Positions 1-64,000 of a stretch of 64,000 nt of DNA are shown here, piece by piece. The DNA comes from Acidithiobacillus ferridurans (lineage in GTDB: Bacteria; Pseudomonadota; Gammaproteobacteria; Acidithiobacillales; Acidithiobacillaceae). The stretch lies in contig NZ_AP018795.1 of assembly GCF_003966655.1 (NCBI RefSeq), positions 1,330,001 through 1,394,000 of the forward strand, given 5' to 3'. Made by a program: the position numbers and the translations under genes. Every line of letters begins with the position of its first letter. Within the stretch, counting starts at the first letter, position 1. The notes below the pieces were generated by a model, which was given only the letters and a program-made list of their open reading frames with translations, was not told where the DNA came from and ran no database searches.

Positions 1-1
1 G

Positions 2-1414
2 GCCCTCGGCGTCGTGGCCCTCGGCGGCTGCGCGCCGACCATCCGTGCCCCGGACCCCGCGGATGTCAAAGCACCCGCCTGGGCGAAGAGCGTGCAGCGG
101 CTGGACGGCGCCCAGGCATTGCCCACCGGCGCGTGGCCGCAACAGGACTGGTGGACGGGGCTGGCCAGCGCCGGGCTCGATCAACTCATGACCCGGGCCC
201 TGAGCCCGGCCAATCCGCGTCTGGCAGAGGCCGTCGATACGGTCCAGTGGGCGGCATCGGTCAGCACCTGGCGGGCGGCGGCCCTCGGTCCGCAGCTTTC
301 CGGACAGGCGGCCGTCACGCCTTTGCAGTTCAGCGGCAACAGCCCGCTGGGGGCGCTTGGTCTGGGCAACAAACTCTATGACAGCGGCGATGTCGGACTC
401 GGTTTTACGCAAGCGCTCGATTTCTGGGGCAAATATGCGGACCGTCTCAAGGCGGCGCTGGGTGAACAACGCGCCGCCGAAGCGCGGCTGGCGGACACTC
501 GCCGCCTGCTCACCGCCGCCGTCGTCAATGCCTATCTGCGCTGGGCGGAAGCCGAACAGCAACTCGCCAGCACCCGGCGTTTGCAGCACCTCTACCAACA
601 GCGGCTGGCGTTGTTGCGAACCCGGCGGCATCTCGGTCTCGGGACCGACCTGTCCATTGCCGATCTGTCTTTGCAGCTCCAGCAAAATACCGCCCGCCTG
701 GCCCGCTGGCAGCAACGGGCGGCTGCCGCACGCTTCGCCGTGGCAGAGCTTGCGGCGATTGCACCGGATGCCCTCCCGCTACGGCCGGTGGCGCCCGCGT
801 CCGCAGTAATCCCCACCCTGCCCCCACACCTGAGTCTGGACCTCCTTGCCCACCGTCCCGACGTACAGGCGGCACGCGCGCTGGCGCTGGCCAGCGTCCA
901 GCAGACCAAAGCCGCCCGCGCCGCTTTTTATCCAGATATTTCCTTCGCGGCCTTGCTGGACATGAACAGCGCCCACCTCGCCACGCTCCTGAACCCGGCG
1001 AGCTTTGCCTACAGCTTTGGACCGGCCTTGCGGTTACCGATTTTCACCAGCGGCGCCCTGACTGGCCGCTTCCATGGTGCCGAGGCGCAGCAGGCCAAGG
1101 CGGTGGCCGTTTACCAGGAAAGCATCCTGCAATCGGTCCAGCAGGTGCTGACGGCGCTGTCGGGATACCAGCACAGCCGACAGGTGTGGCAAGCCGAGGC
1201 GGCCGGTACCGGCGCCACCCGGGAGCAGGAAAAACTCACCGCCACTGCCCAGGGGTTGGGCCTCAGCGACCGCGCGGCGGTGCTGCAGCGGCAGATCACC
1301 CTCATCCATCAGCAAATGACCCAGCGCCTTGCCCATTATGCGGCACTACAGGCCTGGACCCAGTTGGAAACCGCATTGGGAGGCGGCTATGATCAGTCCA
1401 GACAGCACCCCTGA
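2..1414 (+). CDS. Outer-membrane efflux lipoprotein, NodT/OprM family (5' end outside window)
   Basis: This is the outer-membrane channel of a tripartite efflux pump. The frame is open to the window edge and reads ALGV-VALGGC at the start, so the visible part begins inside a lipoprotein signal with lipobox LGGC. The lipidated Cys codon is at 29-31, and the true start lies just upstream of the window. The rest (about 460 residues) has the duplicated coiled-coil layout of TolC-like proteins, with the LDLLAHRPDVQAARA segment and a later LPIFTSGAL segment typical of RND/EMR outer-membrane factors. The adaptor gene follows with a 26-base overlap, so the two are one operon. The inner-membrane pump is not in the window and may lie upstream. 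The substrate cannot be told. Confidence 0.88.
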   Translation, partial: ALGVVALGGCAPTIRAPDPADVKAPAWAKSVQRLDGAQALPTGAWPQQDWWTGLASAGLDQLMTRALSPANPRLAEAVDTVQWAASVSTWRAAALGPQLSGQAAVTPLQFSGNSPLGALGLGNKLYDSGDVGLGFTQALDFWGKYADRLKAALGEQRAAEARLADTRRLLTAAVVNAYLRWAEAEQQLASTRRLQHLYQQRLALLRTRRHLGLGTDLSIADLSLQLQQNTARLARWQQRAAAARFAVAELAAIAPDALPLRPVAPASAVIPTLPPHLSLDLLAHRPDVQAARALALASVQQTKAARAAFYPDISFAALLDMNSAHLATLLNPASFAYSFGPALRLPIFTSGALTGRFHGAEAQQAKAVAVYQESILQSVQQVLTALSGYQHSRQVWQAEAAGTGATREQEKLTATAQGLGLSDRAAVLQRQITLIHQQMTQRLAHYAALQAWTQLETALGGGYDQSRQHP

Positions 1415-2501
1415 CAACGCCGGCAAGGCCGGGGCAGACCAGAGGCGGCGCAACCTCTGGATACTCGCAGGGGTCGTCCTGCTCGGTCTGCTGGTCTACG
1501 GCCTCTGGTGGTTGCTGATCGGACAAGAGCGGCTGGAGGTAGACGATGCCTACGTCGAGGGCAACCTTTACGCGGTGGATGCGCGCACGACCGGAACCGT
1601 CGCCGCGATCCCCGCCTACGACACCATGCGCGTGGAAGCAGGCTCCACCCTGGTGATGCTCCGCGGCGAACATGCTGGTCGCAAGCTGCAACAGGCGGAA
1701 GCGCAACTGGCGCAGGCCCGGCAAAATGCGCTGGCGCTGGTCCACGAAATTCAGGCCAGTCGCAGCAAGGAAGCGGCCTTGCGGGCCAACCTGAACAGTG
1801 CGCAGCAGAAGGCCTGGCGCCTACGGGCGTCGGCCAGCGCCGGTGCGAGCGAGGATATAGCCGCCATCACGGCGGCCGACGCGGTGCGGCGCCTGCAAGC
1901 CGAAATCAGCGCCGAATCGGCGCATAGCGCAGCCCTCACCGCGCAGCTCGGGTCCGCCGGCCCGGCGGGAAACCCCGCCGTGCGTGCGGCGACGCAGGCC
2001 CTGGCCCTGGCCCACCTGAACTGGACACGACGCATCATCCGCGCCCCGGTCACCGGCATCGTCGCGCAGCAGGCGGTGCAGCCCGGACAGTGGGTGAGCG
2101 CGGGCCAGCGCCTGTTTACCGTGGTGCCATTGCAGCAGATGTGGGTCACCGCCAACATCAAGGAAACCCGCCTGGCGGGCGTGCGCCCCGGTGCGGCGGT
2201 GACACTGCATTCTGATCTTTATGGTAACGCCGTCACCTATCACGGCTGGGTGGTGGGACTGGGAGGGGGCTCCGGCGCCGTCTTCGCGGTGTTGCCGCCG
2301 GAGAACGCCAGCGGCAACTGGATCAAGTTCACCCAGCGGGTACCGGTGCGCATCGCCGTCGATCCTGGGGACCTGGCCCGGCACCCGCTGCGTCCCGGTC
2401 TGACCATGACGGCACGGATCGCACTGCATGGCCCGTGGATACGGCGGCCGGTACCGGACTGGTTCCTGCGTTCCGCAGCTGCTTCACGCCCGGCTCCCTG
2501 A
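1389..2501 (+). CDS. HlyD/EmrA-type periplasmic adaptor protein
   Basis: Membrane-fusion protein linking an inner-membrane exporter to the outer-membrane channel encoded just upstream. The ATG at 1389 is preferred because GGAGG sits 7-8 bases upstream and the product then starts with a short cytoplasmic tail followed by one membrane helix (ILAGVVLLGLLVYGLWWLLI). After it come the VDDAYVEGN segment characteristic of EmrA-like adaptors, a long Ala/Gln-rich coiled coil, and the lipoyl half-motif RAPVTGIVAQQAVQPGQWV. About 370 residues, normal for the family. The start overlaps the end of the outer-membrane gene. EmrA adaptors normally pair with an EmrB-type MFS pump; none follows here, so the partner is presumably upstream of the window or elsewhere. 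Confidence 0.87.
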   Translation: MISPDSTPDNAGKAGADQRRRNLWILAGVVLLGLLVYGLWWLLIGQERLEVDDAYVEGNLYAVDARTTGTVAAIPAYDTMRVEAGSTLVMLRGEHAGRKLQQAEAQLAQARQNALALVHEIQASRSKEAALRANLNSAQQKAWRLRASASAGASEDIAAITAADAVRRLQAEISAESAHSAALTAQLGSAGPAGNPAVRAATQALALAHLNWTRRIIRAPVTGIVAQQAVQPGQWVSAGQRLFTVVPLQQMWVTANIKETRLAGVRPGAAVTLHSDLYGNAVTYHGWVVGLGGGSGAVFAVLPPENASGNWIKFTQRVPVRIAVDPGDLARHPLRPGLTMTARIALHGPWIRRPVPDWFLRSAAASRPAP

Positions 2502-2562
2502 CTGGCCGCGCGCGCCGGCGCTGGGCTACACTCCCAGTCCCGAATTCAGGAGTGATACCGGA

Positions 2563-3465
2563 GTGGACCTGCGTCATCTGCGCCATTTTGTCGTGCTCGC
2601 CGAGGCCCTGAACTTTCATCGGGCGGCGATTCGCCTGCATCTCGCCCAGCCCTCCCTGAGCCGCAGCATCCGCGCTCTGGAAGACGAGATCGGTCTGCCG
2701 CTTTTTTTGCGTAACCAGCGGGAAGTCTCCCTCACGGCCGCCGGTCGGGTGCTCCTGCCCGAAGCCCGACAATTGCTGGCGCAGGCGCGGCGCACGGAGG
2801 CCCTGCTCGGCGATCTGCAAAACGGTCAGGCCGGCACTTTGCGGATCGGCTTTCTTGCTTCCACCGCCATCGCCCTCCTGCCTGGGCTGCTGCGCGGTTT
2901 TCGTCAGCACTTTCCGCAGGTGCACCTGGAGTTGCGGGAGATGAGCAGCGATGCGCAGTTGCAGGCGCTGCGCGATGATCAGATCGATATCGGCTTCATC
3001 CGCGATATCGGCATCCTGCCGGATATCCGCCAGCATCTGCTGCAACGGGAGGCGCTGATGCTGGTGCTCCCGGAAGATCATCCCTTTGCCGCAGAGGGCG
3101 CCATAGCGCTCCATCGTCTGCACCAGGAGTCGTTGATTCTCCTGCGCCGCGAGGTGGCGCCAGCGTCCTATGACCGCATCCTTGCCCACTGCCACATCCA
3201 TGCCCTGAAGCCACATATCCTGATGGAACTCGCCGATTCCAATGCCGTGTTCAGTGCGGTCCTGGCGGGCCTCGGACTGGGTTTCCTGTTCTCGGCCTTT
3301 GCCGAAATTCAACGTCCGGGCATCGTCTTCCGACCGCTGGCGGATGCCTTGGGGGACAGTGAGGTAAGTCTCGCCTGGCGCGGACGACAGGAGGACGGAA
3401 ATCCGGCAGCGCTGGCGTTTGTAACCATGGCGCAGCAGCAATATGCGTTGCAGGCCGAACCCTGA
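2563..3465 (+). CDS. LysR-family transcriptional regulator
   Basis: DNA-binding regulator of 300 residues, standard for LysR proteins. The N-terminal helix-turn-helix is clear (LRHLRHFVVLAEALNFHRAA, then LAQPSLSRSIRALEDEIGLPLF), followed by the periplasmic-binding-protein-like effector domain. The GTG at 2563 is chosen because it places the HTH at residues 2-60 and has AGGAG about 10 bases upstream; an open frame further upstream adds a tail unlike LysR. It lies 61 bases after the efflux adaptor on the same strand and may control the efflux genes, but LysR genes usually regulate a divergent neighbour, so the target is uncertain. Confidence 0.85.
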   Translation: MDLRHLRHFVVLAEALNFHRAAIRLHLAQPSLSRSIRALEDEIGLPLFLRNQREVSLTAAGRVLLPEARQLLAQARRTEALLGDLQNGQAGTLRIGFLASTAIALLPGLLRGFRQHFPQVHLELREMSSDAQLQALRDDQIDIGFIRDIGILPDIRQHLLQREALMLVLPEDHPFAAEGAIALHRLHQESLILLRREVAPASYDRILAHCHIHALKPHILMELADSNAVFSAVLAGLGLGFLFSAFAEIQRPGIVFRPLADALGDSEVSLAWRGRQEDGNPAALAFVTMAQQQYALQAEP

Positions 3466-3562
3466 GGCCAGCCGCATAGTCCACATCGAACCCTGATTTG
3501 CGCTACACTAGGCCAACTCCGCCCTCCGGCGGTCTGAACCCACTTTTTGGATGGAACACGGC

Positions 3563-5230
3563 ATGGCGCAATACGTTTTTTCGATGAATCACCTCAGCAA
3601 GACCGTGCCGCCCAAGCGCGCCCTGCTCAAGGACATCTCTCTGTCCTTCTTCCCCGGCGCCAAAATCGGCGTGCTCGGCATGAATGGTGCCGGCAAGTCC
3701 ACCCTGATCAAGATCATGGCGGGTATCGACAAGGAGTTCGAAGGCGAGGCGCTGCCCATGCCCGGTCTCAAGATTGGTTATCTGTCGCAGGAACCGCAGG
3801 TCGATCCGAACAAGACGGTGCGCCAGGTGGTAGAGGAGGGTCTCAGCGACATCCTCGGCGCGCAACAGGAACTGGAGGCGGTTTATGCCGCCTACGCCGA
3901 GCCCGATGCGGACTTTGACGCCCTCGCCGCCGAGCAGGCGCGCCTGGAGGCCATTGTCGCCGCCAGTGATGGGCATCAGGCCGCGCAACAGATGGAGGTC
4001 GCCGCCGACGCCCTGCGTCTCGCGCCCTGGGACGCCTTGGTCGGCCCTTTGTCCGGCGGTGAAAAGCGCCGCGTCGCCCTCTGTCGCCTGCTCATCAGCC
4101 GCCCGGACATGCTCCTCCTGGACGAGCCCACCAACCACCTGGACGCCGAATCGGTAGACTGGCTGGAGCAGTATCTACAGCGTTTCCCCGGCACCGTGGT
4201 CGCCGTCACCCATGATCGTTATTTTCTCGACAATGCCGCCGAGTGGATTCTGGAGCTGGATCGTGGTCACGGCTTCCCTTACAAGGGCAACTATTCCGCC
4301 TGGCTGGAGCAGAAAGAAAAACGCCTGGAGCAAGAGGCCAGAACCGAGGCTTCGCGCCTCAAGGCGATGCAGCACGAGCTGGAATGGGTGCGACAAAACG
4401 CCAAAGGCCGCCAGAGCAAAAGTAAGGCCCGCATGGCCCGCTTTGAAGAACTGAGCTCCTACGAATACCAGACCCGCAATGAAACCCAGGAGATTTTCAT
4501 TCCGGTGGCGGAACGCCTCGGCAACGAAGTGATTGAATTCCGTGACGTGACCAAGGGCTTTGGCGACAAATTGCTTTTTGAGCATCTCAGCTTTCAGGTG
4601 CCGCCGGGTGCCATCGTCGGTGTCATCGGCCCCAACGGTGCCGGTAAATCGACTTTTTTCCGCATGATCGTGGGCCAGGAAAGCCCGGATAGCGGGGCAG
4701 TCGTCCTGGGCTCCACGGTCAAACTCGCCTATGTGGATCAGTCCCGCGATGCGCTTGCCGCCAAAAACAACGTCTGGGAAGAAATCTCCGGTGGGTTGGA
4801 CATCCTCACCGTCGGCAAGTTTGAAATCCAATCCCGTGCTTATTGCGGCCGCTTCAACTTCAAGGGTGCCGACCAACAAAAGCTGGTGGGACAATTGTCG
4901 GGCGGTGAGCGCGGCCGCCTGCATCTGGCCAAGACCCTCATCGCCGGCGGCAACGTCCTCCTCCTCGATGAACCTTCCAACGACCTCGACGTGGAAACCC
5001 TGCGCGCGCTGGAAGATGCCCTGCTGGAGTTCGCCGGCAGTATTATGGTCATCTCCCATGACCGCTGGTTCCTCGACCGCATCGCCACTCACATCATCGC
5101 TTTCGAAGGCGATGCCCATGTCGAGTTTTTTGCGGGCAACTACCACGAGTATGAGGCCGACAAAAAGCGTCGCCTGGGTGAAGAGGGTGCCCGGCCCCAC
5201 CGCCTGCGTTACAAGCCAATCGTGCGCTGA
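3563..5230 (+). CDS. ettA: Energy-dependent translational throttle protein EttA (ABC-F)
   Basis: Cytoplasmic ABC-F ATPase that binds the ribosomal E site and gates the first elongation steps according to ATP/ADP ratio. Two ABC domains are visible, each with Walker A (GMNGAGKST; GPNGAGKST), LSGGE signature (GPLSGGEKRR; GQLSGGERGR) and Walker B with LLLDEP, joined by a charged linker. Start 3563 gives MAQYVFSMNHLSKTVPPKR, matching the start of E. coli EttA, and a 555-residue product, the usual EttA length. No transmembrane segments are present, so it is not a transporter. It is a stand-alone gene upstream of rpmH. Confidence 0.93.
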   Translation: MAQYVFSMNHLSKTVPPKRALLKDISLSFFPGAKIGVLGMNGAGKSTLIKIMAGIDKEFEGEALPMPGLKIGYLSQEPQVDPNKTVRQVVEEGLSDILGAQQELEAVYAAYAEPDADFDALAAEQARLEAIVAASDGHQAAQQMEVAADALRLAPWDALVGPLSGGEKRRVALCRLLISRPDMLLLDEPTNHLDAESVDWLEQYLQRFPGTVVAVTHDRYFLDNAAEWILELDRGHGFPYKGNYSAWLEQKEKRLEQEARTEASRLKAMQHELEWVRQNAKGRQSKSKARMARFEELSSYEYQTRNETQEIFIPVAERLGNEVIEFRDVTKGFGDKLLFEHLSFQVPPGAIVGVIGPNGAGKSTFFRMIVGQESPDSGAVVLGSTVKLAYVDQSRDALAAKNNVWEEISGGLDILTVGKFEIQSRAYCGRFNFKGADQQKLVGQLSGGERGRLHLAKTLIAGGNVLLLDEPSNDLDVETLRALEDALLEFAGSIMVISHDRWFLDRIATHIIAFEGDAHVEFFAGNYHEYEADKKRRLGEEGARPHRLRYKPIVR

Positions 5231-5300
5231 GGCGCCTTGACTTTCACGCAGCATCTCCTTATCTTCTCAGCCCTTAAGAATTACCCGCAGGAAGTGTCTC

Positions 5301-5435
5301 ATGAAGCGTACTTTTCAGCCCAGCGTCGTTCACCGTAAGCGGACCCACGGGTTCCGTGCCCGCATGGCCACCAAATCCGGCCGCCTCGTGCTCAAGCGCC
5401 GTCGTGCCAAGGGCCGTCAGCGTCTTTGTCCGTAA
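5301..5435 (+). CDS. rpmH: 50S ribosomal protein L34
   Basis: Small basic ribosomal protein of 44 residues: [20 protein letters not shown] at the start and [13 protein letters not shown] at the end. It contains the family pattern KRTxQPS...KRxHGFRxRMxTxxGRxVLxxRRxKGRxRL throughout. The gene sits four bases upstream of rnpA, the near-universal rpmH-rnpA order, and the two are expected to be co-transcribed. The most C-terminal residues (LCP) differ slightly from the usual L(S/T)(A/V) ending. Confidence 0.97.
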
Positions 5436-5439
5436 GCCG

Positions 5440-5790
5440 ATGAACCCGGCGCTGGCGCATCCTCATCGTTTTACCCGCGAGGATCGTCTCCGCCAGAAGG
5501 TGGCTATCCAGCGTACCCTCAAGCAGGGGCGCAAGAAGGTTTTTCCGGAATTGGTGATTTACGCCCTGGGTAACGAGCTGCCACATCCAAGACTGGGCCT
5601 GGCGGTGAGTCGCAAGGTGGGCAATGCCGTGGTCCGCAACCGCATCAAGCGGCGCCTGCGCGAAGCCTTCCGGCAGCAGCCGGCGCGCACACGGGGGCGC
5701 GACGTGCTGGTCGTGGCGCGGGCGGGTGCGCGGCAACTCGGCATGCGCGCCATGGCTGCCTACCTTCAGCAAATCCTGGAGAGGACATGA
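5440..5790 (+). CDS. rnpA: Ribonuclease P protein component
   Basis: Protein subunit of RNase P, which assists the catalytic RNA in removing 5' leaders from pre-tRNAs. The diagnostic RNR motif is present in [15 protein letters not shown]. The start at 5440 gives 116 residues, normal length; a longer open frame would overlap rpmH entirely and is not used. It lies between rpmH and yidD, and its last four bases (ATGA) overlap the yidD start, suggesting translational coupling. Confidence 0.95.
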
Positions 5791-6002
5791 GTCCGCGGCG
5801 CGCGGCAGTGGTCGTGGTGCGCGGCTACCAGTACGTCATCAGCCCCATGCTCGGACACAACTGCCGCTTTTTTCCGACCTGCTCCGAATATACCTGTCAG
5901 GCCATCGAACGCTACGGCATCGCCAAAGGTTCCTGGCTAGGCATAAAACGCATCAGCCGCTGCCATCCCTGGCACCCCGGTGGTGTTGATCCCGTTCCTT
6001 AA
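5787..6002 (+). CDS. yidD: Membrane protein insertion efficiency factor YidD
   Basis: Small amphipathic membrane-associated protein of 71 residues that aids YidC-dependent insertion. The family motifs are visible: [24 protein letters not shown] and the C-terminal [14 protein letters not shown]. Start is an ATGA overlap with rnpA, and yidC follows after 16 bases. Gene order rpmH-rnpA-yidD-yidC-mnmE is the conserved gammaproteobacterial arrangement. Confidence 0.95.
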
Positions 6003-6018
6003 AACGCCCTGGGGCCCC

Positions 6019-7605
6019 ATGGATAATCAGAAGACCATCCTCGCCGTTGCACTTGCCGTAGTCGTCTTCCTGCTGTTTCAGGCCTGGCAGGAGCAGAATA
6101 CGCCGAAACCTGCGGCCGGGCCCGCTGTCAGCCGGAGTGTAACGGCGCCCGGCGCCTCGGCCACCTCGCCGACGCCAGTGGATGTGGTTCCTGCTAGCGC
6201 CAGCGGTCTCCCACCGGCGACCGGGGCCGCGGTATCTTTCCAGACGCAAGTGCTCACCGGTCGGATCAGTCTGAACGGCGGAGACATTCAGAACCTGGGC
6301 CTGCGCCACTATCCACGGGCGGTGGACAATCCCGCCCCTTATCCTCTCCTCGACGGGGCAGCGGCCAGGCTCACCATACAACAAAGCGGCTTCGTCAGCA
6401 GCGCCGGGCAAACCCTGACCGCCCGGTTTGCCGCTCCCGCCGGTCAGACGACCGCAGGCCAGCCCATCGTCCTCACTGGCAAGGCCGGCCCCCTGACCGT
6501 ACAAAAAACCTGGACATTCCAGCCCGACAGCTATGTGGCAGAAGAACACATCACCATCACCAATAGCGGGTCCGCGCCCTGGAACGGCAGCTATTTCGAT
6601 CAGATCCTGCGTAACGACCGCACCGAAACGCACATGTTCATGTCGATTTTCACCGGCGCAGTGCTCATGCACCAGGGCAACTTCAGCGAGGTGAGTTTCA
6701 GCGACATCCACGATCATCCGGTACTGAAATCCGGCCCCGGATGGGCGGGGATGATGGACCATTACTTTCTCACCGCCATCCTGCCCTCTGCTCATGCGCA
6801 AGTTCAGGTTTATGCGCGTCCTTCGGGTACCAATTATGTGGCCGGAGTGAGCACCCCGCTACCTACCCTGGCGCCGGGACAGAGCACCACCGTCACCCAA
6901 CAGCTCTTCCTCGGGCCGAAGCGGCAACAAACGCTGGCCGCCATGGGGCGCGGCCTGGAACAGACCGTGGACTACGGCTGGTTCGCCATCATCGCCGAGC
7001 CCATGCATGTAGTCCTGACCTGGTTCCACGGGCTGGTCGGCAACTGGGGACTGGCAATCATCCTGCTCGTCATAGTGGTCAAGTCCATCTTCTTCTACCC
7101 CTCGGCCATCAGCTACCGTTCCATGGCCAACATGCGGAAGCTCCAGCCCAAGCTGGAGAAACTGAAGCAGGAAGTCGGCGACGATCGCCAGAAGCTGGGC
7201 GTAGCCATGATGGAGTTGTATCGCAGCGAGAAGGTCAACCCCATGGCAGGTTGTCTGCCGATCATACTGCAGATGCCTTTCTTTATCGCCCTGTACTGGG
7301 TACTGGTGGAGAGCGTCTCCCTGCGGCAGGCACCCTTCATCCTCTGGATTCATGATCTGGCCATACCCGACCCTTATTTCATCCTGCCCCTGCTCATGGG
7401 CGTGTCCATGTTCTTCCAGCAGCGCCTCAATCCCGCGCCGGTAGACCCCATGCAGAAGCGCATCATGTCCGCGCTGCCGGTGGTCTTCGCCGTGTTCTTC
7501 TCCTTCTTCCCCGCAGGCCTGGTGCTCTACTGGCTGACCAACAACGTGGTTTCCATCGGCCAGCAGTATCTGATCACCCGCCACATCATGGCGGCCAAGG
7601 ACTAG
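6019..7605 (+). CDS. yidC: Membrane protein insertase YidC
   Basis: Inner-membrane insertase that folds and integrates membrane proteins alone or with SecYEG. Start 6019 gives MDNQKTILAVALAVVVFLLF, the usual MDxQRxxL start with the first membrane anchor. A large periplasmic domain covers roughly residues 30-330, followed by the conserved five-helix insertase core beginning at WFHGLVGNWGLAIILLVIVVK and ending with YWLTNNVVSIGQQYLI. At 528 residues it is within the Gram-negative range. Lies directly after yidD and 37 bases before mnmE. Confidence 0.95.
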   Translation: MDNQKTILAVALAVVVFLLFQAWQEQNTPKPAAGPAVSRSVTAPGASATSPTPVDVVPASASGLPPATGAAVSFQTQVLTGRISLNGGDIQNLGLRHYPRAVDNPAPYPLLDGAAARLTIQQSGFVSSAGQTLTARFAAPAGQTTAGQPIVLTGKAGPLTVQKTWTFQPDSYVAEEHITITNSGSAPWNGSYFDQILRNDRTETHMFMSIFTGAVLMHQGNFSEVSFSDIHDHPVLKSGPGWAGMMDHYFLTAILPSAHAQVQVYARPSGTNYVAGVSTPLPTLAPGQSTTVTQQLFLGPKRQQTLAAMGRGLEQTVDYGWFAIIAEPMHVVLTWFHGLVGNWGLAIILLVIVVKSIFFYPSAISYRSMANMRKLQPKLEKLKQEVGDDRQKLGVAMMELYRSEKVNPMAGCLPIILQMPFFIALYWVLVESVSLRQAPFILWIHDLAIPDPYFILPLLMGVSMFFQQRLNPAPVDPMQKRIMSALPVVFAVFFSFFPAGLVLYWLTNNVVSIGQQYLITRHIMAAKD

Positions 7606-7642
7606 GGTGTGGGTGAGGATTTGTCCGTGCTGAGTTAAGGGC

Positions 7643-8998
7643 ATGGATTATCAGCAGGGAGACACGATTGTCGCGATTGCCACTCCGCCGGGAGAAGGCG
7701 GTGTCGGCATTTTGCGCTGCTCCGGACCACAGGCGCTGTCCATCGCGATGGAGCTCTGCGGCGGACCGACAGTCAAACCGCTGACGCCCCGCCATGCTCA
7801 TTTTCGCCGCTTTTACGCCCGCGACGGCAGCCTGATCGATCACGGCATTGCCCTCTATTTTCCAGCCCCTAACAGCTACACCGGCGAAACCGTCGTGGAA
7901 TTGCAGGGCCATGGCAGCCCGCTGGCCCTCGCCAGCCTGCTCACCGAGGCTATCGCTCTTGGCGCACGGGCGGCGCGTGCCGGGGAGTTCAGTGAACGGG
8001 CCTTTCTCAACGGTCGGCTTGATCTTGCCCAGGCCGAAGCGGTGGCCGACCTCATCCACGCCCGCAGCGATGCTCAGGCACGAGCCGCGGCAGCGAGCCT
8101 GGAGGGCGCCTTTTCACAAGCCGTCGATGATATTCACGGCCAGCTTCTGCGCCTCCTCGCCCTCGCTGAAGCCGGACTGGATTTCAGTGAAGAAGACCTT
8201 GGCGATGCCCATGACCAGGCGATCGGCGACAGTCTGGTACGGCTGGATGCTCAGGTCGCCCATCTGCTCAAGCAGGCGCAGCAAGGCGCCCGACTCGCCC
8301 GCGGCGGTCGCGTGGTGCTCGCCGGGCGTCCCAACGTCGGCAAGTCCAGCCTGATGAACGCCCTCGCCCAGCGCGAGTCGGCGATTGTCACCGCCATCCC
8401 CGGCACCACCCGCGACCTGCTTCGGGAAGAGATCGTCCTCGGCGGACTACCGGTGGAACTCGTCGACACCGCGGGACTGCGCGAGGCGGCGGATGCCGTG
8501 GAGGCGGAGGGCGTCGCCCGCGCCCGCAACATATTACACAGTGCACAACTAATCCTGCTGGTGGTCGATGCGAGCACGGGATGGCAAACAGAGGACGAAG
8601 TTATCCTGCGTGCCCTGCCGGACGGACCGCGCCGCATCATCTGGAACAAAATGGATCTGGTTTCCGCAGTACCTGCCACCCCGACGGGTGAGGAAGCGAT
8701 AACACTCTCCGCCCAAACCGGCGCAGGTCTCGATGCGTTACACCGCAGCCTGATCGAAGCACTGGGTGTGCAGGGCGATAGTTGCCCCTTCAGCGCCCGC
8801 CGCCGCCATGTCGAAGCCCTGGAAAGCTGTTTGCGCCGGCTCGGCACCGCACGTGACATGCACCGCCTGGGAGATGCCCCGGAACTGGTCGCCCAGTCCC
8901 TGCGTGAAGCCGCGGCAGCGCTGGCCGGCATCACCGGCCACATGGATGTGGAAGACATTCTCGGCGAGATTTTTTCGCGCTTTTGCATCGGTAAATAA
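7643..8998 (+). CDS. mnmE: tRNA-5-carboxymethylaminomethyl-2-thiouridine GTPase MnmE
   Basis: GTPase that with MnmG adds the carboxymethylaminomethyl group to wobble U34 of certain tRNAs. The N-terminal folate-binding domain contains NSYTGE. The G domain, from about residue 220, has G1 GRPNVGKSS, G2 PGTTRD, G3 DTAGLRE and G4 NKMD. The C-terminal signature is complete at FCIGK, carrying the catalytic Cys. 451 residues, family-typical. Last gene of the housekeeping block and convergent with the porin gene. Confidence 0.96.
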   Translation: MDYQQGDTIVAIATPPGEGGVGILRCSGPQALSIAMELCGGPTVKPLTPRHAHFRRFYARDGSLIDHGIALYFPAPNSYTGETVVELQGHGSPLALASLLTEAIALGARAARAGEFSERAFLNGRLDLAQAEAVADLIHARSDAQARAAAASLEGAFSQAVDDIHGQLLRLLALAEAGLDFSEEDLGDAHDQAIGDSLVRLDAQVAHLLKQAQQGARLARGGRVVLAGRPNVGKSSLMNALAQRESAIVTAIPGTTRDLLREEIVLGGLPVELVDTAGLREAADAVEAEGVARARNILHSAQLILLVVDASTGWQTEDEVILRALPDGPRRIIWNKMDLVSAVPATPTGEEAITLSAQTGAGLDALHRSLIEALGVQGDSCPFSARRRHVEALESCLRRLGTARDMHRLGDAPELVAQSLREAAAALAGITGHMDVEDILGEIFSRFCIGK

Positions 8999-9046
8999 CG
9001 TCGAGTTCGCGTAGAGGTGAAATGCGCTGGCAAGGCGCCCGGCTAC

Positions 9047-10405
9047 TCAGAATGCAATAAACGCGGTAACCGCAAACTCGTTGTCAGCGGCATTCGCAAC
9101 ACTTTGGGGTAATGCTCTTTGTGCTGGCGGAATACCGGACAAATCAGGTATGTTTACGCTTCTCACGAAATAATCAACCATTACCCTGGTGGACTTGGTA
9201 ATATGGTATTGGCCACCGATCGCCCAGGTTTTGAATATTCTCTCCTGCGTTGCAACATTGGGTAATCGATCATAGAAGTCATAGCGCAGATCGAACTCTA
9301 AACGGTTGGTTACAAAAAATCCGCCGGAAACATAATATCCTTTAGCCGTATTCTGGCTTCCAGGGTAAACCTGGGCGTCCGTAAGCGTCGGCGCCGCACC
9401 TGCGTATGTATTAAATACCGCGGGCGCATCGATCATTCCGGAACCACGGATATATTCAAACTTGAGCCATCTTCCCCAACGTTGCATATATCCCTGCGTA
9501 TACGTCAGGCCAAGTCCATCGCGTGTCATGGAGTAGGATTGTCCATTAAAAATGGGGTTCGCATGCTGATACCAGAGGAATCCCGTCACGTCACTGCGAA
9601 ATGGTCCATGAATTGGCCCAAACCCTCTTAAAATATAGGACGCCTGTAGGCGCGCTGCGACGAGCGCTCCGCTGGAGGTATTTGTCGCCACCAGAGGTCC
9701 AAAGTTGCCGACCATCACGCCATAGGCGTACTCCATATTCCCCGCACGAAACCAGTCCATTACTTCCGCACCGGGATATCGGAACGCGTTGTTTCCCATT
9801 ATATTTTTACCGGGAACAGAATAACTTTCGTATGGCCCTGACCGATAATCGGTATTTGTTGAATAAAATGGCTGCAACATTAGTTGTTGTACGACCGTAC
9901 TATAATTAAATCCAAATGCAAAGTTTGGGTATCCCTGCATATCTTCTTCCGGACCGGGTGCGCGAATGATACCCACTTCAAAGCGTGCGCCGGGAACGTA
10001 ACTAAATGTAGCATGAGCGTCCATGAGCTGTGGTGTGTAGTTACCGGCAACGTGAGTGAACTGATTGTTTCCAAACTCGCCGGCCAACATGTATGAAATA
10101 TGCTTATTGATGTTTCCTCGCAGCATGATGTGCGCAAAGAGAATATTAAACGACTTGCTGGATGTGTCTTGCGGTGCTACCAGGTTAAACCTCGGAATCT
10201 GACCATTTTCTGCCATGGTTCCATTCATGTATTTGTAAAGCGGAATAAAGAACCCACAAAAGTTTAACAGTGGGGCGTGTGCTGGAGAAATACCTTCCAG
10301 CTTGAACCAATTTGCAGCAGCGGCAACGTCTATTGAACCCGCAGCCAGACCGACAACCGCAAGAGCATATATTGCATATTTTTTATGTTTCTTCCTCTTC
10401 CCCAT
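9047..10405 (-). CDS. Outer-membrane porin-like beta-barrel downstream of tetH
   Basis: A 452-residue exported protein. It has a basic N-terminus and signal peptide (about residues 1-31, ending near VAAAANW), then alternating amphipathic strands and a terminal Phe (VTAFIAF), the outer-membrane barrel signal. Start 10405 has GGAGATAGAT immediately upstream as ribosome site. The overall character is that of large anion-type porins, but I cannot assign a named family with certainty. It lies 117 bases behind tetH on the same strand with no obvious terminator between, so it is probably co-transcribed. Inference: it may admit tetrathionate or other sulfur oxyanions, or release products. Confidence 0.72.
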   Translation of the reverse strand: MGKRKKHKKYAIYALAVVGLAAGSIDVAAAANWFKLEGISPAHAPLLNFCGFFIPLYKYMNGTMAENGQIPRFNLVAPQDTSSKSFNILFAHIMLRGNINKHISYMLAGEFGNNQFTHVAGNYTPQLMDAHATFSYVPGARFEVGIIRAPGPEEDMQGYPNFAFGFNYSTVVQQLMLQPFYSTNTDYRSGPYESYSVPGKNIMGNNAFRYPGAEVMDWFRAGNMEYAYGVMVGNFGPLVATNTSSGALVAARLQASYILRGFGPIHGPFRSDVTGFLWYQHANPIFNGQSYSMTRDGLGLTYTQGYMQRWGRWLKFEYIRGSGMIDAPAVFNTYAGAAPTLTDAQVYPGSQNTAKGYYVSGGFFVTNRLEFDLRYDFYDRLPNVATQERIFKTWAIGGQYHITKSTRVMVDYFVRSVNIPDLSGIPPAQRALPQSVANAADNEFAVTAFIAF

Positions 10406-10522
10406 ATCTATCTCCTTCAGCCATCGCCCCGGGGCATGCTGGTTTCATTGTCCAGAAACATAACGAGGCAGATGGCCGGCTGGTTACGTGTTCTCGGGCG
10501 GGCCGAAAGCACGCCATAAATA

Positions 10523-12022
10523 CTAACTGCTATGACTTATCGTTTTTAGCGGAATCGCCATGATCCAGTCCCAGGAGTTGGTCAGGTAGACGGTACCTCC
10601 CACTATTACCGGGCTTTCGATCCCGAACTGGCCACCGATATGATGTTGGTGAAGTTCCTTTCCGGTGACAGGATTCACAACAAATAGGTATTGCCCAGTA
10701 GTGATGTACAGCAATCCGTTGTAATAGGTTGGAGCCGAACGCCCAGCGCCTGCCGCAACTTTAGTGGGGACATGCCATGTCCAGAGTAGCTTGCCCGTTT
10801 TAAGTTCATACGCCTGATAGGTGGATGCAACGGGATTGCCTACATATACGATATTGTTGTGGATCATGGGAACGCCCCCTTTAAACGCGGGTATTTTTCC
10901 TCCGCTTCCCATGTTTCTGGTCCATAGAACCGCGCCGGTCTTGGCATCAAATGCGCGAATGACGTTGCTGAACATGGCCTTTTTATTGGCTTGCGGTTTC
11001 GTTGTCGCATCGAGTACGACAACACCATCGGCCGCCGCCGGAGATACGTCGCCAATACCCGTATTACTGGCGCCCGGTATCGTCCCTTTCCATACGATAT
11101 GCCCGTTGGATTCATTCAGACAATAAAGATATGGCTTGATCGCCATAGCAAAATAAATATTATGCCGATACGCGGTCACGCTGGACATGTTGTCCATGCC
11201 CCCCACATGAGTTTTCCATACCTGCTTTCCGGTAGTGGCATTAATCCCAAACGCATTTCCTGCGCCATCAGCAATAAACAGGGTGTTGTTGTCATAGGCT
11301 GGTGTCGCCATGGTTTCGCCAGGTGTCGCGAAGTACCAAAGTAGCTTGCCGTTGTTGCGGTTAAGGGCATAAATGCCGTTGAAACTCACATTTAGGCCTC
11401 GCGCTGAAGCCGATGGATTGTGGGCATAGCGCAGGACATTGGCGAAGTTGAAGGCTACGCTGCCGGCGGATAGGTATACCGTATTTCCAATAACCAATGG
11501 GTTGCCCATCAAATTATTACCGACAGGACTCGCGCGCCAGATGAGTTTCCCGGTTTTTGCGTTAACCGCATATGCAAACATATCATCGCTTTCCGCATAG
11601 ACCACGCCATCAACCACCGATGGCCCCAGTGCGTTTCCATAGAACTGGGTTTGTGTTACGGATGCTTCCGCCGCGCCATAGGTCTTACTCCCGAACGGCG
11701 GGTTTGCCAGAGGCCATGCGCGGGCCTCCGGGAACAACCAGGATACGCCGTTCTTTATCCATTCCGGCGCATCGTCAGGGACCGGAAATGCAGCATTGTG
11801 GGCGGGATTCGCGTATGCGTGTGTCCATTCGGATGGGCCGACACCGGCATCCACGCCAGATGGTGCGTTTTCCGGGTGAGATACCGTTCGATAAGGCCCG
11901 GTTGAATCCATTGGAACAGCAACAGAGGCGGGCGCCAATGGCACCCAGCCAAAGAGGGCCAGCAACAATGACGATAAAAGAATTTTGTTATGTGGACCAT
12001 GGTTACGTACAATACTTGGCAT
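10523..12022 (-). CDS. tetH: Tetrathionate hydrolase
   Basis: Periplasmic/outer-membrane enzyme that hydrolyses tetrathionate to thiosulfate, sulfur and sulfate during sulfur-compound oxidation. The ATG at 12022 is preferred over upstream starts. GGAG lies 8 bases before it, it gives a proper signal peptide (hydrophobic core ILLSSLLLALFG, cleavage near residue 34), and the product is 499 residues, the length I recall for A. ferrooxidans TetH. The mature part starts AVPMDSTGPYR. It is a beta-propeller with repeated blades of the type NAKTGKLIWRAS, NRNNGKLLWYF, NATTGKQVWKT. Counting from this start, residue 325 is Asp (TGIGD), the catalytic aspartate reported for the A. ferrooxidans enzyme. Preceded by a two-component pair and a sigma54-like promoter region. 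Confidence 0.92.
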   Translation of the reverse strand: MPSIVRNHGPHNKILLSSLLLALFGWVPLAPASVAVPMDSTGPYRTVSHPENAPSGVDAGVGPSEWTHAYANPAHNAAFPVPDDAPEWIKNGVSWLFPEARAWPLANPPFGSKTYGAAEASVTQTQFYGNALGPSVVDGVVYAESDDMFAYAVNAKTGKLIWRASPVGNNLMGNPLVIGNTVYLSAGSVAFNFANVLRYAHNPSASARGLNVSFNGIYALNRNNGKLLWYFATPGETMATPAYDNNTLFIADGAGNAFGINATTGKQVWKTHVGGMDNMSSVTAYRHNIYFAMAIKPYLYCLNESNGHIVWKGTIPGASNTGIGDVSPAAADGVVVLDATTKPQANKKAMFSNVIRAFDAKTGAVLWTRNMGSGGKIPAFKGGVPMIHNNIVYVGNPVASTYQAYELKTGKLLWTWHVPTKVAAGAGRSAPTYYNGLLYITTGQYLFVVNPVTGKELHQHHIGGQFGIESPVIVGGTVYLTNSWDWIMAIPLKTISHSS

Positions 12023-12227
12023 ATCAGGTCTCCAATCCATTTGGTGAGATACAACGTACTCGGTCATCCGCTTCGCTTTTTCAACATGTGTTTCCACTTT
12101 AGTCATTTCCATAAACGATATTCACAGATTCAGAATGCTCGCTTCTATGACACAATCAGCGTTATATTTCTGGATACAGTCCGCTTATGATATTCAATGA
12201 ATAAATGAAAATTGGAATCACGCGGCA

Positions 12228-12242
12228 GCATGAGATGTGCCA
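12228..12242 (-). promoter_or_regulatory. Candidate sigma54 (-24/-12) promoter, proximal, upstream of tetH
   Basis: Read on the minus strand: TGGCAC-ATCTC-ATGC. It has the invariant GG and GC dinucleotides 10 bases apart and a perfect TGGCAC -24 box; the -12 box is ATGC instead of TTGC. The predicted transcription start would be about 195 bases before the tetH ATG. The NtrC-type activator gene lies directly upstream. Assigned from consensus only. Confidence 0.5.
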
Positions 12243-12322
12243 TGCACTTGGCAACCTACAGAGTATTTGTCCCGATAAATAGTCCATTGCCATCCCAAGC
12301 ATGCGGCCGCGGCCTACATACT

Positions 12323-12337
12323 GCATGTATTGTGCCA
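12323..12337 (-). promoter_or_regulatory. Candidate sigma54 (-24/-12) promoter, distal, upstream of tetH
   Basis: Minus strand: TGGCAC-AATAC-ATGC, the same two half-sites and spacing as the element 95 bases downstream, again GG-N10-GC. Only one of the pair may be used; both share the ATGC variant of the -12 box. Confidence 0.45.
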
Positions 12338-12409
12338 ATCGCATAACGATCGCAGGATGCTGTATTATCTTGTTATTCTTGCAGCGTGAGTTATCCGGAA
12401 GGCGTGGGG

Positions 12410-12459
12410 AAGGGCCAAACGGCACAGGTCGACCGTGAAGTTGGCCAGAAAGGGCCAAC
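12410..12459. promoter_or_regulatory. Putative activator-binding sites: GGCCAA repeats and a perfect palindrome
   Basis: AAGGGCCAA occurs at 12410-12418 and again at 12450-12458, exactly 40 bases apart (about four helical turns). The second copy is half of a perfect inverted repeat, GTTGGCC-N6-GGCCAAC, at 12440-12459. A third TGGCCAAG is at 12487-12494. The palindrome lies roughly 100-120 bases upstream of the distal -24 box, the usual distance for enhancer sites of NtrC-type activators. There is no T-run, so it does not look like a terminator of the regulator gene. Confidence 0.4.
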
Positions 12460-12524
12460 GAGCGCGTATTTCGGCCCCATTTGACCTGGCCAAGTAACGG
12501 ACCAGGCTAGCGCCTCTCTCGAAA

Positions 12525-13937
12525 TTATAGCTTCTCGCCGCCCGGCACATCTTCACGGTCGGCGACCAGCCCAAGATTTTTCATGCGGGTCCGCAGTTGC
12601 TTACGGCTGATGCCAAGCAACCGCGCGGCCTGACTCTTGTTGGACTGCGCTTTGTTCAGGGCCGACACGACTGCCTCGCGCTCTACGGCGTGGAGATCAT
12701 AAGTCCCCCCAAAGGAGCCTATTCTCTCTGTTTCCGTGGTGCGCATCTCGTTCGGGAGACCGGCGGCCAGTATGGTGCCCCCCCGATTCAGCACCACCAA
12801 ACGCTCGACGATATTCTCGAGCTGGCGAATGTTGCCGGGCCACGAATAGGCCTCCATGGCAGCTAACGCTGCAGCCGCGATGTCTACTTCAGGCCGCCCC
12901 AGCTCTGTGCACACACGCCGCAAAAAATGATGGACGAGGGGCGCGATATCCTCCCGCCGTTCCCGCAGCGGCGGGATGTGCAACGGGATGACATTCAACC
13001 GATAATACAGGTCTTCCCGAAAACTGCCTGCCTCCACCGCCTTGGCGAGGTCCACATGGGTTGCAGCGATGATACGGGCCGCGAGGCGCAGGGGTTGATT
13101 CCCGCCGAGGCGAGTATATTCCCGCTCCTGCAAGGTGCGTAACAACTTGACCTGCATCGCCAGGGGCATGTCACCCACTTCGTCCAGAAAGAGGGTTCCG
13201 GAGCCCGCCATTTCCAATTTCCCTGCCTGAGACCGCACCGCACCGGTGAAGGCGCCTTTCTCGTGACCGAAAATTTCGCTTTCCACCAGATCCAGGGGAA
13301 CGGCACCACAGTTGAATGCAAGAAAAGGCGCATGGGCACGGGGGGACGCCACATGCAACCCCCTGGCAACCAGCTCTTTGCCGGTTCCTGACTCTCCGGT
13401 AATCAGCACATTGGAAGGGGCGGGCGCGACGAGATGGATCATCTCCAGAATCTCGCGTGTGCCTGGACTCTCCCCGATAATGCCGTGGCGCGGCAAGTCC
13501 TGGCTGCGTGGCGGGTTGGTGTGACCCCGGCAACTCAATGCCTGGCGAATGATGGCGACGAGTTCCCCTTCATCCACCGGCTTGGTCAGGTAATGCTCCG
13601 CCCCCGCCTTGATCGCCTGCACAGCCTGTTCGATTTCACCGTAGGCCGTGGCAATCAGCACAGGTACTCTGGGCCAGCGCTCCTTGATGCGTGCCAGCAA
13701 TTCGGTACCGCTCATCCCTGGCAGGCGCTGGTCTGTGAGGACCAGGACAGGGAGTTCCCTGGCCATGACGGCCAGGGCGTCCTCCGCGCTTTCTGTTTGT
13801 GTAGTCGAGAAGCCCTCAGCCTCCAGGATGGCCGCGAGTACGCTACGCAGATTTTTTTCGTCCTCGACGATGAGAATTTTCTGGGATCGCATGCCAATAA
13901 TCTTTTCGATACCCTTAAAGGATGATGGGTGGATCAT
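12525..13937 (-). CDS. Sigma54-dependent response regulator (NtrC type) for the tetH cluster
   Basis: Three-domain activator. The receiver has acidic pocket VEDE, phospho-acceptor Asp69 in LTDQRLPG and Lys in YLTKPVD. The AAA+ domain has Walker A GESGTGKE, the sigma54-contact loop GAFTGA, Walker B FLDEVGDM and the R-finger region REDLYYRLNVIP. The C-terminal Fis-type helix-turn-helix is SQAARLLGISRKQLRTRMKNLG. ATG 13937 overlaps the kinase stop as ATGA; an internal ATG at 13892 (MRSQKILIVEDE) is the alternative start. The intact GAFTGA means it should activate sigma54 promoters. With matching promoter elements directly downstream, the likely target is tetH (inference). Confidence 0.9.
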   Translation of the reverse strand: MIHPSSFKGIEKIIGMRSQKILIVEDEKNLRSVLAAILEAEGFSTTQTESAEDALAVMARELPVLVLTDQRLPGMSGTELLARIKERWPRVPVLIATAYGEIEQAVQAIKAGAEHYLTKPVDEGELVAIIRQALSCRGHTNPPRSQDLPRHGIIGESPGTREILEMIHLVAPAPSNVLITGESGTGKELVARGLHVASPRAHAPFLAFNCGAVPLDLVESEIFGHEKGAFTGAVRSQAGKLEMAGSGTLFLDEVGDMPLAMQVKLLRTLQEREYTRLGGNQPLRLAARIIAATHVDLAKAVEAGSFREDLYYRLNVIPLHIPPLRERREDIAPLVHHFLRRVCTELGRPEVDIAAAALAAMEAYSWPGNIRQLENIVERLVVLNRGGTILAAGLPNEMRTTETERIGSFGGTYDLHAVEREAVVSALNKAQSNKSQAARLLGISRKQLRTRMKNLGLVADREDVPGGEKL

Positions 13938-15370
13938 CGGCCGGGACCCTGCGGAGGTAAACAAAGTGCGAACTCGGCTCCGACTTCCCGATGGCGCAAT
14001 TCCACTTGCCCGTCGTGGACCATCATGATTTTCGTGACCACCGCCAGACCAAGGCCGCCGCCCTTCGCCTTCCCTGTCACGTAAGGCTTGAAAATGTCAT
14101 TGGCCCGCTCCGGCGGCACCCCTGGGCCATTGTCCACGACCCCGGCCACAAACTGCCCGTTTTCTTCGCGCCGACCGTATAACGTAATGCAGCCACCGTG
14201 GTTCGGCAGGGCTTCGACGGCGTTGAGCAACAAGTTGCTGATAGCCTGTTCAAACAACTGCGGATCGGCGACGACCTGCAGAGACGGCGGGCAATTTATA
14301 GTAAGAGTAATTTGTTTGGCCTCCAGATCCGTCGCGTGCCTTTTGCTGCTGCGTAAGAGCAAGTCCAGCGCGGGCACTTCTGTGAGATCTATATGATAAG
14401 GACGCCCGAAATCGAGAAATCCCTGGGTCATATCATACAGTCGCTGAACCTCCTCTTCTATGATATTGATAAATTCTTGCCGGTTCACCGGCTGCTCGTA
14501 GCGGACCAGGTATCGCGCCGCACCGCGTAAGGAGGAAAGCGCGTTGCGGATCTCGTGCGCCACCTGGGCTGACATCTCTCCAATCGTCGCCATGCATTGC
14601 ATCGCCTGTTGTCTCCGGTGTAACTGTTCGAGTTCCAACAGATATTGCTGCAACCGCTGTTCCAGCCTCTTGAAACCTTCCTCCAGGCGGGTTATCTCGT
14701 CGCCATCCGCCGGAATGGGAGAATATTGCGGGAAACCGTCCACATGGAGCCGCGACTCCACATCCGCCATCTGCTGCGAGAGACGCCGAATGGGGCGAGT
14801 AAACGTGTTGCTAATGAGAGAGGCACCGATGAGACCCATGAAAGCCGTGATCATGCCAAGAAAGGAAAGACGCCTGATCGCAAGGTCCATTCGGGTATCC
14901 ACTACGCTTTGGATCACGTCATTATTGGCCCGCAGGCTGACATAGCCGAGGATATGCGATCCGGCACGGATAGGAGCCGTAAACTCCTCGTGCCCCGGGT
15001 TTGTCGGCACCAGGCCTTGCCGACCGATCGCCGTTGACTGTGTGCTTGCGACTGTCAGACCCTGCGGATCGGTTATGATTGCGCGGCGGATCAGCGGGTT
15101 ATTCTCGACCTGTTCAACCAGTTTAAGCAGCGTGCTGCTGTTTCCGGATAACAGAGGATCAGCGGCATCGCGGGCAAGTCCTCGGCTGAGATGGATGACC
15201 CTACTATGAATCTGTTTTTCCATATTTTGTTCGACCGCGGTGTAGAGAAACAGCACGATCATTCCATAGATGCCGGCAATGAGCATAAGCACAAAGATGA
15301 TACTTTTGGAACGCACGCTCAGATGGCGCCATAAATGAATGGCAAAGGAGTGACTAAGGTGTGCTGTCAA
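13934..15370 (-). CDS. Membrane sensor histidine kinase, partner of the NtrC-type regulator
   Basis: 478 residues starting at TTG 15370, with AGGA about 9 bases upstream; no in-frame ATG lies near. It has two membrane helices (about residues 24-45 and 170-190) flanking a periplasmic sensor domain of some 120 residues. HAMP follows, then a coiled coil (LEQRLQQYLLELEQLHRRQQ), the phospho-acceptor His in VAHEIRNALSSLRG, and the ATPase boxes NLLLNAVEAL, DNGPGVP and GGGLGLAVV. Overlaps the regulator gene by four bases. The periplasmic ligand is unknown; position beside tetH suggests a sulfur compound such as tetrathionate (inference). Confidence 0.9.
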   Translation of the reverse strand: MTAHLSHSFAIHLWRHLSVRSKSIIFVLMLIAGIYGMIVLFLYTAVEQNMEKQIHSRVIHLSRGLARDAADPLLSGNSSTLLKLVEQVENNPLIRRAIITDPQGLTVASTQSTAIGRQGLVPTNPGHEEFTAPIRAGSHILGYVSLRANNDVIQSVVDTRMDLAIRRLSFLGMITAFMGLIGASLISNTFTRPIRRLSQQMADVESRLHVDGFPQYSPIPADGDEITRLEEGFKRLEQRLQQYLLELEQLHRRQQAMQCMATIGEMSAQVAHEIRNALSSLRGAARYLVRYEQPVNRQEFINIIEEEVQRLYDMTQGFLDFGRPYHIDLTEVPALDLLLRSSKRHATDLEAKQITLTINCPPSLQVVADPQLFEQAISNLLLNAVEALPNHGGCITLYGRREENGQFVAGVVDNGPGVPPERANDIFKPYVTGKAKGGGLGLAVVTKIMMVHDGQVELRHREVGAEFALCLPPQGPGR

Positions 15371-15486
15371 TAGTGAATCCTCATGTTTCAGTCATGTCAG
15401 TAGCACCCCAAATCCAGCGCATACGATGCGTATTCCATGCCATTCGGCCGGGGCGGGCGGAGTGTAATGACCGTGGTAAAAGGACG

Positions 15487-15597
15487 TTACGCCGACTGGG
15501 GCGACGGGGTCAACCGCCGCTTCTTCCGCATGAATTCTCCGTCGTTAGTTAGCCTGTAGGCGTTGTAGATCAGACGATCCAGAACATGGAATCGGTG
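15487..15597 (-). pseudogene. IS21-family istB remnant (C-terminal end only)
   Basis: On the minus strand an open stretch reads HVLDRLIYNAYRL followed by DGEFMRKKRR and ends at TAA (15489-15487). This is the typical C-terminus of IstB, the ATPase helper of IS21 elements. The rest of istB and all of istA are missing. It marks an old insertion or deletion scar between the tetH unit and the petI operon. Confidence 0.7.
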
Positions 15598-15628
15598 GCC
15601 GGATCGCCGTGGAGTCAGTGGCCGGATG
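15588..15628. repeat. Two 18-bp imperfect direct repeats resembling IS21 end repeats
   Basis: GGAATCGGTGGCCGGATC (15588-15605) and GGAGTCAGTGGCCGGATG (15611-15628) differ at four positions and lie 23 bases apart, followed by GCGGCCGGAATACGCA. Arrays of such GTGGCCGG repeats are typical of IS21 termini. They abut the istB remnant directly, so the element has lost its interior. Confidence 0.5.
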
Positions 15629-15893
15629 CGGCCGGAATACGCAATTTTGAATAAATAGCTTCAATCAACGCCCGCCCGGGCGCGTGGCCGTGTGGGATGG
15701 TGACCCTGATCGCCATCCCTGCAGGGCCTTTTTTGCCCCGCCTTCAACGCAGGCTTTGATGCGCAGTTTGGGCAGTATCTTCAATAATCAAGGAAGGGGT
15801 TGACCATAATCCGTTTTTATAGTCATATATGGACATTATGGGGTTATAGATTAATTAGATGATAAGTATATGCTAACGCGGGGGTGGAGATAG
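15629..15893. other. Intergenic region before petI; no gene seen
   Basis: Contains the petI leader. A TTGACC box at 15800-15805 with CATATA 18 bases later is a possible sigma70 promoter but is weak. The last 15 bases (GGTGGAGATAG) provide the ribosome site of cycA1. Nothing else recognised. Confidence 0.4.
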
Positions 15894-16676
15894 ATGGTCC
15901 AACTTAGCTACACAAAAACAGCCGGCAAGATGGTGGCCTTGGTATCTGTCGTGTTTACCGGTATGGGCGCGATGCTTTTCGACACAATTGCTTATGGAGC
16001 GGCAAGTGCACCGAATAGCGAGGTTGTGGCTGCCACCGCTTCTTCGACCACGGCCGTTACGGTTCCAACGCAGTCCGTGGCGAATGCACAGAATACGACG
16101 GGTACCAACGCGACCGGCATTCCGCAACCGGTAAGCACTACCTGTATGGCATGTCACGGAATGACTGGAATATCTCCCAGTGGATCAATGTTTCCAGACT
16201 TGGCTGGTCAATGGTCTCCTTATTTGGTCAAACAACTCAACAACTTTAGAAGTCATACCCGTGCGGATCCCATGGCAAAGGCTATTATGTGGGGCATGGC
16301 CGCGTCGCTAACGCCGGCACAGGTGCAACAGGTAGCAAATTACTTCTCTACTCAGACTCCACCGAAAGCAAAAATGGCAAACGCTAAACTAGCGGCAGAA
16401 GGAAAGAAGATATATGAAGGTGGAATATCTAACCTTCATGTGCCTGCATGTATGGCATGCCACGGTCCAACCGGTCTAGGTGACCCGCCTTACTTTCCTC
16501 GCTTGGCAGGTCAACGGCGAGCCTACGTAGAATTGCAACTGCATTATTTCAAAAAAGGCCTCAGAACCAATGATCCGCATGCCATCATGCGATACGTCGC
16601 CTCGCGGCTAACGGCGCCGCAGATTACGGAGTTGGCAACCTATGTACGCAGTTTGCCTGGAGGTGCTAATGAATAA
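15894..16676 (+). CDS. cycA1: Dihaem cytochrome c4 (CycA1) of the petI operon
   Basis: Membrane-anchored or periplasmic dihaem cytochrome that shuttles electrons between rusticyanin or other periplasmic carriers and the PetI bc1 complex during uphill flow from Fe(II). Two CxxCH sites are visible: Cys84-Cys87-His88 (CMACHG) and Cys186-Cys189-His190 (CMACHG), each followed by the LAGQ segment of c4 proteins. N-terminal hydrophobic segment at residues 12-37. 260 residues. First gene of cycA1-sdrA-petA1B1C1, the arrangement described for A. ferrooxidans petI; the sdrA start lies inside its stop region. In the window it closely resembles the Cyc1 product at 57678. Confidence 0.92.
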   Translation: MVQLSYTKTAGKMVALVSVVFTGMGAMLFDTIAYGAASAPNSEVVAATASSTTAVTVPTQSVANAQNTTGTNATGIPQPVSTTCMACHGMTGISPSGSMFPDLAGQWSPYLVKQLNNFRSHTRADPMAKAIMWGMAASLTPAQVQQVANYFSTQTPPKAKMANAKLAAEGKKIYEGGISNLHVPACMACHGPTGLGDPPYFPRLAGQRRAYVELQLHYFKKGLRTNDPHAIMRYVASRLTAPQITELATYVRSLPGGANE

Positions 16677-17457
16677 TTATGTACCAGTTGATGGCTTGCT
16701 GAACGGGCGTGTAATCATTGTTACAGGAGCCGGGGAAGGGATTGGTCGCTGTGCTGCCGTAGAATTTGCCCGTTTGGGTGCTGAAGTAGTGTTATTGGGC
16801 CGAACGCAGCGGAAGCTAGAGGGTGTATACGACGAAATTGTTGATTCAGGTTATAAGGAGCCGGTTATACATCCAATGGATTTGCTGACTGCCAAGGGAC
16901 GCGATTACCAGGATTTTGCGCAGCGCCTGAAGGAAAATTTAGGTCGCCTGGATGGGGTCCTGCACAATGCTGCGGAACTCGATATATTGACACCGATCCA
17001 GTATTACGACGAGGATTTGTGGGAAAGCGCGATGAAGGTGAATATGACCGCGCCATACTTATTGACACAAGCCTGTTTGCCACTGCTGCTTGCATCCGAG
17101 GATGCATCCATTGTTTTTATTACTGATGACTGCGCCCTTGAGGCAAAAGGTTATTGGGGAGCGTATGCTGTAAGTAAAGCGGCAGTACAACATTTTGGAC
17201 TTACGCTTGCAATTGAATTGCAAAACACCAACGTTCGCGTGAACGTGATAAATCCTGGGCCGTGCCGTACGGGAATGCGGGTGAGGACACATCCGGGAGC
17301 ATCAATAATGTCCGTTCCGCCACCGATAGCGATAATGCCCCTTTATGAATATTTGTTAGGGCCTGATAGCAACAATACACGTGGGCAAATAATGAATGCC
17401 AGAGATTGGCTGGATACGGAACACGATGATCGCCAGGTTGTTGCGGTTCTTGAGTAA
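16669..17457 (+). CDS. sdrA: Short-chain dehydrogenase/reductase SdrA of petI operon
   Basis: SDR-fold oxidoreductase of 262 residues. The nucleotide-binding motif is TGAGEGIG (TGxxxGIG), followed by NAAELDIL (NNAG-like) and the catalytic YAVSK (YxxxK). It ends with NPGPCRTGM. Start ATG 16669 has GGAGG upstream and overlaps cycA1 by eight bases. Its substrate is unknown; the association with bc1 operons in Acidithiobacillus is established but its function there is not. Confidence 0.88.
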   Translation: MNNYVPVDGLLNGRVIIVTGAGEGIGRCAAVEFARLGAEVVLLGRTQRKLEGVYDEIVDSGYKEPVIHPMDLLTAKGRDYQDFAQRLKENLGRLDGVLHNAAELDILTPIQYYDEDLWESAMKVNMTAPYLLTQACLPLLLASEDASIVFITDDCALEAKGYWGAYAVSKAAVQHFGLTLAIELQNTNVRVNVINPGPCRTGMRVRTHPGASIMSVPPPIAIMPLYEYLLGPDSNNTRGQIMNARDWLDTEHDDRQVVAVLE

Positions 17458-17558
17458 TAACCTGACAGACGTTGGATGGTGCCGCAAACAGCCCTACGGA
17501 ATAAAACAAACTCTGGTAGTTACGCGGTTTGTATCAAAGCACGAGCGAGGTTATAGAA

Positions 17559-18179
17559 ATGACAATAGTTACAGATTCGGAACATGGCCACAAAAATATT
17601 ACACGCCGGCGATTTTTGGCGGCGGCTACATCGGCAGTTGGCGCGGTGGTAGCCGGGATGGTAGCTGTGCCCCTCGTTGATTCATTGGAGCCGACGGCTG
17701 CGGCCGAAGCGGCATCGTCAACCACCGTAGATCTGACGCCCATTGAACCAGGTATGCAGGTGACGGTGCCGTGGCAGAAAAAACCAGTAATAATAATAAA
17801 TCGGACCCCGGAAATGTTGGCTACATTAAAAGAAACGATGGCAAAAGGAATTTTAAAAGATCCGCTATGCAAAGTGCCGCAGCAGCCCCCCTACTGTACA
17901 AATATGTATCGTTCCAGAGTTCCTGAGTGGTATGTCGGGATACGTATCTGTAATCATCTATGCTGTATTCCACATTATAGACCGAAAAAAGGAAGTGTTG
18001 CGCCATGGTGGCTTGGCGGATTTCACTGCCCGTGCCATGGTTCAATGTACGATCTGTCTGCACGGGTAATACAGGGTTCCCCAGCTCCGCATAATATGGC
18101 GGTGCCGGAGTATGAGCTCTCTACAGAGAAGATGAGTGCAACGATAACCCATATGTATCCCAAAGCTCACTTGTGTTGA
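17559..18179 (+). CDS. petA1: Ubiquinol-cytochrome c reductase Rieske iron-sulfur subunit
   Basis: [2Fe-2S] subunit of the bc1 complex. A twin-arginine signal and anchor are present (TRRRFLAAATSAVGAVVAGMVAVPLV, about residues 15-40). Cluster ligands are Cys131 and His133 in CNHLCC, and Cys157 and His160 in CPCHGS; the disulfide pair is Cys136-Cys159. Box 1 is unusual in reading CNHLCC rather than CTHLGC. ATG 17559 is chosen for GCGAGG just upstream and the correct Tat context. Fe(II)-oxidising acidithiobacilli run this complex in reverse to reduce quinone; direction is inferred from operon identity. Confidence 0.93.
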   Translation: MTIVTDSEHGHKNITRRRFLAAATSAVGAVVAGMVAVPLVDSLEPTAAAEAASSTTVDLTPIEPGMQVTVPWQKKPVIIINRTPEMLATLKETMAKGILKDPLCKVPQQPPYCTNMYRSRVPEWYVGIRICNHLCCIPHYRPKKGSVAPWWLGGFHCPCHGSMYDLSARVIQGSPAPHNMAVPEYELSTEKMSATITHMYPKAHLC

Positions 18180-18206
18180 CAGATTGATAATTGAGGAGTG
18201 GATCCG

Positions 18207-19415
18207 ATGAGTAGATTTTCGGCATGGGTTAACAAGAGGCTCCCGGTAGATGAAACCATAAGGGAGCATATGACAGAATATTTTGCGCCAAGAAACTTCA
18301 ATATTCTATACTATGCAGGATCATTGCTGTTGTTGATGATCGTGCTTCAGTTGATTAGCGGGTTTTTTCTGATGGCGCATTATGTTCCTACATCTCAAGA
18401 TGCCTTTGCTTCAGTACAAGGCATCATGTACGACACAAAATGGGGCTGGTTGATACGCTATATGCATGTTGATGGCGTATCTTTAATCTTTATATTGCTC
18501 TATACCCATATGTTTCGCGGGCTACTGTATGGATCCCATCGCGCCCCTAGGGAGCTTGTTTGGGTTATCGGGTATGTTATTTATTTGTTAATGATGGCAG
18601 AAGCCTTTGTCGGATATGTATTGCCATTTGGAAATTTATCTTATTGGGCGGGCGAGGTTATTACCTCTATTATGCACGCACTGCCGGTGGTGGGGCCATC
18701 GCTTACTACCCTAACGCGTGGCGGTCCCGGGATCGGGTCTGCGACACTGCAACGTTTTCTAGCGCTGCACGTGGTTCTGTTCTTCCTTATTATTCTCGCC
18801 GCCATCGCGCTCCATATCGTAGCATTGCATCGGGTAGGTTCGAACAACCCCGACGGTATTGACATCAAAAAACATAAGGGCCCGGATGGACACCCGTTGG
18901 ATGGTGTACCATTTCACCCATATTATACCGTGAAAGATCTGTTTGGTGTTGGGGTTTGGCTGACCATATTCGTTACTATTATATTTTATGCGCCAACCAT
19001 GCATGGGGTATTCATGGAACGTACAACGTTCCTTGCCGCAAACCCGATGGTCAGCTTACCAGATGTAACCCCACCTTGGTACCTATCGCCTTATTACGCA
19101 ATGCTCCGTGCGGTACCTAACAAATATTATGGCATCGCAATAATGATTACATCCGTCTTGCTGCCGTTGCTGCTGCCTTGGCTCGATCGTAACCCCGTTC
19201 GGTCCAGCAGATACCGTCCAGTGTACAGGATGATGCTTATTATTGCGGGGGTGTCCTTCATTATTTTGGCATGGATTGGTCAGGAACCGCCATTGCCTAA
19301 ATATTTTTTGATCGAGCGGGTGGCGACAGCTTTATACCTCGGGTTTTACCTCTTGCTGCCGTTCGTTAGCATGATAGAACCTACACGGCCCGTACCGGAG
19401 AGGGTTACAGGATGA
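18207..19415 (+). CDS. petB1: Cytochrome b subunit of bc1 complex
   Basis: 402-residue membrane subunit carrying two b haems and the Qo/Qi sites. Conserved stretches include HYVPTSQDAFASVQ, the paired His of helix B (RYMHVDGVSLIFILLYTHMFRG), GYVLPFGNLSYWAGEVITS, and the PEWY-equivalent TPPWYLSPYYAML, in which the usual PEWY Glu is replaced by Pro in PPWY. Start ATG 18207 has GAGGAG 8 bases upstream. Followed by petC1 with a four-base overlap. Confidence 0.93.
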   Translation: MSRFSAWVNKRLPVDETIREHMTEYFAPRNFNILYYAGSLLLLMIVLQLISGFFLMAHYVPTSQDAFASVQGIMYDTKWGWLIRYMHVDGVSLIFILLYTHMFRGLLYGSHRAPRELVWVIGYVIYLLMMAEAFVGYVLPFGNLSYWAGEVITSIMHALPVVGPSLTTLTRGGPGIGSATLQRFLALHVVLFFLIILAAIALHIVALHRVGSNNPDGIDIKKHKGPDGHPLDGVPFHPYYTVKDLFGVGVWLTIFVTIIFYAPTMHGVFMERTTFLAANPMVSLPDVTPPWYLSPYYAMLRAVPNKYYGIAIMITSVLLPLLLPWLDRNPVRSSRYRPVYRMMLIIAGVSFIILAWIGQEPPLPKYFLIERVATALYLGFYLLLPFVSMIEPTRPVPERVTG

Positions 19416-20140
19416 GCACGTACAGATATCTATGGTTGTTGTTGGTGGCCATGTTGATTCCCGGGATGGCATGGGGGGCGGAAAATACGGTGCACTGGAT
19501 GACGCCGCATTACACGTTCAACCGGACCACTGTAATCTCTGGAGCGCGTTATTTCGCAGATCACTGTATGGCGTGCCATTCAGTTAGTTCATTGCGTTAC
19601 GAGTACCTCCGTGCAGATCTTGGCATGACGAAAAAAGAGGTGGAGAAGGATATCATGCTTCCGAACGGCGCGGCCTGGAAGGGAGAAATAGTCTCCCCAA
19701 TGCCCCCTGACATGGCAGCCAAATGGTTAGGAAAGCCTCCTCCAAATTTGAGTCATATGGACCGGTATCTCGGCTCAAAATTTATTTATACGTACCTGTT
19801 GTCATTCTATTGGGATCCTGCGCGGCCATCAGGTTGGAACAATTATGTGTTCCCAATGGTTGCCATGCCAAATGTATTGGCTCCATGGGGCGGTACGGTT
19901 GGGCCAAAGGGGCAAGTAATTTTTCCCGGAAAACTTTCTCCTGCCGAATATCACAAAAATGTCGCAGATGTTGTGGCGTTCCTTCGATACGCCTCGGATC
20001 CCTCGTATTTTACACGAATGGCGATCGGCCCATATATCATTGGTATCATGGTACTATTTACCATCCTTGCCTATTTTCTCAAGACGGCATATTGGATTGA
20101 TCTGAAGAAAAAACGTAGTAATGCCCATACAACCGGTTAA
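19412..20140 (+). CDS. petC1: Cytochrome c1 subunit of bc1 complex
   Basis: 242 residues with signal peptide (cleavage near WGA-EN), haem c motif Cys52-Cys55-His56 (CMACHS) and the distal Met region in a MVAMPNVL-type segment. One C-terminal membrane anchor is present (YIIGIMVLFTILAYFLKTAYW). ATGA overlap with petB1. It is the last gene of the operon; a hairpin with T-run follows 37 bases later. Confidence 0.93.
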   Translation: MSTYRYLWLLLVAMLIPGMAWGAENTVHWMTPHYTFNRTTVISGARYFADHCMACHSVSSLRYEYLRADLGMTKKEVEKDIMLPNGAAWKGEIVSPMPPDMAAKWLGKPPPNLSHMDRYLGSKFIYTYLLSFYWDPARPSGWNNYVFPMVAMPNVLAPWGGTVGPKGQVIFPGKLSPAEYHKNVADVVAFLRYASDPSYFTRMAIGPYIIGIMVLFTILAYFLKTAYWIDLKKKRSNAHTTG

Positions 20141-20177
20141 CGGTTCCAAGCCAGTTGTGTGCCGGGCATGAAAACGG

Positions 20178-20216
20178 CCCGCCTGACCAGCACGTTTACG
20201 GGTCTGGCGGGTTTTT
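20178..20216 (+). terminator. Rho-independent terminator of petI operon
   Basis: CCCGCCTGACC (20178-20188) pairs with GGTCTGGCGGG (20201-20211) with one mismatch and a 12-base loop, and is followed by TTTTT. Confidence 0.8.
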
Positions 20217-20702
20217 CGATGTGCGTGTACCGGTTTGGTGTGCCCCGGTGTGGGGTCGTTATGCTCCGTCGCCAACAACGATACGCTGTAACAGAGACAT
20301 CATTTATTAATATGTGGTAACATATTGATATGTTAATGAGCCCTGATGCCGATGTTGAGGGTGCAACGTTCTCACCAAAGTGGAACTATCCAGCACCTAG
20401 CAGTGTCCCATTTTATGGGTCCACGGGGTGGGGGTGGGCGGCCCGGGGAGATCGCGATGTAGGGCTTGATTGCCCCGTGCGCATATGGTATCAAGCTAAT
20501 TATATGGTTTATGCTTAGGATAGCGCGATAGTGCATGGTTTGCCCCATGGATATGGGGTCTTCACTTTATTTGCCATTGCGGGTGAGTAAGATGCAATGA
20601 GTCAGTTCCGGGCATAAATATGCATTGCTATCTTATTATAGAACTGTTTACAGGTGTATTAATAGCCTGCCACTAATCATGTAGTTATCAGAGGGATCAG
20701 AT
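20217..20702. other. Intergenic region between petI and resB; no convincing gene
   Basis: Holds only a 62-codon open frame (20330-20518) with no ribosome site or recognisable similarity, judged spurious. The distal part is AT-rich and presumably carries the resB promoter; no clear -35/-10 pair was found. Confidence 0.4.
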
Positions 20703-22547
20703 TTGGCTAAGCAGATTTCTGGAGATGCAAGTTATTCGAGAGTGCGCTTAGCAATAAACTTTTTGGGATCCATGCGATTAGCGGTTAGTCTGCTGGTGTT
20801 GCTCGCCATCGCCTCTGTTATTGGTACAGTTCTCAACCAACAACAGCCATATGAAGATTACGTTTTAAAGTTTGGCTCATTCTGGTTCGCTGTCTTTCGT
20901 GACGTCGGTTTGTACAATGTTTACCGCACTAATTGGTACCTGGCGATAGTCGGTTTTCTCGTGCTGTCTACTAGCACATGTTTGATTCGTAATACACCGC
21001 GCATGCTGAGGGAAATGCGCGAGCCGGATTTGGTGGTTGGATCGGGGTACGATCCGCGAGGGATGGTGAATAATACGGAACTGTTCTCGCCATTAACCGT
21101 TCAGTCCGCGAGTAATATGGTAGTAGCTGTCATGCGGGGGCGTGGATATCGGCCGAAGCTGCACGAAAGCAAAGACGGGGTGGTAGTTACTGCTCGAAAA
21201 GGGCGTTATAATCGACTTGGGTATATACTAACACATGCGGCGATCATAGTATTTTGTGCGGCCGCGCTTTATAACGCCGATATTCCGGTGAAGCTGGATA
21301 TGCTGACGGGCGCAGTACGACCGGAGAATAACTTTCATATTCCGCTGTCGGAAGTCAACAAAAAGGCTTGGCTCTCGGATAATAATCCTGCATACCGTGG
21401 CACGGTTACCGTTCCGGAAGGCCAGTCAACGCAAGTCGTCTATGAGTTGGTAGGGAATGGTTATCTGGTCCAACCACTTCCGTTCCGGATCATGTTGAAG
21501 CGGTTTCATGTCGCTTACTACTCTACGGGCATGCCTAAGGATTTTATATCCAATATCGTCCTTTACAATAAGGAAGGTAAGGTACTGAAAGAGGCTAATG
21601 TCCGAGTTAATCACCCACTTACCTATCATGGCGTTCAGGTATTTCAGGCGAGCTTTGTCGACGGGGGATCCCTTCTGAAAATGAAACGCTATATGTTTAA
21701 TGATCCGGGGGCAGATGCGGTTGATGAGCAAGCGCGCGTCGGGCAGTCAATAAATTTATCCGGTACGAGCTATAAGTTAAAATTAAAAGGATTCTCCTTG
21801 GATAATGTTGTCCCTGCAGACGCCATAGAATCTCGGCCGGGCGCAGCACATAAACACATCAACCTCGGGCCGAGTTTTACATATATTGCGCAAAGTAAAT
21901 CTGCGTCTAGTGCCGAGTTTAAGACCTATATGCAGCCGATCACGAGAGATGGACAATCCTATTTTGTGCAAGGCGTTAGGACAGCGTTCGGTACTCCATA
22001 CCAATATCTTTTTATCCCAACGGGACCAAATGGTTCCATTGGGTTATTTATGAAATACTTGTCCGCACTACAAAAGCAGGCAAGCGTGAGTAACGGTGAA
22101 AGCACCAAGCGCTACATTCTACATACATTTAAGGTGGTGGTTAACAAATATGCGCCATCTATGACGACGGAGGCCGAGGGATTATATTTCCAGTCCGCGA
22201 TTAGCGCAATATTGCAGCTTAAAGCATACCCAGTACCCTTCGTGGTTACTCTTACCGGATTTGATCACCGCTGGGCGGCTGGGCTAGAGGTTACGAAGTG
22301 GCCTGCCACTGTGGTTATTTATTGGGGTTGTGCTGTACTGGTTCTTGGCATATTTATACTATTCTATCTGCCGCAGCGCCGGATGTCGGTTGCGTTGCGC
22401 ACGTTGACGGATGGCACAGAGGTGATAATCGGTGGCGCGAGCAGCCGAAATCCGTATGAGTTTACCAAGGAGTTTGAAGGATTTGTTACCCGTCTCAAGA
22501 GTGCCCTGCAGAGTCAGGATGACAGGAAGGAGAATAATGATGGCTAG
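20703..22547 (+). CDS. resB: Cytochrome c biogenesis protein ResB/Ccs1
   Basis: Component of the system II cytochrome c maturation machinery; with ResC it forms the haem-exporting synthetase. 614 residues with three N-terminal helices (SMRLAVSLLVLLAIASVIGTVLNQ; WYLAIVGFLVLSTSTCLI; GYILTHAAIIVFCAAALYN), a large periplasmic domain with HPLTYHGVQVFQASF, and a final helix near residue 540. Starts at TTG 20703 with GAGGGA about 7 bases upstream. Followed by resC with a small overlap. The many c-type cytochromes encoded here would be its clients. Confidence 0.9.
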   Translation: MAKQISGDASYSRVRLAINFLGSMRLAVSLLVLLAIASVIGTVLNQQQPYEDYVLKFGSFWFAVFRDVGLYNVYRTNWYLAIVGFLVLSTSTCLIRNTPRMLREMREPDLVVGSGYDPRGMVNNTELFSPLTVQSASNMVVAVMRGRGYRPKLHESKDGVVVTARKGRYNRLGYILTHAAIIVFCAAALYNADIPVKLDMLTGAVRPENNFHIPLSEVNKKAWLSDNNPAYRGTVTVPEGQSTQVVYELVGNGYLVQPLPFRIMLKRFHVAYYSTGMPKDFISNIVLYNKEGKVLKEANVRVNHPLTYHGVQVFQASFVDGGSLLKMKRYMFNDPGADAVDEQARVGQSINLSGTSYKLKLKGFSLDNVVPADAIESRPGAAHKHINLGPSFTYIAQSKSASSAEFKTYMQPITRDGQSYFVQGVRTAFGTPYQYLFIPTGPNGSIGLFMKYLSALQKQASVSNGESTKRYILHTFKVVVNKYAPSMTTEAEGLYFQSAISAILQLKAYPVPFVVTLTGFDHRWAAGLEVTKWPATVVIYWGCAVLVLGIFILFYLPQRRMSVALRTLTDGTEVIIGGASSRNPYEFTKEFEGFVTRLKSALQSQDDRKENNDG

Positions 22548-23727
22548 CTCACAAGCAGATGAGTCGCTCGCGCTTACGAAAATGGAAGCCGAGGGACATT
22601 GGGTTAATCGCATCAGCAAGCTGGACCTGCTGTGGTTCGCGGGGCTCACGGTTGCTGCTGGTGTTTTGGTGGACGTTTTTAATAGCCAGTTTTGGTTTTG
22701 GCAATATGTGGTTCTTGCTACCTGGTATGTCACGTTGGTTGCCGTCGGTATTCACTGGCGCGCCTTCCAGGTGGCATTCCTGACGGTGGTCAGCGCCGCT
22801 CTTCTGGGTGTTTGGTTGTATAGCATCGGCCAAACACCTGCTAACGATGTCATTTTATGTTACGTATTACAGGGCTATGCCGGTGTTATGTGGATGATCG
22901 GTTTTCTTTTGGCCGCCACCAGTGCTTATATTATCTACCTGGTTACCCTCTCGGAAAAAGTGGGGCGCTTGGCAACGGGGCTGACATGGGCCGGTGTTCT
23001 TATGGGCTTCATCGGCCTTGGTGTCCGTTGGCGCGAAACCTATATCGGGCATCCTGATTGGGGACATGTTCCGGTGACCAATCTTTGGGAGGTGATGGTG
23101 GTATTTTGCGCAGCCACTGCCCTCTTTTACCTTTATTATGAGTCCCGCTTCAAATCCAGAGCACTGGGGGCTTTTGTCATGCCCCTGGTTGCAGCGGCCG
23201 CAGGGTTCCTTATCTGGCTGACCTTTGTCCAGCATATGGACCGTATAGCACCGATAATTCCTGCGCTACAAAGCTTCTGGATGAAATTGCACGTACCGAT
23301 GATGTTTGTGGCATATGCCAACTTTACTATCGCCAGTCTGGTTGGTCTCGCCTATATTCTCGGCGACCGCTCGCGTAGAAACGGTGGCGGCGGAGTTCTC
23401 GCGCGGGCTCTTCCCAGCGGGGAGGTTATGGATAACATGATGTCCAAGGCAATTGCCTTGGGATTTCTGTTGTTTACGATCGCCACTATCCTCGGTGCCG
23501 TATGGGCCGCCAAAGCGTGGGGCGGGTTCTGGTCGTGGGATCCCAAGGAGACGTGGGCACTTATAGTTTGGTTGAATTATGCCGGATACCTTCATGCCCG
23601 TACAAGTAAAGGATGGCGAGGCAAGCAGATGGCATGGTGGTCCTTCATGAGTCTGTGGGTTGTGACATTCTGCTTTCTGGGCGTTAACCTCTTTCTATCC
23701 GGATTGCATTCTTATGGAAAGCTCTGA
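22540..23727 (+). CDS. resC: Cytochrome c biogenesis protein ResC/CcsA
   Basis: Haem-handling partner of ResB, 395 residues with multiple membrane helices. The tryptophan-rich WWD haem-binding signature is clear: WGGFWSWDPKETWALIVWL. Flanking His residues needed for haem ligation are present (HLWEV-like NLWEVMVV; FSGLHSYG at the end). ATG 22540 is favoured over ATG 22537 by spacing from AGGAG. No ResA- or CcdA-like thiol protein is adjacent. Confidence 0.9.
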   Translation: MASSQADESLALTKMEAEGHWVNRISKLDLLWFAGLTVAAGVLVDVFNSQFWFWQYVVLATWYVTLVAVGIHWRAFQVAFLTVVSAALLGVWLYSIGQTPANDVILCYVLQGYAGVMWMIGFLLAATSAYIIYLVTLSEKVGRLATGLTWAGVLMGFIGLGVRWRETYIGHPDWGHVPVTNLWEVMVVFCAATALFYLYYESRFKSRALGAFVMPLVAAAAGFLIWLTFVQHMDRIAPIIPALQSFWMKLHVPMMFVAYANFTIASLVGLAYILGDRSRRNGGGGVLARALPSGEVMDNMMSKAIALGFLLFTIATILGAVWAAKAWGGFWSWDPKETWALIVWLNYAGYLHARTSKGWRGKQMAWWSFMSLWVVTFCFLGVNLFLSGLHSYGKL

Positions 23728-23906
23728 TTGCCTTTAGCGTTAAGGATTTTTCGTGCGGGGCGAGAAAAGTTGTTGGGCGCCGGCAGATAATGAAGGACGG
23801 AAAGCATGGAAATGGAATTGGACCGCCATGGTGGCACTCTCTTTATTCCTCGGTGTAGACAAAACATGGATAGATGTCGGTCATTATCTGTATTGCAGGC
23901 ATGTGT

Positions 23907-24272
23907 ATGAGGTATCTGTTGATTGTTGTTACAACCCTGGATATGGAAAAGAGCGAAGCCATAGTGGCTGTTTTTAACCGGGCCAAAGCAGCTACGGCTG
24001 AGTACGACGTAGAAGTTATTTTGACCGGAGAATCTGGGGTTATTGCAACAATACAAGCGGTAAAAAGTGGCTTCGATGAAGAATATATGCGTCTACTATA
24101 TGACTCTATGCGATCTGCAAAATCAGCCGGCGTCAAAATTAGTATTTGCGAACGATCCATGGAGTGGTGCAGTTTAAATAATGATGAGCTTATCCCGGAG
24201 ATAGATGACGTAGTCAGCAGTCAATATATTACTGAGCGAGCCGCACCGAATACCTATGTTGCTTATCTCTGA
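23907..24272 (+). CDS. DsrE-like small sulfurtransferase-fold protein
   Basis: 121-residue soluble protein beginning MRYLLIVVTTLDMEKSEAIVAVFNRAKAA, the usual DsrE/DsrF start in which a beta-strand is followed by a helix. It continues VEVILTGESGVIATIQ and SAKSAGVKISICERSMEW, where the Cys in SICERS occupies the site of the sulfur-carrying cysteine in DsrE-type proteins. Start 23907 is chosen over 23901 by spacing from AGG. Isolated gene; a dsrE2-tusA cluster lies 1.5 kb downstream. A sulfur-relay role is plausible, not shown. Confidence 0.65.
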   Translation: MRYLLIVVTTLDMEKSEAIVAVFNRAKAATAEYDVEVILTGESGVIATIQAVKSGFDEEYMRLLYDSMRSAKSAGVKISICERSMEWCSLNNDELIPEIDDVVSSQYITERAAPNTYVAYL

Positions 24273-24315
24273 GTTTGGGATTGTGAAACAGTATATCTGG
24301 TTGATCTAATTGTTA

Positions 24316-24510
24316 TCAGGTGGTCGGGTATACTTTAATGGTCTTGTGCCCGCAAAAAGAGGGTGACCCAATGCAACTGATGTCTGAGGTGGTTTTTCGT
24401 GCGGCGCTGGTGTGAGCATCTTTCCTGGCGCATGCCGATGAAACACACATGATGCAGCCCATCAGCAATACTCGAATGAGCGTGGAATATTTTGGCGATG
24501 CTAAAGACAT
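24316..24510 (-). CDS. Possible small lipoprotein, function unknown
   Basis: A 64-residue frame with a basic start, hydrophobic core (LIRVLLMGCIMCV) and lipobox-like SSAC at about residue 27, leaving a 37-residue mature peptide with two further Cys. A weak AAAGGA lies some 12 bases upstream of the ATG. No recognisable family. Could be chance; it is the only plausible gene in 24273-24733. Confidence 0.35.
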   Translation of the reverse strand: MSLASPKYSTLIRVLLMGCIMCVSSACARKDAHTSAARKTTSDISCIGSPSFCGHKTIKVYPTT

Positions 24511-24733
24511 AATTCATAGTCCTTTTATAAAAAATGATGTTTATCAATGGGCCGTCAGGCTACCCCCTTCATGGTAACGCAGCTCGCATCCTCCATGCCA
24601 GCCCGGGCATTGAAGTGTTTATCATAACGTTATGTGCTGTAGCGCTCGTCACTTGTGTTTATTGGGCATCCAATAAGCGTTCCAAACTTTATCTACCGTC
24701 TTTTCTGCGGACCACAACCAGGCGTTACAAAAG

Positions 24734-25249
24734 CTATGTTTCGTTGCGACGGGGAGGAAATTGGACAGCGGCGACACGTGCGGCCACCAGGACGGCTAAC
24801 AGTGCTGCGATGGCCAGAAGCTCCGTTGAATCCATGCGATGGGCGTAAAGGCCGATAAATATCTCCCGCAAAACAAAAACGATGCCTACTTCGGCCAGTA
24901 CCCGCAGCCGAATGCGATGAAACTCTAAATAATCTGTGAAGGTGCGGAAAAGTTCAATTAGGACGAAGGTTGAGAGAACATCAATGACGAGCCCCTGCCC
25001 GAGGTCCTCAACGAGACCATGGATATGTGTGAGGCCTTGGACAGCAGCGGCCTCGTGCAGAGTGCTCACTGCAACTGCAAAATCATAAGCCAATCCAACC
25101 AATGCGCCCAGCAGGGTGAGCAGCATAACAAAGATCAGCGCTATGACAATGAGGTCCAGAAGCTTGCCGTAAAAACTCAGGGTTCTACCCCGAGCCCCGG
25201 TTCCTATCGCTGGTGGCACGATCCGATTCCTTTCCTGCTGTTCTGGCAT
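24734..25249 (-). CDS. PsiE-like phosphate-starvation-inducible family membrane protein
   Basis: 171 residues with four predicted membrane helices (LLDLIVIALIFVMLLTLLGALVGLAYDFAVAV; VIDVLSTFVLIELFRTF; VLAEVGIVFVLREIFIG; LLAIAALLAVLVAARVA). The segment LSTFVLIELFRTFTDYLEFHRIRLRVLAEVGIVFVLREI fits the PsiE-like family. Function unknown. Divergent from the dsrE2 cluster. Confidence 0.7.
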   Translation of the reverse strand: MPEQQERNRIVPPAIGTGARGRTLSFYGKLLDLIVIALIFVMLLTLLGALVGLAYDFAVAVSTLHEAAAVQGLTHIHGLVEDLGQGLVIDVLSTFVLIELFRTFTDYLEFHRIRLRVLAEVGIVFVLREIFIGLYAHRMDSTELLAIAALLAVLVAARVAAVQFPPRRNET

Positions 25250-25792
25250 GGGTTAGTCCGTAGTCGTGGTAGGTTGGTCCAAGCGCTGCCAAAAACCATG
25301 TTGTGTCGATACCGTTTCAAGTATGCACCTATTGTTATCAGCCAGCAAGATTGGTGTCATTACCGTGCCTGAAGACCAACTATTGCCATTGCGCTGACAT
25401 TCAGCCGCGCCACGTTTCTGTAAGAACAGCCCATCGTACGACGTAAATATATTTAATGAACAGGAGAAGCAAAAGGTTATGACAACCTGGATGGCTGGTG
25501 TTCCATAGGTGATATTCGTTAGTTAATTATTATGCCTCAGTTTTGGTTTATATATGATATATTGCATTATATTTAGTCGCATAAATTATTATATAGGTTG
25601 TCTCGTGGCGGTGTCGTGCGGCCCGGAGATATTGGCAACACACTACAACATGATTATCTTTCTATAAAATAATATTGCGATTATCGATTGGTATAACTAT
25701 CAAACAATACGCTATAATCATCTTATCTGAGTAATCCACATTGGCAATCTCTTGCCGAGGACCCGCCATATATTTGGCAAAGTGAGGTTTTC
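25250..25792. other. AT-rich intergenic region upstream of dsrE2
   Basis: No gene recognised. A perfect TATAAT at 25713-25718 is a candidate -10 for dsrE2; the best -35-like TTGGTA is 19 bases upstream, a long spacer. The stretch 25500-25720 is markedly richer in A and T than its surroundings. Confidence 0.4.
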
Positions 25793-26179
25793 ATGTCGGG
25801 ATTATATATCATTTGTTTAAGTGGGGTGAGAGAGCGGTTGCAGTTTGCGGCGATGGCGGCGTCGGTGGCGGCGGTTTCGGGGTCGGAGGTGCATGTTTTT
25901 CTATCCATGAATGCCTTTCCCTATTTTGTGAAAGGACACGGCAAGGAGGCTCCGGTGGAAGGCGAGATGGGGCATTCGATGGCCGGGCGCAATGTGCCGC
26001 CGTTCTACCAGATTTTTGAGCAGGCCGTGGAACTGGGCGATGCCAAAATCTGGGCCTGCTCCATGGCCATGGACGTGATGGGGATCCAGGCGGAGGCGAT
26101 GGAAGACATCGTCGCCGGACCTTTGGGTCTGACCAAGTTCCTCAGCGACGCCGAAGGCGCGCAGATCCTGACCTTTTAA
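25793..26179 (+). CDS. dsrE2: DsrE2 family protein
   Basis: 128-residue member of the DsrE2 group, proteins that move sulfane sulfur together with TusA in sulfur oxidisers. The Cys at residue 89 sits in the family motif [11 protein letters not shown], the expected persulfide-carrying site. A hydrophobic N-terminal stretch ([11 protein letters not shown]) is normal for DsrE2, which may be membrane associated. First of a four-gene run dsrE2-tusA-SQR-like-DUF1641 with 13-42-base gaps. Confidence 0.85.
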
Positions 26180-26192
26180 AAAGGAGTGGTAG

Positions 26193-26423
26193 ATGAGTGA
26201 AAGAGTCGTAGATGCCCGCGGCAGTTTTTGCCCCGGGCCGCTGATGGAACTGATTTCCAGCATGAAGATGATGAGTGTCGGCGACACCCTGGAATTGTTG
26301 TCCACCGATGCCGGTTCCGCTGCGGATGTACCGGAGTGGATCCAAAAGGTCGGTCACGAAATGCTGGATACCCGACAGGATGATGCGGGTACCTGGCACA
26401 TCCGGGTGCGCAAGGCCAAGTAG
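26193..26423 (+). CDS. tusA: Sulfur carrier protein TusA
   Basis: 76-residue TusA/SirA-family sulfur carrier. The catalytic Cys13 is in the diagnostic CPGP motif (GSFCPGPLMEL). GGAGTGG lies just upstream of the ATG. It would accept persulfide sulfur and pass it to or from DsrE2. Pairing with DsrE2 is typical of chemolithotrophic sulfur oxidisers; here the usual rhodanese and hdr genes are absent and an SQR-like flavoprotein follows instead. Confidence 0.93.
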   Translation: MSERVVDARGSFCPGPLMELISSMKMMSVGDTLELLSTDAGSAADVPEWIQKVGHEMLDTRQDDAGTWHIRVRKAK

Positions 26424-26465
26424 CACGACGTCCAACCAGTACACAGACCTACAAGGAGTGACATC

Positions 26466-27605
26466 ATGAGAATTCTCGTCGTCGGTGGGGGTATGGGGGG
26501 CACCATTTTCGCCAATCATCTGGCCCGCCGTATCCACCATGAAATGAAAACCGGCAAGGCCCGCATTACCATGCTCTCGGCCAGCCACGAACACGTCTAT
26601 CAGCCCGGTTGGCTTTATGTGGCCATGGGTCGGACGACCCCGGATGAACTGGTCCGCGAACAGCAGAGCCTGCTGGAACCCGGTATCGAGTTTCATGTCG
26701 ATCCCGTGGAGGAATTTCATCTCGCCGACAATCACGTCAAATGCAAGAGCGGCAAGGTTCATGAGTATGATGTTATCGTCATTTCCACCGGCTCCCGTCC
26801 CATGCCAGAAAACATCCCCGGCCTCAAGGAGAACTCCATCAACTGTTACACCGCGGAGAATGCGGTGGAGTTCTTCCGGCAACTCTCGGACTTCAAGGGG
26901 GGGCGCATCGTCGTCACCGTCGGTCTGCCGCACAAGTGTCCGATGATTCCGCTGGAAATCACCTTCGCCATGCACGATTTCATTCAGGATCGTGGCCTGC
27001 TGGACAAGACCGAGTTCTACTACACGTATCCCATCGGTCGGGTGCATAGCCTGGAGAATGTGGCGAAGTGGGCGGCACCGGAATTCGACCGGATGGGCAT
27101 CCAGTACGAGACTCTGTTCAATATGAAGGAAGTCGATGGCAAAAATGCCCAGGTCCTCAGTGAGGAGGGGGGTGCCGTCAAGTATGACCTGCTGGTGGCG
27201 GTGCCGCCGCACAAGGGTCAGGAAGTCATCGAGCAGAATGGCCTCGGGCAGAATGGCTGGATTCCTACCAACCGCACGTCTTTGCACATGGAGGGGGAAT
27301 ACGGCAAGAATGTCATCGTCCTGGGGGACACCACCAACCTGCCGATCAGCAAGGCCGGCTCCACCACGCATTTCGAGGCTGAGGTCGCCGCCGAGAATGT
27401 CGCGGCGGTGATCAAGATCGGGCGATCGGTGCGCAGTTACGATGGCAAGGTCTTCTGCTTCATAGAGGCGGGCAAGGATCGCGCCACGTATGCCATGTTT
27501 GATTACCAGCATCCTCCGCAGCCCAAGGCCCCGACCGGTGCGGTCCATGCCTTCAAGATGGCCTACAACCAGCTCTATTGGGCCAGTGCCCGCGGCTTAC
27601 TCTAA
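26466..27605 (+). CDS. FAD-dependent oxidoreductase, sulfide:quinone reductase-like
   Basis: 379 residues. N-terminal Rossmann motif VGGGMGG binds FAD; the segment VYQPGWLYVAMG and the second FAD motif VIVLGDTTNLPISKAGSTTHFEAEV match the sulfide:quinone reductase and flavocytochrome c sulfide dehydrogenase fold. Cys residues occur in INCYT and HKCPMIPLE, but the three-Cys pattern of canonical SQR is not evident, so the substrate may not be free sulfide. Preceded by GGAGTGACATC. The tusA-DUF1641 context suggests oxidation of a protein- or thiol-bound sulfur (inference). Confidence 0.78.
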   Translation: MRILVVGGGMGGTIFANHLARRIHHEMKTGKARITMLSASHEHVYQPGWLYVAMGRTTPDELVREQQSLLEPGIEFHVDPVEEFHLADNHVKCKSGKVHEYDVIVISTGSRPMPENIPGLKENSINCYTAENAVEFFRQLSDFKGGRIVVTVGLPHKCPMIPLEITFAMHDFIQDRGLLDKTEFYYTYPIGRVHSLENVAKWAAPEFDRMGIQYETLFNMKEVDGKNAQVLSEEGGAVKYDLLVAVPPHKGQEVIEQNGLGQNGWIPTNRTSLHMEGEYGKNVIVLGDTTNLPISKAGSTTHFEAEVAAENVAAVIKIGRSVRSYDGKVFCFIEAGKDRATYAMFDYQHPPQPKAPTGAVHAFKMAYNQLYWASARGLL

Positions 27606-27617
27606 GGGAGGTGATCT

Positions 27618-28244
27618 ATGACGGCTGTTATGGCGGAAACCTCCCACGAGGAGAAGTTGACCGAGGCCCGGGAAGCCCTGGCGCATCTGGTGGAGAACGG
27701 GGATCTGGAGCGTATCGTGCATCTGGCGCGGTTGGCCGGTGCCGCGCAGGATTCCATGAGCGATGAATTGGTCGGGCGGATGGCGGGTCTGGCCAGCGAT
27801 GGTCTCGACTTGCTGGATCGGGTTCATCGCAGTCAGGTCGTCCATGCCCTGCCCGCCATCTCCGCGCTGGTGGAGAATGGGGATCTGGAGCGTATCGTGC
27901 ATCTGGCGCGGCTGGTCGGTGCCGCGCAGGATTCCATGAGCGATGAAATCGTGACGCGGTTGGCGGGCATGGCCAGCAATGCCATGTGTCTGCTCGACCG
28001 GGCCACCCGCACCGGCGTCATGGAGCGGATGGTGACGGTGGCGGAAAAGATGGATCAGGAGCATATCCTGACCGATTTCCTCCGCTGTCTGGCCGGGGCT
28101 ACGGAAGAAGCGGCCCATGCCCCTCTTCCCAAAGGCGGCCTCACCGGACTCTGGGAACTGATAAAACAACCGGAAACCCAACAAACCATCCAGTTCCTCA
28201 TGCTCCTCGGCAAACACTTCCGATCCTGCCGACTCAAACACTGA
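27618..28244 (+). CDS. DUF1641 protein with internal 60-residue duplication
   Basis: 208 residues, mostly helical. The module LVENGDLERIVHLARL plus GAAQDSMSDE occurs at about residues 24-50 and again at 84-110, separated by exactly 60 residues. The encoding DNA is almost identical over some 80 bases, indicating a recent duplication, after which similarity fades (VGRMAGLAS / VTRLAGMAS). The C-terminal part resembles DUF1641, often found beside SQR-like or formate dehydrogenase genes. Strong ribosome site GGGAGGTGATCT. Function unknown; likely partner of the upstream flavoprotein. Confidence 0.75.
   Translation: MTAVMAETSHEEKLTEAREALAHLVENGDLERIVHLARLAGAAQDSMSDELVGRMAGLASDGLDLLDRVHRSQVVHALPAISALVENGDLERIVHLARLVGAAQDSMSDEIVTRLAGMASNAMCLLDRATRTGVMERMVTVAEKMDQEHILTDFLRCLAGATEEAAHAPLPKGGLTGLWELIKQPETQQTIQFLMLLGKHFRSCRLKH
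27687..27947 (+). repeat. 180-bp-period internal tandem duplication in DUF1641 gene
   Basis: The block beginning at 27687 (CTGGTGGAGAACGGGGATCT) recurs at 27867 with only a few mismatches up to the GATGAA at about 27767/27947. Confidence 0.85.
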
Positions 28245-28369
28245 GGCGCGGATGTTTTCCGCGCTGGCAGCGCTGGACGCCATGCCCGATGGTGGCCGGA
28301 TTTTCCTTCCGGCGTTGGGCAGAGGCGATGGGGGGTCTCGTTTTCAGGGGTTACAAGCTGAGGTGCGAT

Positions 28370-28648
28370 ATGTGCAGGCATCACTTGATCATTGCGACAT
28401 GGATGGTCGCAATGCTGTGGTTATCCGGATGTGCTGTAAGTCAGCGAGAAAAGCCGCTGACGATTGGAACAACGTATACTGCTGCAGTATCCATGGCCAT
28501 GCTTAAATTCAAGGTGTTGTCCTACAAAGGTGATGGTTGGTATGACGTTCAGCTGATCGGTAGCAACATGGAGCCTTTTACCACCACTGAACCCGCGCTG
28601 ATAAACTCCCATGCCCTTTCTATTCTGCAACCCAGCAAGCAAGGGTAA
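28370..28648 (+). CDS. Small lipoprotein, function unknown
   Basis: 92 residues. A signal peptide with hydrophobic core IIATWMVAMLWL and lipobox LSGC gives lipidation at about residue 21. The mature part (VLSYKGDGWYDVQLIG) is short and beta-rich. GAGG lies 7 bases before ATG 28370. No family recognised. It follows the DUF1641 gene by 125 bases on the same strand and may belong to that unit. Confidence 0.6.
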   Translation: MCRHHLIIATWMVAMLWLSGCAVSQREKPLTIGTTYTAAVSMAMLKFKVLSYKGDGWYDVQLIGSNMEPFTTTEPALINSHALSILQPSKQG

Positions 28649-28942
28649 TTAACCCTCCATAACCCTTGCAGGATGCTTGCGGGGTGCCCTTTCCGGAAGC
28701 CCCCCTTGTTGGGGGCGCAGTGCGGCCGTACCCTGAAGACCGACCGGGGTGACGATGGCAGGATATTTTGTTGACCGCATATGGTCGAAGTGGTGTATCT
28801 TCAACGATCCTGGCGCGGGGCGATCGGATATGATCATCGTGCCGACTTGGTCATTCGCGTCCCGGATCGGCCATACCGCCATCTGGTATGACTTCGAGGC
28901 TGCCGATGCCATTTGTTTCCATGCTATACGGAGAGTGATCTG

Positions 28943-29257
28943 ATGACCGTGCAGGACTGGGTGTTGATGTACATTGCATTGGCTTTTGTGGCCGCCAATC
29001 TGCCGTGGTTGAGCAATCGCCTGTTCTTCTTTCGCAAGGTGGCTGGCGATAAGGGATTACGGCAGTATCTGTTCGAATGGCTGGTAATGTATCTTGTTGT
29101 CGGGGTTATTGGCATGGGGATAGAGGACGGTCTGAATGGTCATCTCCATGCGCAGGGTTGGGAGTTTTATGTAGTTACTTTATGCATGTTTGCTGTTTTT
29201 GCCATTCCGGGGTTTATCTGGCGCTTCAATCTTCTGCCAATATTGCGCAGATCCTGA
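28943..29257 (+). CDS. DUF2818 family inner-membrane protein
   Basis: 104 residues with three hydrophobic segments (WVLMYIALAFVAANLPWL; LVMYLVVGVIGMGIE; FYVVTLCMFAVFAIPGFIW). The pattern VAANLPWLSNRLFF...QGWEFYVVT..FAIPGF matches DUF2818, small proteins often seen near complex I genes in betaproteobacteria. GGAGAG lies upstream of the ATG at 28943. Function unknown. Confidence 0.75.
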   Translation: MTVQDWVLMYIALAFVAANLPWLSNRLFFFRKVAGDKGLRQYLFEWLVMYLVVGVIGMGIEDGLNGHLHAQGWEFYVVTLCMFAVFAIPGFIWRFNLLPILRRS

Positions 29258-29572
29258 GTCGTTTCCTGCTGGTGCCTGAAGCACTGTTTTTGCAGAAAAT
29301 CCCCACGTAGAGAAAATTCCGTTGTTCGAGGTTCGCCCATTGCGTCCGTTTGTGCATTCCGGATAGTGAGGTATGGAGGGCTGTCGGCAGTGCCTGGACT
29401 GTTGGGGTCCGGGTGCATTGCCGCATCTGCAGCGCAGGCGCAACGATGCCTTTGCCCGTTCGTCGGATGTCGATCATCCAAACCAATAAGCATAACGATA
29501 TAATATATCGGTCTTTCAGCTTTTGTACGCCGTCGATTAGGCTTTGTCCCTGATGTTCACCGAGCCGGTGCG
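29258..29572. other. Intergenic region before cysJ
   Basis: A weak hairpin GGTGC-CTGAA-GCACT followed by GTTTTT (29271-29291) may end the preceding unit. No gene recognised; the cys operon promoter should lie here but no clear boxes were seen. Confidence 0.35.
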
Positions 29573-31375
29573 ATGAATCATGGCGACAAACAATATCATG
29601 GTGCTGCAATGGAATTGATCCGACAATCAGACTTTCTGCTGGACCCGCGAAAGCAGGAGGACCTGCGACGTTTTGCGGAGGGCATGACTCGCGAACAATT
29701 GCTGTGGTCCAGCGGCTATTTGACGGGTTTTGGGGAAAGTGCGCCTGCCTCAAAAATACAAGGGGGTACCGGAGAAAAGATCACTATATTGTTTGGCACG
29801 GAGACCGGTAACGCCAAGCGGTTGGCGGAACTTTTGGCGGCCAGAGCCCAGGCGATGGGTGTGCAAACCAGCATTCAGGACATGTTGACGTATGGTCGTG
29901 CGCAATTGCGCCGGGATCGCGTCATCGTGCTTATTGTCAGTACACACGGGGATGGTGAGCCACCTGACAGTGCCCGCGCGCTTTTGGCTTCACTGACCGA
30001 TGGGCCGGCTCCGGATCTGCATGGCAGCCGCTTTGCCATATTGGCATTGGGCGATGCCAGCTATCCAAAGTTTTGCCAGGCCGGAAAGGCGTTCGATATG
30101 GCCCTCGCTTCCGCCGGTGCCGAGCGCCTCCTCCCCCGGGTCGATTGTGACGTCGATTACGAAGAGGATGCCACGTCTTGGATGGAGCAGGTTCTGGGGA
30201 CCATCACCACCGGCAAGCCCTCTCCGGCAGTACCGCTTCCGGCCCCCATTCTGAAACAGGGATACTCGAGCCATGCCACTTTCCCCGCCGTCCTGCTGAG
30301 CAAGGTGAATCTCTCCGGCCGCGGGTCGGACAGGGAAGTCTGGCATCTCGAACTGGACATCGACGAATCTGGCCTTCACTACACACCAGGCGATATCGTT
30401 TCTGTTATTCCAAGCAATCCGCCCCAACTCGTAGAAGAGCTGCTCGATCGACTCGAGCTGGACCACAAGGCCTCCGTACGGACCAGACGGGGTGAAGTGC
30501 CGTTGGCGGAGGCTCTCGCCGCGCACTATGAAATCACCAGAATCACATGGCCCTTTCTGGAGCGTTACGCGCGCCTGAGTGACGCGAAGGCCTTGCAAAG
30601 TGCGATTGCCGGGCGGGATGTCAACAGTCTCGACACCTGGATAGACGGCCGGGAGGTCGTCGACATCGTCGGGCAATACCCCGTCAAGGGACTTAGTGCG
30701 CAATCCTTCGCCGACTGCCTACGGCCCTTGCCGCCGCGGCGGTATTCCATCGCCTCCAGCCTCCTCGCCGCCCCGGGCGAAGTCCACCTGACGGTCGCCG
30801 CCGTCCGCTACAGCAGCCACGGGCGGGAGCGTCTGGGGGTTGCCTCGACATTTTTGGCGGATCGTGTCGCCATCGGCCGGCCTGTACCTCTATTTATCGA
30901 ATCCAATGCCGAATTCCGACTACCCGAAGATTCCGGACAGGCGATGATCATGATTGGAGCAGGGACCGGGGTGGCCCCCTTTCGTTCCTTCCTGCAGGAA
31001 CGGGAGGCATTGGGCGCTGCCGGAAATAACTGGCTTTTCTTTGGGGACCGTCACTTCAGCACCGATTTTCTATACCAGCGGGAGTGGCTGCGCTGGCTCA
31101 GGGATGGGCGCCTCACCCGGCTCGACGTCGCTTTCTCCCGTGACCAGGAACGCAAGATATATGTCCAGGACCGTTTGCGGGAGCGTGCCGGTGACGTGTT
31201 CGCATGGCTGGAAGAAGGTGCCGCCGTGTATGTCTGCGGGGCCGAAGCGATGGGCAGGGCGGTACATCAATCTCTGGTGGATATCGTTCAGTCGGCCGGG
31301 CGCACGCAGGTTCAGGCCGAGGAATATATTCTGGAATTGAAACAGACGGGGAGATATCACCGAGATGTCTATTAA
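29573..31375 (+). CDS. cysJ: Sulfite reductase [NADPH] flavoprotein alpha subunit
   Basis: Electron-input subunit of assimilatory sulfite reductase, passing electrons from NADPH through FAD and FMN to CysI. The flavodoxin domain is at about residues 65-210 ([34 protein letters not shown]). It is followed by a ferredoxin-reductase-type FAD/NADPH domain ([36 protein letters not shown]) and the typical aromatic end YHRDVY. 600 residues, as in E. coli. No strong ribosome site marks the start; ATG 29609 is an alternative. Its end overlaps cysI by 11 bases. Confidence 0.94.
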
Positions 31376-33056
31376 TGACAAAGCACTTTCCGATGTGGAA
31401 CGGATCAAGGCGGAGAGCCAGGGACTGCGCGGTACGTTGCGGGAGAGTCTGCGCAATCCTGTCACCGGTGCACTGGCGGAAGACGACGTTCAGGTCATCA
31501 AGTTCCACGGCATTTACCAGCAGGACTATCGCGACCTGCGGGCGGAACGCCACCAGCAGAAACTGGAGCCCTTGTATCAATTCATGGCCCGGCTGCGCCT
31601 GCCGGGCGGCGTGTTAAGCGGAGCACAATGGCTGGCGTTGGGCGACATCGCCCGCACCTACGGCAACGCCAGCCTGCGTATCACCAGCAGACAGAGCATA
31701 CAATTTCACGGACTGCTCAAGCCGCATCTCAGGCCGGTGCTGCAAGCCCTCGACCGGGAACTGCTCGATACGGTCAGCGCCTGCGGCGACGTTAATCGCA
31801 ACGTCATCGCCAGTTCCGCCCCTCAGATCTCCGCCTTCCATGCAGAGGCATACGGTTGGGCGCAGAAAATTGCCGAGCACCTGCTGCCGCAGAGCCAGGC
31901 CTATCATGAAATCTGGTTGGACGGCCAACAGATAACTGCACCGGAGGAGGATCCCCTGTATGGGCCTACCTATCTGCCGCGCAAGTTCAAGATTGCCATC
32001 GCTGTGCCGCCGCACAACGACGTCGACGTGTTCACGCAGGATCTTGGGTTCATCGCCATACACGAGGAGGGGCGACTGGCGGGATTCAATGTTTGCGTTG
32101 GGGGAGGCCTTGGTCGTAGCCACAACAAACCCGACACCTACTCGAGGCTGGCGGATGTCTGCGGATTTTGCGCCCCCGAGCAGGTGTTGGCTATAGCCGA
32201 AGCCGTGCTCATTACCCAGCGTGACCACGGTGACCGAAGCAATCGAAGCCACGCCCGCCTCAAATACACGGTAGACCGTATGGGGTTGGACCGCTTCATG
32301 GAAGAGGTGCAGCAACACACCGGATTTCCGTTGGCCCCGCCGCGCCCGTTCCACTTCGAGACTTCGGGAGACCGGTTCGGCTGGCTCGAAAATGATGACG
32401 GAACAGCCTGTCTTACCCTCTTCATACCCGGTGGCCGGGTTACCGATGGTGATATTCCGCTCCTCAGCGGGCTGGATGCACTCGCACGCCTGCACCATGG
32501 CGAAATCCGGCTGACCTGCAATCAGAATCTGCTGATCGCCGGCATTTCCCCCGCGGAACGCCCGGCTGTCGAAACCTTGCTTGCTGAATTCGGGCTTGAC
32601 AGATTGCTGAATCTCGCCCCCGTCCGCACCCACGCCATGGCATGCGTGGCACTGCCCACCTGCCCCCTGGCGATGGCCGAGGCCGAGCGCTATTTGCCGG
32701 TTTTTCTGAATCGCATCGAGGCGTTGCTTGCCGAGACCGGTCTGGAAGGAGAAGCGTTGACGGTGCGGATGACCGGATGCCCCAACGGGTGCGCCCGGCC
32801 TTATCTCGCGGAGATCGGCCTGGTCGGCAAAGCGCCCGGCCTTTACGATCTTTATCTGGGCGGCGATCGGACCGGCATGCGCCTGAATGCACTTTACCGG
32901 GAGGCATTGGATGAAGCAGCTCTGCTGGATACCCTGCGCCCCCTGTTGAAGCGCTTTGCCGGCCAGCGCTGGGCCGGCGAGACATTCGGGGACTTTGTCC
33001 GGCGACAGGATTTATTGCCGCCAGATCCAGGCCTTCCGCATACAGGGAGACGGTGA
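31365..33056 (+). CDS. cysI: Sulfite reductase haemoprotein beta subunit
   Basis: Reduces sulfite to sulfide at a sirohaem coupled to a [4Fe-4S] cluster. Cluster Cys ligands appear in [15 protein letters not shown] (upstream Cys pair region) and [11 protein letters not shown] (Cys-x3-Cys). Substrate-binding Arg/Lys regions are present near [11 protein letters not shown] and GGLGRSHNK. 563 residues, family-normal. The sirohaem genes cobA and cbiX follow later in the same run. Confidence 0.95.
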
Positions 33057-33063
33057 GGAATCC

Positions 33064-33801
33064 ATGAGTCTAGGAACCAGGATACAGGATGTGCTCCTCC
33101 TTTTCGGGGAATTGCGCAACGCGCCATACGCACCGGCGGCTTTTGCCACCAGCTTTGGGGCGGAAGATATGGTGCTCACGGACCTAATTGCGAAGCATGC
33201 GCCATGGATAGAGATATTCACCCTCGATACCGGCCGTTTACCGGAGGAAACCTACCGACTGATGCAGGAAACCAGGGAGCATTACGACCTCCCCATCCAG
33301 GTGTATTTCCCGGAACACGGGATAGTGGAGCGCTATGTCCGGGAACACGGGCCCAACGCCTTTTATGAAAGCCAGGAATTGCGCAAGGCCTGTTGCCATA
33401 TGCGTAAGGTCGAACCCCTGCAGCGGGCATTGCGGGGTAAAAGGGCCTGGGTGACCGGAATGCGCCGGGAGCAGGCGCTTTCGCGGCAAGACCTCGCCGT
33501 TCGGGAATGGGATGCGGCCCACGAGCTGGCCAAGTTTAATCCCATGGCCGATTGGCATGGCGAAGAAGTCTGGGACTATATCCGTCGTTTTGAGGTGCCC
33601 CACAGTCGTCTTCATGATCAGGGTTACCCCAGCATCGGCTGTGCCCCCTGCACGCGCGCCATCTCCCCCGGCCAGGATATCCGCGCGGGTCGTTGGTGGT
33701 GGGAGAATCCGGCCACCAGAGAGTGTGGCCTGCATGTCGTTGGCGGCAAACTGGTCCGCGCCAAGCCAGCAACACCACAAAAAACTTCAGGACAAATATG
33801 A
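33064..33801 (+). CDS. cysH: Assimilatory APS reductase (iron-sulfur type)
   Basis: Thioredoxin-dependent reductase giving sulfite and AMP. The presence of Cys110-Cys111 (KACCHMRK) and Cys193-x2-Cys196 (GCAPCTRA) forms the [4Fe-4S] site of the APS-using type; PAPS reductases lack it. Catalytic Cys221 is in ECGLH. The SFGAEDMVL PP-loop region is also present. 245 residues. No APS kinase (cysC) gene is nearby, in agreement with direct use of APS. Stop overlaps cysD as ATGA. Confidence 0.93.
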   Translation: MSLGTRIQDVLLLFGELRNAPYAPAAFATSFGAEDMVLTDLIAKHAPWIEIFTLDTGRLPEETYRLMQETREHYDLPIQVYFPEHGIVERYVREHGPNAFYESQELRKACCHMRKVEPLQRALRGKRAWVTGMRREQALSRQDLAVREWDAAHELAKFNPMADWHGEEVWDYIRRFEVPHSRLHDQGYPSIGCAPCTRAISPGQDIRAGRWWWENPATRECGLHVVGGKLVRAKPATPQKTSGQI

Positions 33802-34736
33802 TGCCTACTACAGCCGAAAAACTTGTTCTCGATGCCGCTAGCAATCACCATCTGGACTGGCTGGAATCAGAAGCGGTTCACATTATGCGCGAGGTTGCGG
33901 CCGAATGCGGTAAAGCGGCGCTGCTGTTTTCCGGCGGCAAGGATTCGGTGGTGCTGCTGCGCATCGCCGAGAAGGCCTTCCGCCCCGGAAAGTTCCCGTT
34001 TCCGCTGGTACATATCGATACTGGCCACAACTTCGCTGAAGTCATCGAATTCCGCGACCGACGCATTGCTGAACTGGGCGAGCAACTGATCGTGCGCTCA
34101 GTCGAGGAGTCGATCCGGCGTGGCACCGTGCGTCTGCGTAATCCCGCAAGCGATTCGCGTAATGCGGCGCAGGCCGTCACGCTATTGGAGACCATTGCTG
34201 AATTTCAGTTTGCTGCCTGCATCGGCGGCGCCCGTCGCGATGAAGAGAAGGCTCGCGCCAAGGAGCGGATTTTTTCATTCCGCGATGAGTTCGGGCAGTG
34301 GAATCCGAAGGCGCAGCGCCCGGAACTCTGGGATTTATATAATACCCGCATTCATCCTGGCGAAAATATGCGCGTGTTCCCGATCTCCAATTGGACCGAG
34401 CTGGACGTTTGGCAATACATCGCCCGCGAAAAACTGGCACTGCCGCCGATTTATTTTGCCCATGAGCGCCAGGTCATTCCGCGCAACGGCTTTCTGGTGC
34501 CACTGACCACGCTGACACCGGCCAAAGAAGGCGAGGTGATCGAGACCCAAGTCGTGCGTTTCCGTACGGTCGGCGATATCTCATGCACCTGCCCCGTGGC
34601 GTCGGATGCCGCTACCGTCGAGGCCATCATTGCCGAGACCGCCATGACCAAAATCACCGAACGCGGTGCAACCCGGATGGATGACCGGACATCGGAAGCA
34701 TCGATGGAACAACGCAAGAAGGCAGGATATTTCTGA
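33798..34736 (+). CDS. cysD: Sulfate adenylyltransferase small subunit
   Basis: ATP sulfurylase catalytic subunit making APS from sulfate and ATP. PP-loop motif FSGGKDSVVLL near residue 40; GGARRDEEKARAKER and FPISNWTELDVWQYI are conserved in the family. 312 residues. ATGA overlap with cysH and TGATG overlap with cysN, so translation is coupled. Could in principle run in reverse in dissimilatory sulfite oxidation, but the cysJIH context supports assimilation. Confidence 0.95.
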   Translation: MMPTTAEKLVLDAASNHHLDWLESEAVHIMREVAAECGKAALLFSGGKDSVVLLRIAEKAFRPGKFPFPLVHIDTGHNFAEVIEFRDRRIAELGEQLIVRSVEESIRRGTVRLRNPASDSRNAAQAVTLLETIAEFQFAACIGGARRDEEKARAKERIFSFRDEFGQWNPKAQRPELWDLYNTRIHPGENMRVFPISNWTELDVWQYIAREKLALPPIYFAHERQVIPRNGFLVPLTTLTPAKEGEVIETQVVRFRTVGDISCTCPVASDAATVEAIIAETAMTKITERGATRMDDRTSEASMEQRKKAGYF

Positions 34737-36088
34737 TGAGCGCGACCATTCCCAAACCGTTTTTTCCGGAGCTGACGAGAGAGCGCGGCTTGCTGCGCTT
34801 CATTACTGCCGGTTCGGTGGATGATGGCAAGAGCACGCTGATCGGCCGTCTGCTGTTCGACAGCAAGGGTATTTTTGCCGACCAACTGGACGCGATATCG
34901 CATGCCAGGCACCGGCGCACCATCGGCGACACGATCGACTTGTCGCTGCTGACGGATGGCCTGGAAGCCGAGCGCGAGCAGGGCATCACCATCGACGTCG
35001 CTTACCGCTACTTCGCCACGCCCCGGCGCAAGTTCATCATCGCCGACACCCCTGGTCACGAACAGTACACGCGCAACATGGTGACCGGAGCATCCACCGC
35101 TGACGCTGTCGTCATCCTGATCGATGTCTCGAAAGTGAAGATGGGCGACGATGGCAGCGTGGAATTGCTGGTGCAGACCAAGCGCCATTCGACCATCGCC
35201 CACCTATTGCAGATCGAACATGTCGTGGTCGCGGTCAATAAGATGGATCTGGTGCATTACGACCAGGCGGTGTATGACCGCATCGTGCAGGCATACCGGG
35301 AATTCGCGCAACGGCTGGGCCTGAAGGATATCCGCACGATTCCGTTGTCCGCCCTGGTGGGCGACAATGTGGTCACTGCGGGCGATAGGATGCCCTGGTA
35401 TCAGGGGCCAACGCTGATCGAGCTGCTCGAATCCCTGAGCGTCTATGACGCATGCCATGACGAACCGCTGCGTTTTCCGGTACAACTGGTGGCGCGCCAC
35501 AACGGCCACAAAGCCAACGACTTCCGCGGTTACATGGGCCGTATCGAAGCTGGAAAAGTCCGCAGGGGCGATCGGCTAGTGGTGCAACCAGGAGGATCGG
35601 CGGCGACCGTGAAAGACATTCTGATACTCGATCAGTCGCTGGAATCGGCCGTCGTCGGCCAATCGGTAACGCTGTTGCTGCAGGAACACCTGGATATTTC
35701 GCGTGGCGACATGCTCGCGTCCGCCGATCGTCCGGCCAACCTGCTCAAAACCGTCACCGCCGATGTCTGCTGGTTGTCGGAGGATCCGCTTGATCTGCAT
35801 CGCAAGTACTGGCTGAAACACACAACCCGGCAAGTCACCGCGCGCGTCGTAGAAATCCATGCGTTGCTCGATATCAACACGCAACAGAAGCGTCCGGCCG
35901 ATGCCTTGCAGCTGAACGATATCGCCAGCATCACGCTGAATGTGCAGCAGCCGCTTGCCGCTGATGCATATGACGCCATTCGCGCAACCGGAGCGTTTAT
36001 TTTGATCGACGAAGTGACACATCAAACTGTTGCGGCTGGGATGATCCGTCTCGACGATTCCGGGGTGGGGCATGTATCCGAACGTTAA
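34736..36088 (+). CDS. cysN: Sulfate adenylyltransferase GTPase subunit
   Basis: GTPase that drives APS synthesis with CysD. EF-Tu-like motifs: G1 GSVDDGKSTL, G3 DTPGHEQYTRN, G4 VNKMDLV. 450 residues, slightly shorter than E. coli CysN and with no fused APS kinase domain. Overlaps cysD by one base. cobA begins 105 bases later. Confidence 0.95.
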   Translation: MSATIPKPFFPELTRERGLLRFITAGSVDDGKSTLIGRLLFDSKGIFADQLDAISHARHRRTIGDTIDLSLLTDGLEAEREQGITIDVAYRYFATPRRKFIIADTPGHEQYTRNMVTGASTADAVVILIDVSKVKMGDDGSVELLVQTKRHSTIAHLLQIEHVVVAVNKMDLVHYDQAVYDRIVQAYREFAQRLGLKDIRTIPLSALVGDNVVTAGDRMPWYQGPTLIELLESLSVYDACHDEPLRFPVQLVARHNGHKANDFRGYMGRIEAGKVRRGDRLVVQPGGSAATVKDILILDQSLESAVVGQSVTLLLQEHLDISRGDMLASADRPANLLKTVTADVCWLSEDPLDLHRKYWLKHTTRQVTARVVEIHALLDINTQQKRPADALQLNDIASITLNVQQPLAADAYDAIRATGAFILIDEVTHQTVAAGMIRLDDSGVGHVSER

Positions 36089-36193
36089 AAATACGGTTTC
36101 CCGGGGTATGGGACCTGGGCTGGCGCGACCTTCCGCGCAAGATGCCGGATCAACCGGCCAACGGCGGCGGCTGATCGCCGGAGGGCCCCAGCT

Positions 36194-37015
36194 GTGAGCA
36201 GAGGAAGCTTTGGTAACAGCGGGAAAGTCTGGATTGTCGGGGCGGGTCCGGGTGACCCCAACCTGCTGACCCTGAAGGCGGCCGCCCTTGTGGGTACGGC
36301 CGATATCATCTTTCACGACGCCCTGGTCAATCCACGCATTCTGGACATGGCCCGGCCGGACACCAAATTGGTGGATGTAGGCAAACGGGGCGGCAAGCCT
36401 TCTGCTTCTCAAGTGAGCATTCAGACGCGGATGATCCGCGCCGCGCGGCAAGGTATGCGTGTAGTGCGCCTCAAGGGGGGTGACCCGTTTATTTTTGGAC
36501 GCGGTGGTGAGGAGTGCATGGCACTGTGGACGGCCGACATCGACTACGAAATAGTGCCCGGCATCACCAGCGGCCTTGCGGCGGCAGCCTGTGCCGCCGT
36601 ACCGCTGACGTACCGCAGCATCAGCCAATCCGTCCTGTTCGTAACGGGGCACGAAGCCGCGGATGCCCCACCGGTGGACTGGCATCATATCGCAAAGGCA
36701 GCAGACACCCTGGTCATCCATATGGGAATAGCCCGCATAACAGGGATTCAGAACGCCTTGATCGCCGGTGGACGGCACCCGGATACGCCAGTGCTGGCCA
36801 TGCAATGGGCAACTTTGCCGCAGCAGCGCCATGTGTACGCCAAATTAAGCGATCTGACCGATGCCATTCACGAAGCAGATCTGGGCAGCCCGGCAATCCT
36901 CATTGTGGGTGAGGCGGTACGCCTTTCGCAACAGTTATCACACGGAATGAACCCCGCTTCCGATGACTCCTTTGGCCAAAAACAGTGGTATTTATCCGCG
37001 GTTGGCAGTGCATGA
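36194..37015 (+). CDS. cobA: Uroporphyrinogen-III C-methyltransferase
   Basis: SAM-dependent enzyme making precorrin-2, first step to the sirohaem of CysI. Motifs: VGAGPGDPNLLTLKA, LKGGDPFIFGRGGEE, VPGITSGLAAAA. 273 residues; starts with GTG 36194, GGAGG 9 bases upstream. It is a stand-alone methyltransferase without the CysG dehydrogenase/ferrochelatase domain; the chelatase would be the next gene. Confidence 0.92.
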   Translation: MSRGSFGNSGKVWIVGAGPGDPNLLTLKAAALVGTADIIFHDALVNPRILDMARPDTKLVDVGKRGGKPSASQVSIQTRMIRAARQGMRVVRLKGGDPFIFGRGGEECMALWTADIDYEIVPGITSGLAAAACAAVPLTYRSISQSVLFVTGHEAADAPPVDWHHIAKAADTLVIHMGIARITGIQNALIAGGRHPDTPVLAMQWATLPQQRHVYAKLSDLTDAIHEADLGSPAILIVGEAVRLSQQLSHGMNPASDDSFGQKQWYLSAVGSA

Positions 37016-37364
37016 CCATGGAAGCCCATTTGCTGCTTGCGCATGGGTCCCGTGACCCGGAATGGCGCCTTCCGTTTGAGATCCTGGCGGCCGACTTGAA
37101 GGCAATCCATCCGGAGCACCCTATCCGCCTATGTTACTTGGAACTGTGGCACCCCATGCTAACGGACGCCATTCACGAGGAATATGGCCGCGGTATCAGA
37201 AATTTCAGAATATCCCCTCTGTTCTGGAGCCGGGGCGCCATCTCCGGGAAGACCTTCCGCGTCTGGTTGATGCGGTGATGATTCCCGGTATGCACATCCG
37301 TATGGACGGGCCATTGGGCCTCAATGAAGAGGTGTTGCGGGCGGCGTTGACTGCTCTGACCTGA
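37012..37364 (+). pseudogene. cbiX: CbiX/SirB-type sirohydrochlorin chelatase, frameshifted
   Basis: Starts as ATGA overlap with cobA. It encodes MTMEAHLLLAHGSRDPEW and continues to FRISPLF at 37224, a normal short CbiX. From there the frame is wrong (WSRGAISGKTF, ending at 37278). Stepping back one base at 37224 restores LEPGRHLREDLPRLVDAV to a stop at 37364, with the expected PLFL-x-PGRHLREDLP family motif. A single C missing from TTCCTGG (now TTCTGG at 37222-37227) explains it. Possibilities are true inactivation, a sequencing error, or frameshifting. The product would insert iron into sirohydrochlorin. Confidence 0.8.
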
Positions 37365-37393
37365 TGTTTTATTACGAGAACCAGGAGCATCCA

Positions 37394-37900
37394 ATGAGCA
37401 GAAAAGAAACTGTAGTTCATATTTTCAAGGACGGTGAGCGCAATATTACGGCATGCCGGCTAGACGATTCTGAGAATATATCCTTAAACTTTTGCTTGCC
37501 AGATATACAACTCACCCCATTGCATTTGCTCAACATGGCGCTTGGCCAATGTCTTGTGGAACTCACGTTACGGTTTCTGGAACGACGGGACTTAAGGGCA
37601 ACCTGCCTGATGAGCATCTGCACAACTGTAAAAACCACTGGCGCGGTGCGGATTGATGGGATCAATATTACATTGACATTACCATTGCAATTATCACCTG
37701 ATGATAAAGTGATCCTGATCAGAATGCTACACCAATGTCCGATACATGCAGCCATCACCGGAAGCGTTTCCATCACCTTACAGATATGTGATGACCGCGA
37801 AGCCATTTCATACTATGAGCAGAATCTATCATCCCAAATGTCTGCCAACATATCGCATGTCCATACGGTTAGCGACAACGCTATTGATATACGGATATAG
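37394..37900 (+). CDS. OsmC-like protein
   Basis: 168 residues with the OsmC/Ohr pattern. One Cys at residue 53 lies in LLNMALGQCLVELT and a second at 115 in HQCPIHAAI, the pair used for peroxide or persulfide chemistry in this fold. ATG 37394 has AGGAG 7 bases upstream. Additional Cys residues (21, 34, 71, 76) are unusual. It lies at the end of the sulfate assimilation operon, so a role in handling thiol or sulfide-derived species is conceivable (inference). Confidence 0.7.
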   Translation: MSRKETVVHIFKDGERNITACRLDDSENISLNFCLPDIQLTPLHLLNMALGQCLVELTLRFLERRDLRATCLMSICTTVKTTGAVRIDGINITLTLPLQLSPDDKVILIRMLHQCPIHAAITGSVSITLQICDDREAISYYEQNLSSQMSANISHVHTVSDNAIDIRI

Positions 37901-37918
37901 CGCTATAAATTCGTCACA

Positions 37919-39346
37919 TTATGAGTTGGCGTGGTCTGATGCTGACCGGTGGTCGTGCTGTGCGTTGAATAATGAATGCTCACCGCCAAACATCATTGCT
38001 ATTCCTACCGTAAGCATGGCGGGCAGAAGTACACCATAGCTCCCCGTCATTTCGGTGATCATGACGATAGTAGACAAGGGCGCGTTGGCCGCTACGGAAA
38101 AGACCGCCATCATGCCGACCACCACAAACATGGCAATGGGTATATTGACGTCAGGGGAAACCACCTTCGCAAAATGCCAGAACAAGGCGCCTGAGAGCCC
38201 ACCGATAACCACCGTTGGGCTAAAGGCCCCGCCGGATGCCCCCGAGCCGGCATTCAGAGACATGGCCAGAATGACACAGATTATACCTAGCGTTAATTCG
38301 GATACCCCAGGGGAGATTTTGTGGTCCATGATCAGCTGCAACCAGCCATAGCCGTTGCCTATGGCATAAGAAGACAACAAACCAATGCAGCCGGCCAGGA
38401 CACCGCCGATCAGGGCACTGACATAGATCGGCTGTTTCAGTTTCTTGAACAAATCAGAAATATAATAAAACACCCACAACAGAAAGCGGGCAATCAGACC
38501 GGAAAAAATACCAAAAATGGAAAACCACAGAATATATCTCAACTCAAAGCTGTGTACTGGCAAAACACCTATGCGGAACAGCGGCGAAAATCCTACCTTG
38601 GTGGCTACCACCAGGTAAGCTGCGGCTGATGCGGCAAACGCGGGGATGATCGTTTCGATATCGAAATCGTGCTTGAAAAATATCTCACTACTAGCAATTG
38701 CCCCCGCGAGAGGCGCCTTAAACATCGCTCCCAGCCCGGCGCCGACCCCTATGGCCAAAGCTTCGCGCACTTCGTGGGGTTTTTGCCGGAGCAGCTTGGC
38801 AATGAATACGCCGACGCTGCCGCCCACCATGCTTACCGCGCCCTCGCGGCCAGAAGGCCCGCCAGAACCAAGAACCATAGCTGACGTAAAAAGCGTGGTA
38901 AACGCCTCCTTTAAAGTGAGGGATTCCGGATTTTCGTGGTAAGCGCGAATCGCTTTGTTAGCACCAAGGCTCCCCGGCTTTTTAATCATAAAATAAGACA
39001 GTATGCCGGAAATGAACCCGGCCATTCCTTCGACCAGAGGAATCATGAAAGGATAGCCTGGAGCGGAGGTATAGGGCGCCTGGGCTCCACCACCACCAAA
39101 ACCGGACGAACGCGGCGGGATGAAATGCGCAACGATACCCAAAGACCATCGTGTAAAAAAGTCCATTATGTCAATAAAAACTAAAGATAGTATCCCAACA
39201 ATAAGTCCGATAATGACCGGGGTAATAAAATATCGCGCCTTGTTTTTGCCTTTTGCCGGCGGTTCCAGTATATCTTTCCAACTATGTTGGGTTATCCGTT
39301 CATCAGCGGACTCAGTATGGTTCACGACTACTTTTTCATTTTCCAT
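37919..39346 (-). CDS. ClC-family chloride channel/antiporter
   Basis: 475 residues with many membrane helices. The three anion-pathway motifs are visible: GSGGPSGREGAVS (containing the gating Glu of GREG), GAGLGAMFKAPLAGAIAS and GSGASGGAFSPTVVIGG. No C-terminal CBS domains. In acidophiles ClC proteins may aid charge balance against proton influx; here that is inference. Convergent with the OsmC-like gene. Confidence 0.9.
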   Translation of the reverse strand: MENEKVVVNHTESADERITQHSWKDILEPPAKGKNKARYFITPVIIGLIVGILSLVFIDIMDFFTRWSLGIVAHFIPPRSSGFGGGGAQAPYTSAPGYPFMIPLVEGMAGFISGILSYFMIKKPGSLGANKAIRAYHENPESLTLKEAFTTLFTSAMVLGSGGPSGREGAVSMVGGSVGVFIAKLLRQKPHEVREALAIGVGAGLGAMFKAPLAGAIASSEIFFKHDFDIETIIPAFAASAAAYLVVATKVGFSPLFRIGVLPVHSFELRYILWFSIFGIFSGLIARFLLWVFYYISDLFKKLKQPIYVSALIGGVLAGCIGLLSSYAIGNGYGWLQLIMDHKISPGVSELTLGIICVILAMSLNAGSGASGGAFSPTVVIGGLSGALFWHFAKVVSPDVNIPIAMFVVVGMMAVFSVAANAPLSTIVMITEMTGSYGVLLPAMLTVGIAMMFGGEHSLFNAQHDHRSASDHANS

Positions 39347-39708
39347 GGCTTATTCCGTGGGTAATCTATAACCTGACCGGGCGCCCGGTCAGGTTTCAGC
39401 AGGCGGCCTGTTATCAGCCCGGGTACTCGCCCAGCCACCTTTACCGAGGCGGTAGTGTTAGCGCATGAAGTGTCACCGCTTGTTTACTAAAAAGCAACAG
39501 AATCCATCCTCAACTGCCGGAGGAAGCACGCCATGCGTACCCTTGGCAGATGCATCGCTGAAAAAACGCTCTCCGAGAATGTTTTGCGAGCGCTTGGGCG
39601 AGGCTTGCGCCACTGTGCCCAATTCGTATAGACGCCCCCCTGCGCATGCGTGACTCCGTATCTTGCGCTGATCACCCACATGGTGAATTATACCGTTTAG
39701 CTACTATG
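39347..39708. other. Intergenic region; nothing recognised
   Basis: Open frames of 62-68 codons exist on both strands across 39465-39680 but none has a ribosome site or recognisable similarity. May be gene debris. Confidence 0.3.
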
Positions 39709-39960
39709 TCATGATTTGCTATGAAGACTTTTTGCGATGGTTTCTCCTGTCTCTGCATCTGCGCCGTGCTCGATTGCCTTAGGCATGGGTCCGGCGGTTT
39801 TTGGCGATCCCTGCTGCTGTTCTTCATCCTTCATCGCCTGCCGGAAACTTTTTATGGCGGAGCCTAGATCTCCTCCTATATTCTTTATTTTCGATGTCCC
39901 GAAAAGTGCCATGACAATCAACAACAAAATAATCAAATGTGGAAGGCTGAATATATCCAT
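39709..39960 (-). CDS. tatA: Sec-independent translocase protein TatA
   Basis: 83 residues: short hydrophobic helix (LPHLIILLLIVMALFG), the FG hinge, amphipathic helix TSKIKNIGGDLGSAIKSFRQAMKDEE and a charged tail, the TatA layout. ATG 39960 is favoured over 39966 by spacing from GAGG. tatB and tatC are not adjacent, so it is an orphan or second copy. The Rieske protein in this window is a Tat substrate. Confidence 0.85.
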   Translation of the reverse strand: MDIFSLPHLIILLLIVMALFGTSKIKNIGGDLGSAIKSFRQAMKDEEQQQGSPKTAGPMPKAIEHGADAETGETIAKSLHSKS

Positions 39961-40394
39961 GGTCATATCCTCACTGTTTGATTCGTGCCCTTACTCTGAT
40001 TTGTCCAGCCCGGTAACGCCTCCACTAATATCACCAACATTAATTTTTATTAACATGTCATACCTGGCTGACCGTATGCACTAAATTTACCAACCATCGA
40101 TCATGATATACTAATCCTGACCGGTTGAACAAGGTGGTTGACGTAGATCGGCGGGCGCCGGATGCGGCACCGTGACAGCGGCGATCACAGGCATGCAGGT
40201 GCCGAGGTGGCTTCAACGGAGAAAAGGTGACATCCTCCTGTCCAGAAGGCTACGATCAGCTTATGATACCTTTCGGGTCATTACGCTCAGACTAGGCATG
40301 TGGAGTGTTTTTATCGCGAGCGCCGTTGTGGAACTTTCCCACTGAATATGGGGAGATGCTGGATATCTAACGTCCCTTATGGAGGGATCTGCGC
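39961..40394. other. Intergenic region between divergent tatA and a small membrane protein gene
   Basis: No gene recognised. GGAGGGATCTGCGC at its end supplies the ribosome site of the next gene. Confidence 0.3.
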
Positions 40395-40622
40395 ATGCGC
40401 TGCGGCCTGATCCAATACCTCTGGTCCATAGCGCGCAGAATATGGAATTGGTCGTTCACTCCTGGCGCCAAAGAGTTGCGTGACTTGACGGCTTACGGGG
40501 TCGCCGGTGCGGTGCTCTGTGGCAGTGCTGCCTATCTGGTATTATCTCATGATACTCTGGACATACTCGCGGCGGCAGCGAATGGTCTTCTTTGGGGCAT
40601 TATCATTGGGTTGAAACTATGA
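40395..40622 (+). CDS. Small membrane protein, function unknown
   Basis: 75 residues with a basic, Trp-rich N-terminus (IQYLWSIARRIWNW) and two hydrophobic segments in the C-terminal half (YGVAGAVLCGSAAYLVL; ILAAAANGLLWGIIIGL). Good ribosome site (GGAGG) at 9-base spacing. No family recognised. Confidence 0.55.
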   Translation: MRCGLIQYLWSIARRIWNWSFTPGAKELRDLTAYGVAGAVLCGSAAYLVLSHDTLDILAAAANGLLWGIIIGLKL

Positions 40623-40712
40623 CTAAACACTTTCCAGGGCCGCAGCTCCGACCCGACATAAACTCACGAACCAAGACGACGATGAGTCTTTTGTAAGAAG
40701 ACATAACACCGG

Positions 40713-41531
40713 TTAGCGGCCCTGCCGTCCTTTCAGAAACCACCCAGGCCTGCGAAAAAACTGGACCAGCCGGGCAAAGAAAACGCGTGCGGCCACAACA
40801 AAGGGCGGGATGCGGGTCACCCTGGCGAGAAAATGACCGAAAATGACCATCCCCACCGCGGGCACGAGAAAGAACACAATGATCCCCCATACGAGCCACG
40901 TCGGAACGGTTTGATTGTTGGCCTGCGCAACCTGTTCCACCGGTGACGGGGGTTCCCATTCTTGATTTTCATTGATGGGCGCTGCATCCATCCGGGCAGG
41001 CAATGAACCGTGCATACCGGTGCGTCTTTCCGCGCGCATCGCATTAACAATGGCGACATTCTCAAAATCCATGTACGTGGTGGTTATCGGCCACCCTCGC
41101 CAGACCTTGATTTCCATGCTGCCGCCCTCTTTCCAGCGTGCCACGACTGGCCCATGGTTGATCTCGCCAATTATACTGCTGGGCGGTCCGTATTTATATG
41201 TAACCATGGCGATAATATCTTGGACCTGCCTGGTGTCCCCGAAGCTGGGAAATTTATACTCCGCAAGCGCAAACCGGTTGTGTCTGTCATACTTCACAGA
41301 AAACTTGCTTGCGCCTTGCAGCTGTGGCATCTGCCCGTTTATTCGGTAGGTATCGAACCATTGCTGGGGACCATTCGGAATAGGGGGAAGGCCCGCTTTC
41401 TCTAAAGCGGGCGTCAGCGTCGCGCGCGTCGCGTCCTGCAGTGGAACGCCAAAAAGCAAAAGAGGCGCAGCCATCGCGCTTCCGAGCCAAGCCCATAGCG
41501 ATATGGCTACAATAAAACGCATCCTGATCAC
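40713..41531 (-). CDS. Exported, membrane-anchored protein of unknown function
   Basis: 272 residues. A signal peptide (about residues 1-21, cleaving after AMA) is followed by a periplasmic domain of some 180 residues rich in aromatic residues (VKYDRHNRFALAEYKFPSFG; VTYKYGPPSS). A single membrane helix (WLVWGIIVFFLVPAVGMVIFG) and a basic cytoplasmic tail follow. GTG 41531 with GGAGGG upstream is used; ATG 41522 is possible. No family recognised; convergent with the 75-residue gene. Confidence 0.65.
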   Translation of the reverse strand: MIRMRFIVAISLWAWLGSAMAAPLLLFGVPLQDATRATLTPALEKAGLPPIPNGPQQWFDTYRINGQMPQLQGASKFSVKYDRHNRFALAEYKFPSFGDTRQVQDIIAMVTYKYGPPSSIIGEINHGPVVARWKEGGSMEIKVWRGWPITTTYMDFENVAIVNAMRAERRTGMHGSLPARMDAAPINENQEWEPPSPVEQVAQANNQTVPTWLVWGIIVFFLVPAVGMVIFGHFLARVTRIPPFVVAARVFFARLVQFFRRPGWFLKGRQGR

Positions 41532-42395
41532 CTGCTCACCCTCCCATACTATGGATATACCCGACTGTACATGTTCCGCATGATGTCCATTACTGCTTCA
41601 CTGCGTTCAACAAGCGGGATGACGATAATCGCCCAGATTCCATACTGGCGCAGAGTCGGGGCAGATGCACTAATCAGTGGCGCCAATGCAGTAAGAAACC
41701 AGCGCACCATCTTCCACCCTCTCTGCTGGCAATGTCACAGCTATTCCCTGATAGCACCATTATGAACAGCATTTGTTCTCCCGCCAAGATGTGGGGCCGA
41801 CTTCGACCGCTGTACGACCTCCCCAGGACCGCCACGGATGTCACGGGCACCGCCATGAGCTTCGTCGTTTTGCGCTCGGGCGCGGTCCATGATTTTGTGT
41901 GATCTGGTAATGGCGAAAGGCCTGATGGCCGCAATCCATAAGGGTTTACTGTATAATTATATCGTCAACAAGAATGCACAGCCGTATTGTATCGCCACGA
42001 CGTATCAGCGATTATTTTCGGTGCCGGGGCAGACCCCTCCACCGAGGATTTTAGCAACAACCATACACGCGGTTATACTACACCCATGGTTTGCCATCCT
42101 GAGCCCTTCTCTTTGCCGATCATTTTCTGGTGACCGCATCCAACGTTGAAAGGCAGGGCTTGGTAGTGGCCTTTGCATATACGCATTACCTACCACGGCA
42201 GCATGACTAATTGCCCAACATTCGTCGGAATGTAGTGCATCTCTGGGTAAAATCGCCTCAGAAAACGCCGCGATCCGCTCTTTACGTTGAAAATTTTCCT
42301 ACTATACTAAAAGTTCGGTGGGTTGATCTTATATTTACGCTCCAAGGAATAAAGGATGATGTTATAATCACACTGCAGGTAAACAAGGAGGCATC
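41532..42395. other. Long gene-poor region
   Basis: Several open frames under 90 codons on both strands lack ribosome sites and family features; none is accepted. May be decayed coding DNA. The last 20 bases carry AAGGAGG for the following gene. Confidence 0.35.
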
Positions 42396-42800
42396 ATGAA
42401 ACTCACGTCACGCTATTTCGCTACCACCTTACTCGCCGGCACCATCGGTTTGATAAGCAGCACCGCCGCTTGGGCCTATGAGGGTCAGCAGTATGCTCAG
42501 GGGGCACGCATCAGCCCAGACAAGGCGGAGACCATCGCCATGAACGCCAGTAGGCCCTGCGGATTTCGACTAAGCAAGGGCTTTTTTCATCCTCTGCAGG
42601 CAAAGACCATCGCCAAACAGACCTGCCCCCCGAATACTGCCAAGGTCACCGGTATGAAGTTGGAAAAAGCCCCCGGCGGCAGTGGCCTGCGTTATGTTGT
42701 GGATGTTAGTCGCGAAGACCTGATGTACACTATCTCCATTGATGCAAAAACAGAGAAACTCTTGGAGATAGTGATTCTGCCGGGCGGTTCCAAGCCCTGA
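42396..42800 (+). CDS. Periplasmic PepSY-domain-like protein
   Basis: 134 residues. Signal peptide with cleavage near AWA-YEG (residue 27). The mature part resembles PepSY domains: VTGMKLEKAPGGSGLRYVVDVSREDLMYTISIDAKTEKLLEI, with the typical acid-rich end and DAKTGKVL-like motif. AAGGAGGCATC precedes the ATG. PepSY proteins often modulate or bind other periplasmic proteins; no partner is evident. Confidence 0.65.
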   Translation: MKLTSRYFATTLLAGTIGLISSTAAWAYEGQQYAQGARISPDKAETIAMNASRPCGFRLSKGFFHPLQAKTIAKQTCPPNTAKVTGMKLEKAPGGSGLRYVVDVSREDLMYTISIDAKTEKLLEIVILPGGSKP

Positions 42801-43402
42801 ATGGCCACTAGACAAAGTCGCCTAATCCGTCCCGCAAATCTGCATATAGTGGCGCGGAGTGACGAAGGCATCCCGCCAGCGCCGTGCAACGTGCATGTGC
42901 GGCGCTGGCGACCTTAGCTTGGGCTGCGATTCATGGGTTTCCACAGCCACTCGCAAAACCCACAGCAACAGGCGCGCTGGCCGGGCGAGAACACCAACAA
43001 GCCTACCGTCCCCAGCGTTTTACCAGCGGTAAGCGTCCTGTATGAACGTCCTCGATTTTGCAAGATGTCATAATTTTGGAGAAGAGGTCGGCTGCACACA
43101 TGAATCTGGCCTGTTTGTGGATATATTGTTCTGGCCCCCCGAGTTCGACAGTTAATCTTGCAACTCATTGATATTGCCAACATCGATTGCAAAACACTCC
43201 ACTACAACAGCGTCAGTTGCTGAGAAGCGGCTGTTTTTTTACCCGGAGGGCATACAGCACCTCGCTTTGACATCCTGCCGTCATCCTGATCATCCAGTTT
43301 GCCGGCCCACTGGTCGCCCTAGGTAATCAGCGCTTCGATATCCCTCCTCGCTGAATGCAGAGCTGGGTCGGCCAAGTCAGAAAATTTGGGAAGGTGGGTT
43401 GA
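42801..43402. other. Gene-poor region
   Basis: No supported gene. Short open frames only, on either strand. Confidence 0.3.
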
Positions 43403-43560
43403 TTAGACGGTTACTCCCAAGTGACGTATCAGGACCATGGCTCCCTGATACGCCCGAGAAGGTTTCCCCCCGGAACTGGACTGCCGGGGGCCACTCCCAC
43501 CCAAGCCGTCATTTCCCTGCCATTGCGAAACAGTTTGGCATGCGCCGCCCTCAATGGGCG
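43403..43560 (-). pseudogene. IS110/IS1111-family transposase remnant
   Basis: On the minus strand FRNGREMTAWVGVAP matches the transposase C-terminal core (F-NGREFAAWLGLVP). In the next frame PRQSSSGGK continues it, as in the family PRQ-S-GGK motif. The frame is broken at about 43485 and the remainder is unrecognisable. Confidence 0.6.
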
Positions 43561-43653
43561 AAAAAGCCCATGCCTTGCGGTGTGGGAACCCCGCGCCCTT
43601 CCCGCTCTGGAGAGCGGCAGCCGTAGGCGGTGGGCTGGGAGGACATCCACTAT

Positions 43654-43986
43654 TCATTTTTTTAGTCGCGTAGCCCCGTGTTGCGCCAACTCACTAGCGC
43701 CGGTCAGTTTCCAGCCCGCTGTCGTAGCGCTCTCGGCGGAGTCATTAAAAATCCCGGCAAGCGCCATAAATGCGCCTAGGAGTGTTTCTTTATCCATTTC
43801 CAGGATCCCCGCTATATCCGCCAGACCGCCAACCATAAGTCGTTTGTGATTGCGCCCCTTGCACTTGATAACTTTGATTTTCCGTTCGTGTGCTCTGCGA
43901 ATACGGATGAGGGTTTCTCTAGCCATTTTCGCAGATTCAAGAGCCGCGATGTGTCGCATTTGCGCATTTTCAGCTTGGGATATCAT
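43654..43986 (-). CDS. Conjugal transfer TraD-like small protein
   Basis: 110 residues with a coiled-coil N-terminal half (ENAQMRHIAALESAKMARETLIRIRRAHERK) and a C-terminal module RNHKRLMVGGLADIAGILEMDKETLLGAFMALAG that fits the short TraD proteins of mobilisable plasmids and integrative elements. GGGGGA lies 7 bases before the ATG. No relaxase or other transfer genes are adjacent, so it is likely a relic of an integrated element next to the IS remnant. Confidence 0.6.
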   Translation of the reverse strand: MISQAENAQMRHIAALESAKMARETLIRIRRAHERKIKVIKCKGRNHKRLMVGGLADIAGILEMDKETLLGAFMALAGIFNDSAESATTAGWKLTGASELAQHGATRLKK

Positions 43987-44580
43987 ATGAATTCCCCCGT
44001 GAGTTGCCAGACGCCAGCTGTCTTAACCATGATAGCAGGAGTCTAGCATAAATGCCCACAGCTTCCATTTGGAGCCTGGGTGCCTTATCCCGTCACGCAA
44101 CCCCAAGTTCACACTCCGGACGGCAAGGGCCATCCGATGCATGGATTTGATTAGGGATGTCGGATAACCGAGGGGGTAATCACGACAGACTGGCAAAACA
44201 ACACCGCGTCGCAACGCTTGCTCGCTGATCGCAATGTTTGTGGCAGGGAATATTATATTATTCGCATGTATTGTTATTCCGTATGTTTAACTGGCGCTGG
44301 TTTTATTGCGCTCCTCTGTAACCTGGACAGATTTGTAACTGGGTGATAACACCTGATATGATGATCCCTCGTATAGCTGGGTTAGTTCGTTCCCCTGTGG
44401 AGCACCCTGGCCTTGCTGGAGATAGCGCGCTATGCTACATGAGTCAGGCCTTATTGCGCCGTCAAATGGGCTATAAGTCTTTTATATCCTGGTGGGCAGG
44501 GATATTTCGCGACATTGTTTACCTACTTTTGGTATATTTTATAACGATTCATAATCAGTCACTTATGGTGTATTTTTAAT
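43987..44580. other. Intergenic region upstream of regB
   Basis: A 78-codon frame at 44343-44579 ends just before regB but has no ribosome site and is judged spurious. Nothing else recognised; presumably contains the regBA promoter. Confidence 0.35.
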
Positions 44581-45855
44581 ATGCATTCCACTAACCACGC
44601 CATGTCTCATGGTGCCTTAAACCTCCAACGCGTTTTGCTGCTGCGCGGGATAGCTGTCATCGGCCAAGGCATGACCATAGCCGTGGTTACGATCATTCTC
44701 GGATGGCACATACCCATATGGCATTTGGCGGCAGTAGTCGCTGTTGAAATACTCCTAATAATCGCCACCACCGTCCGTCTTACTTCCCCTAGGCCTATCA
44801 GCAATCATGAGTTCTTTACGCAACTCCTGGCCGATGTTGCCATTCTGGTAGCCCTCCTATATTTTTCCGGGGGCCCTACCAATCCATTTATTGCCTTACT
44901 GTTGTTACCATTAGTTATCGCCGTTGCCACTCTTCCAAAAATATATGGGTGGTCAATGGCGGCGATAACCGTAATGTGCTATTCAGGATTGATGGCTTTT
45001 TACGTACCGCTACCGCTACATGCGCTTGCCACTTACGAAATGAAATTGCTCATATGGGGAATGTGGTTTGAATTTATTATAATCGCCGGAGCTATCAGCT
45101 ATTTCGTCAAGCGCATGAGCGACAGCCTGCAGGAACGGGATCAGGCTATCGCCCATGCGCGCGAAGAAAAATTGATGATGGATCGCGTTGTTGACCTAGG
45201 CGCTTTGGCAGCCGGTGTTGCCCATGAACTGGGAACACCTCTTGCGACGATGACGATTATAGCCAAGGACCTGCAGCAGGACTATAAAGAAACCCAAAAT
45301 CTTTCGGAAAGTCTGGGTATTTTGTATGAACAGTTGCAACGATGTAAACGCATCCTCAGCACAATGTCCGCTTCCGCCGGCCAGTTGCAGGCATCGAGCG
45401 GGTGTCAGCTACGCATCGAAGAATACCTCCATAATATCATTACTGAATGGGGCGATGCTCGTCCTGGTATTCATGTCGAGTTTCGTTCAGATGGCGCCGG
45501 ATCGACTGCAAAAATTGTTGCGGAGCATACCTTGACTCAGGCGCTGACCAACATTTTCAATAACGCCGCCGACGAATCGCCTGATTATGTAGAAATAGAT
45601 GTACACTGTAGCGATCACGATGTCGTCATCGATGTCTGTGATCTTGGTCGCGGAGTCACCCCGGAGATAGCCAGGGATGCGGGGCAACCTTTTTTCTCGA
45701 AAAAAGAAGATGGGCTTGGTCTTGGGTTTTTTTTAGCGACTACCATCATAAACCGTCTGGGTGGGAGCGTCTCCTTGTTCAGTCGGAGAGAGGGAGGATC
45801 CTGTACCCGTGTGGTATTTCCTCTGACCTCATTGCTCATAAGTACCAATAACTAA
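44581..45855 (+). CDS. regB: Redox sensor histidine kinase RegB
   Basis: 424 residues: six N-terminal membrane helices, then kinase core. The quinone-sensing heptapeptide GGxxNPF is present as GGPTNPF (residues 97-103). Phospho-acceptor His215 lies in AGVAHELGTPLATM. A conserved Cys255 in QRCKRIL corresponds to the redox-active cysteine of RegB/PrrB kinases. ATPase boxes include NIFNNAADES and GLGLGFFLA. Overlaps regA by one base. Reported for Acidithiobacillus as regulating iron-oxidation genes; the rus operon lies downstream. Confidence 0.92.
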   Translation: MHSTNHAMSHGALNLQRVLLLRGIAVIGQGMTIAVVTIILGWHIPIWHLAAVVAVEILLIIATTVRLTSPRPISNHEFFTQLLADVAILVALLYFSGGPTNPFIALLLLPLVIAVATLPKIYGWSMAAITVMCYSGLMAFYVPLPLHALATYEMKLLIWGMWFEFIIIAGAISYFVKRMSDSLQERDQAIAHAREEKLMMDRVVDLGALAAGVAHELGTPLATMTIIAKDLQQDYKETQNLSESLGILYEQLQRCKRILSTMSASAGQLQASSGCQLRIEEYLHNIITEWGDARPGIHVEFRSDGAGSTAKIVAEHTLTQALTNIFNNAADESPDYVEIDVHCSDHDVVIDVCDLGRGVTPEIARDAGQPFFSKKEDGLGLGFFLATTIINRLGGSVSLFSRREGGSCTRVVFPLTSLLISTNN

Positions 45856-46430
45856 TGACCATAAGATCTATGGACAATAGTGCGGATATCACCGCCACAC
45901 CGGTTTCTAACATTATGGTTGTGGATGATGACGTAACGTTTTGCCGGGTACTGTCAAATGCGTTTTCCAGGCGTGGTTTTGAAGTATGCACTGTGCATGA
46001 TAGCGCCGATATAATCGCGGTCGCGGAACTTTACATGCCGGACGCCGTAGTTCTGGATCTGCGAATGCCGGGGGTTTCCGGTTTGGAAATGATAAGTCCC
46101 CTACGGAACATCAACCCGGACATCAGAATCCTCGTGCTCACCGGTTACGCCAGCATAGCAACGGCGATCGAGGCCATAAAGCTCGGGGCGGTATATTATC
46201 TGACAAAACCAGCAGATGCAGATGAGATTATCGCCAGGCTATATGAGAAGGATGGCAACCCTGCGGCTCCGGTCAAAAACGAGTTGTTATCAGCGCGCAG
46301 AGTTGAATGGGAGCATATCAGCAAGGTACTGATGGAGTGTAATGGCAACATATCGGCTGCCGCTCGCCGCCTGGGAATGCACCGAAGATCTTTACAACGC
46401 AAGATGAACAAGCACCCCGTACGCCACTGA
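45855..46430 (+). CDS. regA: Redox response regulator RegA
   Basis: 191 residues. Receiver with Asp68 (VVLDLRMPG), acidic pocket VVDDD and Lys in YLTKPADADEI. The C-terminal Fis-like helix-turn-helix GNISAAARRLGMHRRSLQRKMNK is nearly the RegA/PrrA signature. Starts on the last base of regB. Likely binds promoters of the rus and petI operons (inference from published work on the genus). Confidence 0.92.
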   Translation: MTIRSMDNSADITATPVSNIMVVDDDVTFCRVLSNAFSRRGFEVCTVHDSADIIAVAELYMPDAVVLDLRMPGVSGLEMISPLRNINPDIRILVLTGYASIATAIEAIKLGAVYYLTKPADADEIIARLYEKDGNPAAPVKNELLSARRVEWEHISKVLMECNGNISAAARRLGMHRRSLQRKMNKHPVRH

Positions 46431-46488
46431 CTATTGAATGTGCCTATAATTATTGGGCACGTCAGTGAGGACGGTTAACCGCCGGATG

Positions 46489-47130
46489 TCACAGTTTTCT
46501 ACGGACGACCTGATCCGCCCGATCGGCAGACGGCATTATATATGGGTTCTCTCGTATCCAGATGCTCGCTATCCATTTTTCTCCATCGGTAACCGGCAAA
46601 CCTGCATGTAGGGACTCCCGCAACTGTCGGTTCTGCGCGTCTGTATTCCTGAATAGGATACCGAACCCCGCGTTGGGCACGATATTCGCCATGAGGTGCG
46701 GGAATTGTGTCCAGCCACCATATTCCACATCATTCAGGTACAGCAGTACCGTTAACACCCTGTTGCCACCATTCTTCAATTGGGGAGATCCGTCCGAAAA
46801 GGCATCGTAGTGTATGTCATACTTTCCGCCACGGGTATAATGCAGAATCTGCAGCGGTTCCTGATGTTCCTGCGCGACCCCGGAAAACAGTTCGATACGC
46901 CGCCGTATCTCCGGAATGATTGGATGCGCATCAGCCGATGGCGCCACTACCGTACTGCAGCGCCCAGAGGTCTCATATGCAGCCTCGGAAGCACCATTCA
47001 CCACCATCGAAGGTTTCGCGTCAGACATGCTGCCAATCGCTATCAATTCGGCACATTCGTCAAGGCTCAAAAGCCCCTTGAAGTGCACCAGTCCTATGGT
47101 GTCGTTCACAGAAAGTATTTTTACTTCCAT
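46489..47130 (-). CDS. 2OG-Fe(II) oxygenase, prolyl 4-hydroxylase-like
   Basis: 213 residues with the double-stranded beta-helix metal site: His107-x-Asp109 (IHYDAF), distal His175 (ESLHAGLPV) and the 2-oxoglutarate-binding Lys185 (GEKWIASIW). LTVLLYLNDVEYGGWTQFP is the typical P4H core. ATG 47130 has GGAG 8 bases upstream. Convergent with regA. Substrate unknown; no collagen-like protein is visible nearby. Confidence 0.82.
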   Translation of the reverse strand: MEVKILSVNDTIGLVHFKGLLSLDECAELIAIGSMSDAKPSMVVNGASEAAYETSGRCSTVVAPSADAHPIIPEIRRRIELFSGVAQEHQEPLQILHYTRGGKYDIHYDAFSDGSPQLKNGGNRVLTVLLYLNDVEYGGWTQFPHLMANIVPNAGFGILFRNTDAQNRQLRESLHAGLPVTDGEKWIASIWIRENPYIMPSADRADQVVRRKL

Positions 47131-47345
47131 GCCATATCTCCAACAGATGCGGGGCAACATTGGCAGCAGCAGCCATAGTTTGGATTATTTCCATAACAGT
47201 GACGCCCATTTCCACGCATCCCGGTGTCGCCAGGACGGCGGGCGTCAAGACGAATGTAAACCAGAACTAACGCATACCCCGTGCCTACACGTCATGCCCA
47301 CGGACCAGCGATATCCTCCGGCAACCGAGATAAGGCATCGTATTT

Positions 47346-47873
47346 TCAGTGCATGGGACCCATCTGCATGTGGATCATCGCCTCATACTTGCCATCTGTT
47401 TTTATCACTCCCTTGGGAACACTGACTCTATAGTATTCGTTACCTATAGAGGCGCGAATGCTATCGTATCCTGATCTTATTTGCGGCCACTCCTTGGCTA
47501 GGTTCATAGGTGTTGGTGACCATGTAAATGCGATGTACCCATCTATTATATCTCTTGCCGCGTTCATGATGGATTGCGACTTTTTGGCGTCCGTGGAATC
47601 GGTCGGCCTTTTGCATTGCGACAGATTCTTTTTTGCGTAAAGTGCATACAGCCAACTGGTCTCATCAAAAGATGCCCCCGGATTTTTATTTTTAAAAAAA
47701 CTTACATCCGTGGCCATATGTCCAGATGCAAACACTGCATCGTGATAAACTGCCAGGGTCGGGGGCAATACACAATCATAAAATGCTTCCATCGGGGTTG
47801 CCGGTGCACCCCGTGCCGCCACCGGTGCGGCCAGTGCTAGTCCTATCGTTATCAATCGTAAAATCTTTGTCAT
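47346..47873 (-). CDS. Periplasmic protein of unknown function
   Basis: 175 residues with a signal peptide (MTKILRLITIGLALAAPVAARG). The mature part has two Cys (VLPPTLAVYHD region Cys and LSQCKRP) that could form a disulfide, and several aromatic helices. TAGGAG lies upstream of the ATG. No family recognised. It lies between the P4H-like gene and the Rrf2 gene on the same strand. Confidence 0.65.
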   Translation of the reverse strand: MTKILRLITIGLALAAPVAARGAPATPMEAFYDCVLPPTLAVYHDAVFASGHMATDVSFFKNKNPGASFDETSWLYALYAKKNLSQCKRPTDSTDAKKSQSIMNAARDIIDGYIAFTWSPTPMNLAKEWPQIRSGYDSIRASIGNEYYRVSVPKGVIKTDGKYEAMIHMQMGPMH

Positions 47874-47932
47874 AATGAACTCCTATCAGTGGATGCTTTC
47901 TCCACCATGATTTCATGGGTACCTGCGTTGCT

Positions 47933-48430
47933 CTAGGTAACAGAAAAGCGGGCCGCCAAAGAACGGAATCCGGCGCACCCATCTGGACCTAGCACTGCAC
48001 GGCAGCTGTCACCGCCATCAACCCAAAACATTGCCCGTGATATCGCGCCAACAGTTTGCCCCCTGAGAAAGCCTATTTCACGGTTTTTTATAGCCTCCCA
48101 TTGTGGATGCAGAGGACAAGGCGTAGTATTCGTATCGCAGTCATGGCCTAGTATGCAACGTATCTCCAGCGGGCGCCCTTCGGTAATCTCAATAACGTCA
48201 ATAATATTTAAGGACTCGGCACCAGGGCGCAACATATAGCCACCGCCCTTTCCTTTTACGGAGTACAGGATTCCGCGCTTGGCCAACCAGCGCAGTACTT
48301 TGGTAACGCATGGCGCGGAGCCTCCTATATAGTCAGAAATATCCCGGCTCAGCACCGGCCTTCCCGATGGCTGGGCGGCCAGATAAATCAGACTCCGCAG
48401 GGCATATTCGCTAGTCTTGCTCAACATCAT
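47933..48430 (-). CDS. ctaR: Rrf2-family regulator CtaR
   Basis: 165 residues. The winged-helix N-terminus LSKTSEYALRSLIYLA is diagnostic of Rrf2/IscR, and three Cys in CILGHDCDTNTTPCPLH correspond to the Fe-S-binding loop of IscR-like sensors. ATG 48430 is used; GTG 48439 is the alternative start. Last gene of ctaABTR downstream of rus, an order reported for A. ferrooxidans. It may sense iron or redox state (inference). Confidence 0.85.
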   Translation of the reverse strand: MMLSKTSEYALRSLIYLAAQPSGRPVLSRDISDYIGGSAPCVTKVLRWLAKRGILYSVKGKGGGYMLRPGAESLNIIDVIEITEGRPLEIRCILGHDCDTNTTPCPLHPQWEAIKNREIGFLRGQTVGAISRAMFWVDGGDSCRAVLGPDGCAGFRSLAARFSVT

Positions 48431-48444
48431 CTGGCGCACTCATT

Positions 48445-49671
48445 TTATAATTTTTGCGAATAATCCGGTTCCAGCAATAGTGCCACGCGTTTTCCGTTCC
48501 AGCTTTGCAAGGCGAGGAGCAATCCGACGGCGGCAAGGAGATAAAAAACACCCTGCTCGCCGGCCATGCCCAGCCCCCAGCCACCAACCACACCGCCTGC
48601 GAATATCCCCAGAAACTGCATCAGCGAGTACACACCACTGGCCGCCCCCCGCTGTGCCTGGGTAGTGCTGCGGCTCATCATCGAGGGCAGAATCGCCGAG
48701 GCCACGTTGTAACCCGTGAAGAAAATCACCGCTCCCACCGCCACCGGCCAGAAGTGACCCGCGAGCAAACCCATGCACAGCGCCCCCGCAGCGATGGCAA
48801 GACCACTGAAGACCAGCATCTGTCCGTGCTGTTTGTGCCTTTCGGCGTGGATCACCGGGTAGAGCATGCCCGCCACCGAGAGCAGCATCACCGGCAGATA
48901 CACTTCCCAGACGGCACTGCCCGGAATGTGCATGGCCTTGACCAGTTCCGGGGAGAGCACCACGAAACTGGCCCCCAGCACCATCTGCAGGATGAAGATG
49001 CCGACACTGGCGGTCAGAACCGGGGGGTATCGGAATATCCTCAGGGCGTCACGCCAGGTCCCCATGCGTTGCTGTAGATTGTGGGGGATGGGGGGAATCC
49101 CTTTCCACAGCGGTAACAGTGCGAGGACACCGAGTGCGGCGGCCACCAGAAATACCCCGGTCAGCCCGGAGAGACCGTAAAAGACGGGTCCCAGCGCCAT
49201 CCCCAGCACATAGGCGATGGCAATGCTGCCGCCGATGGCGGCCATGGCCTTGGTGCGGTGCTGTTCCCCAGTGAGATCCCCGGCGGTGGCCAGCAGCACC
49301 GAGGAGACGGCGCCCGCACCCTGCAGCAGACGGGCGAGAATGATGCCCCAGATGTTATGGCTGACCGCCCCTAGCAGGGAGCCCAGGACGAAGATCAGCA
49401 GACCAAAGACCAGTACCCGCTTGCGCCCGAAACGGTCGGAGGCCACCCCGAAGGGAAACTGCAGGGCGGCCTGGGCCAGTCCGTAAATACCAATGGCCAG
49501 GCCCAATAGCACCGGGGTGCTGCCACGAAGCTGGTCGTTGTCCAGGGCCAGTACCGGCATGAGCATGAACAGACCGAGCATGCGCGCGACATAGATGAAG
49601 CTCAGTCCCGCTACCGCCCGCTTTTCAAACGGGCTCATGGGCGGGCCTTTGGCGGCCTCAGAAGAAGCCAT
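48445..49671 (-). CDS. ctaT: Major facilitator superfamily transporter CtaT
   Basis: 408 residues, 12 predicted helices. MFS loop 2-3 signature GVASDRFGRKRVLVFG is clear. Starts within the end of ctaB (14-base overlap), so it is co-translated with haem A genes. Substrate unknown. Name follows the reported A. ferrooxidans gene order. Confidence 0.85.
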   Translation of the reverse strand: MASSEAAKGPPMSPFEKRAVAGLSFIYVARMLGLFMLMPVLALDNDQLRGSTPVLLGLAIGIYGLAQAALQFPFGVASDRFGRKRVLVFGLLIFVLGSLLGAVSHNIWGIILARLLQGAGAVSSVLLATAGDLTGEQHRTKAMAAIGGSIAIAYVLGMALGPVFYGLSGLTGVFLVAAALGVLALLPLWKGIPPIPHNLQQRMGTWRDALRIFRYPPVLTASVGIFILQMVLGASFVVLSPELVKAMHIPGSAVWEVYLPVMLLSVAGMLYPVIHAERHKQHGQMLVFSGLAIAAGALCMGLLAGHFWPVAVGAVIFFTGYNVASAILPSMMSRSTTQAQRGAASGVYSLMQFLGIFAGGVVGGWGLGMAGEQGVFYLLAAVGLLLALQSWNGKRVALLLEPDYSQKL

Positions 49672-50602
49672 AGCCCATCACCAGTTTGCCCAGGATCAGG
49701 GCGGTAAAGAGTAAAAACAGGTAGGAGATGGAGTAGGCGAACATCCGCCGCGCGTAGCGGTTCATCTCCGGGCCTTCGGGCAGGCCTTTGAGACGCAGGG
49801 CCATGCCCACGAACCATGCGCCGGAGAGCCCGGCGATGGCACCATATAACCAGTCGCCGGTGAGTAGCGCTGGCACCATGCTGACGATCCAGGTGAGCAG
49901 GGCGTAGTTCCGCACTTCCCGGCGCGTGCGATCGACGCCATGGGTCACCGGCAGCATGGGAATGCAGGCCTTGGCGTAGTCTTCCCGACAACAGATGGCC
50001 AGCGGCCAGAAGTGCGCCGGGGTCCAGACGAATACCAGCAGGACCAGCACCAGCGGCAGCGCGGCGAGACTGCCGGTGATGGCGGTCCAGCCGATCAGTG
50101 GCGGCAGGGCTCCGGCAAGACCGCCCCAGACGATGTTCCAGGGCGTGCTGGGTTTGAGGTAGAGGGTGTAGACGACACCGTAGCCGACGGTGCCTACCAG
50201 GGTCAGTACCAGGGTCAGCGGGTTGGTGCCCCAGGCCAGTACGGCAATGGCGGCGCACATCAGTGTCATGGCATAGGCAATGGCACCACCACGGCTGATG
50301 CGCCCTTCGGCCAGCGGCCGGTGGAGGGTGCGTCGCATGTGCTGGTCAAGGCCGGGTTCGACAATCTGGTTGAGTACCCCTCCGGCACCTCCGGCCAGCG
50401 CAATACCCGCCAAACCCGCCAGCCCCGACTCCCAGTGCAACCCGGCGTCGGGGGCGAGGATCTCGCCCACTGCGGCGGTAAATACCAGCAGCGATACCAC
50501 CCGCGCCTTGGCCAACACCCAGAGATCGCGAACAAAAGACGGCCGAACCCGGGGACCAGAAAGACCGCCAATGCCGCCGCTATGTACTCCTTCTTTTAAC
50601 AT
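49658..50602 (-). CDS. ctaB: Protohaem IX farnesyltransferase (haem O synthase)
   Basis: 314 residues, UbiA-family prenyltransferase with multiple helices. The polyprenyl-binding motif NQIVEPGLDQHMRRT (NxxxDxxxD-like) is present, and TPAHFWPLAICCREDYAKA carries the second conserved site. ATG 50602 with GAGGT upstream; longer open frame upstream lies inside ctaA and is rejected. Makes haem O, then converted to haem A by CtaA for the aa3 oxidase. Confidence 0.92.
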   Translation of the reverse strand: MLKEGVHSGGIGGLSGPRVRPSFVRDLWVLAKARVVSLLVFTAAVGEILAPDAGLHWESGLAGLAGIALAGGAGGVLNQIVEPGLDQHMRRTLHRPLAEGRISRGGAIAYAMTLMCAAIAVLAWGTNPLTLVLTLVGTVGYGVVYTLYLKPSTPWNIVWGGLAGALPPLIGWTAITGSLAALPLVLVLLVFVWTPAHFWPLAICCREDYAKACIPMLPVTHGVDRTRREVRNYALLTWIVSMVPALLTGDWLYGAIAGLSGAWFVGMALRLKGLPEGPEMNRYARRMFAYSISYLFLLFTALILGKLVMGYGFF

Positions 50603-50616
50603 GACGTAGGACCTCG

Positions 50617-51570
50617 TTAACGCCACTGCAGGACAATGGCGAGAGACATGAGCAGGACCATGGACTGGTGAAAGACCACCATGACGCCAGGATCCCGGGG
50701 TTTGAGATTCACCGCATGAAACAATAAAAACCCAACCGCAACCTGGGTTACCGCCAGATAAAAAGCGACAGGATAGGCAGGCATCATCCAGCCAAGCGTG
50801 GCGACCAGCAGCAAGGCCGCACTGACATGGGCAGCGATGGTCCACTGTGAGGCCTTCTGAGGTTTGACGAAGGGGTCGATGGGAGTGCCGAAGCCGCGCT
50901 GACCGGTGGTCATACCCCCGAGAAATACGGCGAGGAGCAGGGCATGCAGAGCGCCTACGGCACGGAGGTAGCTCCAGAAGTCGAGCCCCGGATAGACCAG
51001 ACCGGTCAGGTAAACGAGGAAGACCCCATAGGCGAGCAGGCCGTGAGTGCCGTGAACGAACGCCGGGGCCCTGCCGGCGAGGACATACAGAGTGCCCATA
51101 CCGAACAGGGCGGTAACTACGATCAGGGACAACCCGCTGATCGTAGTGATACTTGGCGACAGTATCACCAGCGCAAGGGCCACCAGGCCGACCAGGGTCG
51201 CTACCAGGCGATGTGCCGCCTCAGGATCACCGCGCACCATCAGTACCGCGATGTTGCGCGTGTAAGGCCAGCGGGTCCCCAAGGACAGACCGTAGCCGAA
51301 ACCCTCGACGATACTGCCGAGCAAGATCAGGGCGACGGCAAAACCCACCTCGCTGGCTTTGAGGCCGTTGACGACATCCGCTATAAAACCCTGGTGGCTG
51401 TTCATGCCGCGCCACAACCCGGCCAGCACCGCCGCCAGCAGCATCCCGGTAATCAGCCTGCCAATCACCCGCACTACCGGCGTCATCTCCCCTTCCACGG
51501 CGTGGGGAATGCCGTTCGTACCCTGGTATGTAACCCCGTCCGATACCTCATGATGAATATTGTGCTGCAT
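50617..51570 (-). CDS. ctaA: Haem A synthase
   Basis: 317 residues, eight helices of the CtaA/Cox15 family, with conserved His residues such as in AHRLVATLVGLVAL, VHGTHGLLAYG, ALHALLLAVFLGG and LFHAVNLKPRD. ATG 51570 has AAGGTGGT six bases upstream. Oxidises haem O to haem A for the aa3 oxidase encoded upstream. ctaB follows 14 bases later. Confidence 0.88.
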   Translation of the reverse strand: MQHNIHHEVSDGVTYQGTNGIPHAVEGEMTPVVRVIGRLITGMLLAAVLAGLWRGMNSHQGFIADVVNGLKASEVGFAVALILLGSIVEGFGYGLSLGTRWPYTRNIAVLMVRGDPEAAHRLVATLVGLVALALVILSPSITTISGLSLIVVTALFGMGTLYVLAGRAPAFVHGTHGLLAYGVFLVYLTGLVYPGLDFWSYLRAVGALHALLLAVFLGGMTTGQRGFGTPIDPFVKPQKASQWTIAAHVSAALLLVATLGWMMPAYPVAFYLAVTQVAVGFLLFHAVNLKPRDPGVMVVFHQSMVLLMSLAIVLQWR

Positions 51571-51779
51571 ATTTACCACCTTAAATGAAGAAACGTCAGG
51601 ATATCTGAGTTTGGGACTTTATCTGAATGAATTAATATATGTACCGAGGCACGCGTGTTTTCGTGGTCCATAGCTTAATAAACTAGATCAATCATCATAT
51701 GTTGCATGCAAACATACTCATAACATCATACAAAGCATAACGCAATACATGAAATTCGTATTTTATAATAAATACCAAT

Positions 51780-51810
51780 GGCCAGGGCAAGATAACCATT
51801 TGCCCTGGCC
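51780..51810 (-). terminator. Terminator-like hairpin after rus
   Basis: Perfect 11-bp inverted repeat GGCCAGGGCAA (51780-51790) / TTGCCCTGGCC (51800-51810) with a 9-base loop, 53 bases after the rus stop. No long T-run follows, but the flanking DNA is AT-rich. Could act as terminator or RNA stabiliser between rus and ctaA. Confidence 0.7.
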
Positions 51811-51863
51811 ACCAGGACCTACACTAGCAAAGCACAGCTGCCCAGACAACAACCATCCAGGAC

Positions 51864-52427
51864 TTACTTGACAATGATTTTACCAAACATACCGGTGGCG
51901 GCATGCCCCGGTATCTGACATACGTAGTAGTAAGTACCCGCCGTCGGATGCCAGGTGAAATCCGTATATCCGAACTTGCCGTCTTTTGGGACCGGGCTAA
52001 ATCCAGTTCCTGCGACAATGGGGTCAATCACCGGCATAACCGCATAAGGCGGTCCTTTTTTAGTGATGTCAAAACTATGACCAAATCCCTTGTTGGTGTT
52101 AATGAAGGTCACGTCTACGGTTGCCCCTGCGGGAATCTCCAAGGTCGGGTTCTTTTTGTCATGAACTTCAAAGCTCGGGAACGGAAATCCCGGGAGCACG
52201 GCCGCCGCGACCACATGTACAGTCTTGCCGCTGTAGGTAACTGTATCGCCACTGACTTTCCCGGTATCTTTCTCCAGCATGGCCTTAACTTGGGGAAGCG
52301 TCGCCTCTTTCCATGTGGAATCCAGCGTGCCGGCCATCGCGGTACCCATGCCGACCGTTGCCGCCAGAGCCGCAGCCGCACCAACAGTCACATACCAGTT
52401 CTTTTTCATCGTGTTCTGTGTATACAT
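51864..52427 (-). CDS. rus: Rusticyanin
   Basis: Type I blue-copper protein carrying electrons from Cyc2 to Cyc1 and bc1 in the acidic periplasm. 187-residue precursor with a 32-residue signal peptide (ending TAMA), mature part GTLDSTWKEATLPQVKA. Copper ligands, in mature numbering, are His85 (GFGHSFD), Cys138 and His143 (YVCQIPGH) and Met148 (TGMFG). Matches the published A. ferrooxidans sequence closely as far as I recall it. Last gene of the operon. Confidence 0.97.
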   Translation of the reverse strand: MYTQNTMKKNWYVTVGAAAALAATVGMGTAMAGTLDSTWKEATLPQVKAMLEKDTGKVSGDTVTYSGKTVHVVAAAVLPGFPFPSFEVHDKKNPTLEIPAGATVDVTFINTNKGFGHSFDITKKGPPYAVMPVIDPIVAGTGFSPVPKDGKFGYTDFTWHPTAGTYYYVCQIPGHAATGMFGKIIVK

Positions 52428-52556
52428 AAGTTATCCCTTCTCCTTAACGTTTAACCTGAGTAGAACCAGCCGCCCTACAAAACCATCACCGGGCCCTCTG
52501 GCATTTTAATATGCTACTACATGGTATTCATCGCCCTATCCAGCCGGGGAATTGTC

Positions 52557-52697
52557 TCAAAACAGCACTCTAAGGGTAACATAATAGCCACCCAGAGCAA
52601 TAATAGCCCACAATAATCCTATGATCAACACGATGTTTCCATCCCATGCGCCATCATCGCGATCATCGTGAGAAATTAAACAGCCTTCCTTGTTCAT
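52557..52697 (-). CDS. 46-residue membrane protein in rus operon
   Basis: Minus-strand ATG at 52697 with AAAGGAGGT 6 bases upstream opens a 46-codon frame ending at TGA 52557-52559. It encodes a charged N-terminus (MNKEGCLISHDDRDDGAWDG) and one membrane helix (NIVLIIGLLWAIIALGGYYVTL). It lies between coxD and rus on the same strand, separated by 99 and 129 bases. Likely a small oxidase-associated subunit or assembly factor (inference). Too short for most gene callers. Confidence 0.72.
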   Translation of the reverse strand: MNKEGCLISHDDRDDGAWDGNIVLIIGLLWAIIALGGYYVTLRVLF

Positions 52698-52796
52698 GAT
52701 TTACCTCCTTTGAAGCATGGATAACGACGTCGCAACAGTAAAACGCAAAACAACTCCGGATGGCCGCCCGGTACTCGCACGACCATCCGTGGAACA

Positions 52797-52991
52797 TCAT
52801 GCGTTTCCAGATGCGCCGTCTTCTCCCTTTTTTAGAATACGCAGCCGATCTTCCTTGCTTGCCTCCTTTAATACCCACCAAAAGTATGCACTCAGAAACA
52901 CCACAGGAAACCCAATGTACCCCGTCAGCCAGAAAAACGTCGGATCATCAGCTCCAGACGGGATAACGAACGATAAATGTGACATATCCAT
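52797..52991 (-). CDS. coxD: Cytochrome c oxidase subunit IV (CoxD)
   Basis: 64 residues with one or two hydrophobic stretches (PTFFWLTGYIGFPVVFLSAYFWWVL) and a basic C-terminal tail. Position after coxC matches coxD of the reported coxBACD order. Minor subunit of the aa3 oxidase. Confidence 0.85.
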   Translation of the reverse strand: MDMSHLSFVIPSGADDPTFFWLTGYIGFPVVFLSAYFWWVLKEASKEDRLRILKKGEDGASGNA

Positions 52992-53031
52992 TATCTAACC
53001 CTCACTCCATTAGAGAATCTTCTAAACTGCA

Positions 53032-53586
53032 TTACGCAATATAGAAAACAATAAAAAATGCAACCCATAGAACAATCACACCGCCCCAGAAGGTTAACAC
53101 GTTATACGACACCCATCGCTCGCGTTTCGCGCGCTCTGGAGTGCGAGTGATTTTCATGATACTCGCCAGCAGCGCCAGGATGGCCGCCACGAAATGTACC
53201 AGAAACCACAAGCTGGTGATGTCATAAATCCCGCCATAACCACTACCGATGGTTAAGGTAGTCCAGTTGTAGACGATTCCACCCGCCATCACCAACGAGA
53301 CCACCATCAGGGTTGCCAGACTGCTCACGATACCGGCATCATCGCCCTGATCCAGTTTTTTGCGGGCCGTCATCACCGGCACCAGGCTGACGAGCATCAG
53401 AACAGTCAGCGCAACACCCACGCCCATGCTCAATGTAGCGGGCACCGCAGTGCCCCCCCACAGAAAACGCGCGAGGTCCCACATCGCAAAAATGATGGCT
53501 GCAAAAAGCATCAGGAAAAAGAACGCACCCCTTTTTGCACGCTCCGAGGCCGGATCCATTAGCTTGGCATAACTGTTGTCTGTCAT
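53032..53586 (-). CDS. coxC: Cytochrome c oxidase subunit III (CoxC)
   Basis: 184 residues with five hydrophobic helices (FFFLMLFAAIIFAMWDL, LSMGVGVALTVLMLVSLV, LATLMVVSLVMAGGIVYNW, LWFLVHFVAAILALLASI, VLTFWGGVIVLWVAFFIVFYIA), the reduced form of subunit III. AAGGAG precedes the ATG. Downstream of coxA by 18 bases. Assists proton uptake and stability of subunit I. Confidence 0.88.
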   Translation of the reverse strand: MTDNSYAKLMDPASERAKRGAFFFLMLFAAIIFAMWDLARFLWGGTAVPATLSMGVGVALTVLMLVSLVPVMTARKKLDQGDDAGIVSSLATLMVVSLVMAGGIVYNWTTLTIGSGYGGIYDITSLWFLVHFVAAILALLASIMKITRTPERAKRERWVSYNVLTFWGGVIVLWVAFFIVFYIA

Positions 53587-53604
53587 GGTTCAACTCCTTC
53601 TAAT

Positions 53605-55488
53605 TTACTTGCTGGGCGTAGACACCCAAATAAAGGGGTCTTTTGCTTCCGCCGCGTAGTTATCGTTCGGGCCCACAACCTCTGGCTCCGTTCCTGCTGG
53701 ATATGGCACATACGGTGTTGGCGATTTTATTTGCCATTCCAGGCCGTTGCTGCCCCAAGGGTTAGCTTCGGCCTTTGGCCCATAGCGCCAACTGTATAAA
53801 AGATTGGCCAGCGGAATGAGAAACCCTGCGCCCAAGAAAAAGGATGAAATAGACATAAACAGGTTGATGTCATGCAGGTAAGGAAGATATATCGCAATTC
53901 TCCTGTTCATTCCATCGAGTCCAGCTATAAACATGGGAAAGAACGTACAATTGAAGAATACGAAAAACCACCATGCGTGAAACTTTCCCCAAAATTCATT
54001 GATCTTCCGTCCAGTAACCTTGGGAAACCACCAGTATAGCGCGGCAATCCAGGTAAAGATCACTCCACCAAGCATCGTATAATGGAAATGCGCAATAACC
54101 CAGTAGGTGTTGTGCAGCTGAAGGTCGGCGGGAACGTCGGCATTGAATATGCCCGTCAGCCCACCGATCAGGAAGTTCATCATCGCCATCAATACGAGCA
54201 ATACCGCAGCATTAATTCTTAAACGACCACCCCATATCGTTCCGATGGCGGACAAATAAATGAACCCTGTCGGAATGGATACAGTTTCCGTTATGGTCAT
54301 GAATATGGGCATACGCGCGTCACTCACCGCAGTGAAGTAGTGATGGACACCCAACATTGCACCCAACATGGAAACGCCAACCAGTCCGGCGATGGCCCAA
54401 CCCCTAGCAAACAACGGCCGCTTGGCCGCGGCAGGAAGAATCTCCAGCCATATGGCAAAAGCGGGCAGAATGAAAACGTAGACCTCTGGATGGAACAAAA
54501 ACCAGAACTGATCGAGATACGCTAACGGGTGGCCGGTGGGACCGGTATAAAAATGCGATCCGGCGATCATGTCGGATAAGTCCATGAGCGCGCCGGTATA
54601 GGTTGCTGGCGACTCTACGACGAGAATGGTGGCTGCCGCAAATAAACCCCACACAAAAATCGGAACGCGACCCAAGCTCATGCCCTTGGCGCGCATGTAC
54701 ACCATGGTTCCGGCGATATTGATGGCTCCAAGTAGCGACGCAACAAGAATGGTGGCGGCACCGAGGACATACCACACAATACCGCTACCACTGTTTTGCG
54801 CCAACGGCGGATATCCCCACCATCCCGTCTGAAACCCACCAATCGTAGGACTCATAAAAACAGCGAAGGTCGCCGGTGGCAAAAGCCACCAACTCAGGCC
54901 AAGAAGTTTTGGGAATACTACATTTCTCGTGCCAAGCATCAACGGGATAAGATAGTAGCCAACACCGCCGACGATGGCAGAGGCCACCACACCCAACAAC
55001 ATCATCAATCCATGAATACCGAACGTTTGGTTGTACTGGATTTCTGACAGCCACCAACTGGTGGAGTCTGGCGTCAACAGTTCAATGCGGATCGCCATGG
55101 CGGCCATGCCGGCAAAGAAGAACGTTAGTATATTTAAGATTACGTAGCGTACGGCTGTGGATTTTGAATCGGGACCAAAGCGAAAATAACGTTCGATACC
55201 CGTGTAAGTTGGAGCTTCTTTTCCTCCAAATGCGCGTCGTATCCATCCCTCCCATACACCGCTGCCCATCAGCCAGCAGACCAAGCCGGCCACATAACCC
55301 ACTGTCGCGGGTAAAGGGTTTACGATTACCGTGTGGAGCAATAAAGCAGTGATCCATGCCGCAGCAAAATAGCCGGTTAGTCCCCAAAGCGTCGCACGGA
55401 ACAGCGGAAACAGCATGCTAGCCGCAAATGGGGTCTTGTCCACTCCCGTATTGTTCAACGCATTTTCCTGAATTTCGTTAGTTGCCAT
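53605..55488 (-). CDS. coxA: Cytochrome c oxidase subunit I (CoxA, aa3 type)
   Basis: 627-residue catalytic subunit bearing haem a and the haem a3-CuB site. Helix VI motif FHPEVYVFILPAF (HPEVY with the crosslinked Tyr), CuB His pair HHYFTA, haem ligands in VIAHFHYTMLGG, and FGIHGLMMLLGV with low-spin haem His. Terminal oxidase for Fe(II) respiration. AAGGAG precedes the ATG. Confidence 0.95.
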   Translation of the reverse strand: MATNEIQENALNNTGVDKTPFAASMLFPLFRATLWGLTGYFAAAWITALLLHTVIVNPLPATVGYVAGLVCWLMGSGVWEGWIRRAFGGKEAPTYTGIERYFRFGPDSKSTAVRYVILNILTFFFAGMAAMAIRIELLTPDSTSWWLSEIQYNQTFGIHGLMMLLGVVASAIVGGVGYYLIPLMLGTRNVVFPKLLGLSWWLLPPATFAVFMSPTIGGFQTGWWGYPPLAQNSGSGIVWYVLGAATILVASLLGAINIAGTMVYMRAKGMSLGRVPIFVWGLFAAATILVVESPATYTGALMDLSDMIAGSHFYTGPTGHPLAYLDQFWFLFHPEVYVFILPAFAIWLEILPAAAKRPLFARGWAIAGLVGVSMLGAMLGVHHYFTAVSDARMPIFMTITETVSIPTGFIYLSAIGTIWGGRLRINAAVLLVLMAMMNFLIGGLTGIFNADVPADLQLHNTYWVIAHFHYTMLGGVIFTWIAALYWWFPKVTGRKINEFWGKFHAWWFFVFFNCTFFPMFIAGLDGMNRRIAIYLPYLHDINLFMSISSFFLGAGFLIPLANLLYSWRYGPKAEANPWGSNGLEWQIKSPTPYVPYPAGTEPEVVGPNDNYAAEAKDPFIWVSTPSK

Positions 55489-55544
55489 TACTTACTCCTT
55501 AGTACATTTAACGTTGGGTGCTGGCAAGCCTTCCGTTGGCTTTA

Positions 55545-56309
55545 CTAGAAGCTATTGTTTGCCACCCAAGCCTTGAAGTCCGCTGGCGTTACCACTTTCA
55601 CCGGAGCGCGCATCAACGGATGTCCGTTGCCACAAATCAAGGAACACTGTACACGCAGCATGGGGTTTGTAGCGGTTGTCCCCAACATGGTGGGTGTAAT
55701 AAACAAGTGCCGCACTTCATTGGGGATCACATCTTTTTTCTCACCCCAGGCAGGCACCCAAAAATCGTGCATGACATCCTTTGTCCGCAGAACGAAGTCT
55801 ATGGTGCGGCCCTCGGGAACCACCAGTTGTGACACATCCGTTACGCCCTGCTTAGGATAAGAGAACGTCCACTTCCACTGTTGCGCGGTAACATCGATCA
55901 CCAATGGGTTCTTCGTATCTAACTGGATACCCCAAAGTTGTTCCAGACCCACCATACCCGGATAAATGGTATTTGCCAGGTTGATGCCTATGGCCAAAAC
56001 CAGCCAGGTCACCACGAAAGGCGCCCAGGTCCGTTTTTGATAAGCCGGCGCCGCGGTGTCTGACATGGACGATGCGCGGAAACGAAATGCGCTATATACA
56101 ATCGCACCGCCGACCAGCACATAGATGACTACGGCCTGCCACAACAGGTATGTGGTGGCATCTGCGGTAATATGCGCCTGAATACTCCCCAAAATTGGCC
56201 AGTTACCGATACCCCAGGCCATCAGCGTTTCGAAAATCGCCAGGCCAATAATCCAGACCACCACCAAGCCGCGGAAAGCTTTCCATAAGTTTTCTTTTGC
56301 TGCGTTCAT
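55545..56309 (-). CDS. coxB: Cytochrome c oxidase subunit II (CoxB)
   Basis: 254 residues: two N-terminal helices, then a periplasmic cupredoxin domain with the binuclear CuA site. Ligands visible are His181 (VMHDFWVP), Cys222, Cys226 and His230 (CSLICGNGH), and Met233. The usual Glu of CSExCG is Leu224, so the canonical backbone/Mg-site residue is missing. GGAGGGCAT precedes the ATG. Electrons likely come from Cyc1 with help of AcoP. Confidence 0.92.
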   Translation of the reverse strand: MNAAKENLWKAFRGLVVVWIIGLAIFETLMAWGIGNWPILGSIQAHITADATTYLLWQAVVIYVLVGGAIVYSAFRFRASSMSDTAAPAYQKRTWAPFVVTWLVLAIGINLANTIYPGMVGLEQLWGIQLDTKNPLVIDVTAQQWKWTFSYPKQGVTDVSQLVVPEGRTIDFVLRTKDVMHDFWVPAWGEKKDVIPNEVRHLFITPTMLGTTATNPMLRVQCSLICGNGHPLMRAPVKVVTPADFKAWVANNSF

Positions 56310-56323
56310 ATGCCCTCCCTAAA

Positions 56324-56875
56324 TTAGCTTCCCTGAGCAGGTAGTATGTCAAGAATACCATGCATCCCATTCATGAAGTGTTGACCCGTCTGCAGAAAAC
56401 ACCCATATTCCCATTTTCCGGGCTTATTGGGCACCACAAAACTGAAGGTGTACTTTTGTCCACCGTTGAGGCTGACGGAAAACGCCGGTACTGGCCCTGT
56501 CTGTCCCCCGCTGGTAATCGGCACACCATCAAAGAAGTTATCTTTCCATCCCACGGCGATAGCCTGTGATTTTGGAAAGCCATTGTCCCGGGATACCAGC
56601 GTTCTGCCGATGGAGAACTGATGCGCAATCGGGGGCGCTGATTGCGATCGGTTATCAATCGTCAACTCCACTTTTTCCCCGACATGCCAGGTCATGCGAT
56701 CCGGTTTATAATAATAGTTGAACTCATCGATCGTATAATGATGTACCCCATTAATGACCTGCCCGGAAGGATTGGGCAGGGCTACCGCTTTTTCCCACTC
56801 CAGGGCACCTATAATTACCCCCGCGCATATCACGGCGGATACAAGCACCGTAGTCATACCTTTTTTTGCTGCCAT
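56324..56875 (-). CDS. acoP: AcoP, cupredoxin partner of the aa3 oxidase
   Basis: Membrane-anchored cupredoxin, 183 residues: one N-terminal helix (TTVLVSAVICAGVIIGALEW) and a cupredoxin domain with His in AHQFSIG, then Cys, His and Met in YGCFLQTGQHFMNGMHG. It was first described as the unnamed ORF between cyc1 and coxB; later shown to bind copper and associate with the oxidase. Start ATG 56875 with GGAGG upstream. Confidence 0.9.
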   Translation of the reverse strand: MAAKKGMTTVLVSAVICAGVIIGALEWEKAVALPNPSGQVINGVHHYTIDEFNYYYKPDRMTWHVGEKVELTIDNRSQSAPPIAHQFSIGRTLVSRDNGFPKSQAIAVGWKDNFFDGVPITSGGQTGPVPAFSVSLNGGQKYTFSFVVPNKPGKWEYGCFLQTGQHFMNGMHGILDILPAQGS

Positions 56876-56985
56876 ACCTCTACCTCCTTTGAGAAGCACA
56901 TAAACCTGACGGTGCAAATGCCTGGCAGACCCATTTTTATAAACTTCAGCCTGCCAGGAAAACTTCTATTGACCAATTACAACGC

Positions 56986-57678
56986 TTACAGCGATGAAAG
57001 ATAAGCCGCCACATCCTTCATCTGCGCCACGGTGATATTCTTCGCAATCTGGTTCATCAGGGTATTTACCCGTGTGCCGTTGTGGAAGTAGGTCAACTGC
57101 TGAATGATGTAGCCGTAACGCTGGCCCGCCAGCCGGGGGAACGGGCCCGCCCCTTGGCCATCCGATCCGTGGCATTCCATACAGGCAGGGATTTGTTCGT
57201 TGGTAACCCCTTGGTTGAATATGGCCTTTCCTTCTTTCGCACCGGCATGCTTGATGCCGCTGCTTTGCATCGGCGGCTTCTGGGCGTTGAAGTAATCTGC
57301 CAGCGCCGTGATTTTCGCACTGTCCAGCGCTTGCGCCACGGGCCACATGTAGATCTCGCCATTCTGATCCGCACGCGAGTGATCCTTATACGCTTTCAAC
57401 TGCGCTTCCATATAACTCTTATGCTGTCCGGCCAGGCGGGGGACGATCGGATAGAGCGTGTCACGGCCCGTCATCCCGTGGCATACCATGCAATCACTGG
57501 AGACGCGGTATGGTGCCGGCGCGTCGGCGCTGCCGACTGCAGCACTCGCCTGCCCGGCCACCAGCAAGAGTGCGCTGAACAGAAGGAAGGTTCTCGACTG
57601 ATACATCTTGCTATGTTGATAGGTCATCGTGTCGTTCTCTTTATTGCGCAACCGGTCTTGGCTTAAGTATGTCGTCAT
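56986..57678 (-). CDS. cyc1: Dihaem cytochrome c4 Cyc1 (c-552)
   Basis: 230 residues with two CxxCH haem motifs, CMVCHG and CMECHG, and the LAGQ segments of c4 proteins. It takes electrons from rusticyanin and delivers them to the aa3 oxidase. The published 230-residue start (ATG 57678) is used; ATG 57627 gives a shorter, more usual signal peptide. Homologous to CycA1 of the petI operon. Confidence 0.94.
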   Translation of the reverse strand: MTTYLSQDRLRNKENDTMTYQHSKMYQSRTFLLFSALLLVAGQASAAVGSADAPAPYRVSSDCMVCHGMTGRDTLYPIVPRLAGQHKSYMEAQLKAYKDHSRADQNGEIYMWPVAQALDSAKITALADYFNAQKPPMQSSGIKHAGAKEGKAIFNQGVTNEQIPACMECHGSDGQGAGPFPRLAGQRYGYIIQQLTYFHNGTRVNTLMNQIAKNITVAQMKDVAAYLSSL

Positions 57679-57689
57679 GGCATCGGCTC

Positions 57690-59156
57690 CTAGTATGATA
57701 TCCAGGCCAGCAGTTCAAGGGTGTTATACGCAGACGCCCCATATCCAAGGTTGTTGGACGACGCCGAACCAACGCCATTGAACTTGTTGTATACGACATA
57801 TCGCAAGGAGAAGCGGGTATTCCACCACGGCAGATAGGAAGCCTCTATCCATTCATTGCTGGTATCTGGAGAACCACTATTAGTGTATGTGGTAGTGTAG
57901 AGACCGGGGTTAGCGGACCCCCACACATTCCGGTATCCGCCCTGAATGCCGTAGTGGTCATGATACCAGTAGGTGGCGTTAACATTGAAGAAATTTAAGT
58001 TACCGGAGGAGTTCGAAGATATGATATTCCCCGCTCCAAATTGCTGCTGCTCGTTTACCCATGCGGCACGGATCGTCACGTTATTGTTGTCGTTGGTATC
58101 AAGCCATTGGAGCTGAGTATCTAAATCATAATCATCGAAGGTATCAATGGGGCCGCCTGCTTTGCTGATATTATTGAGAGGATTATTTAGGGTGTTATCG
58201 TACACGCTGGACCACATGCCAAAGGTGCCGACCTCCCAGTTCCAGTCACCCCAATCGTGCTGATAGGCAAGACGAACATAAGGAGCGCCCCCTGAAAGCC
58301 TGCCCTGGGGGCCAGCTGCAGTAAAACCGCCAACCGGGTTGACTTGGGTTCCTTGACCGTTGGTATAGACATCGGCGTCTGCGTACAGCCAGTTTGCCCG
58401 GTTTGGCCCAAAAATATCCGCCCCATAGACACCAACACCCGCTAATGGGTAACCCGCGCCCGCTGAACTTTCAATGAATGGCTGAGGTACGTGGCCCCAA
58501 GACGAATAATCCGAGGAGAAAAATGGTGCCTGCCAATCAGGTGTGGTATTCCACAAGTCCATAGCAGTCGGGGTATTGTTGACGTCTACGCCCGTAACCA
58601 AAAGATTGTTGGTGCCCAACTTCCATGGATGGGCCCAGACAATGCTGGAGTCGTCAAAACTAAATCCTCCGCCGCCGGTACCACTGCCGCCGCCCGAGTA
58701 GGTGATATGCAGAAACGAGCCGATATGCGGAGTGATTTCACCGGCATAGAACAAGCTCACCTGTTGTGGAAACTGAACATTATTGTTGGGAGAAGCATTC
58801 GCATTAGAGTTACCAGAACCAAACACCGCCTGCCCGCCACCAACATTGGTCGCCGAGGCCTGCAGGAAGATAGAAAATTGTGACACGCGGGATATGAGCA
58901 GACCGACGCTGTTCCCGAACTTGGCTTGGAGCTTCTGCTGCCGTTGCAGGTTTGTGGTCGTGAACCCGAGCAATTTGAACATTCTGCCCATGGGCGTCAA
59001 CTGCGGGTAGGATGTGTGACAGGCGGCGCACGACCAACCGGTCTGGCGCGCAAAGGATGGCAGTGCCCAGGCACTGGAAGATAACGCCATTCCACCAACT
59101 GCTGCTAATGCTACGATCAACCTTTTCTTTTTAAAACCAACGGACGATGACACCAT
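57690..59156 (-). CDS. cyc2: Outer-membrane cytochrome c Cyc2 (fused cytochrome-porin)
   Basis: Entry point of electrons from Fe(II) at the cell surface. 488 residues from ATG 59156 (GGAGGGGGTT immediately upstream): signal peptide to about residue 31, haem motif Cys43-Cys46-His47 (CAACHT) in a short cytochrome plug, then a beta-barrel of about 400 residues. Single haem, as expected of Cyc2. First gene of the rus operon. Outer-membrane barrel C-terminus (LLAWISY). Confidence 0.95.
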   Translation of the reverse strand: MVSSSVGFKKKRLIVALAAVGGMALSSSAWALPSFARQTGWSCAACHTSYPQLTPMGRMFKLLGFTTTNLQRQQKLQAKFGNSVGLLISRVSQFSIFLQASATNVGGGQAVFGSGNSNANASPNNNVQFPQQVSLFYAGEITPHIGSFLHITYSGGGSGTGGGGFSFDDSSIVWAHPWKLGTNNLLVTGVDVNNTPTAMDLWNTTPDWQAPFFSSDYSSWGHVPQPFIESSAGAGYPLAGVGVYGADIFGPNRANWLYADADVYTNGQGTQVNPVGGFTAAGPQGRLSGGAPYVRLAYQHDWGDWNWEVGTFGMWSSVYDNTLNNPLNNISKAGGPIDTFDDYDLDTQLQWLDTNDNNNVTIRAAWVNEQQQFGAGNIISSNSSGNLNFFNVNATYWYHDHYGIQGGYRNVWGSANPGLYTTTYTNSGSPDTSNEWIEASYLPWWNTRFSLRYVVYNKFNGVGSASSNNLGYGASAYNTLELLAWISY

Positions 59157-60119
59157 AACCCCCTCCATAGCGGTATGCGCTTTCAGGCATATTAGATAAA
59201 CAAAATACGCTCATGCGCCCGGTCTTCCTGCCAGGCTGGTAACACCAAACCACAACAACGCGATGCCAATTAGCCTCGACCTTTAACCAATGTTGTTGCG
59301 TTGTTAACAATACCCACACGTTCTATTTAATACAAACCGCGATGCTTTGCAACATCTTTTTATGCGCTCATTAAAATGCATGGCTACCTCATCCATGCAT
59401 CTCGCGATCGCCTCGATGGTCATAACTATAATGCTTTTATAATCAATATTTTGCGCATAGTTGCCAGAATATCGATCCAGTAAAATGCAATAAAGTAAAT
59501 AACGAACATAAGAAAAGAATTATGTGCTAACGTTATTTTATCATGTTAACCATGCCGTTTAATTATAGGCCGTGATCACTAGAGGTCCAAAAATCGACAT
59601 GCCAAGATCTCACCAAGCCAGGCACCCTCAGCACGAAGGTGATGGAAGGGGTATCTAAAGACGGGGGCATCCACTCTGAAGTGCTGCGCCCCAATCAAGA
59701 AGTAGGGGGTATGCTAGCGTCGGGCCGTAGTCTGAAACTGACTGCGCCGATAGATACGGTTGGTTGCAAACCTTGGTGCGTATCTTTGAATGCCCATGTG
59801 GTTTGAGTTCGTGGAATCGGATCTGACTTGCTGAGTACAGTCAAAGATATTGATGGTTTTGGATGCGCTGACGGTCACGTAGCGTGGGGGGCAAGGGGTA
59901 AACCCCCTCAAAGAGCTTGAACAAACGCACCCGTTGGGCGAGTGTCACTTTCCAACCAAGAAAGGACCCCGCCAGTGGGCTATAACCTTCTGCATGCTCC
60001 AAAAATACTTCAGTTTCCACTGAAGTCAAGCCGCTCCCGCTTTATCCGGTCGCGGAACTTTCGTTCTATGCTTCATGTAGAGGTCAGCAGTCAGATGTTA
60101 TATAACCTATTATTTGTCA
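59157..60119. other. Promoter region of the rus operon and adjacent gene-poor DNA
   Basis: Must contain the cyc2 promoters on the minus strand; no unambiguous -35/-10 was picked out. Inverted arms AACAACGC (59254-59261) and GCGTTGTT (59298-59305) lie about 100-150 bases before the cyc2 start. The part 59580-60060 is less AT-rich, with 62-65-codon minus-strand frames in neighbouring phases that look like decayed coding sequence but could not be identified. Confidence 0.4.
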
Positions 60120-60548
60120 TTACTTAATTACGTCAATTTTCTTGCCTTGGGATAGAGAAGTTAAATAGCTGACGAGCGCTACCATTTTCTTGCTGTCATA
60201 AGGCAGCGCTTTACCCAGAAGCGCGTTTTTGATACATGAGTTAACTTGCATGTCAAGGGTAATCACCCGACCAGCCCGCTTGTTATAATGGGGAAAGGTA
60301 GCCGCGGCGCCGATGAGGCTGGGTATGGATTTACCGTTTGGTAACATTCCTTCGCTACGTCCACCTCCACGATGACAGGTCATACAGGAATTACCGCGAC
60401 TCCCCAGGGATGTTGAGGCAAAAAGCGTTGAGCCATACTTGATAGCGTTTTGCATTGCGCTTGTCGATGTTTCCGCCGAGGCGGTTACACACCAGAGCAA
60501 GGCGGATGTCGACAACAGGCTTACGATAAAACGTATTTTATACCCCAT
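60120..60548 (-). CDS. Monohaem c-type cytochrome
   Basis: 142 residues. Signal peptide (about residues 1-25), haem motif Cys55-Cys58-His59 (CMTCHR), and GAAATFPHYNKRAGRVITLDMQVNSC, which resembles the domain found in SoxX and thiosulfate dehydrogenases. ATG 60548 with GGAGG upstream. Upstream of the cyc2 promoter on the same strand. Possibly a sulfur-oxidation electron carrier rather than part of iron oxidation (inference). Confidence 0.75.
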   Translation of the reverse strand: MGYKIRFIVSLLSTSALLWCVTASAETSTSAMQNAIKYGSTLFASTSLGSRGNSCMTCHRGGGRSEGMLPNGKSIPSLIGAAATFPHYNKRAGRVITLDMQVNSCIKNALLGKALPYDSKKMVALVSYLTSLSQGKKIDVIK

Positions 60549-60815
60549 GAGTAAAACCTCCTTTTCAATTGGCAACCAACCGGTCTGGCTTTTGTCAGAT
60601 AGTTACCGTCCCCATAATTTGACGGGGGCTCATTACCTACATTGGCGCGAAGCCTGACGCCAGCAGGGTGGAAGGCTCTTAGCAGTAAAAGTCCATGCTT
60701 CGGTATCCGGAGAACAAGCGCGCCGTCAACTTTTGAGAGTATAGACAACATTCGTCGTTGACGTGAGACCGGCAATATGGCGCCACCGAAGGGCGGCGTG
60801 TACCGCGCTTACTGA

Positions 60816-62222
60816 TCACTCCTCCCCCTCATCCCCATCCTCGCCCGCCCGCCGCTCGCCCTTCAGGGCGATACTCAGGTTCTTCAGCTTGCGATAGAGA
60901 TGCGTGCGCTCCAGCCCCACCACTTCCGCCGTCCGCGCGATATTCCACTCGTTACGCGCCAGATGATACTCCAGGAAGGCGCGCTCGAAGCGCTCCCGCG
61001 CGCGCTTCAGCGTACCGCCGAAATCTTCCCCGTCGAAATTGCTGTTGGCGAGGACGAGCCGATTATCCAGTCCCAGAGCACCCTCCACCTCTTCCGCGCT
61101 GATCTCCGGGCCTTCCGCCAGAATCAGCAGGCGTTCCACCAGGTTCTGCAATTCCCGGATATTGCCCGGCCACGGATAATGCCGCAGCACCTCCAGGGTT
61201 TCCGGAGCGAAACGGCGCGCCGCCAGACCATCGCGGGCGCCATAAAAGCGTACGAACTCTTCTATGAGCACCGGGATATCCACACTCCGCGCCGATAGCG
61301 GCGGCACCTTCAAGGGCAGGGCGCTGAGACGGTAGTAGAGATCGCTGCGAAATTGCCCGCTCTGCACCGCGTGCGCCAGATCCTGCGCGCTTCCGGCGAT
61401 AACACGCACATCCACGGGCACGGGCGTCGTCCCACCCACCCGGATGATGCGCCGCTCCTGCAGGGCCGAGAACAGGCGCGCCTGGGTTTCCAGATCCATA
61501 TCGGCAATTTCGTCGATGAAGAGCGTGCCGCCGTGGGCGACTTCCAGACGCCCGCGGGTCAGCTTGCCATGCTCCTCGCTGCCGAATAGTTCGACCGCCA
61601 CATTGGGACGGGCGATGGCGGCGGCACGTAGATCCACGAAAGGCCCCTGTGCCCGTCGACTTTGTCGGTGCAGATAACGCGCGGCCACTTCCTTGCCGCT
61701 GCCCGGCTCGCCCAGCAGCAACGCCCAGGAATCCACCGCCGCCACCCGCTGCAACTGCTCGCGGAACTGGCGGATGGCCGGACTGTCGCCGCTCGGTCGC
61801 TCCACCCAACCCGCCTGCGCACGCAGATCCCGGTTCTCGCGCTGCAAGCGGCTGGATTCCAGGGCATGACTGACGGTAAGCAGGGTCTTGTCCAGCGACA
61901 GCGGCTTTTCAATGAAGTCATAGGCACCGAGCTTGGTCGCCTGCACCGCCGTTTCGATGGTGGCGTGCCCGGACATCATCACCACCGGCTGCTCCAGACC
62001 CGCTTCGGCCCAGCGCCGCAAGAGGCTGACGCCGTCCTCACCCGGCATCCAGATATCGAGGAGGACGAGGTCCGCCATCTGATCACGCAGTAGCACTTCG
62101 GCGGCTTCCGCACTACCGGCGGTATGCACGCTGTAGCCTTCGTCCTCCAGAATTTCTGCCAGGGTCGCGCAGATATCGGGTTCGTCATCCACCACCAGAA
62201 TATTCAATCGTGCATCTTCCAT
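60816..62222 (-). CDS. ntrX: NtrX-like response regulator
   Basis: 468 residues: receiver with Asp56 (LLDIWMPG), AAA+ domain with Walker A GEPGSGKE and GGTLFIDEIAD, and C-terminal Fis-type HTH (IARTAEVVGLERTHLYRKLKNL). The sigma54-contact GAFTGA loop is not present; that place reads SEEHGKLTRGRLE. So it may not activate sigma54 promoters. 22 bases after ntrY. Confidence 0.85.
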   Translation of the reverse strand: MEDARLNILVVDDEPDICATLAEILEDEGYSVHTAGSAEAAEVLLRDQMADLVLLDIWMPGEDGVSLLRRWAEAGLEQPVVMMSGHATIETAVQATKLGAYDFIEKPLSLDKTLLTVSHALESSRLQRENRDLRAQAGWVERPSGDSPAIRQFREQLQRVAAVDSWALLLGEPGSGKEVAARYLHRQSRRAQGPFVDLRAAAIARPNVAVELFGSEEHGKLTRGRLEVAHGGTLFIDEIADMDLETQARLFSALQERRIIRVGGTTPVPVDVRVIAGSAQDLAHAVQSGQFRSDLYYRLSALPLKVPPLSARSVDIPVLIEEFVRFYGARDGLAARRFAPETLEVLRHYPWPGNIRELQNLVERLLILAEGPEISAEEVEGALGLDNRLVLANSNFDGEDFGGTLKRARERFERAFLEYHLARNEWNIARTAEVVGLERTHLYRKLKNLSIALKGERRAGEDGDEGEE

Positions 62223-62243
62223 GCCGCCTCCTGAACACCTGTC

Positions 62244-64000
62244 TCAACCTAACGGAAAATCAATAACGATGCGCGCACCGCCCCGCAAACCCTGATTATC
62301 GGCAATAATCTGCCCGCCGTGCTCCTCAACGATACGCCGGACGATAGCGAGACCCAGCCCCGAACCCTTCACCTTGCTGGTAACATAGGGCTCGAAAACC
62401 CGCGCCAGCAACTCGGCCGGGAAGCCTAGTCCGTCATCTGACACACTCAACTCTAGCATCTTTGTGGGGCTGGCGTCCGACAAGCGGGTGCGAATCAGGA
62501 TATGCTTACCATCAGAAGATTCTACGCCACCCTGTAAGGCGTCAAGGGCATTGCGCAGAAGATTATTGAGGATTTGACGCAGGCGATGCACATCGGCCCG
62601 CAGGGGGGGTAGGCCCGCACCCAGCTCCGCCCGAATCTCCACCCCGCTCTCTTGCCCACGATACAGGTCGAGCACGTCCAGAATCAGCATGTTGAGATCG
62701 AGCGGGCGCAACTCCAGTTGCGGCTGCCGGGCATACTCCGAGAAGGCATCCACCATCACCTTGAGGGCATCCACCTGGTGGATGATGGTGCGGGTGGCAC
62801 GATCCATGGTCTCCCCCTCATCGCCAAGGCGTTCCAGATATTTGCGCCGCAGCCGCTCGGCGGAGAGCTGAATGGGGGTGAGCGGGTTCTTGATCTCGTG
62901 GGCCAGACGCCGCGCCACTTCACTCCAGGCGGCGCTGCGCTGGGCGGCGACCAGCGTACTGATGTCGTCAAAAACCAGGACGAAACCCCGACTACCAGCG
63001 TCATCCGCAAAATGCGCGCCATGCACGATAATGGTCTGTGGCCCGTCGGAGCGCTCAATCTGCAACTCTTTCTGCATCCCGTTACGGGGGTGTTCCACCC
63101 AATCCGCCACCAGCTTCCATAGGGGCTCCAGCGCGGTACCGTCATGCAAGTCATCCAGAGCACTGCCTCTGAACAGATCCGCCTGAAGGATATGGGTCGC
63201 CGCCGCGTTGACTTCGGCCAAATGATTTTCGCCGTCAAAGGTCAGGATGCCGCTGGAAATCTGTCCGAGCACGGTCTCCAGATACAACCGCCGCTGCTCC
63301 GCCTGCTCCTGCGCCGCCGCCGCCTGCTGCTTGGCCCGCGCCAGTTGTCGGGTCATATTGTTGAACGAATGTATCAGGACACCCAGCTCGTCGTGACTTG
63401 CCACGGTCTGCAAGGGAATAAACTCGCCACGTGCCACCGCCTGGGTTCCCGCCGCCAGGCGCGCAATGGGCGCGGTCAGTCGTCGCGCCAGCAGCAGACC
63501 CATCCACACCGCCGACAGCACAGCCAGCAGCAAGGCCACCGCCAGGCTGAGCTGGAAGGCCGTTTTCATCGGTTCGCGCATCAGCATCAACTGGTGATAC
63601 CGGGTATACGCCACCTGCACCGCCTCTGCGGCCCGGGTCAGTTGCTCGGGGATGGGTTGTTCCACATAAAGCATGCGGTTGCTTTCCCCCAGGTGTGGGC
63701 TCAGCACCGGGATCAGCACCTTTACCAGCAGGCCGCCCTTGGGTTCCGGCTCGATGGTGGCGGTCGGATGGCCCTCTTCCATGGCGAGAATTTCCCGGCG
63801 TGGCAAGCGTGGGGCCAGATTGAGGTTATCACTGCTGGTGGCGATGATCCGGTTGTCGCTGGAGAAGAGGGTTACGCTGCTGAGGCGATACTGATCGCGC
63901 AGGGCGATCACGGTGATTACGGCGCTGCTGTCCGACTCCCCCACCAGCGCCTGGGCAATGCTTTCCGCCGCCAGCAACGTGGAATTGCGGTAGCGATCAA
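62244..64000 (-). CDS. ntrY: NtrY-like sensor histidine kinase (5' end outside window)
   Basis: The minus-strand frame is open to the window edge (DRYRNSTLLAAES...), so the N-terminus is missing. Visible are a sensor part, one membrane helix (FQLSLAVALLLAVLSAVWMGLLLA), HAMP, a PAS-like segment (ILTFDGENHLAEVNAAA), phospho-acceptor His in ARRLAHEIKNPLTPIQLSAERL, and ATPase boxes NLLRNALDAL, DDGLGFP, GSGLGLAIVRRI. Pairs with ntrX. Confidence 0.88.
   Translation of the reverse strand, partial: DRYRNSTLLAAESIAQALVGESDSSAVITVIALRDQYRLSSVTLFSSDNRIIATSSDNLNLAPRLPRREILAMEEGHPTATIEPEPKGGLLVKVLIPVLSPHLGESNRMLYVEQPIPEQLTRAAEAVQVAYTRYHQLMLMREPMKTAFQLSLAVALLLAVLSAVWMGLLLARRLTAPIARLAAGTQAVARGEFIPLQTVASHDELGVLIHSFNNMTRQLARAKQQAAAAQEQAEQRRLYLETVLGQISSGILTFDGENHLAEVNAAATHILQADLFRGSALDDLHDGTALEPLWKLVADWVEHPRNGMQKELQIERSDGPQTIIVHGAHFADDAGSRGFVLVFDDISTLVAAQRSAAWSEVARRLAHEIKNPLTPIQLSAERLRRKYLERLGDEGETMDRATRTIIHQVDALKVMVDAFSEYARQPQLELRPLDLNMLILDVLDLYRGQESGVEIRAELGAGLPPLRADVHRLRQILNNLLRNALDALQGGVESSDGKHILIRTRLSDASPTKMLELSVSDDGLGFPAELLARVFEPYVTSKVKGSGLGLAIVRRIVEEHGGQIIADNQGLRGGARIVIDFPLG

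Follow-up and report, generated by a model that had tools for sequence, protein, structure and literature searches.

Small single-helix subunits are an established feature of the heme-copper oxidases, with subunit IIa of the ba3 enzyme, CcoQ of the cbb3 enzyme and subunit IV of the alphaproteobacterial aa3 enzyme as examples. In cytochrome bd, small subunits of the CydX type are encoded by tiny genes in oxidase operons, and annotation easily misses them. The rus operon, which encodes an aa3 oxidase and rusticyanin, is the textbook system for Fe(II) respiration at acid pH.

Within the window (the whole stretch of 64,000 nucleotides of Acidithiobacillus ferridurans DNA that was analysed), this operon contains a further frame of 46 amino acids, which we call orf46; the encoded protein is MNKEGCLISHDDRDDGAWDGNIVLIIGLLWAIIALGGYYVTLRVLF. 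As a sequence-only reading of the window had stated, the frame lies between coxD and rus and has a ribosome-binding site; it is on the minus strand, and the site, AAAGGAGGT, was found 5 nt before its ATG (Table 1). Purine-rich stretches also lie 5' of the ATGs of the orf46 homologues. The gene occupies the eighth position, before rus; it is a real gene of this iron-oxidation operon. Downstream of rus follow ctaA, ctaB and then a transporter gene. In CoxA (53605-55488, minus strand), about 110 residues precede the COX1 domain, which begins at residue 112, and this N-terminal part apparently contains extra hydrophobic stretches.

Table 1. Features of the orf46 region, in positions of the window.
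Feature	Position	Strand	Basis or remark
orf46, 46-codon gene, predicted single-pass membrane protein	52557..52697	-	ATG to TGA; homologues
Shine-Dalgarno site AAAGGAGGT	52703..52711	-	5 nt 5' of orf46 ATG
Predicted membrane helix, codons 20-45, signature GxxVL(x5)WxxIxLGxxY	52563..52640	-	alignment, AlphaFold2
Promoter-like TTGATC-17-TATTAT, inside helix codons; possible internal rus promoter	52600..52628	-	
rus (rusticyanin)	51864..52427	-	next queried gene downstream in each mapped orf46 operon
coxD	52797..52991	-	upstream neighbour of orf46 in Acidithiobacillus
coxC, coxA, coxB of the rus-operon aa3 oxidase	53032..56309	-	

How does this gene compare with the described small subunits? It resembles IIa, CcoQ and subunit IV in its length, its one helix, its short charged ends and its being encoded with oxidase genes; unlike them, it gave no profile match to any oxidase family of Pfam or NCBIfam (17 of 17 family members), and its oxidase already has CoxB, CoxC and CoxD. 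Like CydX, it is a tiny gene in an oxidase operon and easy to miss, but the oxidase is of another class and there is no Pfam match. The likeness to the CoxD of the rus operon (small, one hydrophobic stretch, no match in Pfam or NCBIfam) is offset by the fact that orf46 is a separate gene beside coxD in the same operons, and BLASTP of orf46 against CoxD (E 0.10, 5 of 24 helix residues identical) gave no sign of kinship.

Searches with the 17 members at E values up to 10 returned only two unrelated weak families from Pfam (best E 0.077; the HMMER filters discard most weak Pfam matches) and nothing from NCBIfam. None of the matches was to a small oxidase subunit family of Pfam (CcoQ, CcoS, CydX, aa3 subunit IV). 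Searches of the PDB by sequence and by profile produced nothing credible, the 20 profile matches (plectin, filamin, spectrin and the like, E of at least 0.36) being taken as chance. With the CoxIIa model (PF08113), none of five host genomes exceeded the cut-off and two weak matches (E about 1) appeared elsewhere; in the control, this model matched 10 of 14 genomes and exceeded the cut-off in one. A known small oxidase subunit was thus rejected, given the lack of a credible Pfam, NCBIfam or PDB match and the negative CoxIIa result. Its product probably belongs to an ordinary kind of protein, the small accessory membrane proteins, of which it is a new named member.

In the accessible portions of the published accounts, AFE3146-53 constitute an eight-gene operon without orf46, the same eight genes are listed for strain YNTRS-40, again without it (PMC7023503), and the operon arrangements of three genera omit it in both text and legend (PMC10654088). 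The partial, open-licence literature consulted (including PMC2621215, PMC5506826, PMC10327505 and PMC5216662) contained no description of orf46 or its region. The suggestion that the gene had been overlooked therefore holds for the operon lists consulted; it holds less well for a 2021 paper, of which the accessible legend to Fig. 1C shows an unspecified "short hypothetical protein" in such clusters, with no sequence, family or role (PMC8239418). The COX clusters concerned are from iron-oxidising Proteobacteria, and their short unnamed gene may be orf46.

A full orf46 frame was present in 7 of the 17 genomes of the genus (named members include A. ferruginosus CF3, A. ferrivorans DSM 22755, A. 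ferriphilus DSM 100412, A. ferrianus MG and one MAG). Seven of the 17 have rus, and seven have a rus-type coxA (at least 87% identity), the other ten carrying only paralogues of 32-34%. These three sets are the identical seven genomes. Five other genomes of the genus gave only weak matches (E > 0.5), in frames of 307-456 aa, and G004 gave one further weak match (E 0.99). Disruption of the frame in close relatives was looked for, and orf46 proved intact in all seven genus genomes that have the operon. A. ferrianus MG has two rus operons on two contigs (L062, L064), with no difference in the 9661 bases compared. In A. ferriphilus DSM 100412, rus-type coxA is present twice (L061 and L065, 90% and 87% identical to that of the window), and both contigs stop just 3' of coxA.

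Counting each genome once, we found orf46 in 19 genomes: seven of the genus, one of its family, eight Acidiferrobacter-like and three Acidihalobacter-like, the latter two names being inferred from the operon order published in PMC10654088. Homologous frames occur around distant coxA relatives at six of seven loci (L067-L072, with L066 the exception). In a profile search, the family of L067 (Acidiferrobacter-like) yielded the gene in 8 of 18 genomes and the family of G695 in 3 of 5. A rus-type coxA of at least 89% identity is present in 7 of those 18, all with orf46; in the eighth genome with orf46 (G440), the contig opens just before coxD. The search of the order (31 genomes, E ≤ 1) yielded one clear genome outside the genus (G421, E 7e-6, which by contig and coordinates is the genome of L071) and weak matches in G416 (E 0.07) and G425 (E 0.62). 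The protein profile matched 3 of 369 in the class sample at E ≤ 0.001 (the window, G641 and G695; the contig number and coordinates of the G641 match equal those of G431). In the phylum sample, 1 of 398 passed at a coxA E ≤ 1e-130, namely the window itself, with no other relative, and a plasmid search found nothing. The family looks narrow, as judged from thin samples and a profile applied to bacteria of this phylum only.

Gene order was mapped at 22 loci. In seventeen of these, including two from A. ferrianus (L062, L064), orf46 is present; it invariably lies 5' of rus on the same strand, with no other queried gene in between. The gene 5' of orf46 is coxD in Acidithiobacillus and in L071, and ctaB in the other groups; the order ctaB-orf46-rus is seen in the Acidihalobacter-like loci L103 and L104 too. 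Because the upstream neighbour varies between coxD and ctaB, orf46 is not a spill-over of coxD. The five loci without orf46 are L066 and four stand-alone rus loci (L054, L055, L057 and L058, with about 1.5 kb upstream covered); L056, the fifth of the extra rus copies, is a fragment at the beginning of its contig and was left out of the mapping. The gene accompanies the oxidase and rus together, and not rus alone. As to the loci themselves, L066 (positions 1-8060, from MAG DS4.bin94) is a second coxBACD cluster, with no match to rus, ctaB or orf46 in the next 5 kb, and an unnamed conserved gene lies 3' of ctaG in Acidiferrobacter-like operons (L072, 12165-13019; also L067-L070, L096 and L097).

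Conservation in other rus operons, complete among the seven of the genus, is interrupted in one Acidihalobacter-like copy: in G795 (L104, about 8438-8550), it is disrupted close to a G run, where mutation and sequencing are alike possible. In the Acidihalobacter-like loci, cyc1 gave no match, and neither did the ctaA query in the gap of about 1.4 kb at the published position of ctaA. According to the accessible part of one report, T. prosperus lacks cyc1 and has a separate transcript for rus (PMC2754497). If such separate transcription holds in the Acidihalobacter-like loci, orf46 would end the oxidase transcript there.

The encoded proteins are 44-48 residues long. For orf46, AlphaFold2 predicted a single helix (residues 20-45) and a disordered head, residues 1-10 having a pLDDT below 50; with 11 input sequences and a mean pLDDT of 71, the helix alone is trustworthy. 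The best 19-residue Kyte-Doolittle mean is 2.37. These two results agree with the one membrane helix claimed earlier, and orf46 thus has, by prediction, the membrane helix of a heme-copper oxidase accessory subunit. The head, described as acidic and rich in His and Asp, is indeed acidic (six D/E vs. two K/R) but not His-rich; it has a single His, which is not conserved. Across the 17 members, G20, V23, L24, W30, I33, L35, G36 and Y39 are invariant and G37 and Y38 nearly so; the conserved helix reads GxxVL...WxxIxLGGYY..R. Sequence conservation is confined to the helix; the head is kept in charge, not in sequence. An acidic head and a tail of +1 are found in 16 of the 17, an arrangement that, under the positive-inside rule, would place the N-terminus outside, the C-terminus inside and the head in the periplasm. 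A permutation analysis for a conserved helix face found none that was significant (p 0.30). No Cys, His or Met besides Met1 is invariant in the 17 members, and orf46 lacks the conserved metal-binding residues of a copper or heme assembly factor.

Substitutions were counted separately in helix and head. Between the window and L008, the helix codons have 14.3 changes at 21.0 synonymous sites and 8.7 at 60.0 nonsynonymous sites (Fisher p 2e-5, rounded counts). The head evolves faster than the helix: between the window and L005, it has 11.0 changes at 47.8 nonsynonymous sites and 1.0 at 9.2 synonymous sites (dN > dS). The substitution pattern indicates that orf46 is under purifying selection.

Could so short a frame have arisen by chance? 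We generated 20000 first-order Markov sequences modelled on, and as long as, the 369-nt gap between coxD and rus. An ATG frame of at least 46 aa arose in 29% of them, such a frame with a GGAGG/AGGAG site in 1.2%, and a frame with both this site and a membrane-like stretch in 0.1%. Length alone thus says little and would not exclude chance; the site, the helix and the conservation together are not due to chance. A chance frame was ruled out by conservation, co-occurrence and substitution pattern, and because of these three we regard orf46 as real. Judged from sequence comparison, it is a real and conserved gene, and a function for it is probable.

What might this function be? We consider it moderately likely that orf46 encodes an accessory (supernumerary) single-pass inner-membrane subunit of the rus-operon aa3 cytochrome oxidase. 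The gene co-occurs and clusters with the oxidase genes, as is usual for accessory subunits of heme-copper oxidases. The earlier suggestion, an extra oxidase subunit or an assembly factor, fits the data best because co-occurrence with the oxidase is strict and the stand-alone rus copies examined lack the gene; membership of the enzyme itself is what we infer. In such a subunit, the helix would use its invariant W, LG and Y residues to pack on the membrane core of CoxA, CoxB, CoxC and CoxD and might stabilise the core or its cofactors. The acidic head would then face the periplasm, from which electrons arrive by way of rusticyanin and Cyc1, and the Arg/Lys end would be cytoplasmic. Several observations speak against an oxidase subunit: orf46 follows the position of rus more closely than that of coxD, the rus-less, rus-type coxBACD cluster L066 is without it, the frame is broken in G795, the head evolves fast, no helix face is significantly conserved, and no known oxidase subunit in Pfam, NCBIfam or the PDB gave a credible match.

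Some of the same observations would fit a partner on the rusticyanin side instead of a structural oxidase subunit: a docking peptide or membrane tether that uses its acidic periplasmic head to keep rusticyanin or Cyc1 close to CoxB. orf46 adjoins rus in every mapped operon that contains it, even where ctaB instead of coxD lies upstream, it is missing from the rus-less cluster L066, and 16 of 17 members preserve the charge of the head but not its sequence. We nevertheless judge a docking role unlikely, as all four mapped stand-alone rus loci are without orf46 (the fifth, partial copy being outside the mapping) and sequence conservation resides in the helix and not in the head.

A protein that acts in assembly only, for example in the insertion of heme A or copper, and is absent from the finished enzyme would account for the position of orf46 directly 3' of ctaB, the heme O synthase gene, in two groups. 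The members, however, have no conserved His, Cys or Met beyond Met1 with which to handle copper or heme, and the Acidithiobacillus gene stands apart from the cta genes, with rus in between; such a factor seems, if anything, a little less likely than a docking peptide.

The DNA of orf46 is itself highly conserved at synonymous positions. In five Acidithiobacillus operons, identical codons are used at 12 of 22 invariant amino acids in orf46 vs. 317 of 1332 across seven neighbouring genes (p 0.002); for seven Acidiferrobacter-like operons, the counts are 10 of 19 vs. 167 of 1015 in six genes (p 0.0004). Genes missing from any locus had been dropped beforehand, and an eighth Acidiferrobacter-like operon (L090) was left out as too short. 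Among 46-codon windows of the neighbour genes, 2 of 1519 (Acidithiobacillus) and 17 of 1667 (Acidiferrobacter-like) reached the orf46 value, and among 11-codon windows, 48 of 1727 and 5 of 1748; these windows overlap and are not independent, and ctaB is doubled in the Acidiferrobacter-like background. In the four more distant Acidithiobacillus loci, the identity of orf46 DNA to the window is 0.86 (L060), 0.82 (L050), 0.68 (L063) and 0.67 (L062), and both flanks have 0.28-0.55; in the close relative L059, it is 0.97 vs. 0.91-0.93 for the flanks. The dS to L060 is 0.19 for orf46 vs. 0.98-1.21 for coxA, coxC, coxD and rus. Because the flanks have diverged, this low value is not explained by a long tract having been transferred recently.

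Folding of the mRNA was strong relative to shuffles in the window (52557-52697, minus strand; z -3.56) and in L060 (8885-9025; z -3.73), and no better than shuffles in L063, L067 and L072; the gap between orf46 and rus folds in an ordinary manner (z +1.1), and the region has no Rfam match. A conserved RNA structure was rejected on this distribution of folding strength. A 1998 study of rusticyanin reportedly mapped transcripts near rus. The accessible part of one report assigns two promoters, PI and PII, to the rus operon (PMC5506826). The Acidithiobacillus sequences compared (7 of 7) all retain the pair TTGATC-17-TATTAT, which in the window is 172 nt upstream of the rus ATG. The corresponding codons read TTGCTT-17-(G/C)ACAAT in the Acidiferrobacter-like sequences (8 of 8), a weaker match (7 of 12) that encodes different amino acids; L071 and L101 lack the pair, and in L095 a similar one lies a codon later. 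A promoter scan alone was not significant (2 sites vs. 1.3 +/- 1.2 expected), and the promoter reading of the helix codons is post hoc, having been made after the data were seen. Because of the synonymous invariance in two clades and the retention of the pair in 7 of 7 sequences, orf46 may also contain a rus promoter.

That the stretch owes its conservation mainly to a role as DNA or RNA, as a promoter or an mRNA structure for rus with an incidental peptide, is very improbable: the synonymous conservation in two clades, the low dS to L060, the folding in two members and the promoter-like pair in Acidithiobacillus would suit it, but the protein is conserved across groups with differing DNA, substitutions favour synonymous sites, L063, L067 and L072 fold no better than shuffles, Rfam has no match, and the pair is missing in L071 and L101 and lies one codon away in L095. 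A double use, in which orf46 would be a subunit linking the oxidase to rusticyanin and also hold, in its helix codons, a promoter giving the large excess of rusticyanin over the rest of the operon, is a tentative idea to which we give somewhat more weight than to a docking peptide, and which we still think doubtful.

An accessory subunit of the aa3 oxidase remains our preferred reading of orf46. A ninth conserved gene in the operon would imply that models of the iron-oxidising chain, like its purified and heterologously reconstructed forms, may miss one component.
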